NCBI GenBank assembly: GCA_947475245.1 | Contig: CANJLW010000012.1 | Span: 1-64,000, forward strand | DNA length: 64,000 bases | Direction of reading: 5' to 3' | Source of the DNA: Acetobacteraceae bacterium | GTDB taxonomy: Bacteria > Pseudomonadota > Alphaproteobacteria > Acetobacterales > Acetobacteraceae | Part shown: in pieces, positions 1-64,000 of the stretch | Position numbering within the stretch: position 1 is the first letter of the stretch | Layout: every line of letters begins with the position of its first letter | Notes under the pieces: generated by a model | The model's input: only the letters and a program-made list of their open reading frames with translations | Told to the model about the DNA's origin: nothing | Database searches by the model: none | Program-made: the position numbers and the translations under genes

Positions 1-240
1 AAGGAAGAGAAGGACGCGGAAGGACGCGCGAGGCGCCATGGCGCACTCTTGCACCACAGCTGCCTGGTCTGGGTGGCTTCCGAACAGACCGGAAACAACC
101 GGACAGATCGTGAGCTACAAAAACCGGACAGAATCATTAGCTCGCGACACCCAAACGGAGCATCGGAAATGATCGTTCGGCACGCCGCGGGAAAGCGGCT
201 ATAACCGGTGCCGTGCCAGAGTATCCCGGAGTTTGACGTC

Positions 241-861
241 ATGCCGCAGAACCCTCCCTTTTCCGAAGCCGGCGACGAAGGCCCGCGAACCGACCTGGAA
301 CAGCTTGACGCCTACCTGTCGTCGGAACGCTCTCCGCCGCGCTGCATGGACCTGTCGGAGCTGGACGGATTCATGGCCGGAATCCTGGCGGGACCGGAAA
401 CGATCCCGGCGTCGGAGTGGATCCCCGTGATCTGGGACGGCGATGAGGCCGCTTTCGAGAGCGAGGAGGAAGCCGAACAGATATTGGCGACCATCATGAA
501 TCGCTACGGCGAGATCGAGGTGGCCCTGGATGGCGATCCCGCCGACTTCATGCCTGTGTTCTGGGAAGACGACGAGGGAGAGCCGATCGTCTCCGACTGG
601 GCGCATGGCTTCATGCACGCGGTTTCGCTGCGCACCGACGCGTGGGACCCCGTGCTGCAGGACGAAGAGACCGCGCTGCTGCTGATCCCGATCGGCCTGA
701 TCGCCGGTCAGGCCGTGCCGGACATGGACGAAGAGTTCAAGCTGCCGGACGAGGAAATGGAAGACCTGTTGGAAGATGCCGACGAGATGCTGATTGCCTG
801 CGCCATCGGCCTGCGGACCTTCTGGCGCGATCGGCAACCGACGACACCCGTGCGCCACTAA
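241..861 (+). CDS. UPF0149 (YgfB/YecA) family protein
   Basis: Acidic soluble protein of 206 residues. The N-terminal half has the YecA-type pattern of a conserved 'LDGFMAGIL' helix near residue 42, followed by a long acidic helical stretch, and a second helical half carries 'WAHGFMHAV'. The C-terminal SEC-C zinc motif found in longer YecA proteins is absent. The molecular role of the family is not established. I chose the ATG at 241 because a CGGAG lies about nine bases upstream; a GTG at 208 would add 11 residues. It is the first gene of the window and runs convergently with the chemoreceptor gene downstream, 13 bases apart. Confidence 0.8.
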   Translation: MPQNPPFSEAGDEGPRTDLEQLDAYLSSERSPPRCMDLSELDGFMAGILAGPETIPASEWIPVIWDGDEAAFESEEEAEQILATIMNRYGEIEVALDGDPADFMPVFWEDDEGEPIVSDWAHGFMHAVSLRTDAWDPVLQDEETALLLIPIGLIAGQAVPDMDEEFKLPDEEMEDLLEDADEMLIACAIGLRTFWRDRQPTTPVRH

Positions 862-874
862 GCACGGGCCAGGT

Positions 875-2524
875 TCAGGCGGCCTTGCTCCGAGGCCCCC
901 TGTTGGCGACAAACCAACGGACCGCGATATCCCCGTCCACCGGGTTTACGAAGGCCAGATTGATCACGCTGTCGCGCGATCCGACGATCCTGACCCGTGT
1001 GTCGACGGGGCTGCCGGGGATACGCAGCACGATCACCGTCGGATTGGGCGGCAGCTTTGCCGCATCGGCGCGAATCTGGGCGCCGCCGGCCGAAATATCG
1101 CGTAGCCGCCCGCTCAGGATCGTGCCGTCCACGGTCAGGGTCGCTTCCGCGTCAATTGGGTAGCGTTCCTGCTCCCGCCGATCGGCAGTACGGATCTTTT
1201 CCATGAACATGCCGGATTGCTGACTGAGCCGAGCGGTGCCTTCGCGTAAATCGACGGAGGCGGTGGATACGTCGCGGGCATTGGCGGCGGTTTGTTCGGC
1301 GATGCTCAGCACTTTGCGCGCGCCGTCGGTCATATCGGCGGCACCGGCGGCCGCGGCCGCGGCGGAACGGCTGATTTCCTGCGTCGCCTGACCCTGCTGA
1401 TCCACCGCGTCGGCGATGGCGCCCGTGGTTTCGCGGATGCGATCGACCGCCTGGGCGATGTCGGTCATGGCATCCGCGATCTGCGAAACTACGCCCTGCA
1501 CGGCGTTGACCTGCACCCTGATGTCGTCCGTGGCCTTGGCGGTCTGCGCCGACAACGCCTTGACCTCTCCGGCGACGACCGCGAAGCCCTTGCCGGCATC
1601 CCCCGCGCGGGCGGCCTCGATGGTCGCGTTCAATGCCAGCAAATTGGTTTGTCCGGCGATGCTCTGGATCAGATTGACGACATCGCCGATCCGGGTCGCG
1701 GTCGTATTCAGCGTCTCGACAATCTCACCGGCGCGCCCGACCGTCGTCACGGCGACGGCGGTATTGTCCGCGGCCTGTTGCGTCTGGCGCGTGATCTCGC
1801 CGATCGATGCGGTGATTTCCTCGGCCGCTGAGGCGACCGCCTGCATGTTGGACGACGATTGATCGGCCGTTTCGCTGAGCGCCGAGGCCTCCGCGCTCGT
1901 GGAATTCGCCGATCCCAGCAGAAACTCCGCATTGGTGGTCAGCGTGCCGGCGGAGGTGTTGAGCGTGCCGGTGAAACCGTTGATGGCCTCTCCGAACTGA
2001 TCGGCCAGGGCTTCCAGCCGGGAACGGAACCCAACGCCGGTTTCCGCCAGATACGCCGTGACGACCAGTTGCAGGTCGAACAACACAGCGCGATCCACGG
2101 CCTGAATGGCCTGGGAGACCCGCTTCCGTCCGGTCGAACCCATCATGCGAGCGGTGAAGGTGTCAACGATCAGCGCATGAATCTCCTCCAACGCGATCAG
2201 GTAGGTGGAGATGTAGAAGCTGGGTTGCAGGCCGATCCTGGCATGCGTGGCCGCGATGCGTTCGACGGAGGCGACATAGTCGCCGTCAAAGACACCAGCG
2301 AACAGACGCTGCCAATGCTGCGCCTGACGCTTGCGCGCGCCGTCGATCCGATCCTGGTTCACGAACAACGCCTTGAGGTCGGCCTGATTCAGGATGTGGG
2401 CGTACATGATATCCAGAATGCGCGGTACCGCCGGTTCAACGACCGGCCAAAGCGCGCGTAGCTCGGCGCAGGTCTCGGCGGTGATACGTCCGAATTCGCG
2501 TGCGGAGTCCAAGGTGTCGGCCAT
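875..2524 (-). CDS. Globin-coupled methyl-accepting chemotaxis protein with C-terminal PilZ domain
   Basis: Soluble chemoreceptor of about 549 residues with no membrane segment. Residues about 10-160 are a protoglobin sensor: the 'THARIGL' motif supplies the expected proximal haem histidine (about His94), followed by the usual aromatic pattern. Residues about 200-420 are an MCP signalling coiled coil with the conserved hairpin tip '[15 protein letters not shown]'. The last 100 residues form a PilZ domain with an RxxxR-type 'RREQER' and 'DISAGGAQI', the cyclic-di-GMP binding signature. Inferred role: couples haem ligand (O2, redox) sensing to CheA/W and tunes it by c-di-GMP. No che genes are nearby. 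The start at 2524 is preceded by GGGA; an ATG at 2587 would add 21 residues. Confidence 0.9.
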
Positions 2525-2624
2525 GGCTAATCCCGGTTTGTAAGATGTGGCTTCGATTGGCGGACCCGAAGCCTGACGCAAATTCATGAACGAATTCTAA
2601 ACGAAATCGGTGTAAACGGCGGCG

Positions 2625-3221
2625 ATGCAATTTTTGACCGATTTTGCCGATCAGGCTGTCGTGCTGCCGTTGGTGCTCGCGCTGGGCCTGATGCTGGCTG
2701 TGCAGGGTTGGTGGTTCGGCGCGATTGTCTGGCTCTCGACGATCGCGGCGACATTCGCCGCCGTGCTGGCACTGAAGCTGATCTTTCTGGGTTGCGCGCA
2801 GGCCTTCGGGCCGGACTTCGCGATGTGGCACCTGCAGAGCCCCAGCGGTCACGCCGCCGCGGCGACAATGCTGGCGGGCGGGATCGTGTGTCTGATCACG
2901 GCGCGCGCGCCGCTCGCCATCGCGGGAGGACTGGCGATCGGGACGATCATCGGCATCACGCGCCTGGCGCTACAGGTCCACAGCGTGGCGGAAGTCGCGT
3001 TGGGCGTCGTTGTCGGCCTGATCGGCGTCGCTTCCCTGGCCCGAATGATCGGCCAACCGCCGAAGCTGCGATTGGCGCCGATGGCCGCCGTCGTGGTTGC
3101 CATCGTCGGTCTGTTTCACGGCCTGCATCTGCCCGCGGAGACCGCGATCCGCGACGGCGCGCTGCAGGCCGGCATCATCGCGCCGTTCTGCCGGTTGGAC
3201 GATCCTCAGGCGCGTCCGTAG
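2625..3221 (+). CDS. PAP2-like membrane phosphatase, divergent
   Basis: Integral membrane protein of 198 residues with about five hydrophobic segments. It carries the second PAP2 phosphatase motif, 'SPSGHAA' at residues 72-78, and a third-motif-like R113-x5-H119-x3-E123, where the usual final Asp is Glu. The first motif (KxxxxxxRP) is not evident, so activity on lipid or isoprenoid phosphates is likely but unproven. It is divergent from the chemoreceptor gene and its 3' end overlaps the convergent GDP-mannose gene by 16 bases. Confidence 0.7.
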   Translation: MQFLTDFADQAVVLPLVLALGLMLAVQGWWFGAIVWLSTIAATFAAVLALKLIFLGCAQAFGPDFAMWHLQSPSGHAAAATMLAGGIVCLITARAPLAIAGGLAIGTIIGITRLALQVHSVAEVALGVVVGLIGVASLARMIGQPPKLRLAPMAAVVVAIVGLFHGLHLPAETAIRDGALQAGIIAPFCRLDDPQARP

Positions 3222-4630
3222 GTATCTTCCAGGCGGACGATGTCGTCTTCCCCCAGATAGGCGCCGGACTGCACTTCGATCAGCGTCAGCGGGATGCGGC
3301 CCGGGTTCTCCAACCGATGTACGCAGCCCAGCGGCAAGTAGACACTTTCATTCTCGCGCAGGATCATCGTTTCGGCGTCGCGCGTCACCCGCGCCGTGCC
3401 GTTGACCACGACCCAATGTTCCGCCCGATGAAAATGGCTTTGCAGCGATAATTGGCGGCCCGGCGAAACGACGATGCGCTTGACCTGGAACCGATCGCCC
3501 TGCGTCAGGCTCTCGTAATAGCCCCAGGGGCGATAGGTGCGGTTATGCGCCACGGCTTCGGTCCGGCCGGCCGCTTTCAGGCGTTCGACGACCTTTTTGA
3601 CGTCCTGCGCCTGATCGCGGTGCATCGCCAGCACCACGTCCTCCGTCACCACCACGACCACGTCGCTCAACCCGACGACGGCGGCCAGCATGCCGTCGCT
3701 GCGAACGTAGCAATTCCGCGCGCCTTCCAGCAGCACATCGCCGATCGCGACGTTGCCCGCCGCGTCCTTGCCGCCCAGTTCCCACAGCGCGCTCCAACTG
3801 CCGACATCCGACCAGCCGATCGTGGCGGGCACCACGGCGGCCATGGAGGTGCGTTCGGCGACGGCGTGATCCAGGCTGATCGACGGGCAGGCCTTGAACG
3901 CGTCGACTCCCAGTCGGATGAAGTCGAGGTCGTCATGCCGAGCGGCGACGGAGGCGCGGATATGCGGCAGAATGTCGGGGGCGTGCGTGTCCAGTTCGGC
4001 CAGCAACGCGCGGGCGGTGAACACGAACATGCCGGAATTCCAGAGATAGCCGCCATCGGCGACCAGGCGTTCGGCGGTGGCCGCGTCGGGCTTTTCGACG
4101 AAGCGGGTGACGGCGAAGACCCCCGGCGCATCGGCCAGCGGCGCACCCTGGGCGATATAGCCATAGCCGGTTTCCGGCGCCGTGGGGTTCATCCCGAAGG
4201 TGACGATCCTTCCGGTGCTTGCGGCCACGGCGGCGGCTTCCAACGCCACATGCAGCGCCTGTGTATCGGCGATCGACGCGTCGGCGGCCATCATCCACAG
4301 CACGGCATCGGGATCGTCCTCGGCCACCAGCACGGCGGCGGCGGCGATCGCGGGGGCGCTGTTGCGCCCGATCGGCTCCAACACAATGCGCGCGTCGGTA
4401 ATGCCGGCGGCGCGCAACTGTTCGGCGATCAGAAACCGGTGTTCGTGATTGCACACGACGATCGGCGGGGCGAAGCGCTCCCCACGCGCCCGCAGCGCGG
4501 TTTCCTGCATCAGCGTGTGGTCCGACATCAGTGGCCAAAGCTGCTTGGGGAAGCTTTCGCGCGACACCGGCCATAGCCGGGTGCCGGAGCCGCCGGAGAG
4601 AATGACAGGGACGATACGGGGTTCGGGCAT
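3206..4630 (-). CDS. manC: Bifunctional mannose-1-phosphate guanylyltransferase / mannose-6-phosphate isomerase
   Basis: 474 residues, the usual length of the type II PMI-GMP fusion (AlgA/XanB/ManC/CpsB). The N-terminal nucleotidyltransferase domain begins with the GTP-binding signature 'GGSGTRLWPVSRESFPKQ' at residues 13-30, and 'FVEKPD' lies near residue 175. The C-terminal cupin (about residues 350-470) carries 'QSHFHRAEHW', the metal-binding isomerase motif. The enzyme makes GDP-mannose from fructose-6-phosphate (with a phosphomannomutase) for exopolysaccharide or lipopolysaccharide. No other nucleotide-sugar or polysaccharide export genes are adjacent, so the destination of GDP-mannose is unknown here. 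Confidence 0.95.
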   Translation of the reverse strand: MPEPRIVPVILSGGSGTRLWPVSRESFPKQLWPLMSDHTLMQETALRARGERFAPPIVVCNHEHRFLIAEQLRAAGITDARIVLEPIGRNSAPAIAAAAVLVAEDDPDAVLWMMAADASIADTQALHVALEAAAVAASTGRIVTFGMNPTAPETGYGYIAQGAPLADAPGVFAVTRFVEKPDAATAERLVADGGYLWNSGMFVFTARALLAELDTHAPDILPHIRASVAARHDDLDFIRLGVDAFKACPSISLDHAVAERTSMAAVVPATIGWSDVGSWSALWELGGKDAAGNVAIGDVLLEGARNCYVRSDGMLAAVVGLSDVVVVVTEDVVLAMHRDQAQDVKKVVERLKAAGRTEAVAHNRTYRPWGYYESLTQGDRFQVKRIVVSPGRQLSLQSHFHRAEHWVVVNGTARVTRDAETMILRENESVYLPLGCVHRLENPGRIPLTLIEVQSGAYLGEDDIVRLEDTYGRA

Positions 4631-4713
4631 GATCTGATCGGCCTGAGCGGTGGGACTGTGTTCTTGCCGTGCCGACGCCCCGCTGCCAAGCCGCGATTAC
4701 AACAGGCGCGCCG

Positions 4714-5901
4714 TCACGCCTCCGCATCCCATCCGTTTGCCGCGTCGCCGAAGAACACGTCGGTGGAAATTTCCGCCGGCGTCCGACAGCCGGTATAGGC
4801 CATGGTCTTGTCGAGTTCGGTCTTGATGAAGCCGATCGCCTTCGACGCGCCGGCCTCTCCGCCGACCGCCGTGCCGTACAGCGTCGCCCGTCCGGTCAGC
4901 ACCGCCTTCGCGCCCAGGGCGAGCGCCTTGAGGATGTCGGAACCGCGTCGGATGCCGGAATCGAGGATCAACGTGGTCTTGTCGCCAACCTCCGCCGCCA
5001 GGGTCGGCAGCACCGACAGGGTCGCGGCGGCGCTGTCCATGTTGCGTCCGCCATGGTTCGACACGATCAGACCGTCGACCCCCGCCGCGATCGCGCGATG
5101 CGCGTCGTCGACCCGGTTCACGCCCTTAAGCATCAGGATCCCCGGCCACATGTCGCGGAAAATCTTGATGTCGTCCCAGTTCAGCGAATCCAGCCGCATC
5201 GCGTCGCTGCGTCCGGCCGATCCGCTGGTGATGGTGCCCTGAAACTCCGCCGGGTAGTTCTCGTGCTTCGGCATGCCGATCGTCGTCAGGTAGCGGCCCA
5301 TCACCCCCAGCGTCCAGGCCGGATGCAGCGCGACGTCGAACAGAAACCGCGCCGATGGATTGAAGGGCAGGGCGAAACCGTTGCGGTTGTTGTATTCCCG
5401 GTTTGGCGCAACGGCTGAATCGACGGTGACGATCAGCGCCTCGTACCCCGCCTTTTTGGCGCGTTCGATGATCTGATAGGACAGGTCCCGTCGCTTCCAG
5501 ACGTAAAGCTGAAACCACAGCCGCCCGCCGGCCTGATCGGCGATGGTTTCCATCGCCGTCATCGACGCCGTCGACAGCGTCAGCGGAATGTTCGCCGCCG
5601 CCGCCGCCTTGGCCAGCGCAAGTTCGCCGCGATACCAGCACAGCCCCGCCGCGCCGGTCGGCGCGATCGCCATCGGTATCGCCATTTCCTTGCCGAACAG
5701 CGTCGTTTTGGTCGTGCGGCCCGACACATCGAGCAACGCGCGATGGCGCAGCTTGATGTCCTGGAACACCGAGCGGTTCGCCGCCAGCGCCAGATGGTCT
5801 TCCGTCGCGCGATCGACGAATTCGAACACGCCGCGCGGCAGACGGCGTTTCGCCGCCGCCCGCAGATCGTTGACGTTGTAACAGTTGTCGAGCGCGGCCA
5901 T
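4714..5901 (-). CDS. FMN-dependent alpha-hydroxy-acid oxidizing protein (LldD/MdlB family), copy 2
   Basis: 395 residues, normal length for the glycolate oxidase/lactate dehydrogenase TIM-barrel family. The catalytic 'SNHGGRNMDSA' motif (His and Arg of the active site) is intact, as are 'PTGAAGL' near residue 82 and 'DSGIRRGSDI' of the FMN phosphate site. It oxidises a small 2-hydroxy acid to the 2-keto acid; the exact substrate cannot be read from sequence. Its start has an AGGAG seven bases upstream and lies nine bases downstream of a close paralogue (next feature), so the two are a tandem duplication in one operon. Confidence 0.9.
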   Translation of the reverse strand: MAALDNCYNVNDLRAAAKRRLPRGVFEFVDRATEDHLALAANRSVFQDIKLRHRALLDVSGRTTKTTLFGKEMAIPMAIAPTGAAGLCWYRGELALAKAAAAANIPLTLSTASMTAMETIADQAGGRLWFQLYVWKRRDLSYQIIERAKKAGYEALIVTVDSAVAPNREYNNRNGFALPFNPSARFLFDVALHPAWTLGVMGRYLTTIGMPKHENYPAEFQGTITSGSAGRSDAMRLDSLNWDDIKIFRDMWPGILMLKGVNRVDDAHRAIAAGVDGLIVSNHGGRNMDSAAATLSVLPTLAAEVGDKTTLILDSGIRRGSDILKALALGAKAVLTGRATLYGTAVGGEAGASKAIGFIKTELDKTMAYTGCRTPAEISTDVFFGDAANGWDAEA

Positions 5902-5910
5902 CGGTGGCTC

Positions 5911-7095
5911 CTAGCGTCCGGTCATCGCGTTGCGGGCGCTGTCGCCGAAGAAGATGTCGGTCGAAATCTCGTCCACCCCGTTGCAGCCGGTATAGGCCAT
6001 GGTCTTGTCCATCTCGGTCTTGATGATCCCGACCGCCTTCGACGCCCCGGCTTCGCCGCCGACCGCCGTGCCGTACAGCGTCGCTCGTCCGGTCAGCACG
6101 CATTTGGCGCCGAGGGCGACGGCCTTGACGATGTCGGAGCCGCGTCGCACGCCGGAATCCAGGATGACCGTGATTTTGTCGCCGACCGCCTGGGCGATCT
6201 CGGGCAGCATGTCGATCGTTGCCGCCGCGCTGTCCATGTTACGCCCGCCGTGGTTCGACACGACGATCCCGTCGACACCGGCGCTGACCGCGCGCAGCGC
6301 GTCGTCGACCCGGTTGATGCCCTTGAGCATCAGAATGCCCGGCCACTTGTCGCGGAAAATTTTGATGTCGTCCCAGCTCAGCGTGTCCTGACGCATCACT
6401 TCGCGCGTGTGCGCGTCGTTGCCGATCGGCCGGCGATAGGGTTCCGGGTAGTTCTCGTTACGCGGCATGCCGATTGTGGTGAAGTATTTCAACAGCACGG
6501 AGGTGAACCACGCGGGGTGCTGCATGATGTCCCAGGTGAACCGCCAGGTCGGGTGGAACGGCAGCAGGAAGCCGTTCTTGGCATTATATTCGCGGTTCGG
6601 CGGCACGATGGTGTCGGTGGTGACGATCAGCGCCTCGAACCCATTATTCTTGGCGCGTTCGATCAACTGGTACGACAATTCCCGCTGCTTCCAGACGTAA
6701 AGCTGGAACCACAGGCGAAAATTCGCCTCCTTGGCGATTTTTTCCATCGACGTCATGGCGCCGGTCGCCAGCGTGAACGGGATTTTCATCTTCGCCGCGG
6801 CCTTGGCGAGTTCCAGTTCCCCCTCGTGCCAGCACAGCCCCGCCGCGCCGGTGGGCGCGATCGCCATCGGCAGGGCGATTTCCTTGCCGAACAGCGTGGT
6901 CTTGGTGGACCGGCCCGAGACATCGACCAAAGACCGATGCAGCAGCTTGATCTTTTCGAAGCTCGCGCGGTTGTTGCGCAACGCCAGTTCGTCTTCGGTC
7001 GAACGATCGACGAATTCAAACACACCGCGCGGCAAGCGGCGTTTGGCCGCTTCGCGCAAATCGAACACGTTGTAGCAATTGTCGAGCGCGGCCAT
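5911..7095 (-). CDS. FMN-dependent alpha-hydroxy-acid oxidizing protein (LldD/MdlB family), copy 1
   Basis: 394 residues, first gene of a tandem pair. The N-terminus 'MAALDNCYNVFDLREAAKRR' differs from the downstream copy at only two of 20 positions, and the catalytic 'SNHGGRNMDSA' motif is identical, but the middle (about residues 200-250, the variable loop 4 region) differs clearly, which suggests divergence in substrate range. I chose the ATG at 7095, five codons inside the longest frame, because a GGGGA sits eight bases upstream and because this makes both paralogues begin at the same residue. Confidence 0.9.
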   Translation of the reverse strand: MAALDNCYNVFDLREAAKRRLPRGVFEFVDRSTEDELALRNNRASFEKIKLLHRSLVDVSGRSTKTTLFGKEIALPMAIAPTGAAGLCWHEGELELAKAAAKMKIPFTLATGAMTSMEKIAKEANFRLWFQLYVWKQRELSYQLIERAKNNGFEALIVTTDTIVPPNREYNAKNGFLLPFHPTWRFTWDIMQHPAWFTSVLLKYFTTIGMPRNENYPEPYRRPIGNDAHTREVMRQDTLSWDDIKIFRDKWPGILMLKGINRVDDALRAVSAGVDGIVVSNHGGRNMDSAAATIDMLPEIAQAVGDKITVILDSGVRRGSDIVKAVALGAKCVLTGRATLYGTAVGGEAGASKAVGIIKTEMDKTMAYTGCNGVDEISTDIFFGDSARNAMTGR

Positions 7096-7208
7096 GCGGA
7101 CAGTCCCCAATTTGTCACAGTCTTGGGAGAGTCCTAGGACAGTTTCCCCGTTATGGGAACCGCCGGCTGGGCCGCGTCGGCGTCAATCGTATCGCGCGGG
7201 ATGTCCGC

Positions 7209-7562
7209 CTATTCGGCGTCGGTCTCGCGCAGGATCGATGTGCGCAACGGCAGGATCTCCCCCATCCACATCGCATTCAGCGTGTGGTCATCGCGGGGAC
7301 GACCGGATTCAGGGTGTAACAGCACCGTCAGACCCATCCTGTTCATCATCAGGAACGGCGCGAGGGTTGGAAACTGATCCGGCGTGAAGGCGATCTGATA
7401 CATCGCGGTCGGGTGCGGCCCGACGGGAATGTCGTGCCAACGCCCCATGCGCACGTCGAACCGTTCCTGTATCCAGGCGCGCAGTTGCGCGGCTCGCTCG
7501 CGGCTGACCGCGTCGTAATAGATATGCGCGTGATATTCGGTGATCCGGGCGGGATCGATCAT
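7209..7562 (-). CDS. DOPA 4,5-dioxygenase family protein
   Basis: Small protein of 117 residues matching the DOPA 4,5-dioxygenase/aromatic ring-cleaving dioxygenase family (ferredoxin-like fold). It shows the family's histidine-rich pattern: 'YHAHIYYD' near the N-terminus, 'GPHPTAMYQI' in the middle and 'LLHPESGRPRDDHTLNAMW' near the end. In bacteria the substrate is usually unknown. The start at 7562 is chosen because a GGAG lies eight bases upstream and the conserved region begins about eight residues later; the longer frame from 7658 would run into the end of the next gene. Confidence 0.8.
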   Translation of the reverse strand: MIDPARITEYHAHIYYDAVSRERAAQLRAWIQERFDVRMGRWHDIPVGPHPTAMYQIAFTPDQFPTLAPFLMMNRMGLTVLLHPESGRPRDDHTLNAMWMGEILPLRTSILRETDAE

Positions 7563-7635
7563 TGGGGCAACTCCGGCAACGGCGATAGGGGCACCATACA
7601 TTGTGCCCGGCGCGCCGATGTCCAGACGCGATGCC

Positions 7636-8568
7636 CTATCGACCGCGGCGCAACCCACGCAGCGCCAGCAATCCTGCCGCGAATATTCCGCCGGTCATGG
7701 GTTCCGGTACTTCCAACGGGGCGAGGGAGGCCAGATCGCCGCCCCCGGCATTGAACACCGGGTAGAAATTCTCGTTGAACGTCGTCCGGGTGTACGACGG
7801 CAGCGCGTATTGAAACAGATCGTCGTTGGCGTCGCCGTCCAGCGTGAACAGGACATCCGTATTGTCGTACCCGCCGGCCGCGAGCCCGCTGTTATAGACG
7901 GGAATGCTTGGGAAAAACGGATCGGGCGTCGTATCGACGAACGCCTGCGTCGCCTCTCCTGTATCCAGGTCGAGCGTATAGAACGTCGGACCGTCAAAGC
8001 CCGATTGCTCGAACCGATAGGTCGTCAGCACCACCGTGCCGTCCATGCGCTGCGCGATATCCGTCCCCGGAGAAATCTCACGCGGCAATCCGCCGACGGT
8101 GATCGGCGTTTCACTGATGACGGCACCGCTGGCAGGGTCGATCCGCAACAGGCTGTTGGCCGCCGAATCCACCACCCACAGCCGGTCCTGCCGGTCGAAC
8201 ATCGCCCCGCGCATCGAGCGGCCCGTCATCGCGGACCCGACTGCCGTCGCCACCGCGGTCGACGTGCTGATCGCCACCAGCCGCGACGTGGGGCTGGCAT
8301 CCGTGCCGGTCATTTCGAAGCCAAGCAGACCATAGGTACGGGAGAGGGCGAGGCCGTCGATATCGACCTGGCTGCTGTCGCGCGTGACCGCGCCGATGAT
8401 GGAGACGCCGGTTCCCGAGGAATCGGAAAACGAAAACAGTACCGCCGGTGCCGTAGAAACCTCCGTGCCGCCGGGAGAGAGAGACTTCACGCCGAAGATG
8501 GTTTCCGCGCGCGCGGGGACGGCCAGAACCAACAGCGCGGCCACTATTGGCGAAATATGGAACGGCAC
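7636..8568 (-). CDS. PEP-CTERM sorting-domain protein with beta-propeller-like repeats
   Basis: 310 residues. An N-terminal signal peptide (about residues 1-21, ending 'PARA') is followed by a beta-rich body with short repeated strands such as 'LLRIDPASG' and 'LDLDTGE', typical of propeller-type secreted proteins. The C-terminus has the PEP-CTERM anchor: 'VPEP', a hydrophobic helix and a terminal arginine cluster 'LRGLRRGR'. Such proteins are processed by an exosortase, usually in exopolysaccharide-producing bacteria; no exosortase gene is in the window. Cargo function is unknown. Upstream DNA (8569-8660) is AT-rich and probably holds the promoter. Confidence 0.85.
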   Translation of the reverse strand: MPFHISPIVAALLVLAVPARAETIFGVKSLSPGGTEVSTAPAVLFSFSDSSGTGVSIIGAVTRDSSQVDIDGLALSRTYGLLGFEMTGTDASPTSRLVAISTSTAVATAVGSAMTGRSMRGAMFDRQDRLWVVDSAANSLLRIDPASGAVISETPITVGGLPREISPGTDIAQRMDGTVVLTTYRFEQSGFDGPTFYTLDLDTGEATQAFVDTTPDPFFPSIPVYNSGLAAGGYDNTDVLFTLDGDANDDLFQYALPSYTRTTFNENFYPVFNAGGGDLASLAPLEVPEPMTGGIFAAGLLALRGLRRGR

Positions 8569-8667
8569 AGGAAACTCTCCAATAATCGACGCGACAATAA
8601 TTTTTTATACGATCGGGGTTCGACCGCAACAAGCATTTTCCCGCCACCCGCAAGCGTCAGGCAGTCA

Positions 8668-10227
8668 TCAGCCTTGCTGCAACAGCCGCTCCTTCACATC
8701 TTTTTTCGTGACCTTGCCGTAGCCGGATTTCGGCAATTCCGGCCAGAACACATAGCGCTGCGGCCATTTGTACTTGGCCAGCCTGCCATCCAGATGCGCC
8801 GTCAGATCGGCGTCGGACACCGAGGCTCCGTCTTCCAGCACCAGCACCGCGACGCCGGATTCGCCCCAGCGCTCGTCCGGCAGGCCGACGATACAGACCT
8901 CGGCGACAGCGGGATGCAGCAGCAGCACTTCCTCGATCTCCCGCGGGTACACATTCGACCCGCCGGAGATGTACATGTCGGACGCGCGGCCGGTGATATA
9001 GACGAAGCCCCGCGCGTCGACATGGCCGAGATCGCCGGTATGGAACCAGCCGAACGTCGTCGCCTTGGCCGTGGCCTCGGCGTTGTCGTGATAGCCCGCG
9101 AAAACGCCCGGGCCGCGCACGCAAATCTCCCCGGTCGCATGGGGCGGCAAATGTTGGCCGGCATCGTCCAGGATAGCGACATCCATGCCGGTACGGGGAA
9201 AGCCGCAGCTGCCGACGGGCATCTCGGCATCGTCGATGCTGTGCAGGGCAGGGGGCAGCACGGTGATGTTGCCGGTGACTTCGCCCATGCCGAAATACTG
9301 CACGATGACCTTGCCGATCTTGCGCAGGGCATGGATTTGATCGGCCCGATACATCGGCGCGCCGGCATAGATCACGTACCGCAGCGACGCATGATTGTAG
9401 CGGTCCACGGCTTCGTGTCGCGTCAGCATCGTCAGGATCGTCGGCACGGTGAACATGTTCGTGACGCCGTGCTTTTCCACCAGCGCCCATGCTTCCTCGC
9501 AATCCAGCCGCTCCCCGCTCAGCAGAATACTCGGCGCGCCGCGCGCGATCTGCGGCAAGGCGTGGATGCCCGCGCCGTGCGACAACGGCGCCAGCACCAG
9601 GGACGCATCGTCCTCGGTCGTGCCGGGCATCAGATCGCAGAGGTGATTGCAGACGACGTATTCCAACTGCCCGTGCGTCAGCACGCCCGCCTTGGGGCGA
9701 CCGGTCGTGCCCGAAGTATAAAAGAACCAGGCGGGATGATCGCGATCGACATCGGCCGGTCGCTCCATCGGTGTCGCGAAGGTCGCCAGCGTCTCCCAGT
9801 TCAGCGCATCGTCAGGCGCCCCGGCCGAACCGATGGCGACTTCCAGGCGGCAGGCCGGATTTTCGTCGCGGGCGGCGCGGGCATGATCGGGGAACGCACT
9901 GTCGAAGATATGCACCGTCGCGCCGGAGGAGCGCGCGAGGTAGGCGACCTCCGGCGGGGTCAGCCGAAAATTGGTCGGCACCCAGGTCGCCCCAATCGTC
10001 CAGGCGGCGAACATGGTTTCCAGCACGGCGTTGGAATTGCGCGCATGCACCAATATCCGGTCGCCGTGGCGCACCCCGCGCGCCGACAACGCCCCCGCGG
10101 CGGCGCGGACGCGTCGGGCGAAATCCGACCAGGTCCAGGTCGTCTCCCGCCAGATAATCGCCGGCCGATCGGGAAAGCGACGCGCGCTCTGAAACAGCAG
10201 ATGCGCCAGATTGCTGGTCGGGATCAC
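8668..10227 (-). CDS. AMP-dependent acyl-CoA synthetase/ligase
   Basis: About 519 residues. It carries the AMP-binding signature 'YTSGTTGRPKAGVLTH', the later 'GEICVRGPGVFAGYHDN' and 'WFHTGDLGHVD' motifs, and the C-terminal lysine motif 'PKSGYGKVTKKD'. It adenylates a carboxylic acid and transfers it to CoA. The most likely start is GTG at 10227, two bases after the stop of the upstream thiolase gene; the frame stays open further upstream but there it only mirrors the thiolase. The tight spacing points to one operon and a shared acyl-CoA pathway; acid substrate unknown. Confidence 0.88.
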   Translation of the reverse strand: MIPTSNLAHLLFQSARRFPDRPAIIWRETTWTWSDFARRVRAAAGALSARGVRHGDRILVHARNSNAVLETMFAAWTIGATWVPTNFRLTPPEVAYLARSSGATVHIFDSAFPDHARAARDENPACRLEVAIGSAGAPDDALNWETLATFATPMERPADVDRDHPAWFFYTSGTTGRPKAGVLTHGQLEYVVCNHLCDLMPGTTEDDASLVLAPLSHGAGIHALPQIARGAPSILLSGERLDCEEAWALVEKHGVTNMFTVPTILTMLTRHEAVDRYNHASLRYVIYAGAPMYRADQIHALRKIGKVIVQYFGMGEVTGNITVLPPALHSIDDAEMPVGSCGFPRTGMDVAILDDAGQHLPPHATGEICVRGPGVFAGYHDNAEATAKATTFGWFHTGDLGHVDARGFVYITGRASDMYISGGSNVYPREIEEVLLLHPAVAEVCIVGLPDERWGESGVAVLVLEDGASVSDADLTAHLDGRLAKYKWPQRYVFWPELPKSGYGKVTKKDVKERLLQQG

Positions 10228-10229
10228 GT

Positions 10230-11402
10230 TCAGCGCAACGGTTCGAGGATGGACACGTAGTTGGCGACCGCCGCGCCGCCCATGTTGAAGACCGCGCCGC
10301 GATCCGCCTTGGGCAATTGCATGCCGCCGGGGGCCTGACCCGTCAGTTGCATCGCGGTGATCGCGTGCATCGACACGCCGGTGGCGCCGATCGGATGGCC
10401 CTTGGCCTTCAACCCGCCGGAGGGATTGATCGGCAGACGCCCGTCCTTCGCGGTCCAGCCTTCCAACACGGCCCGCGCGCCCTGGCCGGGCGCGGTCAGA
10501 CCCATCGCCTCGTACTCGAGGAGTTCCGCGATCGTGAAACAATCGTGCGATTCAACGAAGGACAGGTCCTGCAACGACAGATCGGCGGCGCGCAGCGCCT
10601 GCTGCCAGGCGGTCGCCGCGCCCTCGAACTGGGTGATGTCGCGCTTGCTGATCGGCAGGAAGTCGTTGACCTGTACCGCGGCGCGGAAACGCACGGCCTT
10701 GCCCATCGCGCGGGCGGTATCCTCGTCCGCCAGCACCAGCGCGGCGGCGCCGTCGGACACCAGCGAACAATCGGTGCGCTTCAACGGCGGCGCAACGTAC
10801 GGGTTCTTGTCGGACACCGTGCGGCAGAAGTCGAAGCCCAGGTCCTTGCGCATCTGCGCGAAGGGATTGTCCACGCCGTTCTTGTGGTTCTTCGCCGCGA
10901 TCGCGGCCAGCGCGTCGGACTGATCGCCGTAGCGCTGGAAATACTGTTCCGCGATCCGGCCGAACACGCCCGCGAACCCGGCGGGGATATCGGATTCTTC
11001 CTTCTGGTAGCTCGCCTTCAGCAGGATGTCGCCGACTTCCTTGCCCGGCGTCGCGGTCATTTTCTCGACCCCGATCACCAACGCGAACCGCCCGCGCCCG
11101 GACAGCAGGAAATCGCGCGCCCCGTGCACGGCGGCGGAGCCTGACGCGCACGCGTTCTCATAGCGCGTGATCGGCTTGAAGCGCAGTTCCGGCACATGCT
11201 GCAACACCAGCGAGGCCGGGAAATCCTGGCCGGAGAAGCCGTTGTTGAACAGGCTGACGAAGGTCCCCTCGATCTCGTGCGGCGCGATGCCGGCATCCGC
11301 GATGGCCGCGCCCGCGACGCGCCCGATCAACGATTCGATGTCGGGGTCTTCCAACTTGCCGAACGGGGTGTGCGCCCAGCCGACGATGCAGGCTTCGGTC
11401 AT
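10230..11402 (-). CDS. Thiolase family protein (SCP2/acetyl-CoA acetyltransferase-like)
   Basis: 390 residues, normal for the SCP2-type thiolase group. The nucleophile motif is 'ENACASGS' (Cys near residue 87), with 'ESHDCFTIAE' and the C-terminal 'GGLKAKGHPIGATG' active-site histidine loop. It should carry out thiolytic cleavage or Claisen condensation of acyl-CoA. It precedes the acyl-CoA ligase gene in the same operon, and is divergent from the membrane hydroxylase gene across a 137-base promoter region. Confidence 0.88.
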   Translation of the reverse strand: MTEACIVGWAHTPFGKLEDPDIESLIGRVAGAAIADAGIAPHEIEGTFVSLFNNGFSGQDFPASLVLQHVPELRFKPITRYENACASGSAAVHGARDFLLSGRGRFALVIGVEKMTATPGKEVGDILLKASYQKEESDIPAGFAGVFGRIAEQYFQRYGDQSDALAAIAAKNHKNGVDNPFAQMRKDLGFDFCRTVSDKNPYVAPPLKRTDCSLVSDGAAALVLADEDTARAMGKAVRFRAAVQVNDFLPISKRDITQFEGAATAWQQALRAADLSLQDLSFVESHDCFTIAELLEYEAMGLTAPGQGARAVLEGWTAKDGRLPINPSGGLKAKGHPIGATGVSMHAITAMQLTGQAPGGMQLPKADRGAVFNMGGAAVANYVSILEPLR

Positions 11403-11539
11403 GACCTGTGTCTCCTCTCGCGGAATGCGGCGGCGATGTTAACCGATCCGATCGCGGTTGGCGATTGCCGCCCGCCCGCGCAAACCCCGTTTGCGCCCGC
11501 CCGATCCGCGGCGTATTTTCCGGGCAGGAGGCAATCGTC

Positions 11540-12334
11540 ATGGATCGGACCCGTATGACCAAGCGGCAGGCGGCGTTTCGCGCCGATTTCCGCACCCGCA
11601 TCGCGCCTGCTTACGTGGGCTGGCTGCATGTCGCCCTGATCTACACGCTGGGCGGCGCCGCGATCTGGTATTGCGCCCGCCAACTCACCCAGCCCGCCTG
11701 GTTCGAGTATCTGGTGATCCCCGTCGCCTTCGCGATTTCCAATACATTTGAGTGGTGGATTCACCGCTACGTCATGCACCGCCCGATCCGCGGCTTCATG
11801 GGCATCTACAAGCGCCACACCTTGGCGCATCATCAGTTCTTCACCGATGTCGAACCGACGATCGACAATACGCGCGACTTCCGCATCGTCTTCTTCCCGC
11901 CCTATGCGCTGGTCGCCTTCATGGCCTTGTCTCTGCCCCCCGCCGCGATCCTGGGCGCGCTGGGCTTTGCCGACGCCGGCTGGCTGCTGCTGATCGTCAA
12001 CGTCGCGCTGTATTTGAACTACGAGCTTTTTCACTTCTGCTGCCACGTCAAAGACGACCGGATCGTGCGGCATATCCCGCTGATCAACTCCATCCGTCGC
12101 CACCACATCGCCCATCACAACCCCGCGATCATGATGGAGCGGAACTTTAACCTGACCTATCCCGTCGCCGACTGGTTCTTCGGCACGTCGGACCTGAAAT
12201 GCAGCCTGCCGAAGCATATCTTCAACGGCTACGACGCGCGCCATGTGCGCACCGACCTGAAGCGCGTGCGCAACACGACCGACGACGTCCGCGTCGGCCA
12301 TGTCGCCGCGGCACCCGGAATGCCGGGGGCATGA
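11540..12334 (+). CDS. Fatty acid hydroxylase / sterol desaturase superfamily membrane protein
   Basis: 264 residues with four or so membrane helices and the di-iron histidine boxes of the superfamily: 'HRYVMH', 'HTLAHHQ', 'HFCCHV' and 'HHIAHH'. It likely hydroxylates or desaturates a lipid or isoprenoid in the membrane. The start at 11540 has an excellent AGGAGG nine to ten bases upstream, so the upstream in-frame extension is not coding. It overlaps the next small gene by four bases (ATGA). Confidence 0.88.
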   Translation: MDRTRMTKRQAAFRADFRTRIAPAYVGWLHVALIYTLGGAAIWYCARQLTQPAWFEYLVIPVAFAISNTFEWWIHRYVMHRPIRGFMGIYKRHTLAHHQFFTDVEPTIDNTRDFRIVFFPPYALVAFMALSLPPAAILGALGFADAGWLLLIVNVALYLNYELFHFCCHVKDDRIVRHIPLINSIRRHHIAHHNPAIMMERNFNLTYPVADWFFGTSDLKCSLPKHIFNGYDARHVRTDLKRVRNTTDDVRVGHVAAAPGMPGA

Positions 12335-12522
12335 GCGGCGCGCGCGCCCGCATCAAAACCGGCAAGGCCAGCCTGATCGGCGGTATCGCCGTCGGCATCG
12401 CCGTGTTCGTCCTGTCGCAGGCCATCGCGCGCGAGTTCGGCGCGGGCGGAACGGGCGCGACGATCGCGGGCCTTCTCCTTGCCGGTGCCGTCGGCGCGTG
12501 GATCCGCATCGCGGACCTGTAG
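12331..12522 (+). CDS. Small two-helix membrane protein
   Basis: 63 residues: a short basic N-terminus ('ARARIKTGKAS') followed by two hydrophobic helices separated by a glycine-rich turn ('FGAGGTGAT'). It is translationally coupled to the hydroxylase gene through an ATGA overlap, which is the main reason to call it real. It could be an accessory subunit of the hydroxylase; no family recognised. Confidence 0.6.
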   Translation: MSGARARIKTGKASLIGGIAVGIAVFVLSQAIAREFGAGGTGATIAGLLLAGAVGAWIRIADL

Positions 12523-12540
12523 ACCCGACAGCGCCGATCC

Positions 12541-12581
12541 TTCCCCGTGACGCCGGGGAAAAGGAAAATAATTTCCCCGGC
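12541..12581 (+). promoter_or_regulatory. Pair of mutually exclusive hairpins upstream of the SsuA-like gene
   Basis: TTCCCCG (12541-12547) can pair with CGGGGAA (12554-12560). Alternatively GCCGGGGAAA (12552-12561) pairs perfectly with TTTCCCCGGC (12572-12581) around a ten-base loop. The central CCGGGGAA segment cannot be in both. No T-tract follows either stem, so this is not a standard terminator; it may be an mRNA leader structure or a processing site between the hydroxylase and transporter transcripts. Confidence 0.45.
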
Positions 12582-12677
12582 ATCCGCCGATCATGGATGA
12601 TCTCGCCTAATGCGCGCGCCACCCTTGCGCAAAAGCGAAAAATCCTGTCATCGCGCCCCAAAATCAGGAGTATCGCC

Positions 12678-13664
12678 ATGACCGCCGCCCTCACCCGCCG
12701 CCAACTCGTCGCCACCGCTGCCGCCGCCGCCGTCGCGCCCACCGTCGCGCCCACTGCCGCCCACGCCGCCGCGCCGACCGAAATCCGCATCGACTGGGCG
12801 ACTTACAATCCCGTCAGCCTGGTGCTGAAAGAGCAAGGGCTGCTGGAGAAGGAATTCGCCGCCGACAAGATCGGCATCCGCTGGGTGATGTCCGCCGGAT
12901 CGAACAAGGCGCTGGAATTCCTCAACGCCGGCTCGCTCGATTTCGGCTCCACCGCCGGGGCCGCGGCACTCGTCGCCAAGATCAACGGCAACCCGCTGAA
13001 GTCGATCTATGTCTACTCCCGGCCGGAGTGGACCGCCCTCGTCACCAAGGGCGACAGCACGATCAAGACCGTCGCCGACCTGAAGGGCCAGCGCGTCGCC
13101 GTCACCCGCGGCACCGACCCGCACATCTTCCTGGTCCGCGCCCTCGCCGATGCCGGACTGACGGAAAAGGACGTCAAGTTGGTGCTGCTGCAACACGCCG
13201 ACGGCCGTCTGGCGCTGGAACGCGGCGATGTCGTCGCCTGGGCCGGACTCGATCCGCTGATGGCCGCGGCCGAAATCGACGGCGGCGCGCGCCTGTTCTT
13301 CCGCAAGCCGGAGGCCAATACCTGGGGCGTGCTGAACGTGCGCGAAGCCTTCGCGGCGGAAAATCCGGCCCTGGTGCGGCGCGTGCTGACGGTGTACGAG
13401 ACCGCCCGCAAATGGGCGTTGGCCAATACGCCCGAACTCAAGACCATGATGATGAACGCCACCAAACTGTCCGACGCCGTGATCGCCCGCCAGCTTGAAC
13501 GCACCGACATGACCAACGGCCAGATCGGCGCGCCGCAGGCAGCCTCCATCGTCGCCGCCGGCAAGGCGTTGCAGGCCGCCGGCGTGCTCGACGCCGCGCT
13601 CGACATGCAAACCGTCGTCGGCGGCATGATCGATCCGTCGTTCATCCGCGCGATCGGCGCCTGA
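12678..13664 (+). CDS. ABC transporter substrate-binding protein, SsuA/TauA-like
   Basis: 328 residues. The N-terminus has a twin-arginine-like 'LTRRQLVA' stretch and an alanine-rich signal region ending near 'AHAA'. The rest matches the aliphatic sulfonate/nitrate/taurine binding family (NMT1/SsuA): 'KEQGLLEKEF', 'GSLDFGSTAG', 'LKGQRVAVTRGTDPH'. It binds an organic anion in the periplasm and delivers it to the following permease. The start at 12678 has CAGGAG at the right distance. First gene of a three-gene transporter operon; ligand not deducible. Confidence 0.88.
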   Translation: MTAALTRRQLVATAAAAAVAPTVAPTAAHAAAPTEIRIDWATYNPVSLVLKEQGLLEKEFAADKIGIRWVMSAGSNKALEFLNAGSLDFGSTAGAAALVAKINGNPLKSIYVYSRPEWTALVTKGDSTIKTVADLKGQRVAVTRGTDPHIFLVRALADAGLTEKDVKLVLLQHADGRLALERGDVVAWAGLDPLMAAAEIDGGARLFFRKPEANTWGVLNVREAFAAENPALVRRVLTVYETARKWALANTPELKTMMMNATKLSDAVIARQLERTDMTNGQIGAPQAASIVAAGKALQAAGVLDAALDMQTVVGGMIDPSFIRAIGA

Positions 13665-13674
13665 TCGTCACCGT

Positions 13675-14460
13675 ATGAAGACCGATGCCTTCCGCGCCGC
13701 GCCCGTCTGGATCGTCGGTCTTATCATCCCGCTGATCCTGGCCGTGACGTGGGAGGTCACGGTCGCCGCCGGCCTCGCCTCCGGCCGGCTCATGCCGCCG
13801 CCGTCGCGCCTGTTTCAAAGCGCGGTGGCGCTGGCGGCGTCGGGGGAATTGCTGGTCCACATCGCCGCGACCATGTCGCGCGTCGCCGCCGGTTTCGCCA
13901 TAGGCGCCGCCGTCGGTACCCTGCTCGGCATGCTCACCGGGGCCAGCGCCGCCGCCCGCGCGCTGCTCGATCCGTCGATCCAGGGCCTGCGCTCCGTCCC
14001 CTCGCTCGCCTGGGTGCCGCTGTTCATCCTGTGGTTCGGCATTTTCGAGACCTCCAAGGTCGTGCTGATCGCCGCCGGAGTCTTCTTTCCCGTCTATCTC
14101 GGCATGCTCAGCGCCATCCAAAGCGTCGATCGCAAACTGATCGAGGTCGGGCGTGTCTTCGGCCTGTCCGACAGTGGCATCGCGCTGCGCATCACCTGGC
14201 CCGCCGTGCTGCCGGTCTGGATCGCCTCTCTGCGCAGCGGCCTCGGCCTGGGCTTCATGTTCCTGGTCGCCGCCGAACTGATGGGCGCGTCGGAAGGCCT
14301 GGGCTATCTGCTGGTCGACGGTCAGCAGATGGGCAGGGCGGATACGATCGTGGTAGCGATCGTGGTGTTCGCGCTGCTGGGGAAGGCGTGCGACAGCGTG
14401 CTGGTCCTGCTGTCCAAACCCGTCCTGCGCTGGCAGGACACCGTGCGGGCGCGGCTGTGA
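13675..14460 (+). CDS. ABC transporter permease, SsuC/TauC-like
   Basis: 261 residues with about six membrane helices and the BPD permease EAA-loop region in the form 'VGRVFGLSDSGIALRITWPAVLP', where the family glycine is kept. It starts ten bases after the binding protein gene and overlaps the ATPase gene by four bases (GTGA), so all three are one transcription and translation unit. It forms the membrane channel of the importer. Confidence 0.9.
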   Translation: MKTDAFRAAPVWIVGLIIPLILAVTWEVTVAAGLASGRLMPPPSRLFQSAVALAASGELLVHIAATMSRVAAGFAIGAAVGTLLGMLTGASAAARALLDPSIQGLRSVPSLAWVPLFILWFGIFETSKVVLIAAGVFFPVYLGMLSAIQSVDRKLIEVGRVFGLSDSGIALRITWPAVLPVWIASLRSGLGLGFMFLVAAELMGASEGLGYLLVDGQQMGRADTIVVAIVVFALLGKACDSVLVLLSKPVLRWQDTVRARL

Positions 14461-15248
14461 CCCGCCTTGCCATCAACCATGTCGGCAAGACCTATGCCGA
14501 CGGCACCGAAGCCCTGCGCGACATCCAGGCGCATGCCGACAGCGGAGAGATCGTTGCCATCCTCGGCGGTTCCGGCTGCGGCAAAACCACGCTGTTGCGC
14601 CTGATCGCCGGGCTGGATCAGGCGACCAACGGCACCATCTCCGTCGGCGGCGACGTCATCGCCGGCACCCATCCCGCCATCAGCGCGGTGTTTCAGGAGC
14701 CTCGGCTGCTGCCCTGGCTGAAGGTCGCCGACAATATCGGCTTCGGCGGCCTGCGCCTGCCGGCGGCGGAGCGCGCGGAGCGGATCAAATCGCTGCTGGA
14801 TCGCATCGGTCTGGCCGGTTACGCCGATCGCTGGCCGCGCGATCTGTCGGGCGGGCAGCAGCAGCGCGTCGCCATCGCCCGCGCGCTGATCGGCCATCCC
14901 CAGATATTGCTGTTGGATGAGCCGTTTTCCGCCCTCGACCCCTTTACCCGCGCCAGCCTGCACGACCTGCTGCTGGGCCTGTGGCGCGACCTGCGCCCGA
15001 CCGTGGTCATGGTGACGCACGACATCGACGAAGCCGTGACCCTGGCCGATCGCATCGTGGTGATGAAGCCGCGCCCGGGCCGGGTGCACGAGGCGATGCA
15101 GGTCGATCTGCCCCGCCCGCGCGACCGGCTGGCCCCGGCCTTCGACCTGATGAAGCGCCGTGTCATGCGCGCCATCGATCGTTCCTTGGCCGAGGAGCGT
15201 CCGCACGGCACCGGCATTACCCTGGGTGCCGTGTCGCCCTGGGTATAG
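14457..15248 (+). CDS. ABC transporter ATP-binding protein, SsuB/TauB-like
   Basis: 263 residues. Walker A 'GGSGCGKTT', Q-loop 'FQEPRLLPW', signature 'LSGGQQQR', Walker B 'ILLLDEPFSALD' and the H-loop 'VTHDIDEA' are all present. The 'QEPRLLPW' form is typical of the nitrate/sulfonate/taurine group. Translation starts at a GTG overlapping the permease stop. It powers the uptake system encoded by the two preceding genes. Confidence 0.92.
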   Translation: MTRLAINHVGKTYADGTEALRDIQAHADSGEIVAILGGSGCGKTTLLRLIAGLDQATNGTISVGGDVIAGTHPAISAVFQEPRLLPWLKVADNIGFGGLRLPAAERAERIKSLLDRIGLAGYADRWPRDLSGGQQQRVAIARALIGHPQILLLDEPFSALDPFTRASLHDLLLGLWRDLRPTVVMVTHDIDEAVTLADRIVVMKPRPGRVHEAMQVDLPRPRDRLAPAFDLMKRRVMRAIDRSLAEERPHGTGITLGAVSPWV

Positions 15249-15256
15249 GGCACTGT

Positions 15257-15475
15257 TCAATGACCCAGCACCGCCTTCGCGGCGGCGGTCAGCAGGTGCA
15301 GAACCGGGACCAGCACCGGAAACGGCAGCCACACCCAGCGCAGGACGTGGCAGAGCAGTTCCAGCACGGACAGCACGACCAGAACGGCTTCGGTGAATAC
15401 GAAGCCGTGGTCGGTGAGCATGGTCGTCAGCATGGCGAAGGTTGCGGCGGCGGTGTCGGTGACTGTAGCGTCCAT
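15257..15475 (-). CDS. Small hydrophobic protein at the edge of the DGR-like island
   Basis: 72 residues with two hydrophobic stretches ('FVFTEAVLVVLSVLELLCHV' and 'WLPFPVLVPVLHLL') and an acidic N-terminus. A GAGGA eight bases upstream supports the ATG at 15475. It ends eight bases from the transporter ATPase gene and points away from the HTH-like gene, so it is divergent from the DGR-like operon. No family recognised. A longer frame to 15733 exists but its N-terminal part is probably the complement of the neighbouring gene. Confidence 0.5.
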   Translation of the reverse strand: MDATVTDTAAATFAMLTTMLTDHGFVFTEAVLVVLSVLELLCHVLRWVWLPFPVLVPVLHLLTAAAKAVLGH

Positions 15476-15526
15476 CGGAGTGTTCCTCGGTGGCGGGATG
15501 CCGTAACCCAGCGTCCCCAAAACCTT

Positions 15527-15630
15527 GGAAAGCGATAGCGAAACGTCGGAAATCTTTGCCCGCAACAAGGCGGTGGCTTTTTCGGAAAGGATGGAAAGCG
15601 CGGTGGCGGAAAATTCGGAAAATCCGGAAA
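15527..15630. repeat. Cluster of seven GGAAA motifs
   Basis: GGAAA occurs seven times in about 104 bases, at 15527, 15548, 15584, 15593, 15608, 15617 and 15626, mostly as CGGAAA. It lies between the divergent small hydrophobic gene and the conserved part of the HTH-like protein. It could be repeated regulator-binding sites, or just a low-complexity start of the HTH-like gene, since the frame is open through it. Confidence 0.4.
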
Positions 15631-16517
15631 GCGGCGGCGTTCTGTTTTCCCGCCATTTCCGTAACGGCACGCGCCCGACAGGGGAGCTGAAGCCATGGGG
15701 AAACAAGACCTTTATCGATGCGCCGCTCGTCAAATTCGGTGAAAGAAGTCTGTCGAACTACCTGAATGGCAAGCGGCCTAGCCGCAACAACGCGATCGCC
15801 ATCCTGCAAACGCTGTTCGAAACCAACCCCGCCCACAAGACCGAACGCGAAAAACTCGGACGCGCCTGGGGCGTGTCGGAAGACGACCTTCGGTCGCTGA
15901 ACCCGATTGGTGAAACACCCGAGACACGGAAAGCGCCAACCCCGAGCGCCGCCGCCCGCCGTCGCATCCTCAATCAGCGCCTGATGGAATTCACCCTCGG
16001 CACCGCCGGACAACACGAAACCGAGACCAACTTTGGCCTCCTCGGGGACTTCCGCTTTGGAATCGATCCCTTCCGCGAAATCGAAGCCGTGATCGGTATG
16101 GGCCTGACCCGGATCGAACTGGAAAAACAGGAAGTCGGCTGCGGTCCCGCCCTGGGTGTCCCGCGCCTGGGCGAAGAAAACGCGACCGGCACAGGCGTGC
16201 GCGCCATTGCAGGCGGGTGGGAAATCGTCGCCGCCAAGGGCAAGCATCTGGACATGAAAATCGTCGACACTCTGATGGTATTCGAACGCATCCCAGGCGA
16301 AGGTCCGCCCACCGTCACCATCGCGGCATCGGCCTATCAGGACGATCTGGTGCCCGTCTTTCGCGACCCGCCGCCCGACATCACCCCGGCCCAAAAGGCC
16401 ATAATCGGCCAGTACCTGAAACACCGGGGCTACCGAAAGGGCCAAAAGATCGACCTGGGCACCGATATCCTGGACGGTTCCCCGCGACCCCCCAGGACGG
16501 AGGAGTCCCAGTCGTGA
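15591..16517 (+). CDS. HTH-like domain protein upstream of the variable-region gene
   Basis: About 308 residues. From 'FSRHFRNGTRP' onward the N-terminal part resembles the small helix-turn-helix-like module found at the front of several alphaproteobacterial signalling and TPR proteins ('FGERSLSNYLNGKRP' would be the recognition region), followed by 'TNPAHKTEREKLGRAW'. The rest is a beta-rich domain of unknown type that I do not recognise. The start is uncertain: ATG at 15591 is used, with TTG 15525 or GTG 15603 as alternatives. It overlaps the next gene by four bases (GTGA), so it is cotranslated with the FGE-type protein and may regulate it or be its partner. Confidence 0.6.
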   Translation: MESAVAENSENPESGGVLFSRHFRNGTRPTGELKPWGNKTFIDAPLVKFGERSLSNYLNGKRPSRNNAIAILQTLFETNPAHKTEREKLGRAWGVSEDDLRSLNPIGETPETRKAPTPSAAARRRILNQRLMEFTLGTAGQHETETNFGLLGDFRFGIDPFREIEAVIGMGLTRIELEKQEVGCGPALGVPRLGEENATGTGVRAIAGGWEIVAAKGKHLDMKIVDTLMVFERIPGEGPPTVTIAASAYQDDLVPVFRDPPPDITPAQKAIIGQYLKHRGYRKGQKIDLGTDILDGSPRPPRTEESQS

Positions 16518-17674
16518 GAGTGCCCAAAACCCACCGCGCCATGGTCGCCGCGTTGATGGACGCCAGGGACGACGACCTGCCGAGCCTGTTGAAACTCAGC
16601 GGACTCGATCCGAAAACCGAACTCGTCGGCGCGGATTTCCGGGGCATGGATTTTGCCGGCATCGATCTGGCCGACTACAACCTGTCACGCTGCAATCTGT
16701 CCGGCGCGGATTTTCGCAAGGCGGTCAATGTCGACAGGGCGATGTTCGCCGACATCATCGACACCGGCACCCTGTGGCCGACCCGGCTGCGATCGCGCCC
16801 CGGATCGGAAGCCGCGCGCACGCTGGATATCGAACCCGCGATGATCGCCGTCGCGCCCGGCCGCTTCGTCATGGGGGCCGCGGACGCCGAACACAAACGC
16901 GAAAAGGTCCCGACGGAATTCCGATCGCAGGAACAACCCTGCGTCGAAGTCGCCGTCGACTGGCCCTTTCTGCTCGGCCGCTATCCCGTCACCGTCGGCG
17001 AATTCCGTCGCTTCGTGCAGGAGACCGGCTACGATATCCCACGCGGCGCCCTTGGCTGGGTAAAGGGCAAGGGCTGGGAACAGCGGGACGAGTTCTTTTG
17101 GGACAATCCCGGCTTCGAACAAACCGACCGCCATCCCGTCACCTGCGTTCTGCCGGCGGATGCCGAGGCCTATGCGCAATGGCTGAACGACAAAACCAAT
17201 AAGGGCTACCGCCTGCCGTCGGAGGTTGAATTTGAGTACGCATGTAGGGCAGGCACGACGACGGCACGGTTTTGGGGGAACGATCGTGCGGGGGCACGCC
17301 GCTTCGCCAACGCCAGCGATCTGTCGCTGGCCAGGGAACTCAAACAAAAACCCGATCCCGAACAATTCTTTCGTCACGACGATGGGTTCGCCTTCACCGC
17401 CCCGGTCGGGTCCTTCGCGCCGAACCCCTGGGGCCTGTACGATATGCTCGGCAACGTCTGGGAGTGGATGGCCGACGATTGGCATGACTCACTGAGCGAT
17501 CCAAATCCGTCCCAAATTCCGAGAATAAAGTCCGAAAAGACCCTGCTTCGCGCGGTGCGCGGCGGTTCCTGGGGCAGCGATCCGTGGAGCGTCCGTTCGG
17601 CGGCGCGCGACGGGGTCGGCAACCGGGTTGCGAGTACCGGCTTCCGGCTGGCCAGAACCTCTTTAGCCTCTTAA
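16514..17674 (+). CDS. Pentapeptide-repeat / FGE-sulfatase (C-type lectin fold) protein, probable DGR target
   Basis: 386 residues. Residues about 35-75 are pentapeptide repeats ('GADFRGMDF', 'CNLSGADFRK'). Residues about 112-380 are a formylglycine-generating-enzyme/SUMF1 domain of the C-type lectin fold: 'PGRFVMGAAD', 'YPVTVGEFRRF', 'YRLPSEVEFEYACRAGT', 'GNVWEWMAD'. The end, from 'RGGSW' to 'TGFRLA', has the form of DGR variable regions. An Avd-like gene follows directly, which makes a diversified binding protein more likely than a sulfatase-modifying enzyme. Translation starts at GTG overlapping the upstream stop, with GGAGGAG about nine bases before. No signal peptide, so it should be cytoplasmic. 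Confidence 0.85.
   Translation: MRVPKTHRAMVAALMDARDDDLPSLLKLSGLDPKTELVGADFRGMDFAGIDLADYNLSRCNLSGADFRKAVNVDRAMFADIIDTGTLWPTRLRSRPGSEAARTLDIEPAMIAVAPGRFVMGAADAEHKREKVPTEFRSQEQPCVEVAVDWPFLLGRYPVTVGEFRRFVQETGYDIPRGALGWVKGKGWEQRDEFFWDNPGFEQTDRHPVTCVLPADAEAYAQWLNDKTNKGYRLPSEVEFEYACRAGTTTARFWGNDRAGARRFANASDLSLARELKQKPDPEQFFRHDDGFAFTAPVGSFAPNPWGLYDMLGNVWEWMADDWHDSLSDPNPSQIPRIKSEKTLLRAVRGGSWGSDPWSVRSAARDGVGNRVASTGFRLARTSLAS
17561..17656 (+). other. Candidate DGR variable region (VR)
   Basis: Codons 350-381 of the FGE-type gene, spelling Gly-Gly-Ser-Trp at the start and Thr-Gly-Phe-Arg-Leu-Ala at the end. Between them the invariant framework residues (Asp356, Pro357, Val360-Ala363, Arg365, Asn370-Arg371) alternate with residues at the places usually variable in this fold: 354-355, 358-359, 364 and 372-374. 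Five of those eight codons (GGC, AGC, AGC, GTT, AGT) end in C or T, as expected if templated by AAY codons. No matching template repeat was seen in the window. Confidence 0.55.
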
Positions 17675-17724
17675 TTCTTAGACTCTTTGCCTCTTTTGAA
17701 TCTCTTGTCTTGCTTTCTTTCGTA

Positions 17725-17748
17725 GGGGCGCAGCCCCAAAATTTTTTT
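17725..17748 (+). terminator. Rho-independent terminator-like hairpin after the FGE-type gene
   Basis: GGGGC (17725-17729) and GCCCC (17733-17737) form a five-pair stem with a GCA loop, followed by AAAA and seven T. It lies 51 bases past the stop codon, in a strikingly AT-rich 126-base spacer before the Avd-like gene. In DGRs a GC-rich hairpin just past the VR is also part of the homing signal, so this may serve either or both purposes. Confidence 0.6.
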
Positions 17749-17800
17749 GAATCCGACGTATTTTCTTCTCCGAATCGACATCGTTCGGTAACGTACTCCC

Positions 17801-18112
17801 ATGACCTCGTCACCGACCAATGCACGTCAGACCGGACCGGCGCTGGAAGCGATGTATCAATTCCTGCGCTGGCTGTTGCCCACGGTCGATGGTTTCCCGC
17901 GCAGCCAGAAATTCACCCTTGGCGACCGTATCTCGACCGCCGGGCTGGATGTTTTGGATCATCTGATCGCGGCGACCTATTCCCGCGCGCGGGATCAGGC
18001 GCTGGCGGATGCCAATCTGGGGTTGGACAGGCTGCGGTTTTTCATCCGCCTGTCGCAGGACATGCGCCTGATCGATCTGAAACGTTACGAATTCGCCGCC
18101 CGCGCGATCTGA
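17801..18112 (+). CDS. avd: Avd-like four-helix bundle protein (DGR accessory variability determinant)
   Basis: 103 residues, all helical. The segments 'YQFLRWLLPTVDGFPRSQKF', 'TLGDRISTAGLDVLDHLIAA', 'YSRARDQALADANLGLDRLR' and 'RLIDLKRYEFAARA' follow the Avd/four-helix (S23-like) pattern closely. In known DGRs Avd forms a basic pentamer that binds the reverse transcriptase and is needed for mutagenic cDNA synthesis. Here it lies 127 bases after the VR-bearing gene, the usual order, but the reverse transcriptase and template repeat that normally follow are missing: the next gene is a HigA-like regulator. The rRNA-intron S23 family has the same fold, but the context favours Avd. Confidence 0.8.
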   Translation: MTSSPTNARQTGPALEAMYQFLRWLLPTVDGFPRSQKFTLGDRISTAGLDVLDHLIAATYSRARDQALADANLGLDRLRFFIRLSQDMRLIDLKRYEFAARAI

Positions 18113-18118
18113 CGCGCT

Positions 18119-18445
18119 GTGCCAATCGACACCCTGCCGCCCGTGCATCCCGGCATCTTCCTGCGGGAGGAACTGGAGGCCATGCAAATCAGCGCGCGGA
18201 CCTTCGCGGCGCATATCCATGTGCCGCATAACGCGATCACCGGCATCATGAACGGGCAACGCTCGATCACCGCGCAGATGGCGATCCGCCTGTCGCGCGC
18301 GTTCGGAACCACGCCGCAATACTGGCTGAACCTGCAAACCATCCACGATCTGAAACGCGCGCAGATTGAAATCGGCGATATCGCCGCGACCATCGTGCCA
18401 TGGACACAGACCGTCGCGCCGGATCGCTCCCCCGGCCAAGGATAA
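18119..18445 (+). CDS. higA: HigA/VapI-family addiction module antitoxin-like HTH protein
   Basis: 108 residues. The 'HPGIFLREELEAM' start, the XRE helix-turn-helix 'TFAAHIHVPHNAITGIMNGQ' and the 'RLSRAFGTTPQYWLNLQ' end are characteristic of HigA. HigA normally follows a HigB toxin gene and represses their promoter; no HigB-like gene is present, and the position upstream is taken by the Avd-like gene six bases away. It starts at GTG. It may be an orphan antitoxin or a regulator of the cassette. Confidence 0.8.
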   Translation: MPIDTLPPVHPGIFLREELEAMQISARTFAAHIHVPHNAITGIMNGQRSITAQMAIRLSRAFGTTPQYWLNLQTIHDLKRAQIEIGDIAATIVPWTQTVAPDRSPGQG

Positions 18446-18527
18446 CCAACCACCGAAGCCCACCCTTGCATCCCGGCCAACCCCGACTACCCTGACCCCA
18501 CCAGATTCGGACGGGACACGCACAACC

Positions 18528-19331
18528 ATGGCAAACGAAGCCCTCGCTCGCCTCGCGGCGACAATCCTTTTGCTGCGCGACGGCGCGGCGGGGCTGGAAG
18601 TCTTCATGGTGGTCCGCCACCACGCGATCGACTTCGCCTCCGGCGCGCTGGTCTTCCCCGGCGGGCGCCTGGACGACAACGATCACACCGTCGCCGCCAA
18701 TGCCGCGCTCTGCCCCAACCCCGGCGGGCTCGACGCCACCGACCTCGCCTTCCGCGTCGCCGCCATCCGTGAAACGTTCGAGGAATGCGGCGTGTTCCTG
18801 GCACGCCCGCGCGGCGAGCAGGCGCTGATCGACGCCGAGCGGCTGAGGGCGATCAAGGCGGCGCATCAGGAGGAATTGGCGGCGGGGCGGCTGGCGTTCG
18901 ATACCGTGCTCGACACGCACAACCTGACGCCGGCGATCGATCTGCTGACGCCCTATGCGCATTGGATCACGCCGAGCCATCAGCCGAAGCGCTACGACAC
19001 GAAGTTCTTCGTGGCACGCGCGCCGGATGAACATCTGGCGGTGCATGACGGCAGCGAATCCGTCGATTCCGTGTGGATTTCGCCGCAAAAGGTGATCGAC
19101 GACACCCGCGCCGGGCGGTTCAAGCTGGTCTTCGCGACGGAAATGAACGTCAAGCGACTGGCGAAACACGACAGTGTGGACTCGGTCATCGCGGAGGCCG
19201 CCCGCACCCCGGTCGTGACGGTGCAGCCGCGCGTCATCAAGCGCGACGGCGACCGCCGCACGCTGATCATTCCGATCGAAGCCGGCTATGGCGGGCCCGA
19301 GTTCACCGTCGATAATCCGCCGGCCTCATAA
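18528..19331 (+). CDS. Nudix hydrolase, NUDT19-like
   Basis: 267 residues. It has the long form of the Nudix domain seen in NUDT19-type CoA/acyl-CoA diphosphatases: 'ALVFPGGRLDDND' near residue 40, then, after an insertion, the core 'AAIRETFEECGVFLARP' (RExxEE metal site). The C-terminal 'WISPQKVIDD' closes the fold. Substrate is inferred only by family. The start at 18528 begins directly at the domain. Confidence 0.85.
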   Translation: MANEALARLAATILLLRDGAAGLEVFMVVRHHAIDFASGALVFPGGRLDDNDHTVAANAALCPNPGGLDATDLAFRVAAIRETFEECGVFLARPRGEQALIDAERLRAIKAAHQEELAAGRLAFDTVLDTHNLTPAIDLLTPYAHWITPSHQPKRYDTKFFVARAPDEHLAVHDGSESVDSVWISPQKVIDDTRAGRFKLVFATEMNVKRLAKHDSVDSVIAEAARTPVVTVQPRVIKRDGDRRTLIIPIEAGYGGPEFTVDNPPAS

Positions 19332-19358
19332 CAAAGCGCCCTTGGGGGGGATAATGCC

Positions 19359-20351
19359 ATGAAGTTCGGACTGTTTGTTTCTCTGGAGCATGAAGACAGC
19401 GAAGACCCGAATGCCTATCTGACCAAGCTGCGCGAACAGGTGCGCGCGGCGCAGGATGCCGGCTTCGATTCCCTGTGGCTGCCGCAGCACTTCGTCACCG
19501 GCCCCACCATGCGCCAAACCGCCGCGTCCCCCATGCTCGGCTACCTCGCTTCCCTGGCGGAGGGCATGCGTCTGGGCACCGCGGTGCTGCTGCTGCCCAT
19601 GCTGAACCCCGTGCTGCTGGCCGAGGAAGCCGCGACGCTGGATCGCCTGACCGGCGGCAAGTTCGTGCTGGGCGTCGGGCTGGGCTATCGCGACCACGAG
19701 TTCGCCGCGATGGGCATCGAGCGCAAATCCCGCGTGCCGCGGTTCCGCGAGTATATCGAAGTGATGCGCCGCCTGTGGACCGGCGACCGAGTCACCTTCC
19801 ACGGCAAATACATCAAACTGGATGACATCAGCCTCAGCATGCGGCCCACCGCCGCGACGGGTGTGCCGCTTTGGGTCGGCGGCACGGTGGAAGACGCGGT
19901 GAAGCGCGCGGCGGAGATCGGCGATTCCTGGCAAGGCGCGGGCGCCATGTCGATGGACGAAATGCTGCGCTGGTGGGCCCTGTTCCACGAAACCCGCGTG
20001 GCGCTGGGCAAGCCGCTGGACTACCCGCGCCAGGTTTCCCGCGAATGCTTCTGCGGCCCGTCGATGGGCGAAGCAATCCGCCTCGCCGCCGGGCCGATCG
20101 CGGCGAAATACACCCGCTATGCCGGTCACGGCTTCGGCGGGTTCGACGGATCAGACGCCGAAGCGTTCCAGCGCTTCGCCAAGGACCGGTTCGTGGTGGG
20201 GGACGAGGCGTATGTGCACGACGAATTGCAGCGCTACCGCGACATGACCGGGGCGACCGAATTCCGCTTCCGTCTCGGCTGGCCTGGCCTGCCGCAGACG
20301 GAAATCCTGGCGGGAATCAAGCGCCTGGGCCGCATTTCCGCGCGGCTGTAG
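19359..20351 (+). CDS. LLM-class flavin-dependent oxidoreductase (luciferase-like)
   Basis: 330 residues of the bacterial luciferase/F420-FMN reductase fold. Recognisable segments are 'DAGFDSLWLPQHFV', 'TAVLLLPMLNPVLLAEEAAT', 'GGKFVLGVGLGYRDHEF' and 'GVPLWVGGTVEDAV'. Probably an FMN- or F420-dependent monooxygenase or reductase of unknown substrate. Good GGGGGG ribosome site. It precedes a TIM-barrel isomerase by 19 bases, so the two likely form an operon. Confidence 0.87.
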   Translation: MKFGLFVSLEHEDSEDPNAYLTKLREQVRAAQDAGFDSLWLPQHFVTGPTMRQTAASPMLGYLASLAEGMRLGTAVLLLPMLNPVLLAEEAATLDRLTGGKFVLGVGLGYRDHEFAAMGIERKSRVPRFREYIEVMRRLWTGDRVTFHGKYIKLDDISLSMRPTAATGVPLWVGGTVEDAVKRAAEIGDSWQGAGAMSMDEMLRWWALFHETRVALGKPLDYPRQVSRECFCGPSMGEAIRLAAGPIAAKYTRYAGHGFGGFDGSDAEAFQRFAKDRFVVGDEAYVHDELQRYRDMTGATEFRFRLGWPGLPQTEILAGIKRLGRISARL

Positions 20352-20370
20352 CGCGGCTGGGGGACCGACG

Positions 20371-21186
20371 ATGACCGCGAGTTTCCGCGACCGCATCGGC
20401 ATCGACCTCGGCCGCAAACTGCGGTTGGAGGATGGGATCGACTGGGCCGCCCGTCACGGCGTGCGGCACATCGATGTGCAACTCGACACCGGCGACAACG
20501 CCTTTACCCGCTTTGATGCCGCCCGCGCCGGGGCGATCCGCGACGCCTGCGCGCGCCACGGCATCCATCTGGGGCTGCACACGCTCTCGGCGGTCAACGT
20601 CGCGGAATACGCGCCGTTGGTGGGGGAAGCCGTCGATGCCTATCTGCGCGGCTACATCGACGCCTCTGCCCTGCTTGGCGCGCAATGGATCGTGGTGCAC
20701 GCCGGATTCCATTTTTCCGCCGACATCGACATGCGCATGCGGGCGGGGCTGGAGCGCCTGCAACGCATGGTCGCCTATGCCGAAACCAAGGGCGCTCGGC
20801 TGCTGCTGGAAAACCTGAACAAGGAACCGGCGGATGCCGAGGTGCACTACCTCGCGCATACCATGGAAGAGTGGCGATACTATTACGAGCGCATCGACTC
20901 GCCCGCCTTCGCGCTGTCCTTTACCGCCAATCACGCCCATTTGGTGCCGGAAGGCGTGGAGGGGTTTTTGGCGGCGATGCCGCTGGATCGCGTCGCGGAA
21001 GTGCGGCTGGCCGATTGCTTCCGCAACGGCAAGGAAGAACATCTGTGCCCCGGACAGGGGGATTTCGACTTTCCCGGGCTGTTCCGCGCGCTGGAAGCAC
21101 GCGGTTATCGCGGTTACTACACCAACGCGTTCGGTTCGTTGGACGACATGCTCGTTGCCCGCGACAGCTTCGCCAGGATGCTCTGA
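20371..21186 (+). CDS. Sugar phosphate isomerase/epimerase-like TIM-barrel protein
   Basis: 271 residues, xylose isomerase-like TIM barrel (AP endonuclease 2 superfamily): 'GRKLRLEDGIDWAARHGVRH' at the start, 'IVVHAGFH' and 'LLLENLNKEP' for the metal site, 'HAHLVPEGVEGFL' and 'RLADCFRNGKEEHLCPGQGD' late. GGGGGA upstream of the start. The last 70 bases overlap the 3' end of the convergent PEP-CTERM gene. Confidence 0.85.
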   Translation: MTASFRDRIGIDLGRKLRLEDGIDWAARHGVRHIDVQLDTGDNAFTRFDAARAGAIRDACARHGIHLGLHTLSAVNVAEYAPLVGEAVDAYLRGYIDASALLGAQWIVVHAGFHFSADIDMRMRAGLERLQRMVAYAETKGARLLLENLNKEPADAEVHYLAHTMEEWRYYYERIDSPAFALSFTANHAHLVPEGVEGFLAAMPLDRVAEVRLADCFRNGKEEHLCPGQGDFDFPGLFRALEARGYRGYYTNAFGSLDDMLVARDSFARML

Positions 21187-21875
21187 CCGCCGTTGCGGCG
21201 CAGGCGCAGGGCACCCAGGCCGGTCAGACCCAGGGCCAGACAGGCCAAAGGCGCGGGTTCCGAGACGGCGGCGGCGGCTGTCACCGAGATTTCGTCCAGA
21301 TAGATGCCGCCCTGAAAGTTGTGGCTGGTATCGGTGAACGACAGGGTCGAGGTTGAACCCGCCGCGGTGAAACTCATGGTCGCGAGCGTCCAGTTCAGAT
21401 TGCCGTTATTGGACGTGGCGTGGGAGATCGATGTGTTAAGCACGGTGGTGCTGGCGCTGACGACCTGGACCGACGCCGCCGACGGCCCCGATCCCGGATT
21501 GTTGGCGTACGCGAATGCCAGCGTATAGGACGCCCCCGGGGAGGTCGCGAAGGTCTGCGCAATGCCGCCGGTTGAGCCGGCCCCGACGAGATCGAGCGAG
21601 TGCGCCCCCTGATAGGCCGCGGGAAAGCCCGAGAAACTGCCGTTCATGACGTCGATATTCCCGGTGGTGACCGACCAGCCGAAGCCGAAAGGCTCTCCGC
21701 CGGGACCGGGCGACAGGAAGTTCCCGCCGAACGTCGGTGTTTCGAACCCGCCATTGATCAGCACGGCGGCGCGCGCCGATCCGGGCAGGACGCAAGCCGT
21801 CAGGCAGGCAATCGCGGATGCCGTCACAATCGACGCGAATTTCGGGTGTCGACGGGTTTCATGAGCAACAGGCAT
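21117..21875 (-). CDS. PEP-CTERM sorting-domain protein, jelly-roll-like
   Basis: 252 residues. An N-terminal signal peptide (about residues 12-36, ending 'SARA') is followed by a 'LINGGFETP' motif typical of secreted carbohydrate-binding/DUF642-like jelly rolls, then 'SLDLVGAGSTGGIAQTF' and 'LDEISVTA'. The anchor 'SEPAPLACLALGLTGLGALRLRR' is present but is followed by about 24 unusual extra residues, which lie in the antisense overlap with the isomerase gene and suggest loss of the original stop codon. A short AT-rich leader lies upstream. Confidence 0.8.
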   Translation of the reverse strand: MPVAHETRRHPKFASIVTASAIACLTACVLPGSARAAVLINGGFETPTFGGNFLSPGPGGEPFGFGWSVTTGNIDVMNGSFSGFPAAYQGAHSLDLVGAGSTGGIAQTFATSPGASYTLAFAYANNPGSGPSAASVQVVSASTTVLNTSISHATSNNGNLNWTLATMSFTAAGSTSTLSFTDTSHNFQGGIYLDEISVTAAAAVSEPAPLACLALGLTGLGALRLRRNGGQSILAKLSRATSMSSNEPNALV

Positions 21876-21995
21876 TTCGATATCCCCTCCGTAGCTTTCC
21901 CACTGCCGCTTCGGATGAAGACCCGAGCGGCGATGGGTGGACGCTACGGAAGGCGCGTCGTATCGGCTGTGGCATTTCGCACAGGCCGAAACGGA

Positions 21996-23378
21996 TCAGG
22001 CGGGCAGGGTGACGTTCTCCCAACCCGACAAAATCTCGATCGTGCGCCCGACGCGGAAGACGGTTGCTTCGTCGAACGGGCGACCGACAAGCTGCACGGC
22101 GATCGGCAATCCGTCGGCGCTCAAGCCTACGGGTTGGCTCATGGCGGGATGGCCGGTGACGTTGAACGGCATGGTTTGAATGGGGGAGTTGCTGGCGACG
22201 CCGTCGACCGGCGTATCGAAGCGCGGGGCCGTCGACAGCGCGGTTGCGGTCAGCAGCACGTCGTAGCGACCCAGCGCGGCATTGACCGCGTCGGTCAATT
22301 CCCGGCGCGCGCGCAGGGCGTTGATATAGTCGGCGGCGGTGATGGCCGCGCCCAGGACGAAGCGATTGGCGGTGATCTCGCCGAATTCCAGCAGGCGAGA
22401 CTGCATGTCGGCCTGATGAATGGCGAACGCCTCCGCCATCATGATCACCCGCCCTGCGGCGGCGAACAGGGCATAGTCGGGCAGTTCGATGTCCTCCACC
22501 ACCGCGCCGACCGCGCGCAGTTGGGCGATGGTGCGCTCGATGCCGTCCAGCACCTCCGCCGTCGCGGTGTCGCGCATGAAAAACGCGCGCGGAACGCCGA
22601 TGCGCAGGCCGGCGACACCGTCTTGCAGGGTGGCGCGGTAGTCGGGCACGGGAACGTCGGCGCTGGCCGCGTCCTGTGGGTCGTGCCCGGCCAGGACCTG
22701 GAGCGTGATGGCCGCGTCTTCCACCGATCGTGTCAGCGGACCGCAGTGATCCAAGGTCCAGGACAGCGGGAACACCCCGCGCCGCGAAACGCGCCCGTAG
22801 GTCGGCTTGATCCCGACCGTGCCGCACCAGGCGGCCGGGCCGCGGATCGATCCGCCGGTATCCGATCCCATCGCCATGCGCACCATGCGCGCCGCCACGG
22901 CGGCACCCGAGCCGGACGACGATCCGCCGGTGATATGGTCCCTATTCCACGGATTCCGCGCCGGCGGGAACGGCAGATCGAAGCTCGGCCCCCCCAGCGC
23001 GAACTCGTGCGTCGCCAGCTTGCCCAGCAGCACGCCGCCCGCGTCGCGCAGGCGTTCGGCCACCACGCTGTCGGCGGACGGAACATTGTGAAGCCGCAGG
23101 CGGGAGTGGCAGGTCGTGCGGATATGCGCGGTGTCGTAAATATCCTTCAGCGCATAGGGAATGCCGTGGAACGGCCCGCGATCGCGACCGGCGGCGAGTT
23201 CCGCGTCGGCGCGTTCCGCATCCTCCAGCGCTCGATCCGGGGTGAGCAGGACAAACGCATTCAACGCCGCGTCGCGCGCGTCGATCCGCGCCAGGGCATC
23301 GCTTGCCAGCGCCCGCGCCGTCGTCGTGCCGGCGCGCAGGGCTTCGCCCATGTGGGCAATGGACATATCCAGAGTCAT
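21996..23378 (-). CDS. Amidase signature family enzyme
   Basis: 460 residues. The Ser-cisSer-Lys triad is visible: 'YALKDIYDTA' (Lys near 81), 'GGSSSGSGAAVAA' (cis-Ser) and 'GSDTGGSIRGPAAW' (Ser). Hydrolyses an amide of unknown structure; the family includes GatA, AtzE and urea amidolyase subunits. It overlaps an AtzG-like small gene by four bases (ATGA), which points to an AtzE/HpxY-like amidase rather than GatA, since no gatB or gatC is nearby. Confidence 0.9.
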   Translation of the reverse strand: MTLDMSIAHMGEALRAGTTTARALASDALARIDARDAALNAFVLLTPDRALEDAERADAELAAGRDRGPFHGIPYALKDIYDTAHIRTTCHSRLRLHNVPSADSVVAERLRDAGGVLLGKLATHEFALGGPSFDLPFPPARNPWNRDHITGGSSSGSGAAVAARMVRMAMGSDTGGSIRGPAAWCGTVGIKPTYGRVSRRGVFPLSWTLDHCGPLTRSVEDAAITLQVLAGHDPQDAASADVPVPDYRATLQDGVAGLRIGVPRAFFMRDTATAEVLDGIERTIAQLRAVGAVVEDIELPDYALFAAAGRVIMMAEAFAIHQADMQSRLLEFGEITANRFVLGAAITAADYINALRARRELTDAVNAALGRYDVLLTATALSTAPRFDTPVDGVASNSPIQTMPFNVTGHPAMSQPVGLSADGLPIAVQLVGRPFDEATVFRVGRTIEILSGWENVTLPA

Positions 23379-23590
23379 TTCTTGCCTCCATCCGGTATGT
23401 CCATGCGGAACACGTTCGATGGTTCGTTCTGGTGGCTGTAACGGCCATGTAACAGCGCGATCTGCGCGCGCATGTCGGCGTAACCCGCAAGTACGGTTGT
23501 ACGCCGAGCGGGGGGGACGAGGATACCGGCGCGTTGCATCAAAGCATCGAATTCGGCGGCGAGCGCTTCGGGTGTGGGAGAGGATGACAT
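23375..23590 (-). CDS. AtzG/HpxX-like small amidase partner (DUF4089)
   Basis: 71 residues, with the family pattern 'ALMQRAGILVPPARRTTVLA' and the end 'RYSHQNEPSNVFRMD'. In AtzEG and the oxalurate pathway such proteins are GatC-like partners that stabilise the amidase. The stop overlaps the amidase start (ATGA), as expected for a stoichiometric partner. A start 12 codons further upstream is possible. Confidence 0.78.
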   Translation of the reverse strand: MSSSPTPEALAAEFDALMQRAGILVPPARRTTVLAGYADMRAQIALLHGRYSHQNEPSNVFRMDIPDGGKK

Positions 23591-23674
23591 GGCAAGTCCC
23601 GCATACAATGACCGCAGTTTAGGCACGGTTCGCCGAACGGTGCCACACTTGCCGCGGGGGAAGGGGAGTCAAAA

Positions 23675-24850
23675 ATGCAACGTACCCAGGTCGGCATCAT
23701 CGGCGCGGGTCCGGCGGGTCTGCTGCTGTCGCATATGCTTCATCTGAACGGCATCGAGTCCGTGGTGCTCGAAGCGCGCTCCCGCGCCTATGTCGAAAAT
23801 CGCATCCGCGCCGGCGTGCTGGAATACCCGGTCGAACAATTGTTGAGCGAAGCCGGGCTTGGGGCGCGCATGCACGCCGAGGGGCAACCGCACGAAGGCG
23901 TTTTGCTGCGTCATCGGGGGCAGGATTGCCGGATCGACTTCCGTGCGCTGACCGGCAAGCACGTCATGGTCTACAGCCAGCACAAACTGGTCCAGGATTT
24001 GATCGCCGCCCGCCTCGCCGCCGGCGGCGATATCCGGTTCGAGGTTGATGACGTCACGCCGATCGATGTGCGATCCGACACGCCGGCCATCGCGTTTCGC
24101 CACGGCGGTCGCAGCGAAACCCTGGCCTGCGACATCGTCGCGGGGTGCGACGGGTTCCACGGCGTCAGTCGCGACACAATCCCGACCAGTGACCGGCAAA
24201 GTTTCGACCGCGCCTATCCGTTCGGCTGGTTGGGAATCCTGGCCGAGACGGCCCCGGCTTCCCGCGAGTTGATCTATGCCGGCCACGAACGCGGTTTCGC
24301 GCTGCTGTCGATGCGGTCTCCCGAAATCAGCCGATTATATCTGCAATGCGCGCCCGACGAGGATATCGCGTTATGGTCCGACGCGCGGATTTGGGACGAA
24401 CTGCACCGCCGTCTCGCCCGCGATGGGTTTACCCTGAACGAAGGCCCCATCGTGCAGAAGGGCATCACCCCGATGCGCAGCTTTGTGACGGAGCCGATGC
24501 AGTACGGCCGACTGTTTCTGCTGGGCGACGCCGCGCATATCGTGCCGCCGACCGGTGCCAAGGGACTGAACCTCGCCGTCGCCGACGTCGCCGTCCTGAC
24601 TCGCGCCCTGGTGGGATACTATCGATCCGGCGCGACCGACCTGTTGGAAGCCTATTCCGAGACCTGTCTGCGCCGGGTCTGGAAGGCGCAGCGTTTCTCG
24701 TGGTGGATGACCTCTCTGCTGCATCAATTCCCCGATCAGGCGCCGTTTGATCGCCGTGTGCGCCAGGCGGAACTGGACCATCTGATCGGTTCCACCGCGG
24801 CCATGACGGCCTTGGCCGAAACCTATGTCGGCCTGCCGTTGATCGGTTGA
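23675..24850 (+). CDS. pobA: 4-Hydroxybenzoate 3-monooxygenase
   Basis: 391 residues, the usual PobA length. FAD site 'GIIGAGPAGLLLSHML' at residues 8-23, 'RIRAGVLE' near residue 44 as in PobA, the DG motif 'GCDGFHGVSR' and 'LLGDAAHIVPPTGAKGLNLA' in the second FAD motif. It converts 4-hydroxybenzoate to protocatechuate with NAD(P)H and O2. A GGGGAG precedes the start. No pca genes or PobR are adjacent. Confidence 0.93.
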   Translation: MQRTQVGIIGAGPAGLLLSHMLHLNGIESVVLEARSRAYVENRIRAGVLEYPVEQLLSEAGLGARMHAEGQPHEGVLLRHRGQDCRIDFRALTGKHVMVYSQHKLVQDLIAARLAAGGDIRFEVDDVTPIDVRSDTPAIAFRHGGRSETLACDIVAGCDGFHGVSRDTIPTSDRQSFDRAYPFGWLGILAETAPASRELIYAGHERGFALLSMRSPEISRLYLQCAPDEDIALWSDARIWDELHRRLARDGFTLNEGPIVQKGITPMRSFVTEPMQYGRLFLLGDAAHIVPPTGAKGLNLAVADVAVLTRALVGYYRSGATDLLEAYSETCLRRVWKAQRFSWWMTSLLHQFPDQAPFDRRVRQAELDHLIGSTAAMTALAETYVGLPLIG

Positions 24851-24943
24851 CCTCCGGGATTTCGGTAACGGATTGCACCCGTCGTCGATGCCGGGCAGTT
24901 TCCGGCTTCGCGGCGCGGGCCGTCAGTGCAGGAGGAGAACAAG

Positions 24944-25894
24944 ATGCGGATCGGCTTTAACCTTCCGGTCAGCGGGCCCATGGCCACGCCGGCCATCATC
25001 GCCCGGGTTGCCCAGCTCGGCGAAAAACTGGGCTTTGACTATCTGACCATGACCGATCACGTCGCTTTGCCCGACACCAGCATTCCCGGCTATCCCTATT
25101 CCGCAACCGGCGAGTTCTATTCCCCCGACCCCGGTCATCGGGTGGAGCAGTTGACCGCCGCGGCCTGGGTTGCGGCGAAAACCGAGACCATCCGCATCGT
25201 GCTCGCGGTCATGGTCGTCCCGCATCGGCCGGCCGTAATCGCCTCCAAGATGCTCACCACCATCGATGTTCTGTCCGGCGGTCGGCTGGATATCGGCATC
25301 GGCGCCGGCTGGCTGAAGCCGGAGATCGACGCCGTGGCGACCACGCCGTTCGCCGAACGCGGCGCGGTGACGGACGAGTATCTGGATGCGTTCCGCGCGA
25401 TCTGGACGCAGGATCGCGTGACGTTTCAGGGCAAATATACCAACGTGCAGGACCTGCTGCTCGATCCCAAGCCGGTGCAGAAGCCGTACCCGCCGATCTG
25501 GGTGGGTGGAGAAACCGGCCCGTCGATGCGCCGAGCGGCGCGGATCGGCGATGTGTGGTATCCGATCGGGACGAATAAGGCGCATATGCTGGACACCTTG
25601 CCCCGCCTGAAGGCCGGCATGGCGAAGCTGCGCGCGATGACGGAAGCCGCCGGTCGCGACCCCGACAGCGTCAAGACCGCCTATCGCATCAAGCGTTATG
25701 CCTATGAAACCGCCCCCGCCACCGACGGCAATCGCCCGCTGTTCAGCGGCACGATTCAGAACGTGATCGACGATGCCCGGGCGCTGAAGGACCTCGGCGT
25801 CATGGCGCTCGATTTCGATTTCGAGGGGCGCGACGCGGACAAGGCCATCGAAGACATGACGGCCTTCAGCCAAAACGTCATGACAAAATTCTGA
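24944..25894 (+). CDS. LLM-class flavin/F420-dependent oxidoreductase
   Basis: 316 residues, luciferase-like fold of the TIGR03619 type: 'EKLGFDYLTMTDHVALP', 'IRIVLAVMVVPHRPAVIASK', 'GGRLDIGIGAGWLKPE', 'FQGKYTNVQDLLLDPKPVQK' and 'PPIWVGGETGPSMRRAARIG'. The start at 24944 is chosen for the AGGAGGAG seven bases upstream; six extra codons are possible. Substrate unknown. It is only distantly similar to the LLM gene at 19.4 kb. Confidence 0.87.
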   Translation: MRIGFNLPVSGPMATPAIIARVAQLGEKLGFDYLTMTDHVALPDTSIPGYPYSATGEFYSPDPGHRVEQLTAAAWVAAKTETIRIVLAVMVVPHRPAVIASKMLTTIDVLSGGRLDIGIGAGWLKPEIDAVATTPFAERGAVTDEYLDAFRAIWTQDRVTFQGKYTNVQDLLLDPKPVQKPYPPIWVGGETGPSMRRAARIGDVWYPIGTNKAHMLDTLPRLKAGMAKLRAMTEAAGRDPDSVKTAYRIKRYAYETAPATDGNRPLFSGTIQNVIDDARALKDLGVMALDFDFEGRDADKAIEDMTAFSQNVMTKF

Positions 25895-25942
25895 ACGACG
25901 GCACGCCTGATCGGGTCTTGATTTAATTCCTATCCGCCACAT

Positions 25943-27424
25943 ATGCGCGGAATGGTTGCAAATCTCGATCTGAATACACCAACTGCCGCCGCCGACTGGA
26001 TCGCATCCGGGGTGGCGGCTCACGTCCAGGCCGATTTCCCGGAAGCCGTCCGTTGCTTCCGGGAAGCCACCGACCTGGACCCCACATCGGCCGAGGCCTG
26101 GACCAATCTCGGCCTGTCGCTCGCTTGCTGCGGCGATGCCGATACCGCGCTGGCATGCCAGCGGGAGGCGCTGCGCCTGGACCCCGATCTGGCCGACGCG
26201 CACAACAATATTGGCGTGTTGCACTGCGAACGCGGGCACCTGGCGGAGGCGGAAAACTGCTTTCACGCCGTGCTGCGCCGTCGCCCCGAATTTCCCAACG
26301 CGCGGATCAATCTCGGCGTCGTGCATCAGGCGATGGGGCGGTTGGCGGACGCCGAACAGGCCTATCGCGACGCGCTGCCGACGGTTGCCGCGCCGGCGAC
26401 CGCGCTGAACAATCTGGGCATGGCGCTGTTGGAGCAGGGCAGGGTGGCGGAAGCCGAGTCTGTCTTGCGCGACGCGCTGCTGACCGCGCCCGACTCCCCC
26501 AACCCACAGGTCAATCTGGGTCTGGTGACCCTGCTGAACGGGCGGTTCGACGAGGGCTGGCGGCTTTACGAGTCGCGCTGGCGCGTCGATCCGACGTTGT
26601 CGGCCAGCGGCCCGATCGATGCCCCCCGCTGGACCGGGGAGGAGTCGCTGTTCGGTAAGACCATCCTGCTGCATGCCGAACAGGGTTTCGGCGATACGCT
26701 GCAATTTTGCCGCTACGCTCCGCTGGTTGCCGCCCTCGGCGCGCGCGTCATCCTCGCCGTCCAACCTTCCATGGCCCGTCTGCTGGGCGTTTTGAACGGC
26801 GTTCACCAGGTCGTCGTCCAGGGCGGCCCGCCGCCGGTTGTCGATTTCCACTGTCCGTTGATGAGCCTGCCCCTGGCCTTCGGCACGCGGGTGGAGACCA
26901 TCCCGGCGGCGGTACCCTATCTGCGCGCCGACGCCGGGGACGTCGCGCGGTGGGCGGAGCGTCTGGCGGGCCTGTCCGGCAGTCGGGTCGGCCTGGTCTG
27001 GGCCGGGTCGGATCGGCGTGGACAAGCGCATGCCGCCGCGATCAACCGGCGGCGGTCGATACCGTTCGCGACGGTGGCACCGCTGCTGGACAGCCCCGAT
27101 TGCGCTTTTGTCTCTCTGCAACATGGCACTCCGGCACCGGATGCGCGCCTGTTCGATCCGGGATCGGCGTTGACCGATTTCGCCGAAACCGCGGCGCTGA
27201 TCGCCAATCTGGATCTGGTGATCGCCGTCGATACCGCCGTCGCGCACCTCGCAGGCGCGCTGGGCAAGCCGGTCTGGCTGCTGAACCGCTTCGATACCTG
27301 CTGGCGCTGGCTGCGGGATCGCGACGACAGCCCATGGTACCCGACCCTGCGCCAGTTCCGTCAGGACGCGCCGAACGACTGGGCACCGGTCATCGCGCGG
27401 GTGGCCGAAGCACTGCTCGATTGA
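25943..27424 (+). CDS. TPR protein fused to a GT9-like glycosyltransferase domain
   Basis: 493 residues. Residues about 20-190 are five tetratricopeptide repeats ('AWTNLGLSLACCGDADTALA', 'AHNNIGVLHCERGHLAEAEN' and so on). Residues about 230-490 resemble the heptosyltransferase (GT9) C-terminal half: 'LLHAEQGFGDTLQFCRYAPL', 'VGLVWAGSD', 'TDFAETAALIANLDLVIAVD' and 'AVAHLAGALGKPVWLL'. This fusion is common in alphaproteobacteria and often linked to protein glycosylation or surface polysaccharide; acceptor unknown. A stand-alone gene with about 50 bases upstream. Confidence 0.85.
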   Translation: MRGMVANLDLNTPTAAADWIASGVAAHVQADFPEAVRCFREATDLDPTSAEAWTNLGLSLACCGDADTALACQREALRLDPDLADAHNNIGVLHCERGHLAEAENCFHAVLRRRPEFPNARINLGVVHQAMGRLADAEQAYRDALPTVAAPATALNNLGMALLEQGRVAEAESVLRDALLTAPDSPNPQVNLGLVTLLNGRFDEGWRLYESRWRVDPTLSASGPIDAPRWTGEESLFGKTILLHAEQGFGDTLQFCRYAPLVAALGARVILAVQPSMARLLGVLNGVHQVVVQGGPPPVVDFHCPLMSLPLAFGTRVETIPAAVPYLRADAGDVARWAERLAGLSGSRVGLVWAGSDRRGQAHAAAINRRRSIPFATVAPLLDSPDCAFVSLQHGTPAPDARLFDPGSALTDFAETAALIANLDLVIAVDTAVAHLAGALGKPVWLLNRFDTCWRWLRDRDDSPWYPTLRQFRQDAPNDWAPVIARVAEALLD

Positions 27425-27447
27425 TTTGAAAGGCCGAGCTTGCGAGA

Positions 27448-28305
27448 GTGGCGCGAATGCAGGGGCGCGTCATGGCAAGCAATCGTATCGAAGTCCGGCC
27501 GATCGGCGGGAACGTGGGTTCGGAAATCCTCGGGGTCGACCTGTCGGTCCCGCTGTCCGCCGGCGATATCGGCGATATCCGCGCCACGCTGGCGGAACGC
27601 GGCGTTGTCGTGTTCCGCGAGCAGGTTCTGACGCCCGAGCAGCACATTGCCGTCGCTCGGCAGTTCGGCGGCATCACCATCAACCGCTTCTTCGCGCATG
27701 CCGATGGCTATCCGGAGATCGCGCTGGTGTCGAAGGAACCGCACCAGACCCGCAATATCGGCGGCGGCTGGCACACCGATCATTCCTATGACACCGCCCC
27801 CGCGCTGGGATCGATGCTCTATGCGCGCGACGTGCCGGAAGTCGGCGGCGATACCGTCTTCGCCGGCATGTACGCGGCCTATGACGCGCTGTCCGACGGG
27901 TTGAAGCGCACGCTGGAAGGTTTGCGCGCCATCCATTCCAGCCGCCACGTTTTCGGGAAAGAGCGCGGCGATCTCAAAGGGCGCATCGGCAACCCCGAAC
28001 TCGCGACGCAGGACGCCAGCCACCCCGTCGTCATCACCCACCCCGACAGCGGTCGTAAGGCGCTGTACGTCAATCCGGGCTTCACCGTCCGCTTCGACGG
28101 CTGGACCGACGAGGAGTCCGTCGGCCTGCTGCGCACGCTCTACGATCACGCCTCGCGGCCGGAGTTCACCTGCCGCTTGCGCTGGCGGGTGGGATCGCTG
28201 GCGTTCTGGGATAATCGGTCGACCTGGCATATCGCGCTGAACGATTATCAGGGCCAACGCCGCCTGATGCATCGCATTACGATCGACGGACAACCACTTG
28301 GTTAA
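27448..28305 (+). CDS. TauD/TfdA-family Fe(II)/2-oxoglutarate dioxygenase
   Basis: 285 residues if the GTG at 27448 is used; the ATG at 27472 is equally plausible. The iron ligands are visible in 'GGWHTDHSYD' (HxD) and the distal His of 'RRLMHRITI'; the following Arg would bind 2-oxoglutarate. 'GGDTVFAGMYAAYDAL' is family-typical. Oxidises an organic sulfonate, aryloxyacid or similar; the substrate is unknown. The SsuABC-like transporter is 12 kb away and not linked. Confidence 0.87.
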   Translation: MARMQGRVMASNRIEVRPIGGNVGSEILGVDLSVPLSAGDIGDIRATLAERGVVVFREQVLTPEQHIAVARQFGGITINRFFAHADGYPEIALVSKEPHQTRNIGGGWHTDHSYDTAPALGSMLYARDVPEVGGDTVFAGMYAAYDALSDGLKRTLEGLRAIHSSRHVFGKERGDLKGRIGNPELATQDASHPVVITHPDSGRKALYVNPGFTVRFDGWTDEESVGLLRTLYDHASRPEFTCRLRWRVGSLAFWDNRSTWHIALNDYQGQRRLMHRITIDGQPLG

Positions 28306-28326
28306 GCAGTAAGAGTATCCATTCAA

Positions 28327-29535
<1,209 letters not shown>

Positions 29536-29684
29536 GGGAAGGCGGTAATTTTATCCCGTCGCGACGCAGACTGTCATCTCGTCGTTGAACGCAGCCTTCT
29601 TCAAGGCGGCAAGCCGCTATCCCCTGTTCGACACCAACAGTACGACAATGGCGGGAACAGGGAGAGGTTCCGGTTACGTGTAAT

Positions 29685-30080
29685 CTACCCTGTCGAACCT
29701 GCGGTTGTTCCGACAAGAGCCGCTATGGTCTCAACCAATTGCGATGCCTCGCTGATTGCCCGTTCAGCCTCGGCCAAAGAAACGCGATGATCCTGATCGT
29801 AGTCAGCCACGTTTTTCAACTCATAGCTCCAACCGAGCAGTGATACCTGTTCCCGGCTGATGCCTGGTTCTTCACGCGCCAGTCGCGCAAATTCACTGCG
29901 CGTGCCGCTGTGAGTCTTTGGCGATTTTCCAGATCGGGCAACGATGAACGCTAAGGCCGCATGAAATGCCGCCATATAGGCACTGCTTCCGGCTTCTTCC
30001 GCGTATTCACCTGCCAGTGCATACCGTGCGAATTCAAGATTCTGATACGCCTTTGCGATCTGGCGTTCGGCATCATTCAT
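29685..30080 (-). CDS. HEPN-domain protein of a HEPN/MNT pair
   Basis: 131 residues, all helical. 'AAFHAALAFIVARSGKSPKT' followed by 'HSGTRSEFARLA' and 'YELKNVADYDQDHRVSLAEA' place it in the HEPN family (PF05168 type). The RX4-6H RNase motif is not visible; the nearest is an R-x7-H. It overlaps the nucleotidyltransferase gene by four bases (ATGA). Such pairs act as toxin-antitoxin modules in which the MNT partner adenylylates the HEPN toxin; lack of the motif here may mean a different activity. Confidence 0.82.
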   Translation of the reverse strand: MNDAERQIAKAYQNLEFARYALAGEYAEEAGSSAYMAAFHAALAFIVARSGKSPKTHSGTRSEFARLAREEPGISREQVSLLGWSYELKNVADYDQDHRVSLAEAERAISEASQLVETIAALVGTTAGSTG

Positions 30081-30400
30081 AGATCAAGTCCATCACGCCT
30101 GATTTCACGCATCAGGGGCAAGGCATCATTGTAGGTACCTGCCGGAAATGGCTTGGCCGAGATAACCGCGCCGGTATCCATCAAAATATCTGTACCAATG
30201 TCGGACAGACGCACTACTTCGTCGAACCAGCCATCGGGGTTACGGATAAACACGGCAACATCATAATCGGAATCCGGTCGAAACTCGCCGCGCGCGCGTG
30301 AGCCAAACAAGACGGCACGCTCCAGGCGGTCACCGTAGGTTTCCGCCAAAATCGCCCGAAAACGGGTTAACACGGGGTCGTTCTCGATCTGATTATCCAT
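30077..30400 (-). CDS. MNT-type minimal nucleotidyltransferase of a HEPN/MNT pair
   Basis: 107 residues. The nucleotidyltransferase signature is complete: 'GSRARGEFRPDSDYD' gives GS-x10-DxD. It is expected to transfer AMP to, or otherwise silence, the HEPN partner. The start at 30400 overlaps the stop of the decayed recombinase (TAATG); six further codons upstream are possible. The coupling to a dead recombinase suggests the module arrived with a mobile element. Confidence 0.85.
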   Translation of the reverse strand: MDNQIENDPVLTRFRAILAETYGDRLERAVLFGSRARGEFRPDSDYDVAVFIRNPDGWFDEVVRLSDIGTDILMDTGAVISAKPFPAGTYNDALPLMREIRRDGLDL

Positions 30401-30768
30401 TATCCAACCATGCCACATAATCGGCGTTTTATCCCGCCATCTGCCTGCCTCGATATCGTGCTGTTGTGGACGTTATAACTTCGCGCGATCTCGCCCACGG
30501 GTTCACCCGCCGATTTGCGAGCGGCAACGATCGCGAAGGTGTTGAGTAGGTCGCGGGTCGATATTGCCGGTGGGTCGAGCCGCGTTACCACCCACACGTC
30601 GCTCTCGTTGAGCGTGTCCGGTGCCCCGCGGAGCCGGGCGCGGTCGGTCCGCGCACCGCTGGCCGTCTCACAAAATACCAGCATGGCTCCGACCGCGGTC
30701 AGTTCCGCCACCTGCGCCGCGACGCTCTGTCCGTCCATGGAGACTTGTCCATACCGGTAGGTTGTAAC
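30400..30768 (-). pseudogene. Decayed serine recombinase (resolvase/invertase)
   Basis: In-frame remnant of a serine recombinase. The N-terminal 'TTYRYGQVSMDGQSVAAQVA' keeps the catalytic Ser region, and 'VVTRLD' is recognisable, but the following conserved arginine segment reads 'PPAISTRD' where 'RLARSTRD' is usual. After 'LLNTFAIVAARK' the frame jumps directly to the C-terminal HTH 'AGEPVGEIARSYNVHNSTIS', so about half of the catalytic domain is missing. The codon at the expected start is GTT. Deletion and loss of active-site residues make it a pseudogene. Confidence 0.8.
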
Positions 30769-30932
30769 GGAATTATGCGCGTGATTTGCCCAAAAAGGCT
30801 ATGCGCCTTCGTCAACCCTGGGTGCTGCGCAACAAAAACCGGAACCCCGTCCGCCAAGCGGCGGGTCAAGTGCGTCCAAGCCGTCGTCCGGATAGGACCT
30901 CGAACCGCCACGCTCCGGCGGTCATCGCAAGA

Positions 30933-31493
30933 CTATCCCCGCCAAACCGACACATATTCGGCAGCGACCGGACGCGGCACCGGCGACACGCCGCCGGTGC
31001 GCGTGCCGATATACAGAAACCCGATGATCTCGTCGGCCTTATCCAGCCCCAACGCCGACTTCACCGCCGGGTCGTAGGCCGGCTCCCCGGTCTTCCACAT
31101 CGCGCCATAGCCCATTGCCGGGGCGGCCAGCATGATCGTCTGCGTGGCGGCGGAGGCCGCGGCGATCTGCTCGATCTCCGGGATACGATGCCCCTTCTGC
31201 ACATGCGCGGCGACCACGACGATGGTCGGCGCGCGCATCGCCTTGCCGTGCTCGCGCTGCAAGGCCTCCTCGGTCGCCGCCGGGTCGCGGCGCAGCAGAG
31301 ACTCCGCCATCAGCGCACCAAACGCCGCGCGCCGGTCGGATTCGATCACCACGAACCGCCAGGGCCGCAGCCGACCGTGGTCGGGCGCGCGCACCGCGCT
31401 GGCAAACATCCGGTCGAGTTCCTCCGCCGACGGGCCGGGCGCCTCCAGCTTCAGGGCGGAATCACGGGTCAACAGCAGATCGATCGCGTCCAT
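30933..31493 (-). CDS. Nitroreductase family protein, YdjA-like
   Basis: 186 residues, single-domain FMN nitroreductase: '[17 protein letters not shown]' near residue 35 (FMN site), '[20 protein letters not shown]', '[19 protein letters not shown]' and '[10 protein letters not shown]'. This combination is the YdjA/TdsD-type group that reduces nitro or quinone compounds with NAD(P)H. Divergent from lipA. Confidence 0.88.
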
Positions 31494-31620
31494 GCTCGAA
31501 CCTCCCTACGCTATGTCGGACGGGAGACTACAGGGAATGGCACCCAAGCGACAGATGGGGTGCATACCGCAAAGGCGCATGGTTGACGCCACAGCCCACA
31601 GGTTCCACTTGTGCGGGGTC

Positions 31621-32586
31621 ATGAACACACGCGTCGTCATCGATCATCGCCATCCGGAAAAGGCGCACCGACCCGACAATCCGATCCAGCGCAAGCCGGC
31701 CTGGATCAGGGTCAAGGCGCCCACGCATCCGATTTATCACGAGACCCGTCGCCTGATGCGCGACAACGGGCTGGTGACGGTCTGCGAGGAAGCCGCCTGT
31801 CCCAACATCGGCGAATGCTGGTCGCAGCGCCACGCCACCATGATGATCATGGGCGAAACCTGCACCCGCGCCTGTTCGTTCTGCAACGTCCGCACCGGCC
31901 AGCCCGGCCCCCTGGACGCGACCGAACCCGCCCGCGTCGCCGACGTGGTGGCGAAACTTGGGTTGCGCCACGTCGTGATTACCTCCGTCGATCGCGACGA
32001 CCTCGCCGACGGCGGCGCCCAACATTTCGCCGCCACCATCGCCGCCATCCGCTCGGCCTCTCCCGACACGACGATCGAGGTGCTGACGCCGGATTTCCTC
32101 CGCAAGCCCGACGGTGCCGCGATCCTGGCGACCGCTCGCCCGGACGTGTTCAACCACAATCTGGAAACCGTGCCGCGGCTCTACCCGTCGATCCGCCCGG
32201 GCGCGCGCTATTACCAGTCGCTGCGCCTGCTCGATCAGGTCAAACGGCTTGAACCCGCGATCTTCACCAAATCCGGCCTGATGGTCGGCCTGGGCGAAAC
32301 CCGCGCCGAACTGATGCAGGTGATGGACGATCTGCGCGTCGCCGACGTCGATTTTCTGACCATCGGGCAATACCTGCAACCCACCGTGAAACATGCCGCC
32401 GTGGAGTCCTTCGTCACCCCCGAAACCTTCGCCGAATACGCCGCGCTCGCGCGCGCCAAGGGCTTTCTGCTGGTCTCCGCCACGCCGCTGACTCGCAGTT
32501 CGTACCATGCCGATGAGGATTTCGTCGCCTTGCGCGCCGAACGCGCGCAGCGCGGCATCAAACCGGCAGGCGCGCCGCAAGCCTGA
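31621..32586 (+). CDS. lipA: Lipoyl synthase
   Basis: 321 residues. Both cysteine sets of LipA are present: '[12 protein letters not shown]' for the auxiliary 4Fe-4S cluster and '[10 protein letters not shown]' for the radical-SAM cluster, plus 'TIGQYLQPT' and the C-terminal 'RSSYHADE' serine ligand motif. It inserts sulfur into octanoyl groups on 2-oxoacid dehydrogenases and GcvH. The start at 31621 is assigned by family alignment. Its stop overlaps the next start by one base. Confidence 0.96.
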
Positions 32587-33053
32587 TGCCGACCCACGCC
32601 GAACGCCAAACCGTGCCCTGGCGACAGGATCAACTGTTCGATCTCGTCGCCGATGTCGGGCAATATCCGCGCTTCCTGCCCTGGTGCGTCGGCGCGCGGG
32701 TGCGCAGCCGAACGGAAACCGAGTTGCTTGCCGACCTGACCATCGGATTCGGCCCGTTCCGCGAAACTTTCACCAGCCGCGTCACCCTGGAACGCCCGCA
32801 TCGCATTCGCGTGCAGTATGAAAACGGTCCCTTCCGCTATCTGAACAACCAATGGGATTTCCGCCCCACGGAAGACGGCGGCACGGAAGTCGACTTCTTC
32901 GTCGATTTTGAGTTTCGCAGTCGCATCCTGCAAGCCGCGATCGGCGTCGTCTTCAACGAAGCCGTGCGCCGCATGGTCGGTGCCTTCATGCGGCGCGCCC
33001 GCGATATCCACGGCCCCAACGCGATCCGCGGCGCCACGATCGGCGCGGGCTGA
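32586..33053 (+). CDS. COQ10/RatA-type START-like protein (ubiquinone-binding)
   Basis: 155 residues of the polyketide cyclase/START fold. 'QLFDLVADVGQYPRFLPWC' is the classic COQ10/RatA start and 'FEFRSRILQAAIGVVFNEA' the C-terminal helix. Alphaproteobacterial and mitochondrial members bind ubiquinone and help its delivery; the E. coli member was described as RatA, affecting ribosome assembly. The TGATG overlap with lipA is a conserved alphaproteobacterial arrangement. Confidence 0.88.
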   Translation: MPTHAERQTVPWRQDQLFDLVADVGQYPRFLPWCVGARVRSRTETELLADLTIGFGPFRETFTSRVTLERPHRIRVQYENGPFRYLNNQWDFRPTEDGGTEVDFFVDFEFRSRILQAAIGVVFNEAVRRMVGAFMRRARDIHGPNAIRGATIGAG

Positions 33054-33102
33054 CACGGCCGCCCACTCCTGCTTATCTGCGCCTGTTCACGGAGACCGAC
33101 AC

Positions 33103-34176
33103 ATGGCCTATGCCCCCGCCCGACAGGACCGTTCGCTGCCGCCAGTGCGCGTGAACCTCTATTCAGACACCCAGACCCGGCCCTCCGTCGCCATGAAAGA
33201 GGCGATGATGCGCGCGGAGGTCGGCGACGAGCAGCATGGCGACGACCCGACCATCGATGCGCTGTGCGATCGCATGGCCGCGCTGCTTGGCAAGGATGCC
33301 GCGATGTTCCTGCCGAGCGGAACGATGTGCAACCAGATTGCGCTGCTGACCCATTGTCGCCCTGGGGACGAGGTACTGGCGCATGAAAGCGCCCATATCA
33401 TCGCCAATGAAGGCGGCGGCCCCGGTGCCCTGGCCGGCGTCTCCGTCCTTGGCCTCAAGGGCGCGCTCGGGCAGTTCGACGCCGCCACGCTGACGGCGGC
33501 GCTGCGCGAAAAGCGGCGCAATTCCCCGCCGCAAACCTTGGTGGAGGTCGAGCAGACCGCCAATTCCGGCGGCGGCACGGTCTGGCCGCTCGATAAGCTG
33601 AACGCCGTTTTCGCCGCCGCCCACGCGCACGACATGCGCACGCACATGGATGGCGCGCGCTTGATGAACGCCGTCGTCGCCGCCTCGGTCCCGGCGCATG
33701 AAATGGTCGCCGGCTGCGATTCCGTCTGGCTCGACTTCACCAAGGGTCTCGGCGCGCCGCTTGGTGCCGTACTCTGCGGCTCCAGCGCCTTCATCGACGA
33801 TGCCTGGCGCTGGAAACAGCGTCTCGGCGGCTCACTGCGTCAGGGCGGCATCTGCGCCGCGGCCTGCCTGTATGCGCTCGACCACAATATCGACCGCCTT
33901 GCCGAGGATCATGCCAATGCCAAGGCGCTGGCGCGGGGGCTGGCGCAGATTGAAGGCCTGACCGTCGAAGCGCCGGAAACCAACCTCGTGTTCTTCGACA
34001 CAAGGGCCACCGGATTGACCGCGGACGGCCTCGCCGATCTGGCCCGCGCCCAAGGCGTCATGGTCTCCACCGTCGGCAAATATCGCGTCCGCGCCTGCAC
34101 CCATCTGGATGTCGATCGCGCGGGCATCGATCTCGCCGTCGATGTCATCAGGGCCGCCGCATTCACGAAGCGTTAG
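33103..34176 (+). CDS. ltaE: Low-specificity L-threonine aldolase
   Basis: 357 residues, PLP fold-type I. 'YSDTQTRPSVAMKEAM' at the start, 'GDEQHGDDPTI', 'FLPSGTMCNQIA', 'HMDGARLMNA' and the PLP-lysine motif 'VWLDFTKGLGAPLGAVL' identify the beta-eliminating lyase/threonine aldolase family. Cleaves threonine or allo-threonine to glycine and acetaldehyde. Ribosome site GGAG eight bases before the start at 33103. Confidence 0.9.
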   Translation: MAYAPARQDRSLPPVRVNLYSDTQTRPSVAMKEAMMRAEVGDEQHGDDPTIDALCDRMAALLGKDAAMFLPSGTMCNQIALLTHCRPGDEVLAHESAHIIANEGGGPGALAGVSVLGLKGALGQFDAATLTAALREKRRNSPPQTLVEVEQTANSGGGTVWPLDKLNAVFAAAHAHDMRTHMDGARLMNAVVAASVPAHEMVAGCDSVWLDFTKGLGAPLGAVLCGSSAFIDDAWRWKQRLGGSLRQGGICAAACLYALDHNIDRLAEDHANAKALARGLAQIEGLTVEAPETNLVFFDTRATGLTADGLADLARAQGVMVSTVGKYRVRACTHLDVDRAGIDLAVDVIRAAAFTKR

Positions 34177-34225
34177 GTATTCGGCGGGCATACTGGTCGC
34201 CTCACGACCCGCCGGAGTGCCCGCC

Positions 34226-34657
34226 ATGCGCCGACCAATCTGTTTCGCGTTCCTGTCGATCCTGCTGTTGGGCGCAAGCCTGTTCGGCGGTGTTGCCCGC
34301 GCGGAGCCGCGCGAACCGAAGACCGCCCCGCATATCCGCATGACCTGGCAGCAGCGCTTCGCCGCCGCCAATACGACGCATGACGGACAACTGACGCGCG
34401 AACAGGCGCTGCTGGGCTATCCGTCGGTATCCCGCTGGTTCGACGCGATCGATCTCGACGGCAAGGGCTTCGTGACGATGGCGGATATCGCCGCCTGGCA
34501 TAAAGCCACCCGCATCGCTAATCGCGTCCTGCGGGAACAACGTGAGGAGCGGGCGCGCCCGCGTCCCGCCGTTCAGCCCGTCGTCACCCCTCCCGACACC
34601 ATCGCCAACAAGCCCCACGCCACTGCCCAGGTCACCCCGCTCGGCGTCGATCAATAG
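34226..34657 (+). CDS. Secreted EF-hand-like protein
   Basis: 143 residues. Signal peptide about residues 1-26 ('LLLGASLFGGVARA'). Two helix-loop-helix segments carry calcium-loop-like residues: 'ANTTHDGQLTREQ' and 'DAIDLDGKGFVTMADIAAW', the second close to a canonical EF-hand. The proline-rich C-terminus is probably disordered. Likely a periplasmic calcium-binding protein; no partner evident. GGAG lies nine bases upstream of the start. Confidence 0.75.
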   Translation: MRRPICFAFLSILLLGASLFGGVARAEPREPKTAPHIRMTWQQRFAAANTTHDGQLTREQALLGYPSVSRWFDAIDLDGKGFVTMADIAAWHKATRIANRVLREQREERARPRPAVQPVVTPPDTIANKPHATAQVTPLGVDQ

Positions 34658-34673
34658 GGCGCGTTCGCTCTTC

Positions 34674-35333
34674 TCAGAACGGCGTCATGCAGGATCGCTC
34701 CGGCCCATAGGCCCGCAGGAACGCGCCGACGGCCTCGACGACCGTCGCCTCGATCTCCGCTTCCACCGCGGGCGATCCCGCCGCCGGAGCCAATCCCAGC
34801 GTCGCGCGCGCGTATAATCCGGTGCGCAGCATGCCGATGAAATGATCCGCCGCCACCGTCGGATCGGTCAGATCGAGGCGGCCTTCGGTGCCGCGCCGAT
34901 CCAGCCATTCGGCCAGCATCCGGCGGAACACGCCCGGCCCGTTCTCGTAGAACGCACGCCCCAACTCGGGAAACCGACCGCATTCGGCGACCACCACGCG
35001 GTGGATCGCCAGCGCCCGTTCGCTGAGCAAAAACCGCAACAAGCGCGTGCCGATCGCACGCAGCGCGTCGGTCAGATCGACGTGGCTTTCCCCGAACATA
35101 TCGCCCGCGGCGATGTTCTCTCGACAGGCATCGTTGATGATCGTCGCGAACAGCAGGTCCTTCGACGAAAAATGCGCGTACAGCGTCGCCTTCGACACGT
35201 TCGCCGATCGGGCGATCGCATCCATGCTGACCGCGCCATAGCCCAGCGCGACAAACAACGCCCCGGCGGCGGCCAGGATCGCCTGGCGCTTGGGGGAGGG
35301 GGCCTCGGTTCGAGCGGGAGCGGCATCGTTCAT
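34674..35333 (-). CDS. TetR-family repressor, divergent from an EmrAB-like efflux operon
   Basis: 219 residues. N-terminal helix-turn-helix 'ILAAAGALFVALGYGAVSMD' and 'ANVSKATLYAHFSSKDLLFA', with a C-terminal ligand domain of the AcrR/TetR_C type. Transcribed away from the HlyD/EmrB genes, with two matching palindromes between them, so it very probably represses both itself and the pump. The start is taken at 35333; ATG 35354 is an alternative. Confidence 0.88.
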   Translation of the reverse strand: MNDAAPARTEAPSPKRQAILAAAGALFVALGYGAVSMDAIARSANVSKATLYAHFSSKDLLFATIINDACRENIAAGDMFGESHVDLTDALRAIGTRLLRFLLSERALAIHRVVVAECGRFPELGRAFYENGPGVFRRMLAEWLDRRGTEGRLDLTDPTVAADHFIGMLRTGLYARATLGLAPAAGSPAVEAEIEATVVEAVGAFLRAYGPERSCMTPF

Positions 35334-35375
35334 CGCCCGACAGAAGGCCACCATTCAGAACGAATTTCAAGCCGG

Positions 35376-35390
35376 ACTGAACCGTTCAGT
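35376..35390. promoter_or_regulatory. TetR operator, perfect 7-1-7 palindrome
   Basis: ACTGAAC-C-GTTCAGT, a perfect inverted repeat embedded in a longer 23-base sequence that is repeated 58 bases further on. It lies in the 133-base region between the repressor gene and the efflux operon, close to the repressor start. Confidence 0.75.
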
Positions 35391-35433
35391 TCACACTTGA
35401 CCAAAAAACCGGGAACGGCCAGTCTCCGCCCGG

Positions 35434-35448
35434 ACTGAACTGTCCAGT
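35434..35448. promoter_or_regulatory. TetR operator, second site
   Basis: ACTGAAC-T-GTCCAGT, one mismatch from a perfect palindrome and a near copy of the first operator, with the same CCGG flank before and TTCAC after. It is 18 bases upstream of the HlyD-type start codon, so binding would block transcription or its start region. Confidence 0.72.
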
Positions 35449-35466
35449 TCACCGGAGCCGCCCCGC

Positions 35467-36636
35467 ATGAACGCCGTCGTCGAAAAGCCCGTCCCCGTTC
35501 GCGACGCGGCCGCGAGCCCAACCCCCGCGCAACCGGCGAAAAGCCGACGACGCGGCCTGCGCCTGCTGGGTCTGCTGGTCGTACTGCTCGCGCTTGGGTT
35601 CGGCGTGCTTGGTTATCTCGCCGAAGGGCAGTGGATCGAAACCACCGACAACGCCTATGTCCGCGGCGATATCGCGGTACTCGGCACGCGGATCGAGGGG
35701 CAGGTGCTCTCGGTCAAGGTTGTCGACAACCAACGCGTCCGGGCCGGCGATCCGCTGATTGAACTCGACCCCACGGATTGGCGCGCCCGTCTGGCGCAAG
35801 CCCGGGCCTCGGCGACGGAGGCCACCGCCGCCGCCGTCTATGCGCGTCGATTACTGGATCAACAACGATCCGCCATTGCCGCGGAACAGGCCGCCATCGC
35901 CCAGGCGGAGGCGGAACAAACCCGCGCGGGGGCCGAAGCCACGCGCGCCTCGGCTTTGGCCGCCGGCGGCTGGGCATCGCGTCAGGCCGACGAACTTGCG
36001 CTGGCCACCAGCCGCAAGGCCGTCGCCGGTCTCGCCGCCGCGCGGGCACGCAAGGAAGCCGCCGAACAGCAGATCGCCGTGATCGACGCCCAGATCGCCC
36101 AGGCCGATGCCCGCGTGCTCGCCGCCGACGCCCAGGTCCGGCTGGCCGAAAACAATCTGGCCTACACGATCGTTCGCGCGCCGTTCGACGGTGTGGTCGG
36201 CAATCGTGCCGCCGAACCGGGGCAGCACGTGACGCCGGGTTCGCAGGTGATCGCGCTGACCCCGCCCGCCGATCGGCTTTATGTCGTGGCGAATTTCAAG
36301 GAAACCCAACTGCGCCGCATGCAGCCCGGCATGAAGGTCCGGCTGGTGCCGGATATCGATCCGAAAGCGGTGCTGGACGGGCGGGTCGAAAGCCTTGCCC
36401 CCGCGACCGGGGCGATGTTCAGCCTGTTGCCGCCGGAAAACGCCACCGGCAACTTCACCAAGGTTGTTCAGCGCGTGCCGGTGCGGATTCGTATTGATAC
36501 CGCGTTGAACGCGCCGCCCGAGTGGCTGCGGGCCGGTCTCTCCGTCACCGCCGAGGTCGATACCCGCGGCCCCGATGCGCAGCGTGTCGGCCTGATGAGC
36601 GCCGCCTGGGCCACGCTGCGCGACCTGATGCCGTGA
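35467..36636 (+). CDS. HlyD-family periplasmic adaptor of an EmrA-like efflux pump
   Basis: 389 residues. A single membrane helix near residues 37-57 ('LLGLLVVLLALGFGVLGYL'), then 'WIETTDNAYVRGDIAVLG', the EmrA start, a long coiled-coil hairpin (about residues 110-230, alanine/glutamate rich) and a beta-barrel end with 'APFDGVVGNRAAEPGQHV'. It links the inner-membrane pump to an outer-membrane channel. Overlaps the transporter gene by four bases (GTGA). Confidence 0.9.
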   Translation: MNAVVEKPVPVRDAAASPTPAQPAKSRRRGLRLLGLLVVLLALGFGVLGYLAEGQWIETTDNAYVRGDIAVLGTRIEGQVLSVKVVDNQRVRAGDPLIELDPTDWRARLAQARASATEATAAAVYARRLLDQQRSAIAAEQAAIAQAEAEQTRAGAEATRASALAAGGWASRQADELALATSRKAVAGLAAARARKEAAEQQIAVIDAQIAQADARVLAADAQVRLAENNLAYTIVRAPFDGVVGNRAAEPGQHVTPGSQVIALTPPADRLYVVANFKETQLRRMQPGMKVRLVPDIDPKAVLDGRVESLAPATGAMFSLLPPENATGNFTKVVQRVPVRIRIDTALNAPPEWLRAGLSVTAEVDTRGPDAQRVGLMSAAWATLRDLMP

Positions 36637-38216
36637 ACCCGACGAACACGCTCGCCGACGGGGCGCGTCTGACCTGGCGGCAATGGGCCGGGTTCATGTC
36701 GATGGTCGTCGGCATGTTCATGGCAATTCTTGATATTCAGATCGTCAGCGCCTCGATCGGCGACATCCAGGCCGGTCTCGCCGCCAGCCCCGATGAGGTC
36801 GCCTGGGTTCAGACGAGCTATCTGATCGCCGAGATCGTCATGATTCCGCTGTCGGGCTGGCTGTCGCGACTGGTGTCCACCCGCATCCTGTTCGTGACCA
36901 GCGCGGTGGGGTTCACGATCTTCTCCCTGGCCTGCGCCTGGGCCGACAGCCTGGGGGAGATGATCGTCTTTCGCACCCTGCAGGGATTTCTCGGCGGGGC
37001 GATGATCCCGACCGTGTTCGCGACGTCGTTCCTGCTGTTCCCCGGCGCGCTGCGCGCCCGCGTATCGGTGCTGATCGGGCTGACGGCGACCATGGCGCCG
37101 ACCATCGGCCCCTCGTTGGGCGGCTGGCTGACCGAGCAGTTTTCCTGGCACTGGCTGTTTCTGATCAACGTGCCCTTCGGCACCGCCGTGGCCTGCGCGG
37201 TCTGGTCCTGGCTGGATATCGACCGCCCGAACTGGGCGATGCGGCGCAGCTTCGATCCGTTCGGTCTGGTGTTGATGGCGCTGTTCCTCGGCTCCGTCGA
37301 ATACGTGCTGGAAGAGGGCGTCCGCTGGGACTGGTTCGCCGACGACACGATCGCGGCCTGCGGCGTGGTTGCCGTGATCAGCGGCGGGCTGTTCTTTCAT
37401 CGCATGCTGACCCGCCCCGATCCGCTGGTCGAATTGCGCGCCTTCCGCGATTTCAACTTCGCCTCCGGCTGTCTCTTCAGCCTGATCCTCGGCACCGGGC
37501 TGTATGGCGCGGTCTATGTCATTCCGCTGTTTCTGGGCCGCGTGCGCGGCTATAACAGCCTGCAAATCGGTCAGACCATGTTCGTGACCGGCGCGGTCAT
37601 GCTGTGTTCGGCGCCGATCGTGGGCGCGCTGTCGCGCCGGCTCGACCTGCGCAAGATGCTGTGCTTCGGGTTGATCGCCTTCGGCTCCTCGCTCGCCTGG
37701 ATGGGGCATTTCACGTCGCAATCTTCGTTCTGGGAATTGTTCGGTCCGCAGGCGCTGCGCGGATTTTCGATGATGTTCATCATGCTGCCGGTCAACCAGA
37801 TCGCGCTTGGCCGCCTGCCGCCGGCCCAGGTCAAGAACGCATCCGGCCTGTATAACCTGATGCGCAATCTCGGCGGCGCGATCGGATTGGCGCTGATCAA
37901 TACCATCGCCACCACGCGCATGGCGCACCACACCCTGCATCTGCAGGAACAGGTGACCTGGTCGCGCCCCGGCGCGATGCACATGCTGCAATCCATGACC
38001 AATGCGCTGACCCCCGCGAAGCAGGACATGGCGGGGTTGGCGGCGCTGCGCCGCATGGCCGGTCTGGTGCGCCAGCAGGCACTGACACTGACCTATAACG
38101 ACGTTTTACTGCTGATGGCCTGCGCCTTCTATCTGGCCGTGCCGTTGACCCTGTTCCTGGCGCGTCCGTCGATGACCGGTGCCGGTCCCAAACCGGCGGA
38201 CGCCGAGAGCCACTGA
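36633..38216 (+). CDS. DHA2-type MFS multidrug efflux transporter, EmrB-like
   Basis: 527 residues with about 14 helices. 'MAILDIQIVSASIGDIQAGL' and 'WVQTSYLIAEIVMIPLSGWL' are the DHA2 start, and 'GLTATMAPTIGPSLGGWLTE' is motif C of drug/proton antiporters. It should export hydrophobic drugs or toxic acids with the EmrA-like adaptor. Starts at GTG overlapping the adaptor stop. Its last 111 bases overlap the convergent GT39-like gene. Confidence 0.92.
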   Translation: MNPTNTLADGARLTWRQWAGFMSMVVGMFMAILDIQIVSASIGDIQAGLAASPDEVAWVQTSYLIAEIVMIPLSGWLSRLVSTRILFVTSAVGFTIFSLACAWADSLGEMIVFRTLQGFLGGAMIPTVFATSFLLFPGALRARVSVLIGLTATMAPTIGPSLGGWLTEQFSWHWLFLINVPFGTAVACAVWSWLDIDRPNWAMRRSFDPFGLVLMALFLGSVEYVLEEGVRWDWFADDTIAACGVVAVISGGLFFHRMLTRPDPLVELRAFRDFNFASGCLFSLILGTGLYGAVYVIPLFLGRVRGYNSLQIGQTMFVTGAVMLCSAPIVGALSRRLDLRKMLCFGLIAFGSSLAWMGHFTSQSSFWELFGPQALRGFSMMFIMLPVNQIALGRLPPAQVKNASGLYNLMRNLGGAIGLALINTIATTRMAHHTLHLQEQVTWSRPGAMHMLQSMTNALTPAKQDMAGLAALRRMAGLVRQQALTLTYNDVLLLMACAFYLAVPLTLFLARPSMTGAGPKPADAESH

Positions 38217-39419
38217 CCCCAGCGCGGCCAGGATCGCCACCGCGGGCATCAACGTGAAGTGAAACCGCGATTGCCCGGAAAACACCAGCGACAGCAGCGT
38301 GGTCAGCCCGATCGGCACCCATAGCGCGACGATCGGCGGGTGTCCCCAGACGCCGCCGCGCAGCGAACAGAGCGCCAGAGCCAGCAACGCCCAGTAATAC
38401 ACCTGGTTGACCCAGCGCCCCGCGTGAAACCAGCCGGACCATGCGTCATATGCCGCGAAACCGGCCTGGTACCACCACTCCGCCTCTCCGTCGTGCGCCC
38501 ACAGGCGCAGGAATTTCAGCGGCAACAGAGTCAGGAAGCGGCCGGGGTTCTCGGCGATCCAGTCCAGCGCGCGCCGACGTGCCAGACGATCCGTCTCGAC
38601 CTCCTGCCGCGGGTCCCGCGACAGAGAGGTGACCAGCGGATCGGTGGCATTGTAGTTGCCCGTCGCCGATGGGTTGTTGCCGGTCAATAACGTAAACCCG
38701 CCGTTCGTGGACACGGGAACGAAGGCATCCAGCACGACCCAGTTGCGCGCCGTCCAGGGCGCGATCGTCGCCGCCATGGCCAGATGCAGAACCGCCGCCC
38801 GCATCAGCCAGGCGCGCAACGTCGGTTTCGGGCGGCTTGCCAGGCCGATCGCGACCAACAGAACCGCTGGCAGCAACAATGTCTGCGTCTTGGTCAGGCC
38901 GGCCACGCCGAACACGATGCCGGCGGCGATACTCGTGATCAGCGTCCCGCCCAGACTCAGCGCGATGCCGCCCAGCAGCAGCGGCTGGTAGAAAATCTCG
39001 CAGGACAGGACCGGGACATAGGCGATCTGGTTGGGATAAAGCGCCAGAAACAGGCAGGCCAGTCGCGGGACCAGCGGATCTCGGCTGATCCGCCGAGAGA
39101 TCTGGGCGGTGAGCGCGAGAACGATGCAGGAGAGTGCGAGATTCGCGAGTTGCCCGACCAGCGGCGCGGGGCCGAACAGGCGGAACAGACCGCCCAGAAA
39201 TCCCGGCCAGCCGACCGGCCAGAACGCGGTCGGCATTCCGTCCTTCGCATAGCCGATCCCGGCGGCGATCGACGCCGCGCTGTCCTGATACCAGCGGAAA
39301 TCCGAGGTCTGCACGATCGGCGCGGCCAGCAACAGCCCCAGCCGCGTCGCGACATGCAGCACAAGACACGCCGGCCAGAACCAACGCGCGGATCGGATCG
39401 AGGCAAGAATTTCATGCAT
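38106..39419 (-). CDS. Glycosyltransferase family 39-like membrane protein
   Basis: About 437 residues with ten or so hydrophobic helices and a periplasmic loop. 'APIVQTSDFRWYQDSAASIA' near the N-terminus has the Asp typical of GT-C enzymes, and 'GLTKTQTLLLPAVLL' and 'RNWVVLDAFVPVSTNGGFTL' fit the ArnT/PMT group, which use lipid-linked sugars. The start at 39419 begins just before the first helix. The C-terminal tail (after 'VALGVRRFG') is polar and lies in the overlap with the efflux gene, so it may be an extension past an ancestral stop. Confidence 0.75.
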   Translation of the reverse strand: MHEILASIRSARWFWPACLVLHVATRLGLLLAAPIVQTSDFRWYQDSAASIAAGIGYAKDGMPTAFWPVGWPGFLGGLFRLFGPAPLVGQLANLALSCIVLALTAQISRRISRDPLVPRLACLFLALYPNQIAYVPVLSCEIFYQPLLLGGIALSLGGTLITSIAAGIVFGVAGLTKTQTLLLPAVLLVAIGLASRPKPTLRAWLMRAAVLHLAMAATIAPWTARNWVVLDAFVPVSTNGGFTLLTGNNPSATGNYNATDPLVTSLSRDPRQEVETDRLARRRALDWIAENPGRFLTLLPLKFLRLWAHDGEAEWWYQAGFAAYDAWSGWFHAGRWVNQVYYWALLALALCSLRGGVWGHPPIVALWVPIGLTTLLSLVFSGQSRFHFTLMPAVAILAALGSVALGVRRFGTGTGHRRTRQEQGQRHGQIEGAGHQQ

Positions 39420-39511
39420 CACGCCGCCGGTGTGCCACGGTTCGGTCCCCGTTTGACAGCCGTCCGCCTCGCTTCGCATGATCGCGCCGATATTGGGGAG
39501 AGAGACAAGGG

Positions 39512-40000
39512 ATGACCGAGGCAACGACATTGGCCGCCTTGATGGCGCGCGTGCAGGGGCTGGAAGACATCGAAGCCTGCCGCAGGCTTCGCAACCGCTA
39601 CCATTTTTGCCTGAACGAAAGCCGCTACGCGGAGGTCAAGGACCTGTTCGTGCCGGACGGCGTGGTGGAACTGGGCTACCTCGCCCGTTACGAGGGGTTG
39701 GAGGCGATCGATAACGGCTTCCGCGCGATGGGAGAGCGGGAGCGCTTCTTCATCAAGCAGTTCATTCATGGCCACGATGTCTGGATCGAAGGCGATCGCG
39801 GCACCGGCACATCGTATCTGGAGGCCCGCTACAGCCGCTTTGGCGTCAGCTACGTGGTTTCCGGGCGCTACGACGATGTCTATGTGCGGGTGAACGGCGT
39901 CTGGAAGTTCCAGTCGATGATCGCCGAATTGTTCTATACCGTACCGAACGGCGTCGGCTGGTCGGGCGATGAGTTGCACTATCTCCGCCCGAAGACCTGA
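39512..40000 (+). CDS. SnoaL/NTF2-like protein
   Basis: 162 residues, cone-fold NTF2-like: 'DIEACRRLRNRYHFCLNESR', 'DLFVPDGVVELGYLARYEG', 'FIHGHDVWIEGDRGTGTSYL' and 'GRYDDVYVRVNGVWKFQSM'. Members are polyketide cyclases, dehydratases or ring-hydroxylating dioxygenase subunits; activity here is not predictable. GGGAGAGAGACAAGG precedes the start. Confidence 0.8.
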   Translation: MTEATTLAALMARVQGLEDIEACRRLRNRYHFCLNESRYAEVKDLFVPDGVVELGYLARYEGLEAIDNGFRAMGERERFFIKQFIHGHDVWIEGDRGTGTSYLEARYSRFGVSYVVSGRYDDVYVRVNGVWKFQSMIAELFYTVPNGVGWSGDELHYLRPKT

Positions 40001-40005
40001 CGGCG

Positions 40006-40569
40006 TTATTCTTCCATCGGGAAGGTCAGGTCCTCGTACAGTTCGGCCAAGGGGATGGAGATGCCGATTTCCGGCATCTCCAGCACCGCGTCGCCGGTCA
40101 GCAAATGCCCGATCCAGTCGTCGCCCGCGCGGGTGAACACGGTCGCGGCCTGACTGCTCTGTTCCAGGATGACATAGCGCCGGATCGACGGCGTATCGCG
40201 GTATTCCCGGTTCTTGACGATGCGGTCGGTGCGCGATGTGCCGGGGCTGAGCACTTCGAACACCACCGTCGGCTCGGTGACGACGGTCGCATTGTCGGGG
40301 ACCGGCACGCAGACGACGAAGGCATCGGGATAACGGATGCTGCCGCCGGCGAGTAAAATCTTCATATCGCTGCCAAAGGGTTGGCACGGCCGGCCACGCA
40401 ACCGCGTGGTCAGCGCCGTGACGACATTGCGCAGAATGCGCCCGTGCGCCGCGCTGCCCCCCGTCATCGCCACCGGCTCGAACCCGTCGAATTCGAAACG
40501 CAGTTCCTGCCGCTCTTCCCATGCAAGAAAAGCCTGCAACGACATCGGACGGCGCAGCGCGGAGCTCAT
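40006..40569 (-). CDS. Uma2-family (DUF820) PD-(D/E)XK endonuclease-like protein, copy 1
   Basis: 187 residues. 'MSLQAFLAWEERQELRFEFD' start, 'GSIRYPDAFVV' and 'VTEPTVVFEVLSPGTSRTDR' are the Uma2 core, with the D-x(n)-E-V of the nuclease-like site; the end is 'PEIGISIPLAELYEDL'. The family is abundant in alphaproteobacteria and cyanobacteria; biological role unknown. A second copy lies at 52 kb. The frame stays open far upstream, but only as antisense to the CoA transferase. Confidence 0.85.
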   Translation of the reverse strand: MSSALRRPMSLQAFLAWEERQELRFEFDGFEPVAMTGGSAAHGRILRNVVTALTTRLRGRPCQPFGSDMKILLAGGSIRYPDAFVVCVPVPDNATVVTEPTVVFEVLSPGTSRTDRIVKNREYRDTPSIRRYVILEQSSQAATVFTRAGDDWIGHLLTGDAVLEMPEIGISIPLAELYEDLTFPMEE

Positions 40570-40680
40570 GGCGATCAGCTTAGCGCCGCCCGACGCGATT
40601 TGCACGCGCCAAGCGATTTGGCTCCCGCGCCAATGCCTCTGTAAGATCGCCCCAACATCGCGCAACGAGGAATCGCTTTC

Positions 40681-43299
40681 ATGTCCGACCCCACCGCCAC
40701 CGTTCTTGCAACCGGCCCCGGCCCGATGATGGGCAATGCCGGACCCGGCATGCTCGCCGGCCTGCGGGTCATCGAAATCGCCGACGAGCGCGCCGAATAC
40801 ACCGGCCTGCTGCTCGCCGGTCTCGGCTGCGAGGTGATCAAGATCGAGCCGCCGGAAGGCAACGCCACCCGCCGTATCGGCCCCTTCCTCGACGACAAGC
40901 CCGGCCGGGAACGCTCGCTGTTCTGGTGGAATTACAATCGCGCGAAAAAATCCGTCGTGCTCGACCTGCAAACCAAGGCCGGCGCCGACGCGCTGATCAA
41001 GCTGCTGGACGGTGCCGATATCCTGCTCGATTCCTCCTGCGGCGGGCTGAACACGTCGCTGGGTCTGGACCGCGCCGCGTTGAACGCGCGCTTTCCCAAG
41101 CTGATTGTCAGCCGCATGACCCCGTTCGGTGATGACGGACCGTGGGCGGATTTCAAATCCTCCGACCTCATCCACCTCGCCCTCGGCGGGATCATGATGA
41201 ACTGCGGCTACGACCCCGATCCCGGCCTGGAATACGACACCCCGCCGATCGCCCCGCAGGTCTGGCACGCCTACCACATCGCCGGCGAACAACTCGCCAC
41301 CGGCATTATCGCCGCGGCCATCAACCGCCACCGCACCGGCCTGGGTCAGGACGTGTCGGTCGCGGTGCACGAGGCCGTTTCGAAGAATCCCGAACTCGAC
41401 ATCATGCACTGGGTCATGCGCCGGGTGCCGCTGTGGCGCATGACCAGCCGCCACGCCATGGAAACGCCGAACCATTCCCCCAGCATCGTCCACACCAAGG
41501 ACGGCCGCTGGTACATCTCCCACGGCATGGGCGCCCGCGACCTCAAGAACCTCGTCCCGCTGCTCGCCAAGTACGGCATGCAGGCCGACCTGCAACCGCC
41601 CGGCCCGGATGTCGACCTCAAGGCCCGCGCCGTCCCCGGCTCCACCGCCTCCGACGAAGCCCGCGCCCACATGCTCGACGTGGTGCAACGCTTCGTGCGC
41701 GCATGGACCTATAAGGACATGCCCTGGCTGGAGGCGCAGGAAGCCGGCCTGCTCTGGGCGCCGATCCGCAAGCCGCACGAAAACGCGCTCGACGAGCATT
41801 GGCTGCAACGCCATTCCTTCGCCGACGTCTACCACCCCGAACACGACCGTTCGTTCCGCTACCCGACCAGCAAATGGCTGACTACCGCGACAAGCTGGCA
41901 AATCGGCCGCCGAGCGCCGTTGTTGGGGGAAGATACGGAACAGGTGCTTTCCGAAATTCAGCGCCGCCCCTTCGTGCCCGCGCAGCCGAAGCCCGACCTG
42001 AACCCCAAGGTCTCCGCGCTGCATAACAAGCCGTTCCCGTTGCAAGGCGTGAAAATCCTCGATTTCGCCTGGTTCCTCGCCTCCGCCGGCGGCACCCGTT
42101 TCCTCGCCGCCATGGGCGCGGAAAGCTATAAGGTGGAGTGGAAGGACAACCCCGACACCCGCCTTGCCGCCATGGCCCCCGTCGGCGGACGCGCCGCGCG
42201 CGATGCCGCCACCGGCCCGCTGAAAGGCGTTACCGACCTGAACATGGGCGGGCAGTTCAACAACAAAAACGCCGGCAAGCGCGGCATTTCGCTCAACATC
42301 CGCCACCCCAAGGGCCTTGCCATCGCCAAGGACCTTGTGCGTATCTGCGATGTGGTGGCCGAGGGCTTTTCCCCCGGCGTGCTGCAACGCCTGGGCCTGG
42401 GCTACGACGTGATGAAGTCGATCCGACCGGATATCATCTATATCCAGCAGGCCGGCATGGGCGCGCATGGCGTCTATGGCCGGATGCGCACCGTCGGCCC
42501 CGTCGCAGCAGCCTTCGGCGGACAGGCGGATATGTCCGGACTGCCGGAACCCGCCATGCCCGTCAGCTGGGGCTATTCCTACCTCGATTGGATGGGCGCC
42601 TACGGCTACGCCCTGGCTCTCCTCGGCGCGCTCTATCATCGCGAGAAAACCGGCGAGGGTCAGTGGATCGATGCATCGCAATGCGAATCCGGCCTGTTCC
42701 TGACCGGCACCTCCATCCTCGACTGGTCCGCCAACGGCCGCGAATGGCGCCGCTACGGCAATCGCTCCCCCTATCTGCCCGCCGCCCCGCACGGCGCGTT
42801 CCGCTGCAAGGGCAAGGACCGCTGGGTCGCCATCGCCTGCTTCTCGGAAGACGATTGGCGGAAACTGGCCCAGGTCGCGGGGCAGGGCGGCTGGCTGGAA
42901 GACAAGCGCTTCGCCACCCTGGACGATCGCCTGACGCATCAGGACGCGCTGGAAGCCGCCGTCGGCGCCTGGACCGCGACGCAAACGGCCGAGGATGTGA
43001 TGACGGCGCTGCAAAACGCCGGCGTCGCCGCGGGCGTCTGCCAGAATGCCGAGGACCGCTGCGACAACGACCCGCAACTGCGCCACCTGAAATGGCTGAC
43101 CGAAGTCACCGGCACCAAGATCGGCACCTGGCCGGTCTATGAACTGCCGATGAAGTTCTCCCGCACCCCCGCCTATATCGGCGGCCCCATCGACCGCGGT
43201 GCCCCCGGCTACGGCGAAGACAACGAATGGCTCCTCACCTCCATGCTCGGCATGTCCAGCAGCGACGTGCAACGCCTGGCGGAAGAAGGGGTTATCTGA
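40681..43299 (+). CDS. CaiB/BaiF-type CoA transferase, tandem two-domain form
   Basis: 872 residues, about twice the usual 400. The first type III CoA transferase domain covers about residues 15-400 ('GLRVIEIADERAEYTGLLLA', 'GCEVIKIEPPEGN', 'NYNRAKKSVVLDLQT'), the second about residues 455-870 ('LQGVKILDFAWFLASAGGTR', 'NNKNAGKRGISLNI', 'GYSYLDWMGAYGYAL'). It moves CoA between carboxylic acids. The duplicated form may work as an internal dimer. A GAGGA lies before the start. Ends against a strong hairpin terminator. Confidence 0.9.
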   Translation: MSDPTATVLATGPGPMMGNAGPGMLAGLRVIEIADERAEYTGLLLAGLGCEVIKIEPPEGNATRRIGPFLDDKPGRERSLFWWNYNRAKKSVVLDLQTKAGADALIKLLDGADILLDSSCGGLNTSLGLDRAALNARFPKLIVSRMTPFGDDGPWADFKSSDLIHLALGGIMMNCGYDPDPGLEYDTPPIAPQVWHAYHIAGEQLATGIIAAAINRHRTGLGQDVSVAVHEAVSKNPELDIMHWVMRRVPLWRMTSRHAMETPNHSPSIVHTKDGRWYISHGMGARDLKNLVPLLAKYGMQADLQPPGPDVDLKARAVPGSTASDEARAHMLDVVQRFVRAWTYKDMPWLEAQEAGLLWAPIRKPHENALDEHWLQRHSFADVYHPEHDRSFRYPTSKWLTTATSWQIGRRAPLLGEDTEQVLSEIQRRPFVPAQPKPDLNPKVSALHNKPFPLQGVKILDFAWFLASAGGTRFLAAMGAESYKVEWKDNPDTRLAAMAPVGGRAARDAATGPLKGVTDLNMGGQFNNKNAGKRGISLNIRHPKGLAIAKDLVRICDVVAEGFSPGVLQRLGLGYDVMKSIRPDIIYIQQAGMGAHGVYGRMRTVGPVAAAFGGQADMSGLPEPAMPVSWGYSYLDWMGAYGYALALLGALYHREKTGEGQWIDASQCESGLFLTGTSILDWSANGREWRRYGNRSPYLPAAPHGAFRCKGKDRWVAIACFSEDDWRKLAQVAGQGGWLEDKRFATLDDRLTHQDALEAAVGAWTATQTAEDVMTALQNAGVAAGVCQNAEDRCDNDPQLRHLKWLTEVTGTKIGTWPVYELPMKFSRTPAYIGGPIDRGAPGYGEDNEWLLTSMLGMSSSDVQRLAEEGVI

Positions 43300-43334
43300 C
43301 GGGCGGAGACACAAGCCAGGACCTGAAAAGCGGA

Positions 43335-43369
43335 ACGCGGGCCGGCGTGCAATCGCCGCCGGCCCGCGT
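43335..43369. terminator. Bidirectional hairpin between convergent genes
   Basis: ACGCGGGCCGGC (43335-43346) pairs perfectly over 12 bases with GCCGGCCCGCGT (43358-43369) around an 11-base loop. It sits in the 78 bases between the CoA transferase and DUF427 genes, which converge on it. No T-tract on either side, so termination may need Rho, but position and stability are convincing. Confidence 0.65.
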
Positions 43370-43377
43370 AACGGCGG

Positions 43378-43659
43378 TCAGGCCACCGTGACCGCTTCCC
43401 AAAACCCGAAGCGCCCACCCACGGCCGCCATCGACGGGCGAGGGGACTCATAGCACCACGCCGAGCGGGGGGCGCGGATACCGGCTATTGTCACGTCGTA
43501 AAACTGAACGCCGTGCGGACAGCGCAGGTCGGACTCTGTCTTCGGCGACTTCTCCAACCACTCCAATCGCACGGAGTCGGGGGGGAAATACGCATAGCCG
43601 CCATTCTCGACGATATCCGCGCTCTCGGCGATCGTATGGGCATTCAAAGTGGCTTTCAT
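43378..43659 (-). CDS. DUF427 family protein
   Basis: 93 residues, the full length of the family. 'NGGYAYFPPDSVRLEWLEKS', 'CPHGVQFYDVTIAG' and 'AWCYESPRPSMAAVGGRFGF' match DUF427 well. Function unknown, although it is widespread in aerobic bacteria and fungi. A strong GGAGGTGA precedes the start at 43659. Confidence 0.85.
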   Translation of the reverse strand: MKATLNAHTIAESADIVENGGYAYFPPDSVRLEWLEKSPKTESDLRCPHGVQFYDVTIAGIRAPRSAWCYESPRPSMAAVGGRFGFWEAVTVA

Positions 43660-43776
43660 CGCGTCACCTCCATCCCCGAACGATGCCCCATGCACCGCTT
43701 GCGCGCCAGCCCGCCGCCGCCCATGATCCCGGGATAACCGGGCCGATCAGAGCCCGCGATAATGAGGAACGGCACG

Positions 43777-45363
43777 ATGAAACACTCTCGCCGACTGGCT
43801 GCCCTGGCGTTCGCCCTGGCCCTGGCATGGCCCGGCCTCGCCAAGGCGCAAACCATCCGCGCCGTCATGAACGGCGACCTGCGCAGCCTCGACCCGCTCT
43901 GGACCATCGCCCCGCAAACCCGCGTACACGCCTACATGGTCTACGACACGCTGCTCGGCACGGACGAGGCCATGCAAATCCGCCCGCAAATGGTCGATCG
44001 CTGGACCATAAGCGACGACCGCATGGTATATACCTTCACCCTGCGCGACCGGCTGGCGTTTTCCGACGGCGCGCCGGTTACCTCGGCCGACGTCGTCGCG
44101 TCGCTCAAACGCTGGATGGTCGTCGATTCCGCCGGGCAATACGTGGCCGAAGCGCTGGCCGCGCTGGAAACCCTCGATGCGAAGACCTTCGTCATTCGGC
44201 TGAACAAACCATTCCCGCAGTTGCTGTACAGCCTCGCCAAACCGTCCGCCGTGCCGACCTTCATCTTTCCCGCCCGCGTCGTCGACGGACTGCCGGCGAA
44301 CAAGCAACTGGCCGACCCCACCGGTTCCGGCCCGTTCATCCTGAAGCGCGATGAATGGGTGGCCGGCAGCAAGGTCGTTTACACCCGCAACCCCGGCTAT
44401 ATCCCGCGCGACGAAAAACCGTCGTCGATCGCCGGCGGCAAGCATGTCTATGTCGATCGCGTCGAATGGCTGAACATCACCGACGCCGCCACGCAAAACG
44501 CCGCGTTGCAGACCGGAGAGATCGATTTCATCCAGTTCGCCCCGCCCGATCTGATCGCCAGCCTGCGCAAGACCAAGGGCGTGATCGTCCGCCCGCTATG
44601 GCCCGTCGGCATCCAGGGCCATATGCGGCTGAACTGGACCAACCCGCCCTTCGACAATCAGGGCATACGCCACGCCATCCATAACTTCGTGCATCAGCCC
44701 GACATGATCATGGCCGTGATGGGCAACATGCAGGACGGCAAGGTCTGCGGCGCCATGGCCATGTGCGGCTCCGCCGCCGGATCGGAGGAAGGGGCGGAAC
44801 TGCTGCTGTCTACCGACCCCGAGCCGGTTCGCCTGAAGCGCGGCATCGAAATGATGCGCGCCGCCGGCTACAAGGGCGAACCGATCGTGGTCCTGGACGC
44901 CACCGATCAGGTCATGCAGCACAATGCGACGCTCGTGCTGGTCGAAGCCATGCGCAAGGCCGGCGTGAACGTCGATCTGCAAACCGTCGATTGGGGCACG
45001 GTCACGTCGCGCCGCACGATCAAGGGCCCCGGGCCGAACGGTTGGCACATCGTCATGACCACCGGCGGGCAGGTGGCGGGCGCGAATCCGGCGTTTTCAA
45101 TTCTGTCCCCCGCGCGCTGCGAGAAATCCTTCCCCGGCTGGCCCTGCGATCAGCGCTACGAAGACCTGCGCGCCGCCTGGCTGAACGAAGCCGATCCGGT
45201 CAAGGCGCGCACCCTGGCGGTCGGCATTCAGAAGCGCGGGATGGAGATCGGCCACTCCATCCCCTATGGCGAATACCTGCTGCCCGCCGCCTGGCGCGAT
45301 ACTCTGGAAGGCGTGGTCAACATCCCCGAACACGTCGTGTTCTGGGGCATGAAAAAGCGCTGA
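43777..45363 (+). CDS. ABC transporter substrate-binding protein, family 5 (peptide/glutathione type)
   Basis: 528 residues. Signal peptide about residues 1-26 ('LAALAFALALAWPGLAKA'), then 'DLRSLDPLWTIAPQTRVHAY', 'YTFTLRDRLAFSDGAPVTSA' and 'PTGSGPFILKRDEWVAGSK', the DppA/OppA pattern. It binds a peptide or similar ligand in the periplasm. No permease or ATPase genes are adjacent, so the rest of the transporter is elsewhere. A GAGGAA lies nine bases before the start at 43777; five codons upstream is another ATG. Confidence 0.88.
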   Translation: MKHSRRLAALAFALALAWPGLAKAQTIRAVMNGDLRSLDPLWTIAPQTRVHAYMVYDTLLGTDEAMQIRPQMVDRWTISDDRMVYTFTLRDRLAFSDGAPVTSADVVASLKRWMVVDSAGQYVAEALAALETLDAKTFVIRLNKPFPQLLYSLAKPSAVPTFIFPARVVDGLPANKQLADPTGSGPFILKRDEWVAGSKVVYTRNPGYIPRDEKPSSIAGGKHVYVDRVEWLNITDAATQNAALQTGEIDFIQFAPPDLIASLRKTKGVIVRPLWPVGIQGHMRLNWTNPPFDNQGIRHAIHNFVHQPDMIMAVMGNMQDGKVCGAMAMCGSAAGSEEGAELLLSTDPEPVRLKRGIEMMRAAGYKGEPIVVLDATDQVMQHNATLVLVEAMRKAGVNVDLQTVDWGTVTSRRTIKGPGPNGWHIVMTTGGQVAGANPAFSILSPARCEKSFPGWPCDQRYEDLRAAWLNEADPVKARTLAVGIQKRGMEIGHSIPYGEYLLPAAWRDTLEGVVNIPEHVVFWGMKKR

Positions 45364-45512
45364 AGCAACAATAAGACCGGGCGACCCTTGCGGCGGTCGT
45401 CCGGAACGAAACATTGACCGCGCCAAACCGCCCGATATCCTCCCCCGCGCCGGCAGTTGTTCGGCGCCGCCACGCCTGCGCGCGACGGCCGATCACGCAG
45501 ACGGAGCCGGAC

Positions 45513-46190
45513 ATGGAATTCGAGACCCTGGTGAACTCCCGCCGCAGCGTCCGCGGCTATAAGTCCGATCCGGTACCGCGCGCGGTGATCGAGGACGTGA
45601 TCGCGCTCGCCAAGGGCGCGCCGTCGTCGATGAACAGCCAACCCTGGCACGTGCATGTGCTGACCGGCGCGCCGCTGGAAGAGGTGCGGCGGCGCAATAC
45701 CGAGATGATGCTGGCCGGTGCCAAGCCGCATCGCGAAATCCTGACCCATGGCCCGTACGAGGGCATCCACCGCGACCGTCAGGTCGGCATCGCCATGCAG
45801 TTGTTCGCGGCGATGGGGATAGAACGGCACGACAAGGAACGCCGACAGGATTGGGTCATGCGCGGCTTTCGCCAGTTCGACGCGCCGGTATCCCTCGTCC
45901 TGACCTACGACCGCGTGCTGGACCCGGGGGCGACATGCCATTTCGACCTGGGCGCGCTTTCGTACGGTATCTGCCTCGCGGCCTGGGATCGCGGGCTGGG
46001 AACGGTGGTGAACGGGCAGGGGATCATGCGTTCCGACATCGTCCGCGACGTGGCGCGGATCCCTGACGATGAGGTCATCATGACCTGCATCGCGATGGGC
46101 TACCCGGATGACGACTTCGCCGCGAACGCGGTCAAGGCGGTGCGGGAACCGAATGACCGCTTCGTGCACTACGTGGGCTTCGCGGAGTAG
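45513..46190 (+). CDS. Nitroreductase family protein (NfnB/RdxA-like)
   Basis: 225 residues. 'FETLVNSRRSVRGYKSDPVP' and 'GAPSSMNSQPWHVHVLTG' are the FMN-binding N-terminal motifs, 'CHFDLGALSYGICLAAWDRG' and 'IAMGYPDDDF' the later ones. An FMN-dependent NAD(P)H reductase; the substrate cannot be inferred. The start at 45513 fits the family start; the preceding in-frame residues do not. Confidence 0.88.
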   Translation: MEFETLVNSRRSVRGYKSDPVPRAVIEDVIALAKGAPSSMNSQPWHVHVLTGAPLEEVRRRNTEMMLAGAKPHREILTHGPYEGIHRDRQVGIAMQLFAAMGIERHDKERRQDWVMRGFRQFDAPVSLVLTYDRVLDPGATCHFDLGALSYGICLAAWDRGLGTVVNGQGIMRSDIVRDVARIPDDEVIMTCIAMGYPDDDFAANAVKAVREPNDRFVHYVGFAE

Positions 46191-47554
<1,364 letters not shown>

Positions 47555-47555
<1 letters not shown>

Positions 47556-48763
47556 TGGCCGGACCGGGCTTTTCCCAACGTCTGGGCCGGGTGGAAGTCG
47601 CCGCGAGCGTGGCGATGACCATCAAGGCGCGCGAACTGCGCGCCGCCGGCAAGAATGTGGTGACCCTGACGACCGGGGAGCCGAACTTCGACTCCCCGCC
47701 GCACGCGATCGAGGCGGCGCATCAGGCGGCCCTGAAAGGGGACACCAAATACCCGCCCCAGGACGGCACCCTGGCGTTCAAAAAGGCGATCCAGGAAAAG
47801 TTCAAGCGCGACAGCGGCATCGACTACGCGCTCGACGAAATTTGCGTCGGCAACGGCGGCAAGCAGGTGCTGTTCAACGCCATCATGTGCACCGTCGATC
47901 CGGGGGATGAGGTCGTGATCCCCGTCCCGTCCTGGATCGCCTATGCGCAGATGACCCAGCTGTGCGAGGGGGAGCCGGTGTTCGTCTCCTGCTCCCAGAA
48001 CAACGGCTTCCGCCCGCGGCCCGAGGATATCGACGCGGCGATCACGCCGAAGACGAAGTGGCTGGTGCTGAACAGCCCGAACAACCCGACCGGCGCGGTC
48101 TGCACGGCCGATGACCTGCGCGCGATCGCCGCCGTGATGCGCAAGCACCCGCATGTCTGGATCCTCTGCGACGACATGTACGAGCATCTGATTTTCGGCG
48201 GCTACGAACACGCGACGATGGTGCAGGTGGCGCCGGACCTGAAGGACCGCGTGCTGACGGTTTCCGGCGTGTCGAAGACCTATGCGATGACGGGCTGGCG
48301 CATCGGCTTCGCCGGCGGCCCGAAAGCCCTGGTCAAGGCGATGGTAAACATGCAGGGGCAGGCGACCGCGGGGATTTCCACCGTAGGCATGGCCGCCGCC
48401 GTCGCCGCGCTGAACGGTCCGCAGGACGGCGCGCGCGAACAGAGCGTGGCCTATAAGCGCCGGCGCGACATCGCGGTGGAAATGTTGAACGCCGCCCCCG
48501 GCATTTCGTGCCACAAGCCGGAAGGCGCGTTCTACGTGTTCCCGAATGTCGCGGGATGCCTGGGCAAGACCACCGCGGGCGGGCGCAAGCTGAACAACGA
48601 CGAAGACGTGTGTCTGGCACTGTTGGAAGAACACTACGTCGCCACGGTTCACGGCGCCGCCTATCACATGAGCCCGTATCTGCGCATCAGCACGGCCACC
48701 GCCGACGATGAACTGATCGAGGGGCTGAAGCGCATCCAGACCTTCTGCGAAGGCCTGCATTGA
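47555..48763 (+). CDS. Aspartate-type class I aminotransferase, copy 2
   Basis: 402 residues, clearly duplicated from the upstream gene: shared segments include 'KRDSGIDY', 'VLFNAI', 'TPKTKWLVLN' and '[18 protein letters not shown]'. The substrate-region residues differ ('LTTGEPNFDSP', 'QATAGISTVGMAAAVAALNG'). Coupled upstream by TGATG and downstream by TTGA, so three genes are translated in line. The two copies could act on different amino acids or form a heterodimer. Confidence 0.92.
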
Positions 48764-49662
48764 CGGCGGGAGTCGCGATCCGCCCGGGTCGCGACTCCGA
48801 GTCCGAAGCGCTGATCGCGCTGATCTGGTCCTGCTGGTCGCTGTATCCGGGAATCCGGATGGATGTGGACCGGGAAATGCCGGAGATGCGGGCCCTGGCC
48901 ACCTGGTATGCGCAAAAGGGCGGCGCGCTTTGGGTGACGGAAGCGGCGGGGCACGTGGTCGGGATGATCGCGACCTGCCCGTTGCACGACGGCACCTGGG
49001 AGATTTGTCGGGTCTATGTCGACCCGGAACGGCACGGCAGCGGATTGGCCCACGCGCTGCTGGACACCGCCGAAGCCCACGCCATCCAATCGGGCGCACA
49101 ACGTCTGGAATTATGGAGCGATACACGCTTCGAACGGGCACATCGATTTTATCAGAAACGATCCTATGTCAGATCGGGACCGGTCCGCGTCCTGCGCGAC
49201 ATCTCGAACTCCCTGGAATTCGGCTATGCCAAGCCGATCCAGGGCGTTGAAGTTCTGGACGCCGCGGCAGCCGTTTCGGCGGAGCAGCGATCGCCGGCAA
49301 TCGCCGGTTCCTGGCGTCTCGTGGCAAGCGGATCGGCGGTCGTACTGGCGGGATGGCGCGACGGCGTCCTGGCCGGAACCGCGACGCTGACCTTGGCTGA
49401 ACCGCATCGCGGCGAAGTTGTCGACCTGTCTGTCGATCCGGAATTTCGTCGACGCGGCCTGGGGCGCGCGCTGATGACGCGGTTGGAGCATGAGGCCAAG
49501 GCGAGCGGACGCCATCTGCTGACCGCCTACACGCTGGTCGGGGAACCGCTGGAGCGACTGTTGGATGACAGCGGCTGGACCGCCCTGGGCACAATCCCCC
49601 TCTACGCCCTCCGCCCCGACAAATCCCCCGCCGATGCTCGGCTTTTCTGGAAGGCGCTCTAA
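48760..49662 (+). CDS. Tandem GNAT acetyltransferase
   Basis: 300 residues with two GNAT domains. The first (about 5-155) has the acetyl-CoA loop 'VYVDPERHGSGLAHALLD'; the second (about 180-295) has 'LSVDPEFRRRGLGRALMTRL'. The start is a TTG overlapping the aminotransferase stop (TTGA), an unusual start codon supported by the coupling. Presumably acetylates a small molecule from the aminotransferase pathway. Converges with the next gene with a four-base overlap. Confidence 0.82.
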   Translation: MTAGVAIRPGRDSESEALIALIWSCWSLYPGIRMDVDREMPEMRALATWYAQKGGALWVTEAAGHVVGMIATCPLHDGTWEICRVYVDPERHGSGLAHALLDTAEAHAIQSGAQRLELWSDTRFERAHRFYQKRSYVRSGPVRVLRDISNSLEFGYAKPIQGVEVLDAAAAVSAEQRSPAIAGSWRLVASGSAVVLAGWRDGVLAGTATLTLAEPHRGEVVDLSVDPEFRRRGLGRALMTRLEHEAKASGRHLLTAYTLVGEPLERLLDDSGWTALGTIPLYALRPDKSPADARLFWKAL

Positions 49663-50498
49663 TCCTCCGCCGCGATCCGATCCCACAGGGCGCGGATCAT
49701 GTCCTTCATGACGATCGACTCCGCCCAGCGGTCGGACAACTCGTAGCCGTCAGCACCGGTGATCGCATACGTCGGCGGACCGAGTTCGCAGAGGAAGGTG
49801 AAGACCGCATCCGGCGCGGCGCGTTTGCGCCAGGAGCGGATGGCATACTCCCACCAGCCCATGAACAGCTCCACCCAGCCTTGATGCTGGGGAAAGCCGA
49901 GTTGGACCTGGATCTGCTCGCGACTGGCGACGCGCCCGTGCAGGCCCCAGCAATTGTCGAGGATCCGATGCATCAGCGCATGGTTCTCGGCCGAAACCGG
50001 CCATGCGAACTCCCGCCCCACAAGGTAGTGCGAGATGTCGCCGGTCAGGCGCAGATCCGGGAAGCAGTCGAGCAGATGCAGGGTGAAGAACAGATCGGTG
50101 GTCATCCGATCGCGGTGCGTCTCGATATGCACCGCCACCCCGGCTGCGTCCGCCAGACGCCGCCATCCCTCGATGAAGGGAATGCAGTCTTCCAGTCGAT
50201 AGGGACGGATGTCCGGTTGCAGGTTGACGTGATCCGCGCCGAGTTCGCGCACCAGCGCCAGTACCGGTGCCAGATCGGCGACGGAGCGCGGGTAGCACTG
50301 CGCCTGCCAGGTCATGGCGTTGGCGCGCAGAAAGTCGGTGACCTCCCGCGCATAGGCCGGATCGACGAAGCGCACGCCCGCGCCGTCGAAACCGGCGTCG
50401 CGGATCATCTCCAACTGCGTGCGCAACGGCCATTCGGCGCCGTCGGGACGACGGCGCTCCATGGCCCAGAGCGACTGATAGACCGCGAGGGTTTGCAC
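49659..50498 (-). CDS. Xylose isomerase-like TIM-barrel protein
   Basis: 279 residues of the sugar phosphate isomerase/epimerase superfamily. 'LEMIRDAGFDGAGVRFVDP', 'GADHVNLQPDIRPYRLEDCI', 'AAGVAVHIETHRDRMTTDLF' and 'DLRLTGDISHYLV' contain the metal-binding Glu, Asp and His. Substrate unknown. Probably in one operon with the MmgE/PrpD gene upstream (21-base gap). Confidence 0.82.
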   Translation of the reverse strand: MQTLAVYQSLWAMERRRPDGAEWPLRTQLEMIRDAGFDGAGVRFVDPAYAREVTDFLRANAMTWQAQCYPRSVADLAPVLALVRELGADHVNLQPDIRPYRLEDCIPFIEGWRRLADAAGVAVHIETHRDRMTTDLFFTLHLLDCFPDLRLTGDISHYLVGREFAWPVSAENHALMHRILDNCWGLHGRVASREQIQVQLGFPQHQGWVELFMGWWEYAIRSWRKRAAPDAVFTFLCELGPPTYAITGADGYELSDRWAESIVMKDMIRALWDRIAAED

Positions 50499-50519
50499 GG
50501 TTCGGTGTCCCGGCTTCGG

Positions 50520-51917
50520 CTACTCGCCGGCCATCCGCGCCGGAAGCACCGGGGCGGCGAGCCGCATCAGGCTTGATACATCCGCCGCCGTGTCGACCGC
50601 GAGCACGGCGTCGGCCAGCGCCCCGGCGCGATCGGCGCCGAGAATGGCATCGGTCAGGCCGGAGAATTTGGCCTTCAGTTCGACGGCGGTCAGGAAGTTG
50701 GCGGGCTCTCCCTTGGGGATCACCACTTTCTGCTCAAACGTGCGGTTGCCCGCCTGAATGGTCAGCTTGCCCGACATGTTGGTGGGGAACTCGTCCTCGA
50801 TCTCCTGATCGAACTCGCAGGTGACCTTGGGCAGCATGGCGCGGATGGTGGGATCGTCGAGCAGCTTGTAGCTGTCCCAGCCCATCGCGCCGGTCGCGAG
50901 CGCGGCGGAAATCACGAACGGGCCGCTGAACTGGCCGTCGACGACGTTTTGCGGATTGGCCTTCTTCTCGGCCGGCGCGCCGATCAGCAGCATGCCCGAC
51001 TTCGGCAGGCCGAGACGGATGGAGGTGATGTCGCCGGGCTTGAAGTCGTTTGCCGCGCGCAGCGACAGGGCGGCGTCGATGCCGGCATGGCCGTAGCGGC
51101 AGGACGGGTAGGGCTTAACGGCGGTGTTCATCAGTTCGAACACGGTGCCGAGGTCCTGCACCGCGCGTTCCGGCGTCGGGTTCGGCGCATAGGCGCGCAT
51201 GAAGCCGTGCTTGCCTTCCAGGGCTTCCGCCGCGCCCTTGAACCCTTCGCGCACCAGCGTCGCGGCCATCAGGCCGTTGACCGCCGCCCAACCGACCTGG
51301 GAGCGCTTCGTCCACGCGCCGTTGGCCAGGAATTGCAGGCTGCCGGCGCATTGCGACAGCACCGCGCCCATCGCGCCGGCGACGCCGTCGGCATCCAGGC
51401 CGAACACGCGTGCCGCCGCCGCCGCCGCGCCGAACGCACCGCAGGTCGCGGTGGGATGGAACCCGCGGTCGTAATGTTCGCCGGCCGGCAAGGCGAGCGC
51501 GACGCGGCAGGTGACTTCGTAGCCCGCGACGATGGCGGCCAGCACGTCGGCACCGGACGCGCCCACCATCTCTCCGGCGGCAAGCGCCGCGGGGATCACC
51601 GGCGCGCCGGGATGCAGCGAGCCGGCGGCATGGGTGTCGTCGAAGTCCAGCGAGTGCGCGAGCGCACCGTTCAGGAAGGCGGCGCCGGTCGGCGTATAGC
51701 GGGCGCTGTCGCCGAACACGCCGAAGTTGCCGTTCGCCATGCCCATCGCGCGCGCCGTGGCGACGAAGGAGGCGGTGCTTTCGGCGTCATGCCGAGCACG
51801 AACGATATTGCCGACGAGGTCGAGGAGGAGATAGCGGGCGCGGGTGACCACGTCCGGCGGCAGATCGGCCAGTTTGATGTTGGCGCAGAACGCTGAGAGT
51901 TGGCTGGTGACGCCCAT
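50520..51917 (-). CDS. MmgE/PrpD family protein
   Basis: 465 residues. 'LDFDDTHAAGSLHPGAPVIP' is the family signature; 'HYDRGFHPTATCGAFGAAAA' and 'KPYPSCRYGHAGIDAALSL' follow in order. The family includes 2-methylcitrate dehydratase, cis-aconitate decarboxylase and immune-responsive gene 1. No prpB or prpC is nearby, so propionate catabolism is not indicated; a dehydratase or decarboxylase of an organic acid is plausible. Confidence 0.9.
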   Translation of the reverse strand: MGVTSQLSAFCANIKLADLPPDVVTRARYLLLDLVGNIVRARHDAESTASFVATARAMGMANGNFGVFGDSARYTPTGAAFLNGALAHSLDFDDTHAAGSLHPGAPVIPAALAAGEMVGASGADVLAAIVAGYEVTCRVALALPAGEHYDRGFHPTATCGAFGAAAAAARVFGLDADGVAGAMGAVLSQCAGSLQFLANGAWTKRSQVGWAAVNGLMAATLVREGFKGAAEALEGKHGFMRAYAPNPTPERAVQDLGTVFELMNTAVKPYPSCRYGHAGIDAALSLRAANDFKPGDITSIRLGLPKSGMLLIGAPAEKKANPQNVVDGQFSGPFVISAALATGAMGWDSYKLLDDPTIRAMLPKVTCEFDQEIEDEFPTNMSGKLTIQAGNRTFEQKVVIPKGEPANFLTAVELKAKFSGLTDAILGADRAGALADAVLAVDTAADVSSLMRLAAPVLPARMAGE

Positions 51918-51991
51918 GGCGACGGGACCTCCTGAGTTTGATGCAATGTGCCGTATTACGACGATGCTGTGAAGTTAGCGCGCGGGATCAT

Positions 51992-52519
51992 TCAACGCGC
52001 GTAGAGCGCGGTCAGCGGGATGGAGACGCCGATTTCCGGCAGCGGCAATGCCGCGTCCAGGCCGGCTATTGTTTCGGCCTCCCACAGGTTTGAGCGGCGG
52101 CGCACGACGATTTCCGGGCGGTCTGTTTCAAGGATGACATAGGCCAGGATCGACGGGACGGCGCCATACTCAACGGCCTTGACGCGCCGGTCGGTCAGCG
52201 CGGTGGACGGCGAGATGACTTCGAAGACGATCGTCGGTTCGACGGTGTCGCTTTCGTCGTCCTGGCCGCAGGAAACGCTGGCGTCGGGATAGCGCACCCG
52301 GCCGGGCGTAAGCACTTTCAACTCGGACCCGATCGCTTCGCAGGGGGGCTGCACGCGGTTTGCAAGCGCGGTTGTCAAGCGTGTGACAATCCGCGCATGC
52401 CGAAGGCTCCCCCCGGTCATCGCCAGGGGTTGGATGCCGTCGAATTCGTAGCGCAGGGGTTGGTCACGCTCCCACGCCAGGAATTCGTCGACACTCAACG
52501 GCGCGATCGATGCACTCAT
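51992..52519 (-). CDS. Uma2-family (DUF820) endonuclease-like protein, copy 2
   Basis: 175 residues. 'LSVDEFLAWERDQPLRYEFD', 'GRVRYPDASVSC', 'VEPTIVFEVISPSTALTDRR' and the end 'PEIGVSIPLTALYAR' align well with the copy at 40 kb. The start at 52519 is chosen because the family begins there. Role unknown. Confidence 0.85.
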   Translation of the reverse strand: MSASIAPLSVDEFLAWERDQPLRYEFDGIQPLAMTGGSLRHARIVTRLTTALANRVQPPCEAIGSELKVLTPGRVRYPDASVSCGQDDESDTVEPTIVFEVISPSTALTDRRVKAVEYGAVPSILAYVILETDRPEIVVRRRSNLWEAETIAGLDAALPLPEIGVSIPLTALYAR

Positions 52520-52599
52520 ACCGGCCTCATGCGATTTAACCGCGATAGTGGCGCGTGGCGGCAGGATTGCCCAGAACAATCGACGTCAAACCATCGCGG

Positions 52600-53688
52600 T
52601 CAGGCGTTCATGCCGCGCACCGCCTCGACGACTGCGCGGGTGACCTCTTTGGTGGTGGCGGTGCCGCCAAGGTCGGGCGAAAGGATGCCCGCGGCACAGA
52701 CTTGTTCGACCGCGCGCATCAGCAGATCGGCGCCGGCCTTTTCCCCCAGATGCTCCAACATCATAGCTGCGGTCCAGAAGCTGGCGACCGGGTTGGCGAT
52801 ACCCTTGCCGGTGATGTCAAACGCGCTGCCGTGGATGGGCTCGAACATCGACGGGGATCGGCGCTCGGGGTCGATATTGCCGGTGGGCGCGATGCCGAGG
52901 GAGCCGGCAAGCGCGGCGGCAAGGTCGGAGAGGATATCGGCGTGCAGGTTGGTGGCGACAACCGTATCGATGCTGCGCGGACGCAGCACCATGCGCATGG
53001 TCATCGCATCGACCAGTTCCTTATCCCAGGTCACATCCTTGTAATCGTGGCTGACCAGGGCGGCGATCTCGTCCCAGAACACCATGCCGTGCTTCTGCGC
53101 GTTCGACTTGGTGACCACCGTCAGATGCTTGCGCGGACGGGATTGGGCGAGGGCAAAGGCGTGGCGCATGATCCGTTCCACCCCGCGGCGGGTGAAGATG
53201 GCGACTTCGGTCGCCACTTCCTCCGGCAGGCCGCGATGGGTGCGTCCGCCCTGACCGGCATACTCGCCCTCGGAGTTTTCCCGCACGATCACCCAATCCA
53301 GGTCGCCCGGCCCGACATTGCGCAGCGGGGAGGTGACACCGTGCAGGATGCGGGTGGGGCGGACATTGGCGTACTGGTCGAAGCCCTGGCAGATCTGCAA
53401 ACGCAGACCCCAGAGGGAGATGTGGTCGGGAATATTGGGATCGCCGACGGCGCCGAAATAGATCGCATCCGCCGTGCGCAGCCAGGCCAGACCGTCGGCG
53501 GGCATGAATTCGCCATGCTTGCGGTACCAGTTCGACCCCCAGTCATAGTGATCGACGATCAGCGAGAACCCACCGTCCTTGGAGGCGACGGCGTCCAGTA
53601 CCTCCAATCCGGCGGAGATGACCTCCGGGCCGATACCGTCGGCGGGCAGGGAGGCGATGCGGTGCTTGCGGGGTTCGGCGGGCGTCAT
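52600..53688 (-). CDS. Tartrate/D-malate dehydrogenase-type (isopropylmalate dehydrogenase family)
   Basis: 362 residues. 'PADGIGPEVISAGLEVLDAV' starts the domain, 'VRENSEGEYAGQGGRTHRGL' is the substrate region with the form seen in TtuC/DmlA rather than LeuB, and 'HGSAFDITGKGIANPVASFW' the NAD site. Metal-dependent oxidative decarboxylation of tartrate or D-malate. It lies near the MmgE/PrpD and TIM-barrel genes, all in the same direction, which suggests a hydroxy-acid catabolic cluster. Confidence 0.9.
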   Translation of the reverse strand: MTPAEPRKHRIASLPADGIGPEVISAGLEVLDAVASKDGGFSLIVDHYDWGSNWYRKHGEFMPADGLAWLRTADAIYFGAVGDPNIPDHISLWGLRLQICQGFDQYANVRPTRILHGVTSPLRNVGPGDLDWVIVRENSEGEYAGQGGRTHRGLPEEVATEVAIFTRRGVERIMRHAFALAQSRPRKHLTVVTKSNAQKHGMVFWDEIAALVSHDYKDVTWDKELVDAMTMRMVLRPRSIDTVVATNLHADILSDLAAALAGSLGIAPTGNIDPERRSPSMFEPIHGSAFDITGKGIANPVASFWTAAMMLEHLGEKAGADLLMRAVEQVCAAGILSPDLGGTATTKEVTRAVVEAVRGMNA

Positions 53689-54107
53689 GGGCGGGTCCTT
53701 CAGGCGGGTGGGTTCGGTCTCTCTTGGTGCCCGAGGTTATTCCACCGCGCGGGGCGGGAGGCGAGGGGGCGTGTCGATGCTTACGCGCGAAAATGCCTCT
53801 CGAGCCGATTATCCCGTTCATCGTTTGCGTCCGCTCGGTGTGTCCCAGCCTGATATTCCGGCGGAGGGCTCGCCGGTCGACTGCTCAGATATCCGAGGAA
53901 GATCGCCACGTAGCAATTGGCGCGGCACTGGCGATTGGGTAGTACGGTTGGATGGCCGTAGACCCCCGAATATCCAGCATTTCCATGATGATCCCCAACA
54001 GGTGGCGCGGTACGATTTCGCCCGGATGGACGACCGGGCGACGGCAATGCGGGGCACCTCCGCGTCGTGTAGACTGTTCGGACGAGCAGGTCGCGCAACC
54101 CGTGAGT
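53689..54107. other. Region without a recognisable gene
   Basis: Leader of the dehydrogenase gene, then about 400 bases with several overlapping frames on both strands, none with family features or a good ribosome site. It runs into the repeat array and may be its degenerate start, since GTGAGTAAAACCTCATGCGCC at its right end matches the repeat. Confidence 0.5.
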
Positions 54108-54785
54108 AAAACCTCATGCGCCGTGAGAAGCCGATTGGACCGGAATGCCAACACGACCGGTGTGAGTCCCAAAACGGCTGGGCGTAGTCAGCTTGGCCAA
54201 ACGACCGCCCCCGACGCCCGCGATCGGATTGTGCCGAATTTTCGGGGGAATTACCTCATGCGCCCTGAGAATGCGGTTCAGCGTCCGGCACCAGGCGGAC
54301 GCGGCCACCGGCTCAACGATACCGTGCACCGCTCGGCCGATTTAAAACCTGAAGGCAAAACTCCATGCGCCGTGAGAAACCGATCGGACCGGAAAGCCCG
54401 CACGACTGCCTCCGCTGCCCGCGATCGGCACGCGCCGCTTTGTCGGGGGAATAACCTCATGCGCCGTGAGGACCGGGATCGGCGTCCGGCACTAGGCGCG
54501 CGCGGCCACCCGCTCGACACTGCGGTGCTCCGCTGGGTGGATGTAAAACCTGATGGTAATACTCCATGCGCCGTGAGAATCCGATCGCACCGGAAAGCCC
54601 GCACGACTGCCTCCGCTGCCCACGATCGGCGCGCGCCGCTTTGCCGGGGGAAGAACCTCATGCGCCCTGAGAATGGGGATCGGCGTCCAGCGCCAGGCGC
54701 GCATGGCCGCCGGCACAACGGAACGGTGCTCCGCCGGGCGGACGCAAATCCTGAAGGCAAAACTCCATGCGCCGTGAGAAGCGAC
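54108..54785. repeat. 201-bp tandem repeat array with an internal two-part structure
   Basis: A block around CATGCGCCGTGAG or CATGCGCCCTGAG recurs. ATG positions are 54114, 54258, 54365, 54459, 54566, 54660 and 54767. Two interleaved series (54258/54459/54660 and 54365/54566/54767) each have a period of exactly 201 bases, with alternate spacings of 107 and 94; the first copy is irregular. The spacer is also repeated (for example 'CCGCACGACTGCCTCCGCTG'). CTCATG-CGC-CGTGAG can pair as a six-pair stem with one G-U. 201 is divisible by three, so frames stay open on both strands (+ 53952-54920, - 54278-54862), but neither gives a recognisable protein. Confidence 0.85.
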
Positions 54786-54916
54786 CCTCCCGCCGGGACG
54801 ATCACCCAACGGTCGCGGCACCAGCCAAACGCCCAATCCAAGCCTCCCCAGGCAAAAGCCAATCGCCATGCTCGTCGGTGTGGAAGCGCCGCTGCCTACA
54901 GTGCTAGAACAGGCGC

Positions 54917-55378
54917 ATGACCTTCCCATTTGCCCTGCCTGACTGGGTGCCCTGGTGGGTGCCGTTGGTCCTGCTGCTGCCGGCACTGCTGTATGCGCTG
55001 GCGTTTCTGTTCATGCCGTTCAGCGTGATCGGGCTGAAAACCCGGATGGAGGCCCTGGAAGTCCGCCTGGACGAGTTACAAAACGAGATCAGGCAACTCG
55101 CCCTGCGTCTGCCGGCGGGGGCGCAGGAAATGGATTTCGAGGAGGTCTATGCGCCCCGCCCCAATCCGCCGCGGGCGGCTGAACCATCGTTTTCCCGCGC
55201 CGCGCCAATGCCTCCGCATCACGACCCTCGGCGAGAAGCCGACGATCGCTACGAGGACCCGTTGGAGGTTGAAGATCGCCCGCCGCCGCCCGCGAACATG
55301 CGCCCGATACGACGTGCGGAGGCCGCCGCGCCCCCGCGGGTCACCCGCGCGGAGCCAAGGTTCGATCGGCGGAAATAG
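54917..55378 (+). CDS. Single-pass membrane protein with coiled coil and proline-rich tail
   Basis: 153 residues. One hydrophobic segment at about residues 12-36 ('WWVPLVLLLPALLYALAFLF'), a coiled coil at about 40-68 ('TRMEALEVRLDELQNEIRQL') and a charged proline-rich, probably disordered tail. No family recognised. Converges with the PrsW-like gene, four bases apart. Confidence 0.65.
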   Translation: MTFPFALPDWVPWWVPLVLLLPALLYALAFLFMPFSVIGLKTRMEALEVRLDELQNEIRQLALRLPAGAQEMDFEEVYAPRPNPPRAAEPSFSRAAPMPPHHDPRREADDRYEDPLEVEDRPPPPANMRPIRRAEAAAPPRVTRAEPRFDRRK

Positions 55379-55382
55379 CCGC

Positions 55383-56309
55383 TTACGATGAGCCGGAACG
55401 ACGCCGAGCGGTCAGCACCAGATCGATGCCGAGGATCAGCGGAACGACGCAGAACAGCCACAACTCCCAACCCGTCGATGCGATTGACCGCGTCGGCAGC
55501 ATTGCCAGCGGCGTCAGGCTGATAATCACCATGAACAGACCAAGCGCGCCGGCGCGCCCCGTTCGGCGAAGGGGTTCCGCATATTGAAACTGCGACCCGC
55601 GCCGGATGGTCAGATTGCAGAGCACGATACTCAGCAGGACGGAGGTCACCATGACCAGCGGCAAGGTGCGGATCGTCCAGAACAGCGCGAGATCGTGCTG
55701 AAAGAGCGTCAGGACAAAGTCGTAGCCGGCATGCATCGCAACGGGCACCAGCAGCGCGGGTATAAGCAGCGGCAAGGACATACGGACGGATCGGCACGCA
55801 AGGGCAACAAGGGCACCCATCGCGAGGCCGGTAATCCCATGCAGCGGCATCGCGGAGGCGATCCGCAGCAGCGCGGCGAGGCCGGTCGTCAACGTGACGT
55901 CGTTCGGCCCCGCCGTCGTCAGGGGATAGAGCAACAGGGCCGCGTCCTTCATCGCGGCAAAGCCGATGGAAACGCCAAGGGACGTCAAAATCGTCTCCCG
56001 CGAGTCACCGAAGCGGACCACGGTGCGGGCGAGCAGCAGCAGCAGGCACAGCTTGACGCCTTCCTCCGGCAACGCCGCGATCAGGAATGCTCGGCCGGCG
56101 GCGGAAGCGATGGGGGTAAAGACATCCAACGGCAAAAGGCGCACCAGCACCAACTGCCAGAACCAGACCGCCGCCGAGGCGGCCACGCCGCCCAGGAACC
56201 CCGTCCAGACGGCTTCCTGCATCACGGTTCGTTGCAACTTCGCCGCGCCATAGCCCAGCAGAAGCACGGCGGGCAGCGCGATGGTGAACACCCAGATTGT
56301 CGGAGTCAT
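55383..56309 (-). CDS. PrsW-family intramembrane metalloprotease-like protein
   Basis: 308 residues with eight or so helices. The PrsW active-site pattern is visible: 'LPEEGVKLCLL' (Glu-Glu and Lys), 'PLHGITGLAMGAL' and 'VAMHAGYDF' (zinc-site histidines). In Bacillus PrsW cleaves an anti-sigma factor. No sigma/anti-sigma pair is next to it, so the target is unknown. Confidence 0.78.
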   Translation of the reverse strand: MTPTIWVFTIALPAVLLLGYGAAKLQRTVMQEAVWTGFLGGVAASAAVWFWQLVLVRLLPLDVFTPIASAAGRAFLIAALPEEGVKLCLLLLLARTVVRFGDSRETILTSLGVSIGFAAMKDAALLLYPLTTAGPNDVTLTTGLAALLRIASAMPLHGITGLAMGALVALACRSVRMSLPLLIPALLVPVAMHAGYDFVLTLFQHDLALFWTIRTLPLVMVTSVLLSIVLCNLTIRRGSQFQYAEPLRRTGRAGALGLFMVIISLTPLAMLPTRSIASTGWELWLFCVVPLILGIDLVLTARRRSGSS

Positions 56310-56430
56310 ACGCGCATCGCGGCGAACCAGTGGCTGTGTGTCGTGCGATCGATCGGGGGCGATCCATCACGCCGCACACATCACCGCGATTCTGGTTACA
56401 TCAACGTGTCCGATCGCATGGAAACGTCGC

Positions 56431-57738
56431 TCAGAAGGACTCAGTCGTTTGCTGCGCCTGCGCGTGCCGAGCGGGCATCGTGTGTCGCACGGGATTGTCG
56501 CCTGTTTCAGCCGCGATGCCGAAACCGACCATATAGGCGCGAAACTTCTCCCGCTCCTCCGCTTCATTCAGCCCATGGTCTTCGAACTTGTAGGCATGTC
56601 GGCCATAGCCGCCGTTCGGGCGGGCGCGGACGTAGTGCCCGATGGCGGCGCGCGCCGGGGCGGGGAGGTCGTCATTGAAGTGGTGATACACGGCTTCTAC
56701 GGTCGCAAGCGGATCGGTGATCAGGTCCATATGATGAACGTGGCAGACGGGGTCAGGCAGCCCGGCATCGTCGCCGATCGCGAGCATGCGATGCGCGCCA
56801 TCCAGCCAGCGGGCGCTTTCGTGCCGCCCGAGGTTGCGGACGTCCATGCGTCGGGTAAACGGGCGGCGGAGCACCTCGGTCAGTTTTGTCTGCGACAGCA
56901 GGACTTTGACGGGATCGCGATGAACGAAGACCAGCCGCGCGTCCGGGTAGATCGTTTTGATCGCATCCAGCGCGAACAGATGTTCCGGACACTTCAGCAC
57001 CCATCGATCTGCCCGCCGACCGCGGTGATCCTGGTGTTGCAGGTGCTGGAGAAAGCGCTTGTGGAACGCGTAGGCTGGCAGGTTCTCTCCATGATTGCCG
57101 TCGAGCCAGGCACGATACGATGGGACATCGTAATTGGTGTCGAAGCGGAGGCTGCGGAAAACATGGGCGGTGATTTCGCTGCATTCCTGCGGATCGCGGG
57201 CGTCGAGCGGGTGGAGTCCACGAAACTCCGGTGCCAGATACTCGAAAATCCGCAATTGGCGCGCGACACGGTCGGGCCTGGGATCGTTTTCAAGGGAGAG
57301 TTTACCCGCCTGCGGAAACGGGTAAATCGTTTCCCAAACCAACGGCGCTCGGCTTGCCGTATCCTGCATCATCAGACGGTGCAGGAAGGTTGTCCCGCTA
57401 CGCGGCAATCCCGTGATGAAGATCGGCTTCGCGACGGTGTTGCTTAAGATCGCGGGCGTCTCGACCTCCGCCGCGCGCATCTGGAGCAGGTTCGAGAGAA
57501 ATCGCACGACATCCCAGAACGTCGCGCTGCGTCCGATCACGCCCAGCGCGGCCTCGTCGGAGCAGGATGCGAGCAATCGTTCCAAAGGTTCGGCAATGGG
57601 GAAATCGCCGAAATCCGTCAGCCCGGTTTGCTGTTGCGCCCGTCGGATCATGTCTTGCGACCGGAGTGGACGGTCCAGAATTCCGGTCATTCCGGCCAAG
57701 GTATCGGCGACGCGCAATGCGATCGTCTGAATGGACAA
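56431..57738 (-). CDS. Sulfotransferase family protein
   Basis: About 435 residues. PAPS 5'-phosphosulfate loop 'ITGLPRSGTTFLHRLM' and 3'-phosphate motif 'ARLVFVHRDPVKVLLSQ' are clear; 'ADRWVLKCPEHLFALDAI' is typical of the sulfotransf_3 group. Transfers sulfate from PAPS to an unknown acceptor. I favour the TTG at 57738 because GGGGAGG sits eight bases upstream; an ATG at 57783 would add 15 residues but has no ribosome site. Confidence 0.85.
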   Translation of the reverse strand: MSIQTIALRVADTLAGMTGILDRPLRSQDMIRRAQQQTGLTDFGDFPIAEPLERLLASCSDEAALGVIGRSATFWDVVRFLSNLLQMRAAEVETPAILSNTVAKPIFITGLPRSGTTFLHRLMMQDTASRAPLVWETIYPFPQAGKLSLENDPRPDRVARQLRIFEYLAPEFRGLHPLDARDPQECSEITAHVFRSLRFDTNYDVPSYRAWLDGNHGENLPAYAFHKRFLQHLQHQDHRGRRADRWVLKCPEHLFALDAIKTIYPDARLVFVHRDPVKVLLSQTKLTEVLRRPFTRRMDVRNLGRHESARWLDGAHRMLAIGDDAGLPDPVCHVHHMDLITDPLATVEAVYHHFNDDLPAPARAAIGHYVRARPNGGYGRHAYKFEDHGLNEAEEREKFRAYMVGFGIAAETGDNPVRHTMPARHAQAQQTTESF

Positions 57739-57830
57739 GATGCACACCTCCCCATCGGTTGACTCGCGACGATCGCGAATCAACCGATATCAGGCATAAG
57801 GAGTGTATCTGGCTTATTTCAATGACGAGG

Positions 57831-58883
57831 CTAAACGGTCGCCACCGGCGTGGCAGGCGATCCGACGGCTCCCGGCAGACGCAACGGCGGTGCCGTCAAC
57901 AGGAAGCGGTTGCGCCCATGCGCGCGCAGCCAGTCGGCGAGTTCGGTGTGGTACCACATCTCCCCCAGGTAACAGCCGAGCTTGAACAAGCAGTGATTGT
58001 GCAGCGGCAGGGTCGCGCAGAAGTCGTCGGCGCAGGGGCGGGCAGGGGCGGCCTCGACGGCGTAATTATCGGCCAGCAGAGCCACCGCGCCGCTATCCGT
58101 GACCCATTGCCGCAACCGCTCGTCGCGCCCGTCGAGTGCCGATGTCGTGGAGAACAGGACGGCGGGATCGGGTTGCTTCTTCATGTCCAGCAGCAACTGC
58201 GCGAAGCCGGTGCGGATGCACACGAAGTCGCCGGTTTCGACGACGACTTTGTCCTTTTCCAGCACCATCATCAGGTCTTCGTAGCCGATGATTTTGCCGG
58301 AACGACCGAAATGGGCCTCCAGATCAATCATAACGGCTCTGCCCTGGACGCAGGTCTCCGCCATGTTTTCCACGCCGAGCTTGCGGGCGCCGGATTGTTG
58401 GTTGGTCGGTGTCTGATTGCCCTTGGCGTCGTACAGGACCGGGCCGACGATATCGATGCCGGCACGGAAGCCGTTATAGAAAACGTCTTCCGGCACGCCG
58501 TCGCCGTTGGCGTCGAACATCGCGCCGACATGGGCCAGGCTGTCCCATTGGGTCGAATATTGCAGCGTCAGCAGCACGCGATCGTCGCACACGATATCCA
58601 ACGCGGTCGGATCGTCGCAGCGGAGCGGATAGTTCATGTTCGGCCGTCCGTTGCGTTCGGTCGGCGACAGAACCGGCGGCAGGCGTCGTGGGTTGATGAT
58701 GTTGCCGCCCGGGTAGTCCAACGGCAGCGACAGGCAGAAGGTTTTGCCGATCTTCACCTCCGCGATGCCTTGCAGCACCTTTTCCGGGGTTACCAGGTTG
58801 AGGCGGCCGAGTTGGTCGTCGGGCCCGAAATCGCCCCAGGTCGATCCTTCGGGACGGCGGGTCCAGCGGGGATTCGTTGACAT
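57831..58883 (-). CDS. Cyclase family protein (kynurenine formamidase-like fold)
   Basis: 350 residues. 'DDQLGRLNLVTPEKVLQGIA' is the family start; 'QWDSLAHVGAMFD' carries the metal-binding His, followed by 'GRAVMIDLEAHFGR' and 'CATLPLHNHCLFKLGCYLGE'. The family includes metal-dependent hydrolases such as KynB and isatin hydrolase. Strong AAAGGAGG upstream of the start at 58883. Divergent from the lipoprotein hydrolase gene. Confidence 0.85.
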   Translation of the reverse strand: MSTNPRWTRRPEGSTWGDFGPDDQLGRLNLVTPEKVLQGIAEVKIGKTFCLSLPLDYPGGNIINPRRLPPVLSPTERNGRPNMNYPLRCDDPTALDIVCDDRVLLTLQYSTQWDSLAHVGAMFDANGDGVPEDVFYNGFRAGIDIVGPVLYDAKGNQTPTNQQSGARKLGVENMAETCVQGRAVMIDLEAHFGRSGKIIGYEDLMMVLEKDKVVVETGDFVCIRTGFAQLLLDMKKQPDPAVLFSTTSALDGRDERLRQWVTDSGAVALLADNYAVEAAPARPCADDFCATLPLHNHCLFKLGCYLGEMWYHTELADWLRAHGRNRFLLTAPPLRLPGAVGSPATPVATV

Positions 58884-58970
58884 GGTTGTATCCTCCTTTC
58901 GCGGAGTGCGAAGCTGCCGAGACCGCGCCCGTCTGTCGAGAGCGGCGTCGGTGGGAACGAGGGAAATTGA

Positions 58971-59939
58971 GTGCGGACGCTGGTCCTTTTGCTGACTGCC
59001 GCATTGCTGTTCGGGTGTTCGGCGCAATCGGGCCGGCCCGGCCCGGCTCATGTGGAACCCGCGATGTCGCCGGATGCGTTCGTCATGGCGGACGGCGCTC
59101 GGCTGCCGTTCCGAAGCTGGATGCCGCGGGACGAGCCATGGGCGGTGGTGCTTGCCTTGCACGGCATGAACGACAGCCGCGACGCCTGGGAGTATCCCGC
59201 TCCGGATTTCGCCGACAGGGGAGTTGCGGTGTTCGCGCCCGATCAACGCGGCTTTGGCGGAAGTGAGACACGCGGCTATTGGGCGGGAGCCGACGGTATG
59301 GTGTCCGACGCGCGCGACATGGCCACGCTTCTGCGCGCGCGCTATCCGGGGGCACGTCTGATCCTGATGGGGGAAAGCATGGGCGCGGCCGTGCTGATGT
59401 CACTGGCGACCCGTGCCGGCCCACCTCCGGTCGATGGCTATGTGCTGCTTGCACCGGCCGTATGGGGAAGGGCGCGGATGAACCTGTTCCTGCGCGGCCT
59501 GTTATGGGTCGCGTCCAATACCGTGCCGGGCATGCGCCTGACCGGCGGGGGCATCGTCAAGGTCACGGCAAGCGACAATCGGGAAGCACTGCGGCGCCTG
59601 TCCACCAATCCGCTGACCATTCACGGCACGCGGGTGGACGCGATCAAGGGGCTGGTCGATTTGATGGATGAGGCTTTGGGCGCCTCGGCGCGCTTCAACG
59701 CGCGATCGCTGTTCGTGTATGGCGGGAAGGACGAACTGATCCCAAAGCAGGCCACCGTCGCGACGTGGCGCGCGCTGCCCGATGGTCCGGTCCGTGCCTA
59801 CTACGATGACGGCTATCATTTGATGCTGCGCGATCTGGGACGGGCGACCCCGATCGCCGACATCGTCGACTGGATCGCTCGGCCCGACGCGCCGCTGGCG
59901 TCGGGCGCGGATCGGGCGGCGATGCGGTTCGCACAATAG
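58971..59939 (+). CDS. Lipoprotein alpha/beta hydrolase (lysophospholipase-like)
   Basis: 322 residues. A lipoprotein signal ends in 'LLFGCS', so Cys16 is lipidated. The fold has 'LHGMNDSRDAWEYPAPDFAD', 'FAPDQRGFGGSETRG', the nucleophile 'LMGESMGAAVL', the acid in 'GGKDELIPK' and the His in 'GYHLML', the monoglyceride-lipase (Hydrolase_4) pattern. Probably a periplasmic membrane-anchored lipase or esterase. Start GTG with GAGGG upstream. Confidence 0.88.
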   Translation: MRTLVLLLTAALLFGCSAQSGRPGPAHVEPAMSPDAFVMADGARLPFRSWMPRDEPWAVVLALHGMNDSRDAWEYPAPDFADRGVAVFAPDQRGFGGSETRGYWAGADGMVSDARDMATLLRARYPGARLILMGESMGAAVLMSLATRAGPPPVDGYVLLAPAVWGRARMNLFLRGLLWVASNTVPGMRLTGGGIVKVTASDNREALRRLSTNPLTIHGTRVDAIKGLVDLMDEALGASARFNARSLFVYGGKDELIPKQATVATWRALPDGPVRAYYDDGYHLMLRDLGRATPIADIVDWIARPDAPLASGADRAAMRFAQ

Positions 59940-59955
59940 GCCACCGCGCAGCGGC

Positions 59956-59996
59956 AAAACGAAAATCCCCAGTCCGACGGTAGTCGGAGTGGGGAT
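59956..59996 (-). terminator. Rho-independent terminator of the DUF35-thiolase operon
   Basis: ATCCCCAGTCCGAC (59965-59978) pairs with GTCGGAGTGGGGAT (59983-59996) around GGTA with one mismatch. Read on the minus strand the stem is followed by TTTTCGTTTT. It is 30 bases past the stop of the DUF35 gene and also close to the end of the convergent hydrolase gene. Confidence 0.78.
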
Positions 59997-60025
59997 CGGT
60001 TAAGCGCGACGATGCGTCCGAACCG

Positions 60026-60547
60026 CTATTCCTGCGGATACCGCCACGGCTTGGCGGGCTGCGTCGCGGTTTCGTCGATGGTCCATTGCGGCAGGGAAAT
60101 CCCCTCCGACACGTCGGAGAACACCATCCGCAACCGTGACCCGATGCCGACCTTTTTCACCAGGTCCGGCGGCGCAAACTTGCCGTCGGGCGTGACGAGG
60201 TTGCCGACGACGCGCAGCGCCTCGTGCTCGGACGGTTGACCCTTCTGCGTGTCGAGATCGACCAGCAGCACCAGATACGGTGCCACGGCCTTAAAGGCGG
60301 GTTGGATGGCGTGATGCACTTCTTCATAGGAATGCACCTCTCCCTTGCCCTCCACCGGAGTCCAGGTCGCGTTCGGACTGCTGCACCAGGGGCATCCGGT
60401 GGTCGGCGGGTAGCGCAGCAGGGAGCAATCGTCGCACTTCTGCAAGTGGAACTGGTGTGCCGCGCAGTGCTTGAAATACGCGAGATTTTCGCCGTCGAGG
60501 TCGTCGATCGACAGCGCCATCCCGAGATAGTCGCCTCGTGTGGTCAT
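60026..60547 (-). CDS. DUF35 Zn-ribbon/OB-fold protein, thiolase partner
   Basis: 173 residues. A rubredoxin-like zinc ribbon with 'KCDDCSLLRYPPTTGCPWC' near residues 37-55 is followed by an OB fold ('GEVHSYEEVHHAIQPAFK', 'GSRLRMVFSD'). These proteins bind acyl-CoA and partner thiolase-like or hydratase enzymes, for example in steroid side-chain and archaeal mevalonate pathways. It follows the thiolase gene by 16 bases, so a complex is likely. Confidence 0.86.
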   Translation of the reverse strand: MTTRGDYLGMALSIDDLDGENLAYFKHCAAHQFHLQKCDDCSLLRYPPTTGCPWCSSPNATWTPVEGKGEVHSYEEVHHAIQPAFKAVAPYLVLLVDLDTQKGQPSEHEALRVVGNLVTPDGKFAPPDLVKKVGIGSRLRMVFSDVSEGISLPQWTIDETATQPAKPWRYPQE

Positions 60548-60563
60548 GATCCTGTCCCCCGTC

Positions 60564-61823
60564 CTACGCGCCGCGCCGCATGACCATCGCCGATGTGGTC
60601 ATCGGGTTGGCCCAGCCGAGATTGGCGGTCACTTCGATGTTCTTCACCTGACGGCAACCGCCCTCGCGATAGTCGTAGGTGTGTTGCCGCTTTCCATGCG
60701 CATCGCATGGGCAGGAATCGTCTACGTCGTGCCGAAGCTGGCGGACGTTTTCGATCACCATGTTCATGCCGTGCGTATAGCCTTCGCACAGATGGCCGCC
60801 GGACGTGTTGTTCGGACGACGCCCGCCCAGGCGGGTGATACCGGACGACACGTATTCGCCGCCTTCGCCCTTTTTGCAGAAGCCGTAATCTTCGAGTTGC
60901 AGCATGGAGGTGAAGGTGAAGGCATCGTACGCTCCGGTCGCGTCGATGTCTTCCGGCCCGACGCCGGCGTTCGGCCACAGGATGTTCTTGGCGTAGTAGC
61001 CGCCGACGCGATCGATCGGCCCGGTCTGATAGTGCATGTCCATACGCGGCTTGCTGCACCGACCGACGATGCCGCGGATCAGTGCCGGCGTATGACGCAG
61101 GTCGCGCGCGCGGTCCGCCTTGGTGATGATGATCGCGGTCGCGTTGTCGGTTTCGACGCAGCAGTCCAGCAGATGCAGCGGTTTGCAGATGATGCGGCTG
61201 TTCAGCACATCGTCCACCGTATAGCGCTTCTTGTAATAGGCCTTGGGGTTGTTGGAGGCGTGCTCGGAATGCACCACCTTCACCATCGCCACCTGCTCCG
61301 GCTTTGTGCCGTAGGTGTACATGTGCCGCATGAACGTCGGCGCGAACATCTGCCCCGCGCTCTGCCACCCGTATGCGCGGCTGTGCAGCATGTCGCCGTT
61401 GACCGGCGCCGCCGATCGCGCCCCGGTGCCGCCGATGCGCACCTGGGAAAAGCCGTTCATCGCGCGAAAGATCGCGACGGTCTTGCACAGGCCGGCTTCC
61501 ATCACGCCGATGGCGATGCCGATCAGTGCTTCCGTCGAGGACCCGCCGCCGTTGCAATCCATGTAGAAATTCAGCCGAGCCCCGATATCGCCCGCGATGA
61601 AGGTCGAGGCGGTCGAGTCATTGCCGGAATATGAGAGCATTCCGTCGATATCGGATGCTTTCATCCCGGCGTCGGCGATGGCGTTGCGCATCGCCCAGGA
61701 GCCAAGCGCGCGGGTCGTCTTGTCGGAACCGCGCGTGAAGGTTGTCTCTCCAACCCCGACGATTGCGTATTTATCGCGAAGATATTTGGCCGTTGTGACA
61801 TCGGTGTCCGCTGGGAGCGGCAT
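60564..61823 (-). CDS. Thiolase-like protein (SCP2 type), partner of DUF35
   Basis: 419 residues. 'YAIVGVGETTFTRGSDKTTR' begins the fold; 'FYMDCNGGGSSTEALIG' carries the Cys in the nucleophile position; 'GGHLCEGYTHGMNMVIENVR' holds the C-terminal active-site region, with His in place as in SCP2 thiolases. A purine-rich AAAGGGGGG precedes the start at 61823. It may be a retro-aldol or thiolase enzyme with the DUF35 subunit, by analogy with Ltp2-type enzymes; substrate unknown. Confidence 0.83.
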   Translation of the reverse strand: MPLPADTDVTTAKYLRDKYAIVGVGETTFTRGSDKTTRALGSWAMRNAIADAGMKASDIDGMLSYSGNDSTASTFIAGDIGARLNFYMDCNGGGSSTEALIGIAIGVMEAGLCKTVAIFRAMNGFSQVRIGGTGARSAAPVNGDMLHSRAYGWQSAGQMFAPTFMRHMYTYGTKPEQVAMVKVVHSEHASNNPKAYYKKRYTVDDVLNSRIICKPLHLLDCCVETDNATAIIITKADRARDLRHTPALIRGIVGRCSKPRMDMHYQTGPIDRVGGYYAKNILWPNAGVGPEDIDATGAYDAFTFTSMLQLEDYGFCKKGEGGEYVSSGITRLGGRRPNNTSGGHLCEGYTHGMNMVIENVRQLRHDVDDSCPCDAHGKRQHTYDYREGGCRQVKNIEVTANLGWANPMTTSAMVMRRGA

Positions 61824-61978
61824 GGCAATTCCCCCCTTTCCCCGTTTTCCGGTGGTGGATTTGAGGCTGATCCAGACCGCGCCTCTCGTCAATCGTTGTC
61901 CGCGTCCGTCAGCACGGTTGAAACCTGCTCCGGCATCGCTATCATCGGGATAACGCCCAGATTTCACGGAAACACACG

Positions 61979-62176
61979 ATGCCGGACGGTGCCGCTACCC
62001 CGACCCCCACGGAAATCATTCACGTCGATTCCCGCACCGCCGCCTGCGACGGCGGCAATGGTCCGCTCGGCCACCCCCGCGTGTTCCTGCATATCGAGGG
62101 TGAGTCCGTTATGTGCCCCTATTGCTCGCGCCTTTATGTGCTGAATGCAGGAGCCGGCCACGCCAGCGGACATTGA
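61979..62176 (+). CDS. CHCC-type zinc-finger protein (NDUFS6-like)
   Basis: 65 residues. 'CDGGNGPLGHPRVFLHI' and 'VMCPYCSRLYVL' give the Cys-x(8)-His...Cys-x2-Cys zinc site (Cys23, His32, Cys46, Cys49) shared with the NDUFS6/complex I accessory subunit. Conserved in alphaproteobacteria. Its last 32 bases overlap the start assigned to polA. Confidence 0.87.
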   Translation: MPDGAATPTPTEIIHVDSRTAACDGGNGPLGHPRVFLHIEGESVMCPYCSRLYVLNAGAGHASGH

Positions 62177-64000
62177 CGCGGCGGTGCCCGATCAGGTCGG
62201 GAGCAAGCCGCTGCATCTGATCCTGGTGGACGGATCGGGATTCATCTTCCGCGCCTACCACGGCCTGCCGCCGATGACCCGGCCCGATGGAACGCCGGTG
62301 AATGCGGTGTTCGGCTTCACCAACATGCTGGCGCGTCTGATCAAGGATCATGTCGGCACGCATCTGGCGGTGATTTTCGACGCCGGACGGTTCACGTTCC
62401 GCAATCGGATTTACGAAGCCTATAAGGCCCACCGCCCGCCCGCGCCGGACGATCTGATTCCGCAATTCGCCCTGGTGCGAGAGGCGACGGAAGCCTTCGG
62501 CGTGCCGGCCATAGAACTGGCCGACTGGGAAGCAGACGACCTGATCGCCGCCTATGCCACCTCGGTCGCCGATGCGGGCGGCCAGGTCACGATCGTGTCG
62601 TCGGACAAGGATCTGATGCAGTTGCTGCGACCCGGCATCGGCATGCTGGATCCGATGAAGCAGAAAGCCATCGGCCTCGCCGAGGTCATGGAGAAGTTCG
62701 GCGTCACCCCCGACAAGATGGTCGAGGTGCAGGCATTGATCGGGGATTCCTCCGACAATGTGCCGGGTGTTCCCGGTATCGGCCCTAAAGGCGCGGCGCA
62801 ACTGATCAACGAATACGGCGACCTGGAAGCGGTGTTGGCGGCAGCGCCGTCGATGAAACCCTCCAAGCGGCGCGAGGTACTGATCGAATTTGCCGATAAG
62901 GCGCGCCTGTCCCGCGAACTCGTGCTGCTGCGCGTCGATGCGCCGATGCCGATCCCTGTCGCCGATCTGGCTGTGCGGGAACCGGACCGATCCGCGCTGG
63001 TCGCCTGGCTGACGGTCCAAGGGTTCCGCAGCACGATTTCCCGCCTGGGCCTGAACGCCGAAGCCGCCGTCGCGCAGCCCGTGGCGGTTGAACGGAAGGT
63101 CCCCGCCGCCGAACCTTCCACCGCGGTTCAAGGCGATTTGGGACTGGCGGAGGCGACGCGAAGCAACGCCGGTTTCGGCCCTTACGAGACCGTGACCACC
63201 GGCGACGCCCTGCGGACGTGGGTCGCCGAAGCCACCTTGGCCGGGTGCTGCGCGATTGATACGGAGACCAGCGGGCTTGACGCGATGCGCGCGGGTCTGG
63301 TGGGGCTGTCCATCGCCACGGCCCCCGGACGATCCTGCTACGTGCCCCTGGGGCACGAGGGGTTGGTGGCGCAGATGACCCTGGCAGAGGCGATCGAGAT
63401 TTTGTCGCCTCTGCTGCTCGATCAATCCGTCCTGAAGATCTTCCAGAATGCCAAATTCGACCTGATGATCCTGACGCAGGCAGGATTTCCGCTCGCCGCA
63501 CCGGTCGACGATACCATGCTGATCTCCTATTCCCAGGAAGCTGGCATGCATGGCCACGGGTTGGATGAGCTGTCGCAACTCCATCTGGGTCATACACCGA
63601 TTCCGTTCGATGAGGTGACGGGCAGCGGACGTAATCGCATACCGTTCTCTCAGGTCGAACTGGGGCGCGCCACGGCCTATGCCGCGGAGGATGCCGACGT
63701 CGCATTGCGCCTGTGGGAGAGTTTGCGTCCCCGGCTGCGTCAGAACCGATCGCTGGCGCTATATGAACAGGTTGAACGTCGGTTGGTGCCGATCCTGCTT
63801 GCGATGGAACGCGCCGGGGTTAAGGTCGACGAGGACGAACTGCGCCGGATGTCGATCGACTTTGAGGGCCGTATGGCCGTCATGGAACAGGATTGCCATC
63901 GTTTGGCCGGGCGCGTGTTCAATGTCGGCAGCCCCAAGCAATTGGGAGAGGTGCTGTTCGACGAGATGAAGCTGCCCGGCGGCAAGCGGTTGAAGGCCGG
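62145..64000 (+). CDS. polA: DNA polymerase I, 5' part (cut by window end)
   Basis: 618 codons to the window edge. The 5'-3' exonuclease begins at 'LILVDGSGFIFRAYHGLPPM' and includes 'VIFDAGRFTFR', 'SSDKDLMQL' and 'GDSSDNVPGVPGIGPKGAAQ'. The 3'-5' proofreading domain follows with 'AIDTETSGLD', 'FQNAKFDLMIL' and 'YAAEDADVAL', so it keeps all the metal ligands. The polymerase domain starts near 'ALYEQVERRLVPILLAMERA' and is truncated. The start is ATG 62145 (overlapping the zinc-finger gene); GTG 62184 is an alternative. Confidence 0.95.
   Translation, partial: MQEPATPADIDAAVPDQVGSKPLHLILVDGSGFIFRAYHGLPPMTRPDGTPVNAVFGFTNMLARLIKDHVGTHLAVIFDAGRFTFRNRIYEAYKAHRPPAPDDLIPQFALVREATEAFGVPAIELADWEADDLIAAYATSVADAGGQVTIVSSDKDLMQLLRPGIGMLDPMKQKAIGLAEVMEKFGVTPDKMVEVQALIGDSSDNVPGVPGIGPKGAAQLINEYGDLEAVLAAAPSMKPSKRREVLIEFADKARLSRELVLLRVDAPMPIPVADLAVREPDRSALVAWLTVQGFRSTISRLGLNAEAAVAQPVAVERKVPAAEPSTAVQGDLGLAEATRSNAGFGPYETVTTGDALRTWVAEATLAGCCAIDTETSGLDAMRAGLVGLSIATAPGRSCYVPLGHEGLVAQMTLAEAIEILSPLLLDQSVLKIFQNAKFDLMILTQAGFPLAAPVDDTMLISYSQEAGMHGHGLDELSQLHLGHTPIPFDEVTGSGRNRIPFSQVELGRATAYAAEDADVALRLWESLRPRLRQNRSLALYEQVERRLVPILLAMERAGVKVDEDELRRMSIDFEGRMAVMEQDCHRLAGRVFNVGSPKQLGEVLFDEMKLPGGKRLKA

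Follow-up and report, generated by a model that had tools for sequence, protein, structure and literature searches.

Organisation of the locus

The DNA analysed here, hereafter the window, is a stretch of 64,000 nucleotides (G000:C12:1-64000, where G numbers label genomes and C numbers contigs) from a 5.23 Mb draft genome in 89 contigs that is 99.14% complete. On its plus strand a partner gene is followed, in order, by a gene for a pentapeptide-FGE protein, an avd-like gene and higA, with no reverse transcriptase (RT) gene adjoining. An initial annotation had read these four genes as a cassette with an FGE target ending in a VR-like stretch, an Avd and a HigA, from which the RT was missing, and the family matches given below show the cassette to be real.

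The partner gene (15525..16517, +) lies directly upstream of the target and encodes 330 aa from a TTG at 15525, with an alternative ATG at 15591; its 3' end overlaps the start of the target by 4 nt. The label 'HTH-like' first attached to it found no support, there being no family match in Pfam, NCBIfam, PHROG or PADLOC; the defence-system library among these gave no match for the target either. The C-terminal half of the partner protein is similar to the corresponding part of a DUF4062 protein encoded next to a remote target in a congener, G176:C130 (27%, 182 aa, 1.3e-10), and also a protein upstream of an FGE gene in G386 (34% over 76 aa, 7e-5). The gene is present in two of 32 genus genomes. 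Homology to the ORF at the same position in G424 was not detected, and comparison with that in G437 gave an E-value of 0.015 only.

The target gene (16514..17674, +) encodes pentapeptide repeats (about 16619-16723, +; PF00805, 7.1e-08) and an FGE/C-type-lectin-like domain (about 16835-17656, +; FGE-sulfatase PF03781, 3.2e-56), as the initial annotation had it; the PF03781 match reaches residue 381 of 386. The region assigned as the variable region (VR) occupies 17551..17655 (+), and the sequence CCAGAAC at 17652..17658 (+) is of the VR type: in an alignment of 11 template repeats (TRs) of the genus, this position reads CCAGCAC or CCAGTAC. Beyond the stop codon come a pyrimidine-rich tract at 17677..17699 (+, beginning CTTAGACTCTTTGC), which sequence comparison finds also 3' of congener VRs, and a GC hairpin, GGGGC-GCA-GCCCC, at 17725..17737 (stem 5, loop 3, shuffle p=0.02). 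This hairpin resembles the target-site hairpin that follows other VRs; a stem of at least 5 was seen after 17 of the 18 VRs examined, with p<=0.02 for 13 of them.

The avd-like gene (17801..18112, +) encodes a protein of 103 aa which lacks the GRMVGGW...-type tail, corresponding to the last 19 residues present in its relatives, a truncation that the initial annotation had not noted. Its assignment rests on PF22296 (47.8 bits, cutoff 40), on phrog_3206 ('Avd protein of DGR') and on 67-80% identity to six Avds that adjoin a DGR RT, while NF033474 (78.3 bits) falls just below its cutoff of 80. The helical protein groups with DGR Avds and not, as had been considered, with S23 proteins. The fourth gene, higA (18119..18445, +), encodes a HigA-like antitoxin, as proposed (TIGR02607, 91.5 bits, cutoff 47.7), and has no higB. 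At the junction (18107..18118) the avd reading frame ends in a TGA 7 nt before the higA start, with RT, TR and higB all absent.

No clean empty site for the cassette was found among 15 neighbourhoods fetched for the Nudix-LLM pair that lies downstream of it; the pair was kept in eight of the 15, and in none of them did the upstream transporter genes stand beside it.

An adenine-biased variable region

The best template for the window VR, the TR of congener G176 (TR176), aligns with it without gaps over 114 bp. The two sequences differ at 15 of the 24 adenines of the template and at 17 of the 90 remaining sites (Fisher p=7e-5); against a second template, TR283, the figures are 18 of 26 and 19 of 92 (p=7e-6). 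When the target coding sequence before the VR was compared with three FGE genes of G176, the share of differing sites was 34-38% for adenines and 33% for the others (p 0.16-0.43), so that no adenine bias was seen outside the VR. The VR-like stretch proposed for the end of the target is thus above chance, and since the adenine excess is confined to it, the VR was once adenine-mutagenised. The template that served it differs from every TR found in this analysis. In a tree of FGE domains the window protein is sister to that of G176:C130 (support 98/89). A lectin fold with a VR at the 3' end of its gene, differences concentrated at adenines and a hairpin 3' of the VR are the features expected of a DGR target gene, and all are found here. 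The earlier description of the cassette as the front of a DGR (diversity-generating retroelement, a system that randomises proteins) is upheld.

FGE domains are numerous in this genome (12 matches in 10 reading frames). A second relic stands on contig C5, where a shorter remnant of avd lies 3' of an FGE gene. The VRs of C5 and C46 have a common backbone and differ mainly in NNC codons, and the two FGE domains are sisters in the tree (100/97); this comparison covered C5, C46, C8:72783 and C12, and did not include C64, C18, C8:45004 or C3.

Search for a reverse transcriptase and a template

A search of the genome with RVT_1 gave a single place, C46:7873-8565. The gene there is that of a group II intron maturase and not of a DGR RT (TIGR04416 scores 375.1 bits against a cutoff of 300), and group II intron RNA flanks it (RF02005, RF00029). 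DGR RTs from Prosthecochloris and Poribacteria, used as queries, likewise matched only this maturase. The name 'SQ motif' is used for DGR RTs; the RT of G421 reads GLPIGNLTSQFFAN, and the maturase GTPQGGPLSPLLAN. No RT gene adjoins the cassette, as first noted, and the only RT match in the genome lies on another contig.

The suggested search for a template repeat resembling the VR was equally negative. With the VR DNA as query no TR was found among the 40 of 89 candidates scored, and a 1361 bp query comprising the avd end, RT and TR of a congener revealed no RT or TR remnant among the 12 of 99 candidates scored; the better matches of both queries were FGE gene ends only, with no RT and no template flank. 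A brute-force, adenine-tolerant scan of the 64-kb window found no TR; weak reverse-strand matches near one place were discarded, having 11-13 true mismatches in 50. Viral contigs contained no related RT and phage records gave weak Avd matches only, and a phage origin was rejected on these grounds.

Complete and truncated cassettes in related genomes

A Poribacteria DGR RT was run against 33 genus genomes, followed by DNA and protein comparisons. The order FGE-Avd-RT was found in the congeners G176, G421, G328, G424 and G437, and in a member of another genus, G406; the RT of G424 is split over contigs C15 and C157, and that of G437 is cut by a contig end. TRs were located at five of these six loci, G437 having none in view before its contig ends and being left out of the VR/TR counts. 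Differences between VR and TR, at adenines and elsewhere respectively, numbered 15 and 1 in G421, 14 and 0 in G328, 15 and 1 in G176, 14 and 2 in G406, and 11 and 2 in G424. Most other RT matches in the genus were only 25-33% identical, and G436 has a divergent FGE-FGE-RT-TR-like locus in which Avd was not detected. The initial annotation had regarded the arrangement in the window as non-standard, but it is less unusual than claimed, because a pentapeptide-FGE gene directly 5' of avd and RT occurs in both G424 and G437.

Avd is 122 aa long at all six RT-bearing loci, and is cut short at all six loci found without an RT, namely C12 and C5 of the genome under study, G297, G386, G421:C26 and G144, the last counted from its avd fragment alone, whatever FGE adjoins (Fisher p=0.002, the loci not being independent). 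The end points differ: 103 aa in the window, a stop after residue 95 in G297, divergence near 80 in G386, and ends near 60 in C5 and near 34 in G421:C26, with only a fragment in G144. The RT-less FGE-Avd cassettes of the genus, with their cut Avds, look like relics on this comparison. One of them, G421:C26, lies in an RT-bearing genome, yet its VR matches no known TR there (19 of 28 adenines and 20 of 89 other sites differ). The genus thus displays both ends of a process, complete cassettes and decayed ones.

A structure model of the window Avd (pLDDT 89.7) keeps three helices, with a short helix 4 of residues 93-102 only. Foldseek matched it to 4dwl and 8ub7 with probability 1.00 but with E-values of only 0.01-0.1, and S23 proteins were as close; the structure by itself does not separate Avd from S23. 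For the remaining avd sequence against G421, pN was 0.138 and pS 0.588, close to 0.127 and 0.593 for the intact pair G421-G176, so that no relaxed selection was seen. Either the event was recent, therefore, or the short protein is still used; the ratios count mildly against a long decay. Few genomes of the wider group have an Avd, NF033474 occurring in eight of 395 genomes of the order, seven of them in this genus, and PF22296 in two of 150 genomes of the family. The closest Avds outside the order are those of Poribacteria DGRs, some with the RT cut down or avd broken.

The avd-higA junction

The initial annotation had placed a HigA-like gene in the position of the RT. Twelve relatives of higA at 65-76% identity (L155-L166) were examined on both strands, and a HigB-like ORF lay just upstream in seven of them (two of these ORFs being confirmed as PF05015) and a broken one in one further case; three showed no HigB and one gave no readable answer. 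The reading frame that ends just upstream of higA in the window is avd and not HigB. From its relatives, higA is probably the remaining half of a disrupted higBA pair and not a substitute for the RT. Either one deletion or the arrival of a broken copy would account for a cut avd in the higB position.

Remote targets and satellites

Several FGE targets in the genus lie away from the RT of their genome. Relative to the main TR of the same genome, the remote VRs differ at adenines and other sites as follows: G328:C29, 17 and 0; G328:C28, 14 and 0; G176:C44, 9 and 2; and G176:C130, 14 and 3, the last departing from the distant TR of G176 at only 3 of 91 non-adenine sites. The VR of G421:C52 does not match the main TR of G421 (17 adenine and 15 other differences). 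From these patterns, service in trans seems to occur in the genus.

A further arrangement, here termed a satellite, consists of an FGE gene with its own TR and with no Avd or RT in 12-13 kb. It is found at G176:C98, G424:C7 and G427:C205. A similar arrangement stands at G328:C90, where the contig stops about 380 bp beyond the TR; at G421:C41 only a TR is present, at the contig start. Over the longer alignment, the satellite VR-TR pairs differ at adenines and elsewhere by 11 and 0 (G328), 12 and 2 (G176), 15 and 3 (G424) and 10 and 5 (G427). Within species, the 90-base core has 0/70, 1/69, 0/68 and 3/72 non-adenine mismatches, compared with 6-19 between species. The four satellite FGE domains form one clade (97/80). 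The worst-fitting pair is that of G427 (80% complete); the search of this genome gave a truncated, divergent RT at C190 but no complete DGR RT.

The simplest reading of these alignments is that satellite VRs are being rewritten by a TR in trans; the alternative is a very recent loss of the RT in each. A single RT appears to act on remote targets and also on an orthologous satellite, which carries a template of its own and lacks both RT and Avd. The TR 3' flank is common to cis and satellite templates (11 TRs aligned); the satellites provide a natural setting in which to test how different template RNAs are recognised in trans by the same DGR RT.

Origin of the cassette

The preferred explanation, to which we assign a probability of roughly 0.8, is that the window cassette is the stranded target of a DGR, the RT and TR having been lost, or else is a dispersed copy broken within avd. 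In the ancestor, an RT-Avd complex would have copied the template RNA with random changes at adenines, and the copies, written into the 3' end of the FGE gene, would have varied the ligand face of a receptor-like protein. The loss could have occurred by a deletion that began inside avd, removed RT, TR and higB and ended just short of higA; alternatively, a dispersed copy, broken off within avd, could have landed beside higA. Either course of events would have left a single fixed VR, the hairpin at the target site and an Avd whose fourth helix is cut short. We infer that the FGE gene is probably still expressed, its product being a fixed binding module that acts together with the partner protein encoded upstream.

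The initial annotation had offered two options, loss of the RT and template or action in trans of an RT encoded elsewhere in the genome. The first is favoured, because neither a DGR RT nor a template was found in the above searches of this genome, and the second went unsupported for the same reason. It could still be that the cassette is a remote target whose RT and TR act in trans from DNA that the assembly lacks, or are carried by some strains only. Remote targets and RT-less satellites do exist in congeners, the window retains its VR, VR-type end and hairpin, and the remaining avd codons look constrained; moreover, contigs in the genus break at DGR loci (G328:C90, G421:C41 and G424), so that in a draft genome an unassembled RT is possible. 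We nevertheless regard this as unlikely, given that a genome of this completeness yielded no DGR RT, and no TR among the candidates scored, given also the truncation of its Avd, the lack of a related RT in viral contigs, and the comparable G421:C26, which matches no known TR despite the RT in that genome. Of the features that would mark an active DGR, a DGR-type RT and a TR matching the VR at non-adenine sites were not found in this genome by the searches above, and the Avd is not full-length.

The short spacing of avd and higA, and again the constraint on avd codons, might suggest that the truncated Avd has taken on a new role with FGE and HigA, in a domesticated unit unrelated to mutagenesis. 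This is very improbable: the Avds of the six loci without an RT are cut at different positions, only that in the window precedes higA, and a tblastn search with HigA gave no match in eight other DGR or relic loci. It is scarcely credible that an ordinary FGE protein, never a DGR target, stands by chance beside an S23-like four-helix protein, for although FGE domains are common in this genome and the fold model fits S23 proteins about as well as Avd, the adenine signature is confined to the VR, the Avd is 67-80% identical to those beside DGR RTs, and the sister gene G176:C130 matches a DGR template.

Seen with its relatives, the stranded cassette may belong to a larger system. On balance it seems somewhat probable that the DGR of this genus is split genome-wide, one RT-Avd locus acting in trans on remote FGE targets and, in at least three species, on a satellite. 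The window cassette would then be a stranded and possibly re-activatable member of this pool, its diversification dependent on the return of an RT.

Comparison with known systems

RT-less remnants, remote targets and multiple TRs are already on record in the literature consulted (PMC10907252, PMC7517822, PMC8144416, PMC4891356, PMC6642488, PMC3240598, PMC12875486), and since the loss of RT and TR that leaves targets behind has already been described (PMC4891356, PMC7517822), the window cassette adds an example of a known phenomenon. The more novel result lies in the relatives, with their remote targets and satellites; no report was found, in the openly available literature, of a satellite lacking RT and Avd, but having its own TR, that had been traced through several species.

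The closest likeness to the window is to Treponema denticola isolates without RT and TR (PMC4891356), in which targets remain, the core DGR is gone and relatives are complete; unlike those remnants as there described, the window also keeps a truncated avd, and the relatives compared with it belong to other species and are not strains of its own. Nostoc PCC 7120 all3226 and other remote variable proteins of cyanobacteria (PMC7517822) resemble the window in their lectin-fold target, which keeps remnant TR-VR homology without an RT nearby, and in their dispersal within the genome; the window genome differs in that no template remnant was found in it.

The DGR of Bordetella phage BPP-1 (PMC3240598, PMC12875486) has in common with the window an Avd, adenine-specific change in the VR and a GC hairpin after the VR, and its Avd was required in the reconstituted system (PMC12875486); that DGR is phage-borne and complete, whereas the window cassette is incomplete. 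The hairpin loop is of 4 nt in BPP-1 (PMC3240598, PMC12875486) and mostly of 3 nt, GNA-type, in this genus, and the stem of 5 in the window is shorter than the published stems of 7-10 bp (PMC3240598).

Thiohalocapsa PB-PSB1 likewise has loci that lack an RT and are tied to putative conflict systems, the VRs of some of them matching a TR at a distance, though unlike the window genome it has a DGR RT in the same genome (PMC10907252). In that report, DGR-varied proteins were proposed as antigen sensors of conflict systems (PMC10907252). FGE targets of the genus are fused to or beside TIR in G421, G176, G297 and G328:C90, and one lies beside DUF4062 in G176:C130; such partners agree with this proposal, and by analogy the FGE protein of the window may be an antigen sensor of this kind.

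Probable relics of diversity-generating retroelements (DGRs) in the host genome

The only reverse transcriptase (RT) of the genome that carries the window is borne by a group II intron on contig C46 (locus L040, 7400-9335, minus strand), which lies inside the hairpin 3' of the variable region (VR) of another FGE gene. The intron splits this hairpin, leaving CCAAAAGGGG on one flank and CCCCCTTTTGG on the opposite flank, and what was once a target site for a DGR may here have turned into one for a group II intron. In the same genome, an avd remnant accompanies a second FGE gene as well (L043, contig C5, about 179981-181009), and there is also, on contig C1 (L046, 44051-44797), an FGE protein whose N-terminal part was judged by eye to be TIR-like.

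Satellites, templates and decayed elements elsewhere

Orthologous satellite FGE cassettes were found in four genomes of the genus (L184, G328:C90; L185, G176:C98; L186, G424:C7; L187, G427:C205), each with its own template repeat (TR) and with RT and Avd both absent; within a given species, the VR of the cassette matches its TR wherever the template base is not adenine. In the TR alignments (L064), a conserved stretch follows the template on its 3' side in 11 of 11 cases, reading CATGCCAGAG ... in nearly all, and this flank could be what the RT recognises in the template RNA. Locus L189 (G283:C223) is another decayed DGR: its template repeat adjoins a mere RT fragment, and Avd was not found in genome G283.

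Among the loci taken from Poribacteria and Bacteroidetes (L024-L034), the Poribacteria have both complete DGRs and decayed copies. The RT of the decayed DGR L027 is reduced to its C-terminus; avd is frameshifted in L032 and broken in L033 and L034. In L029-L031, FGE and RT share one strand and the match to avd is on the other.
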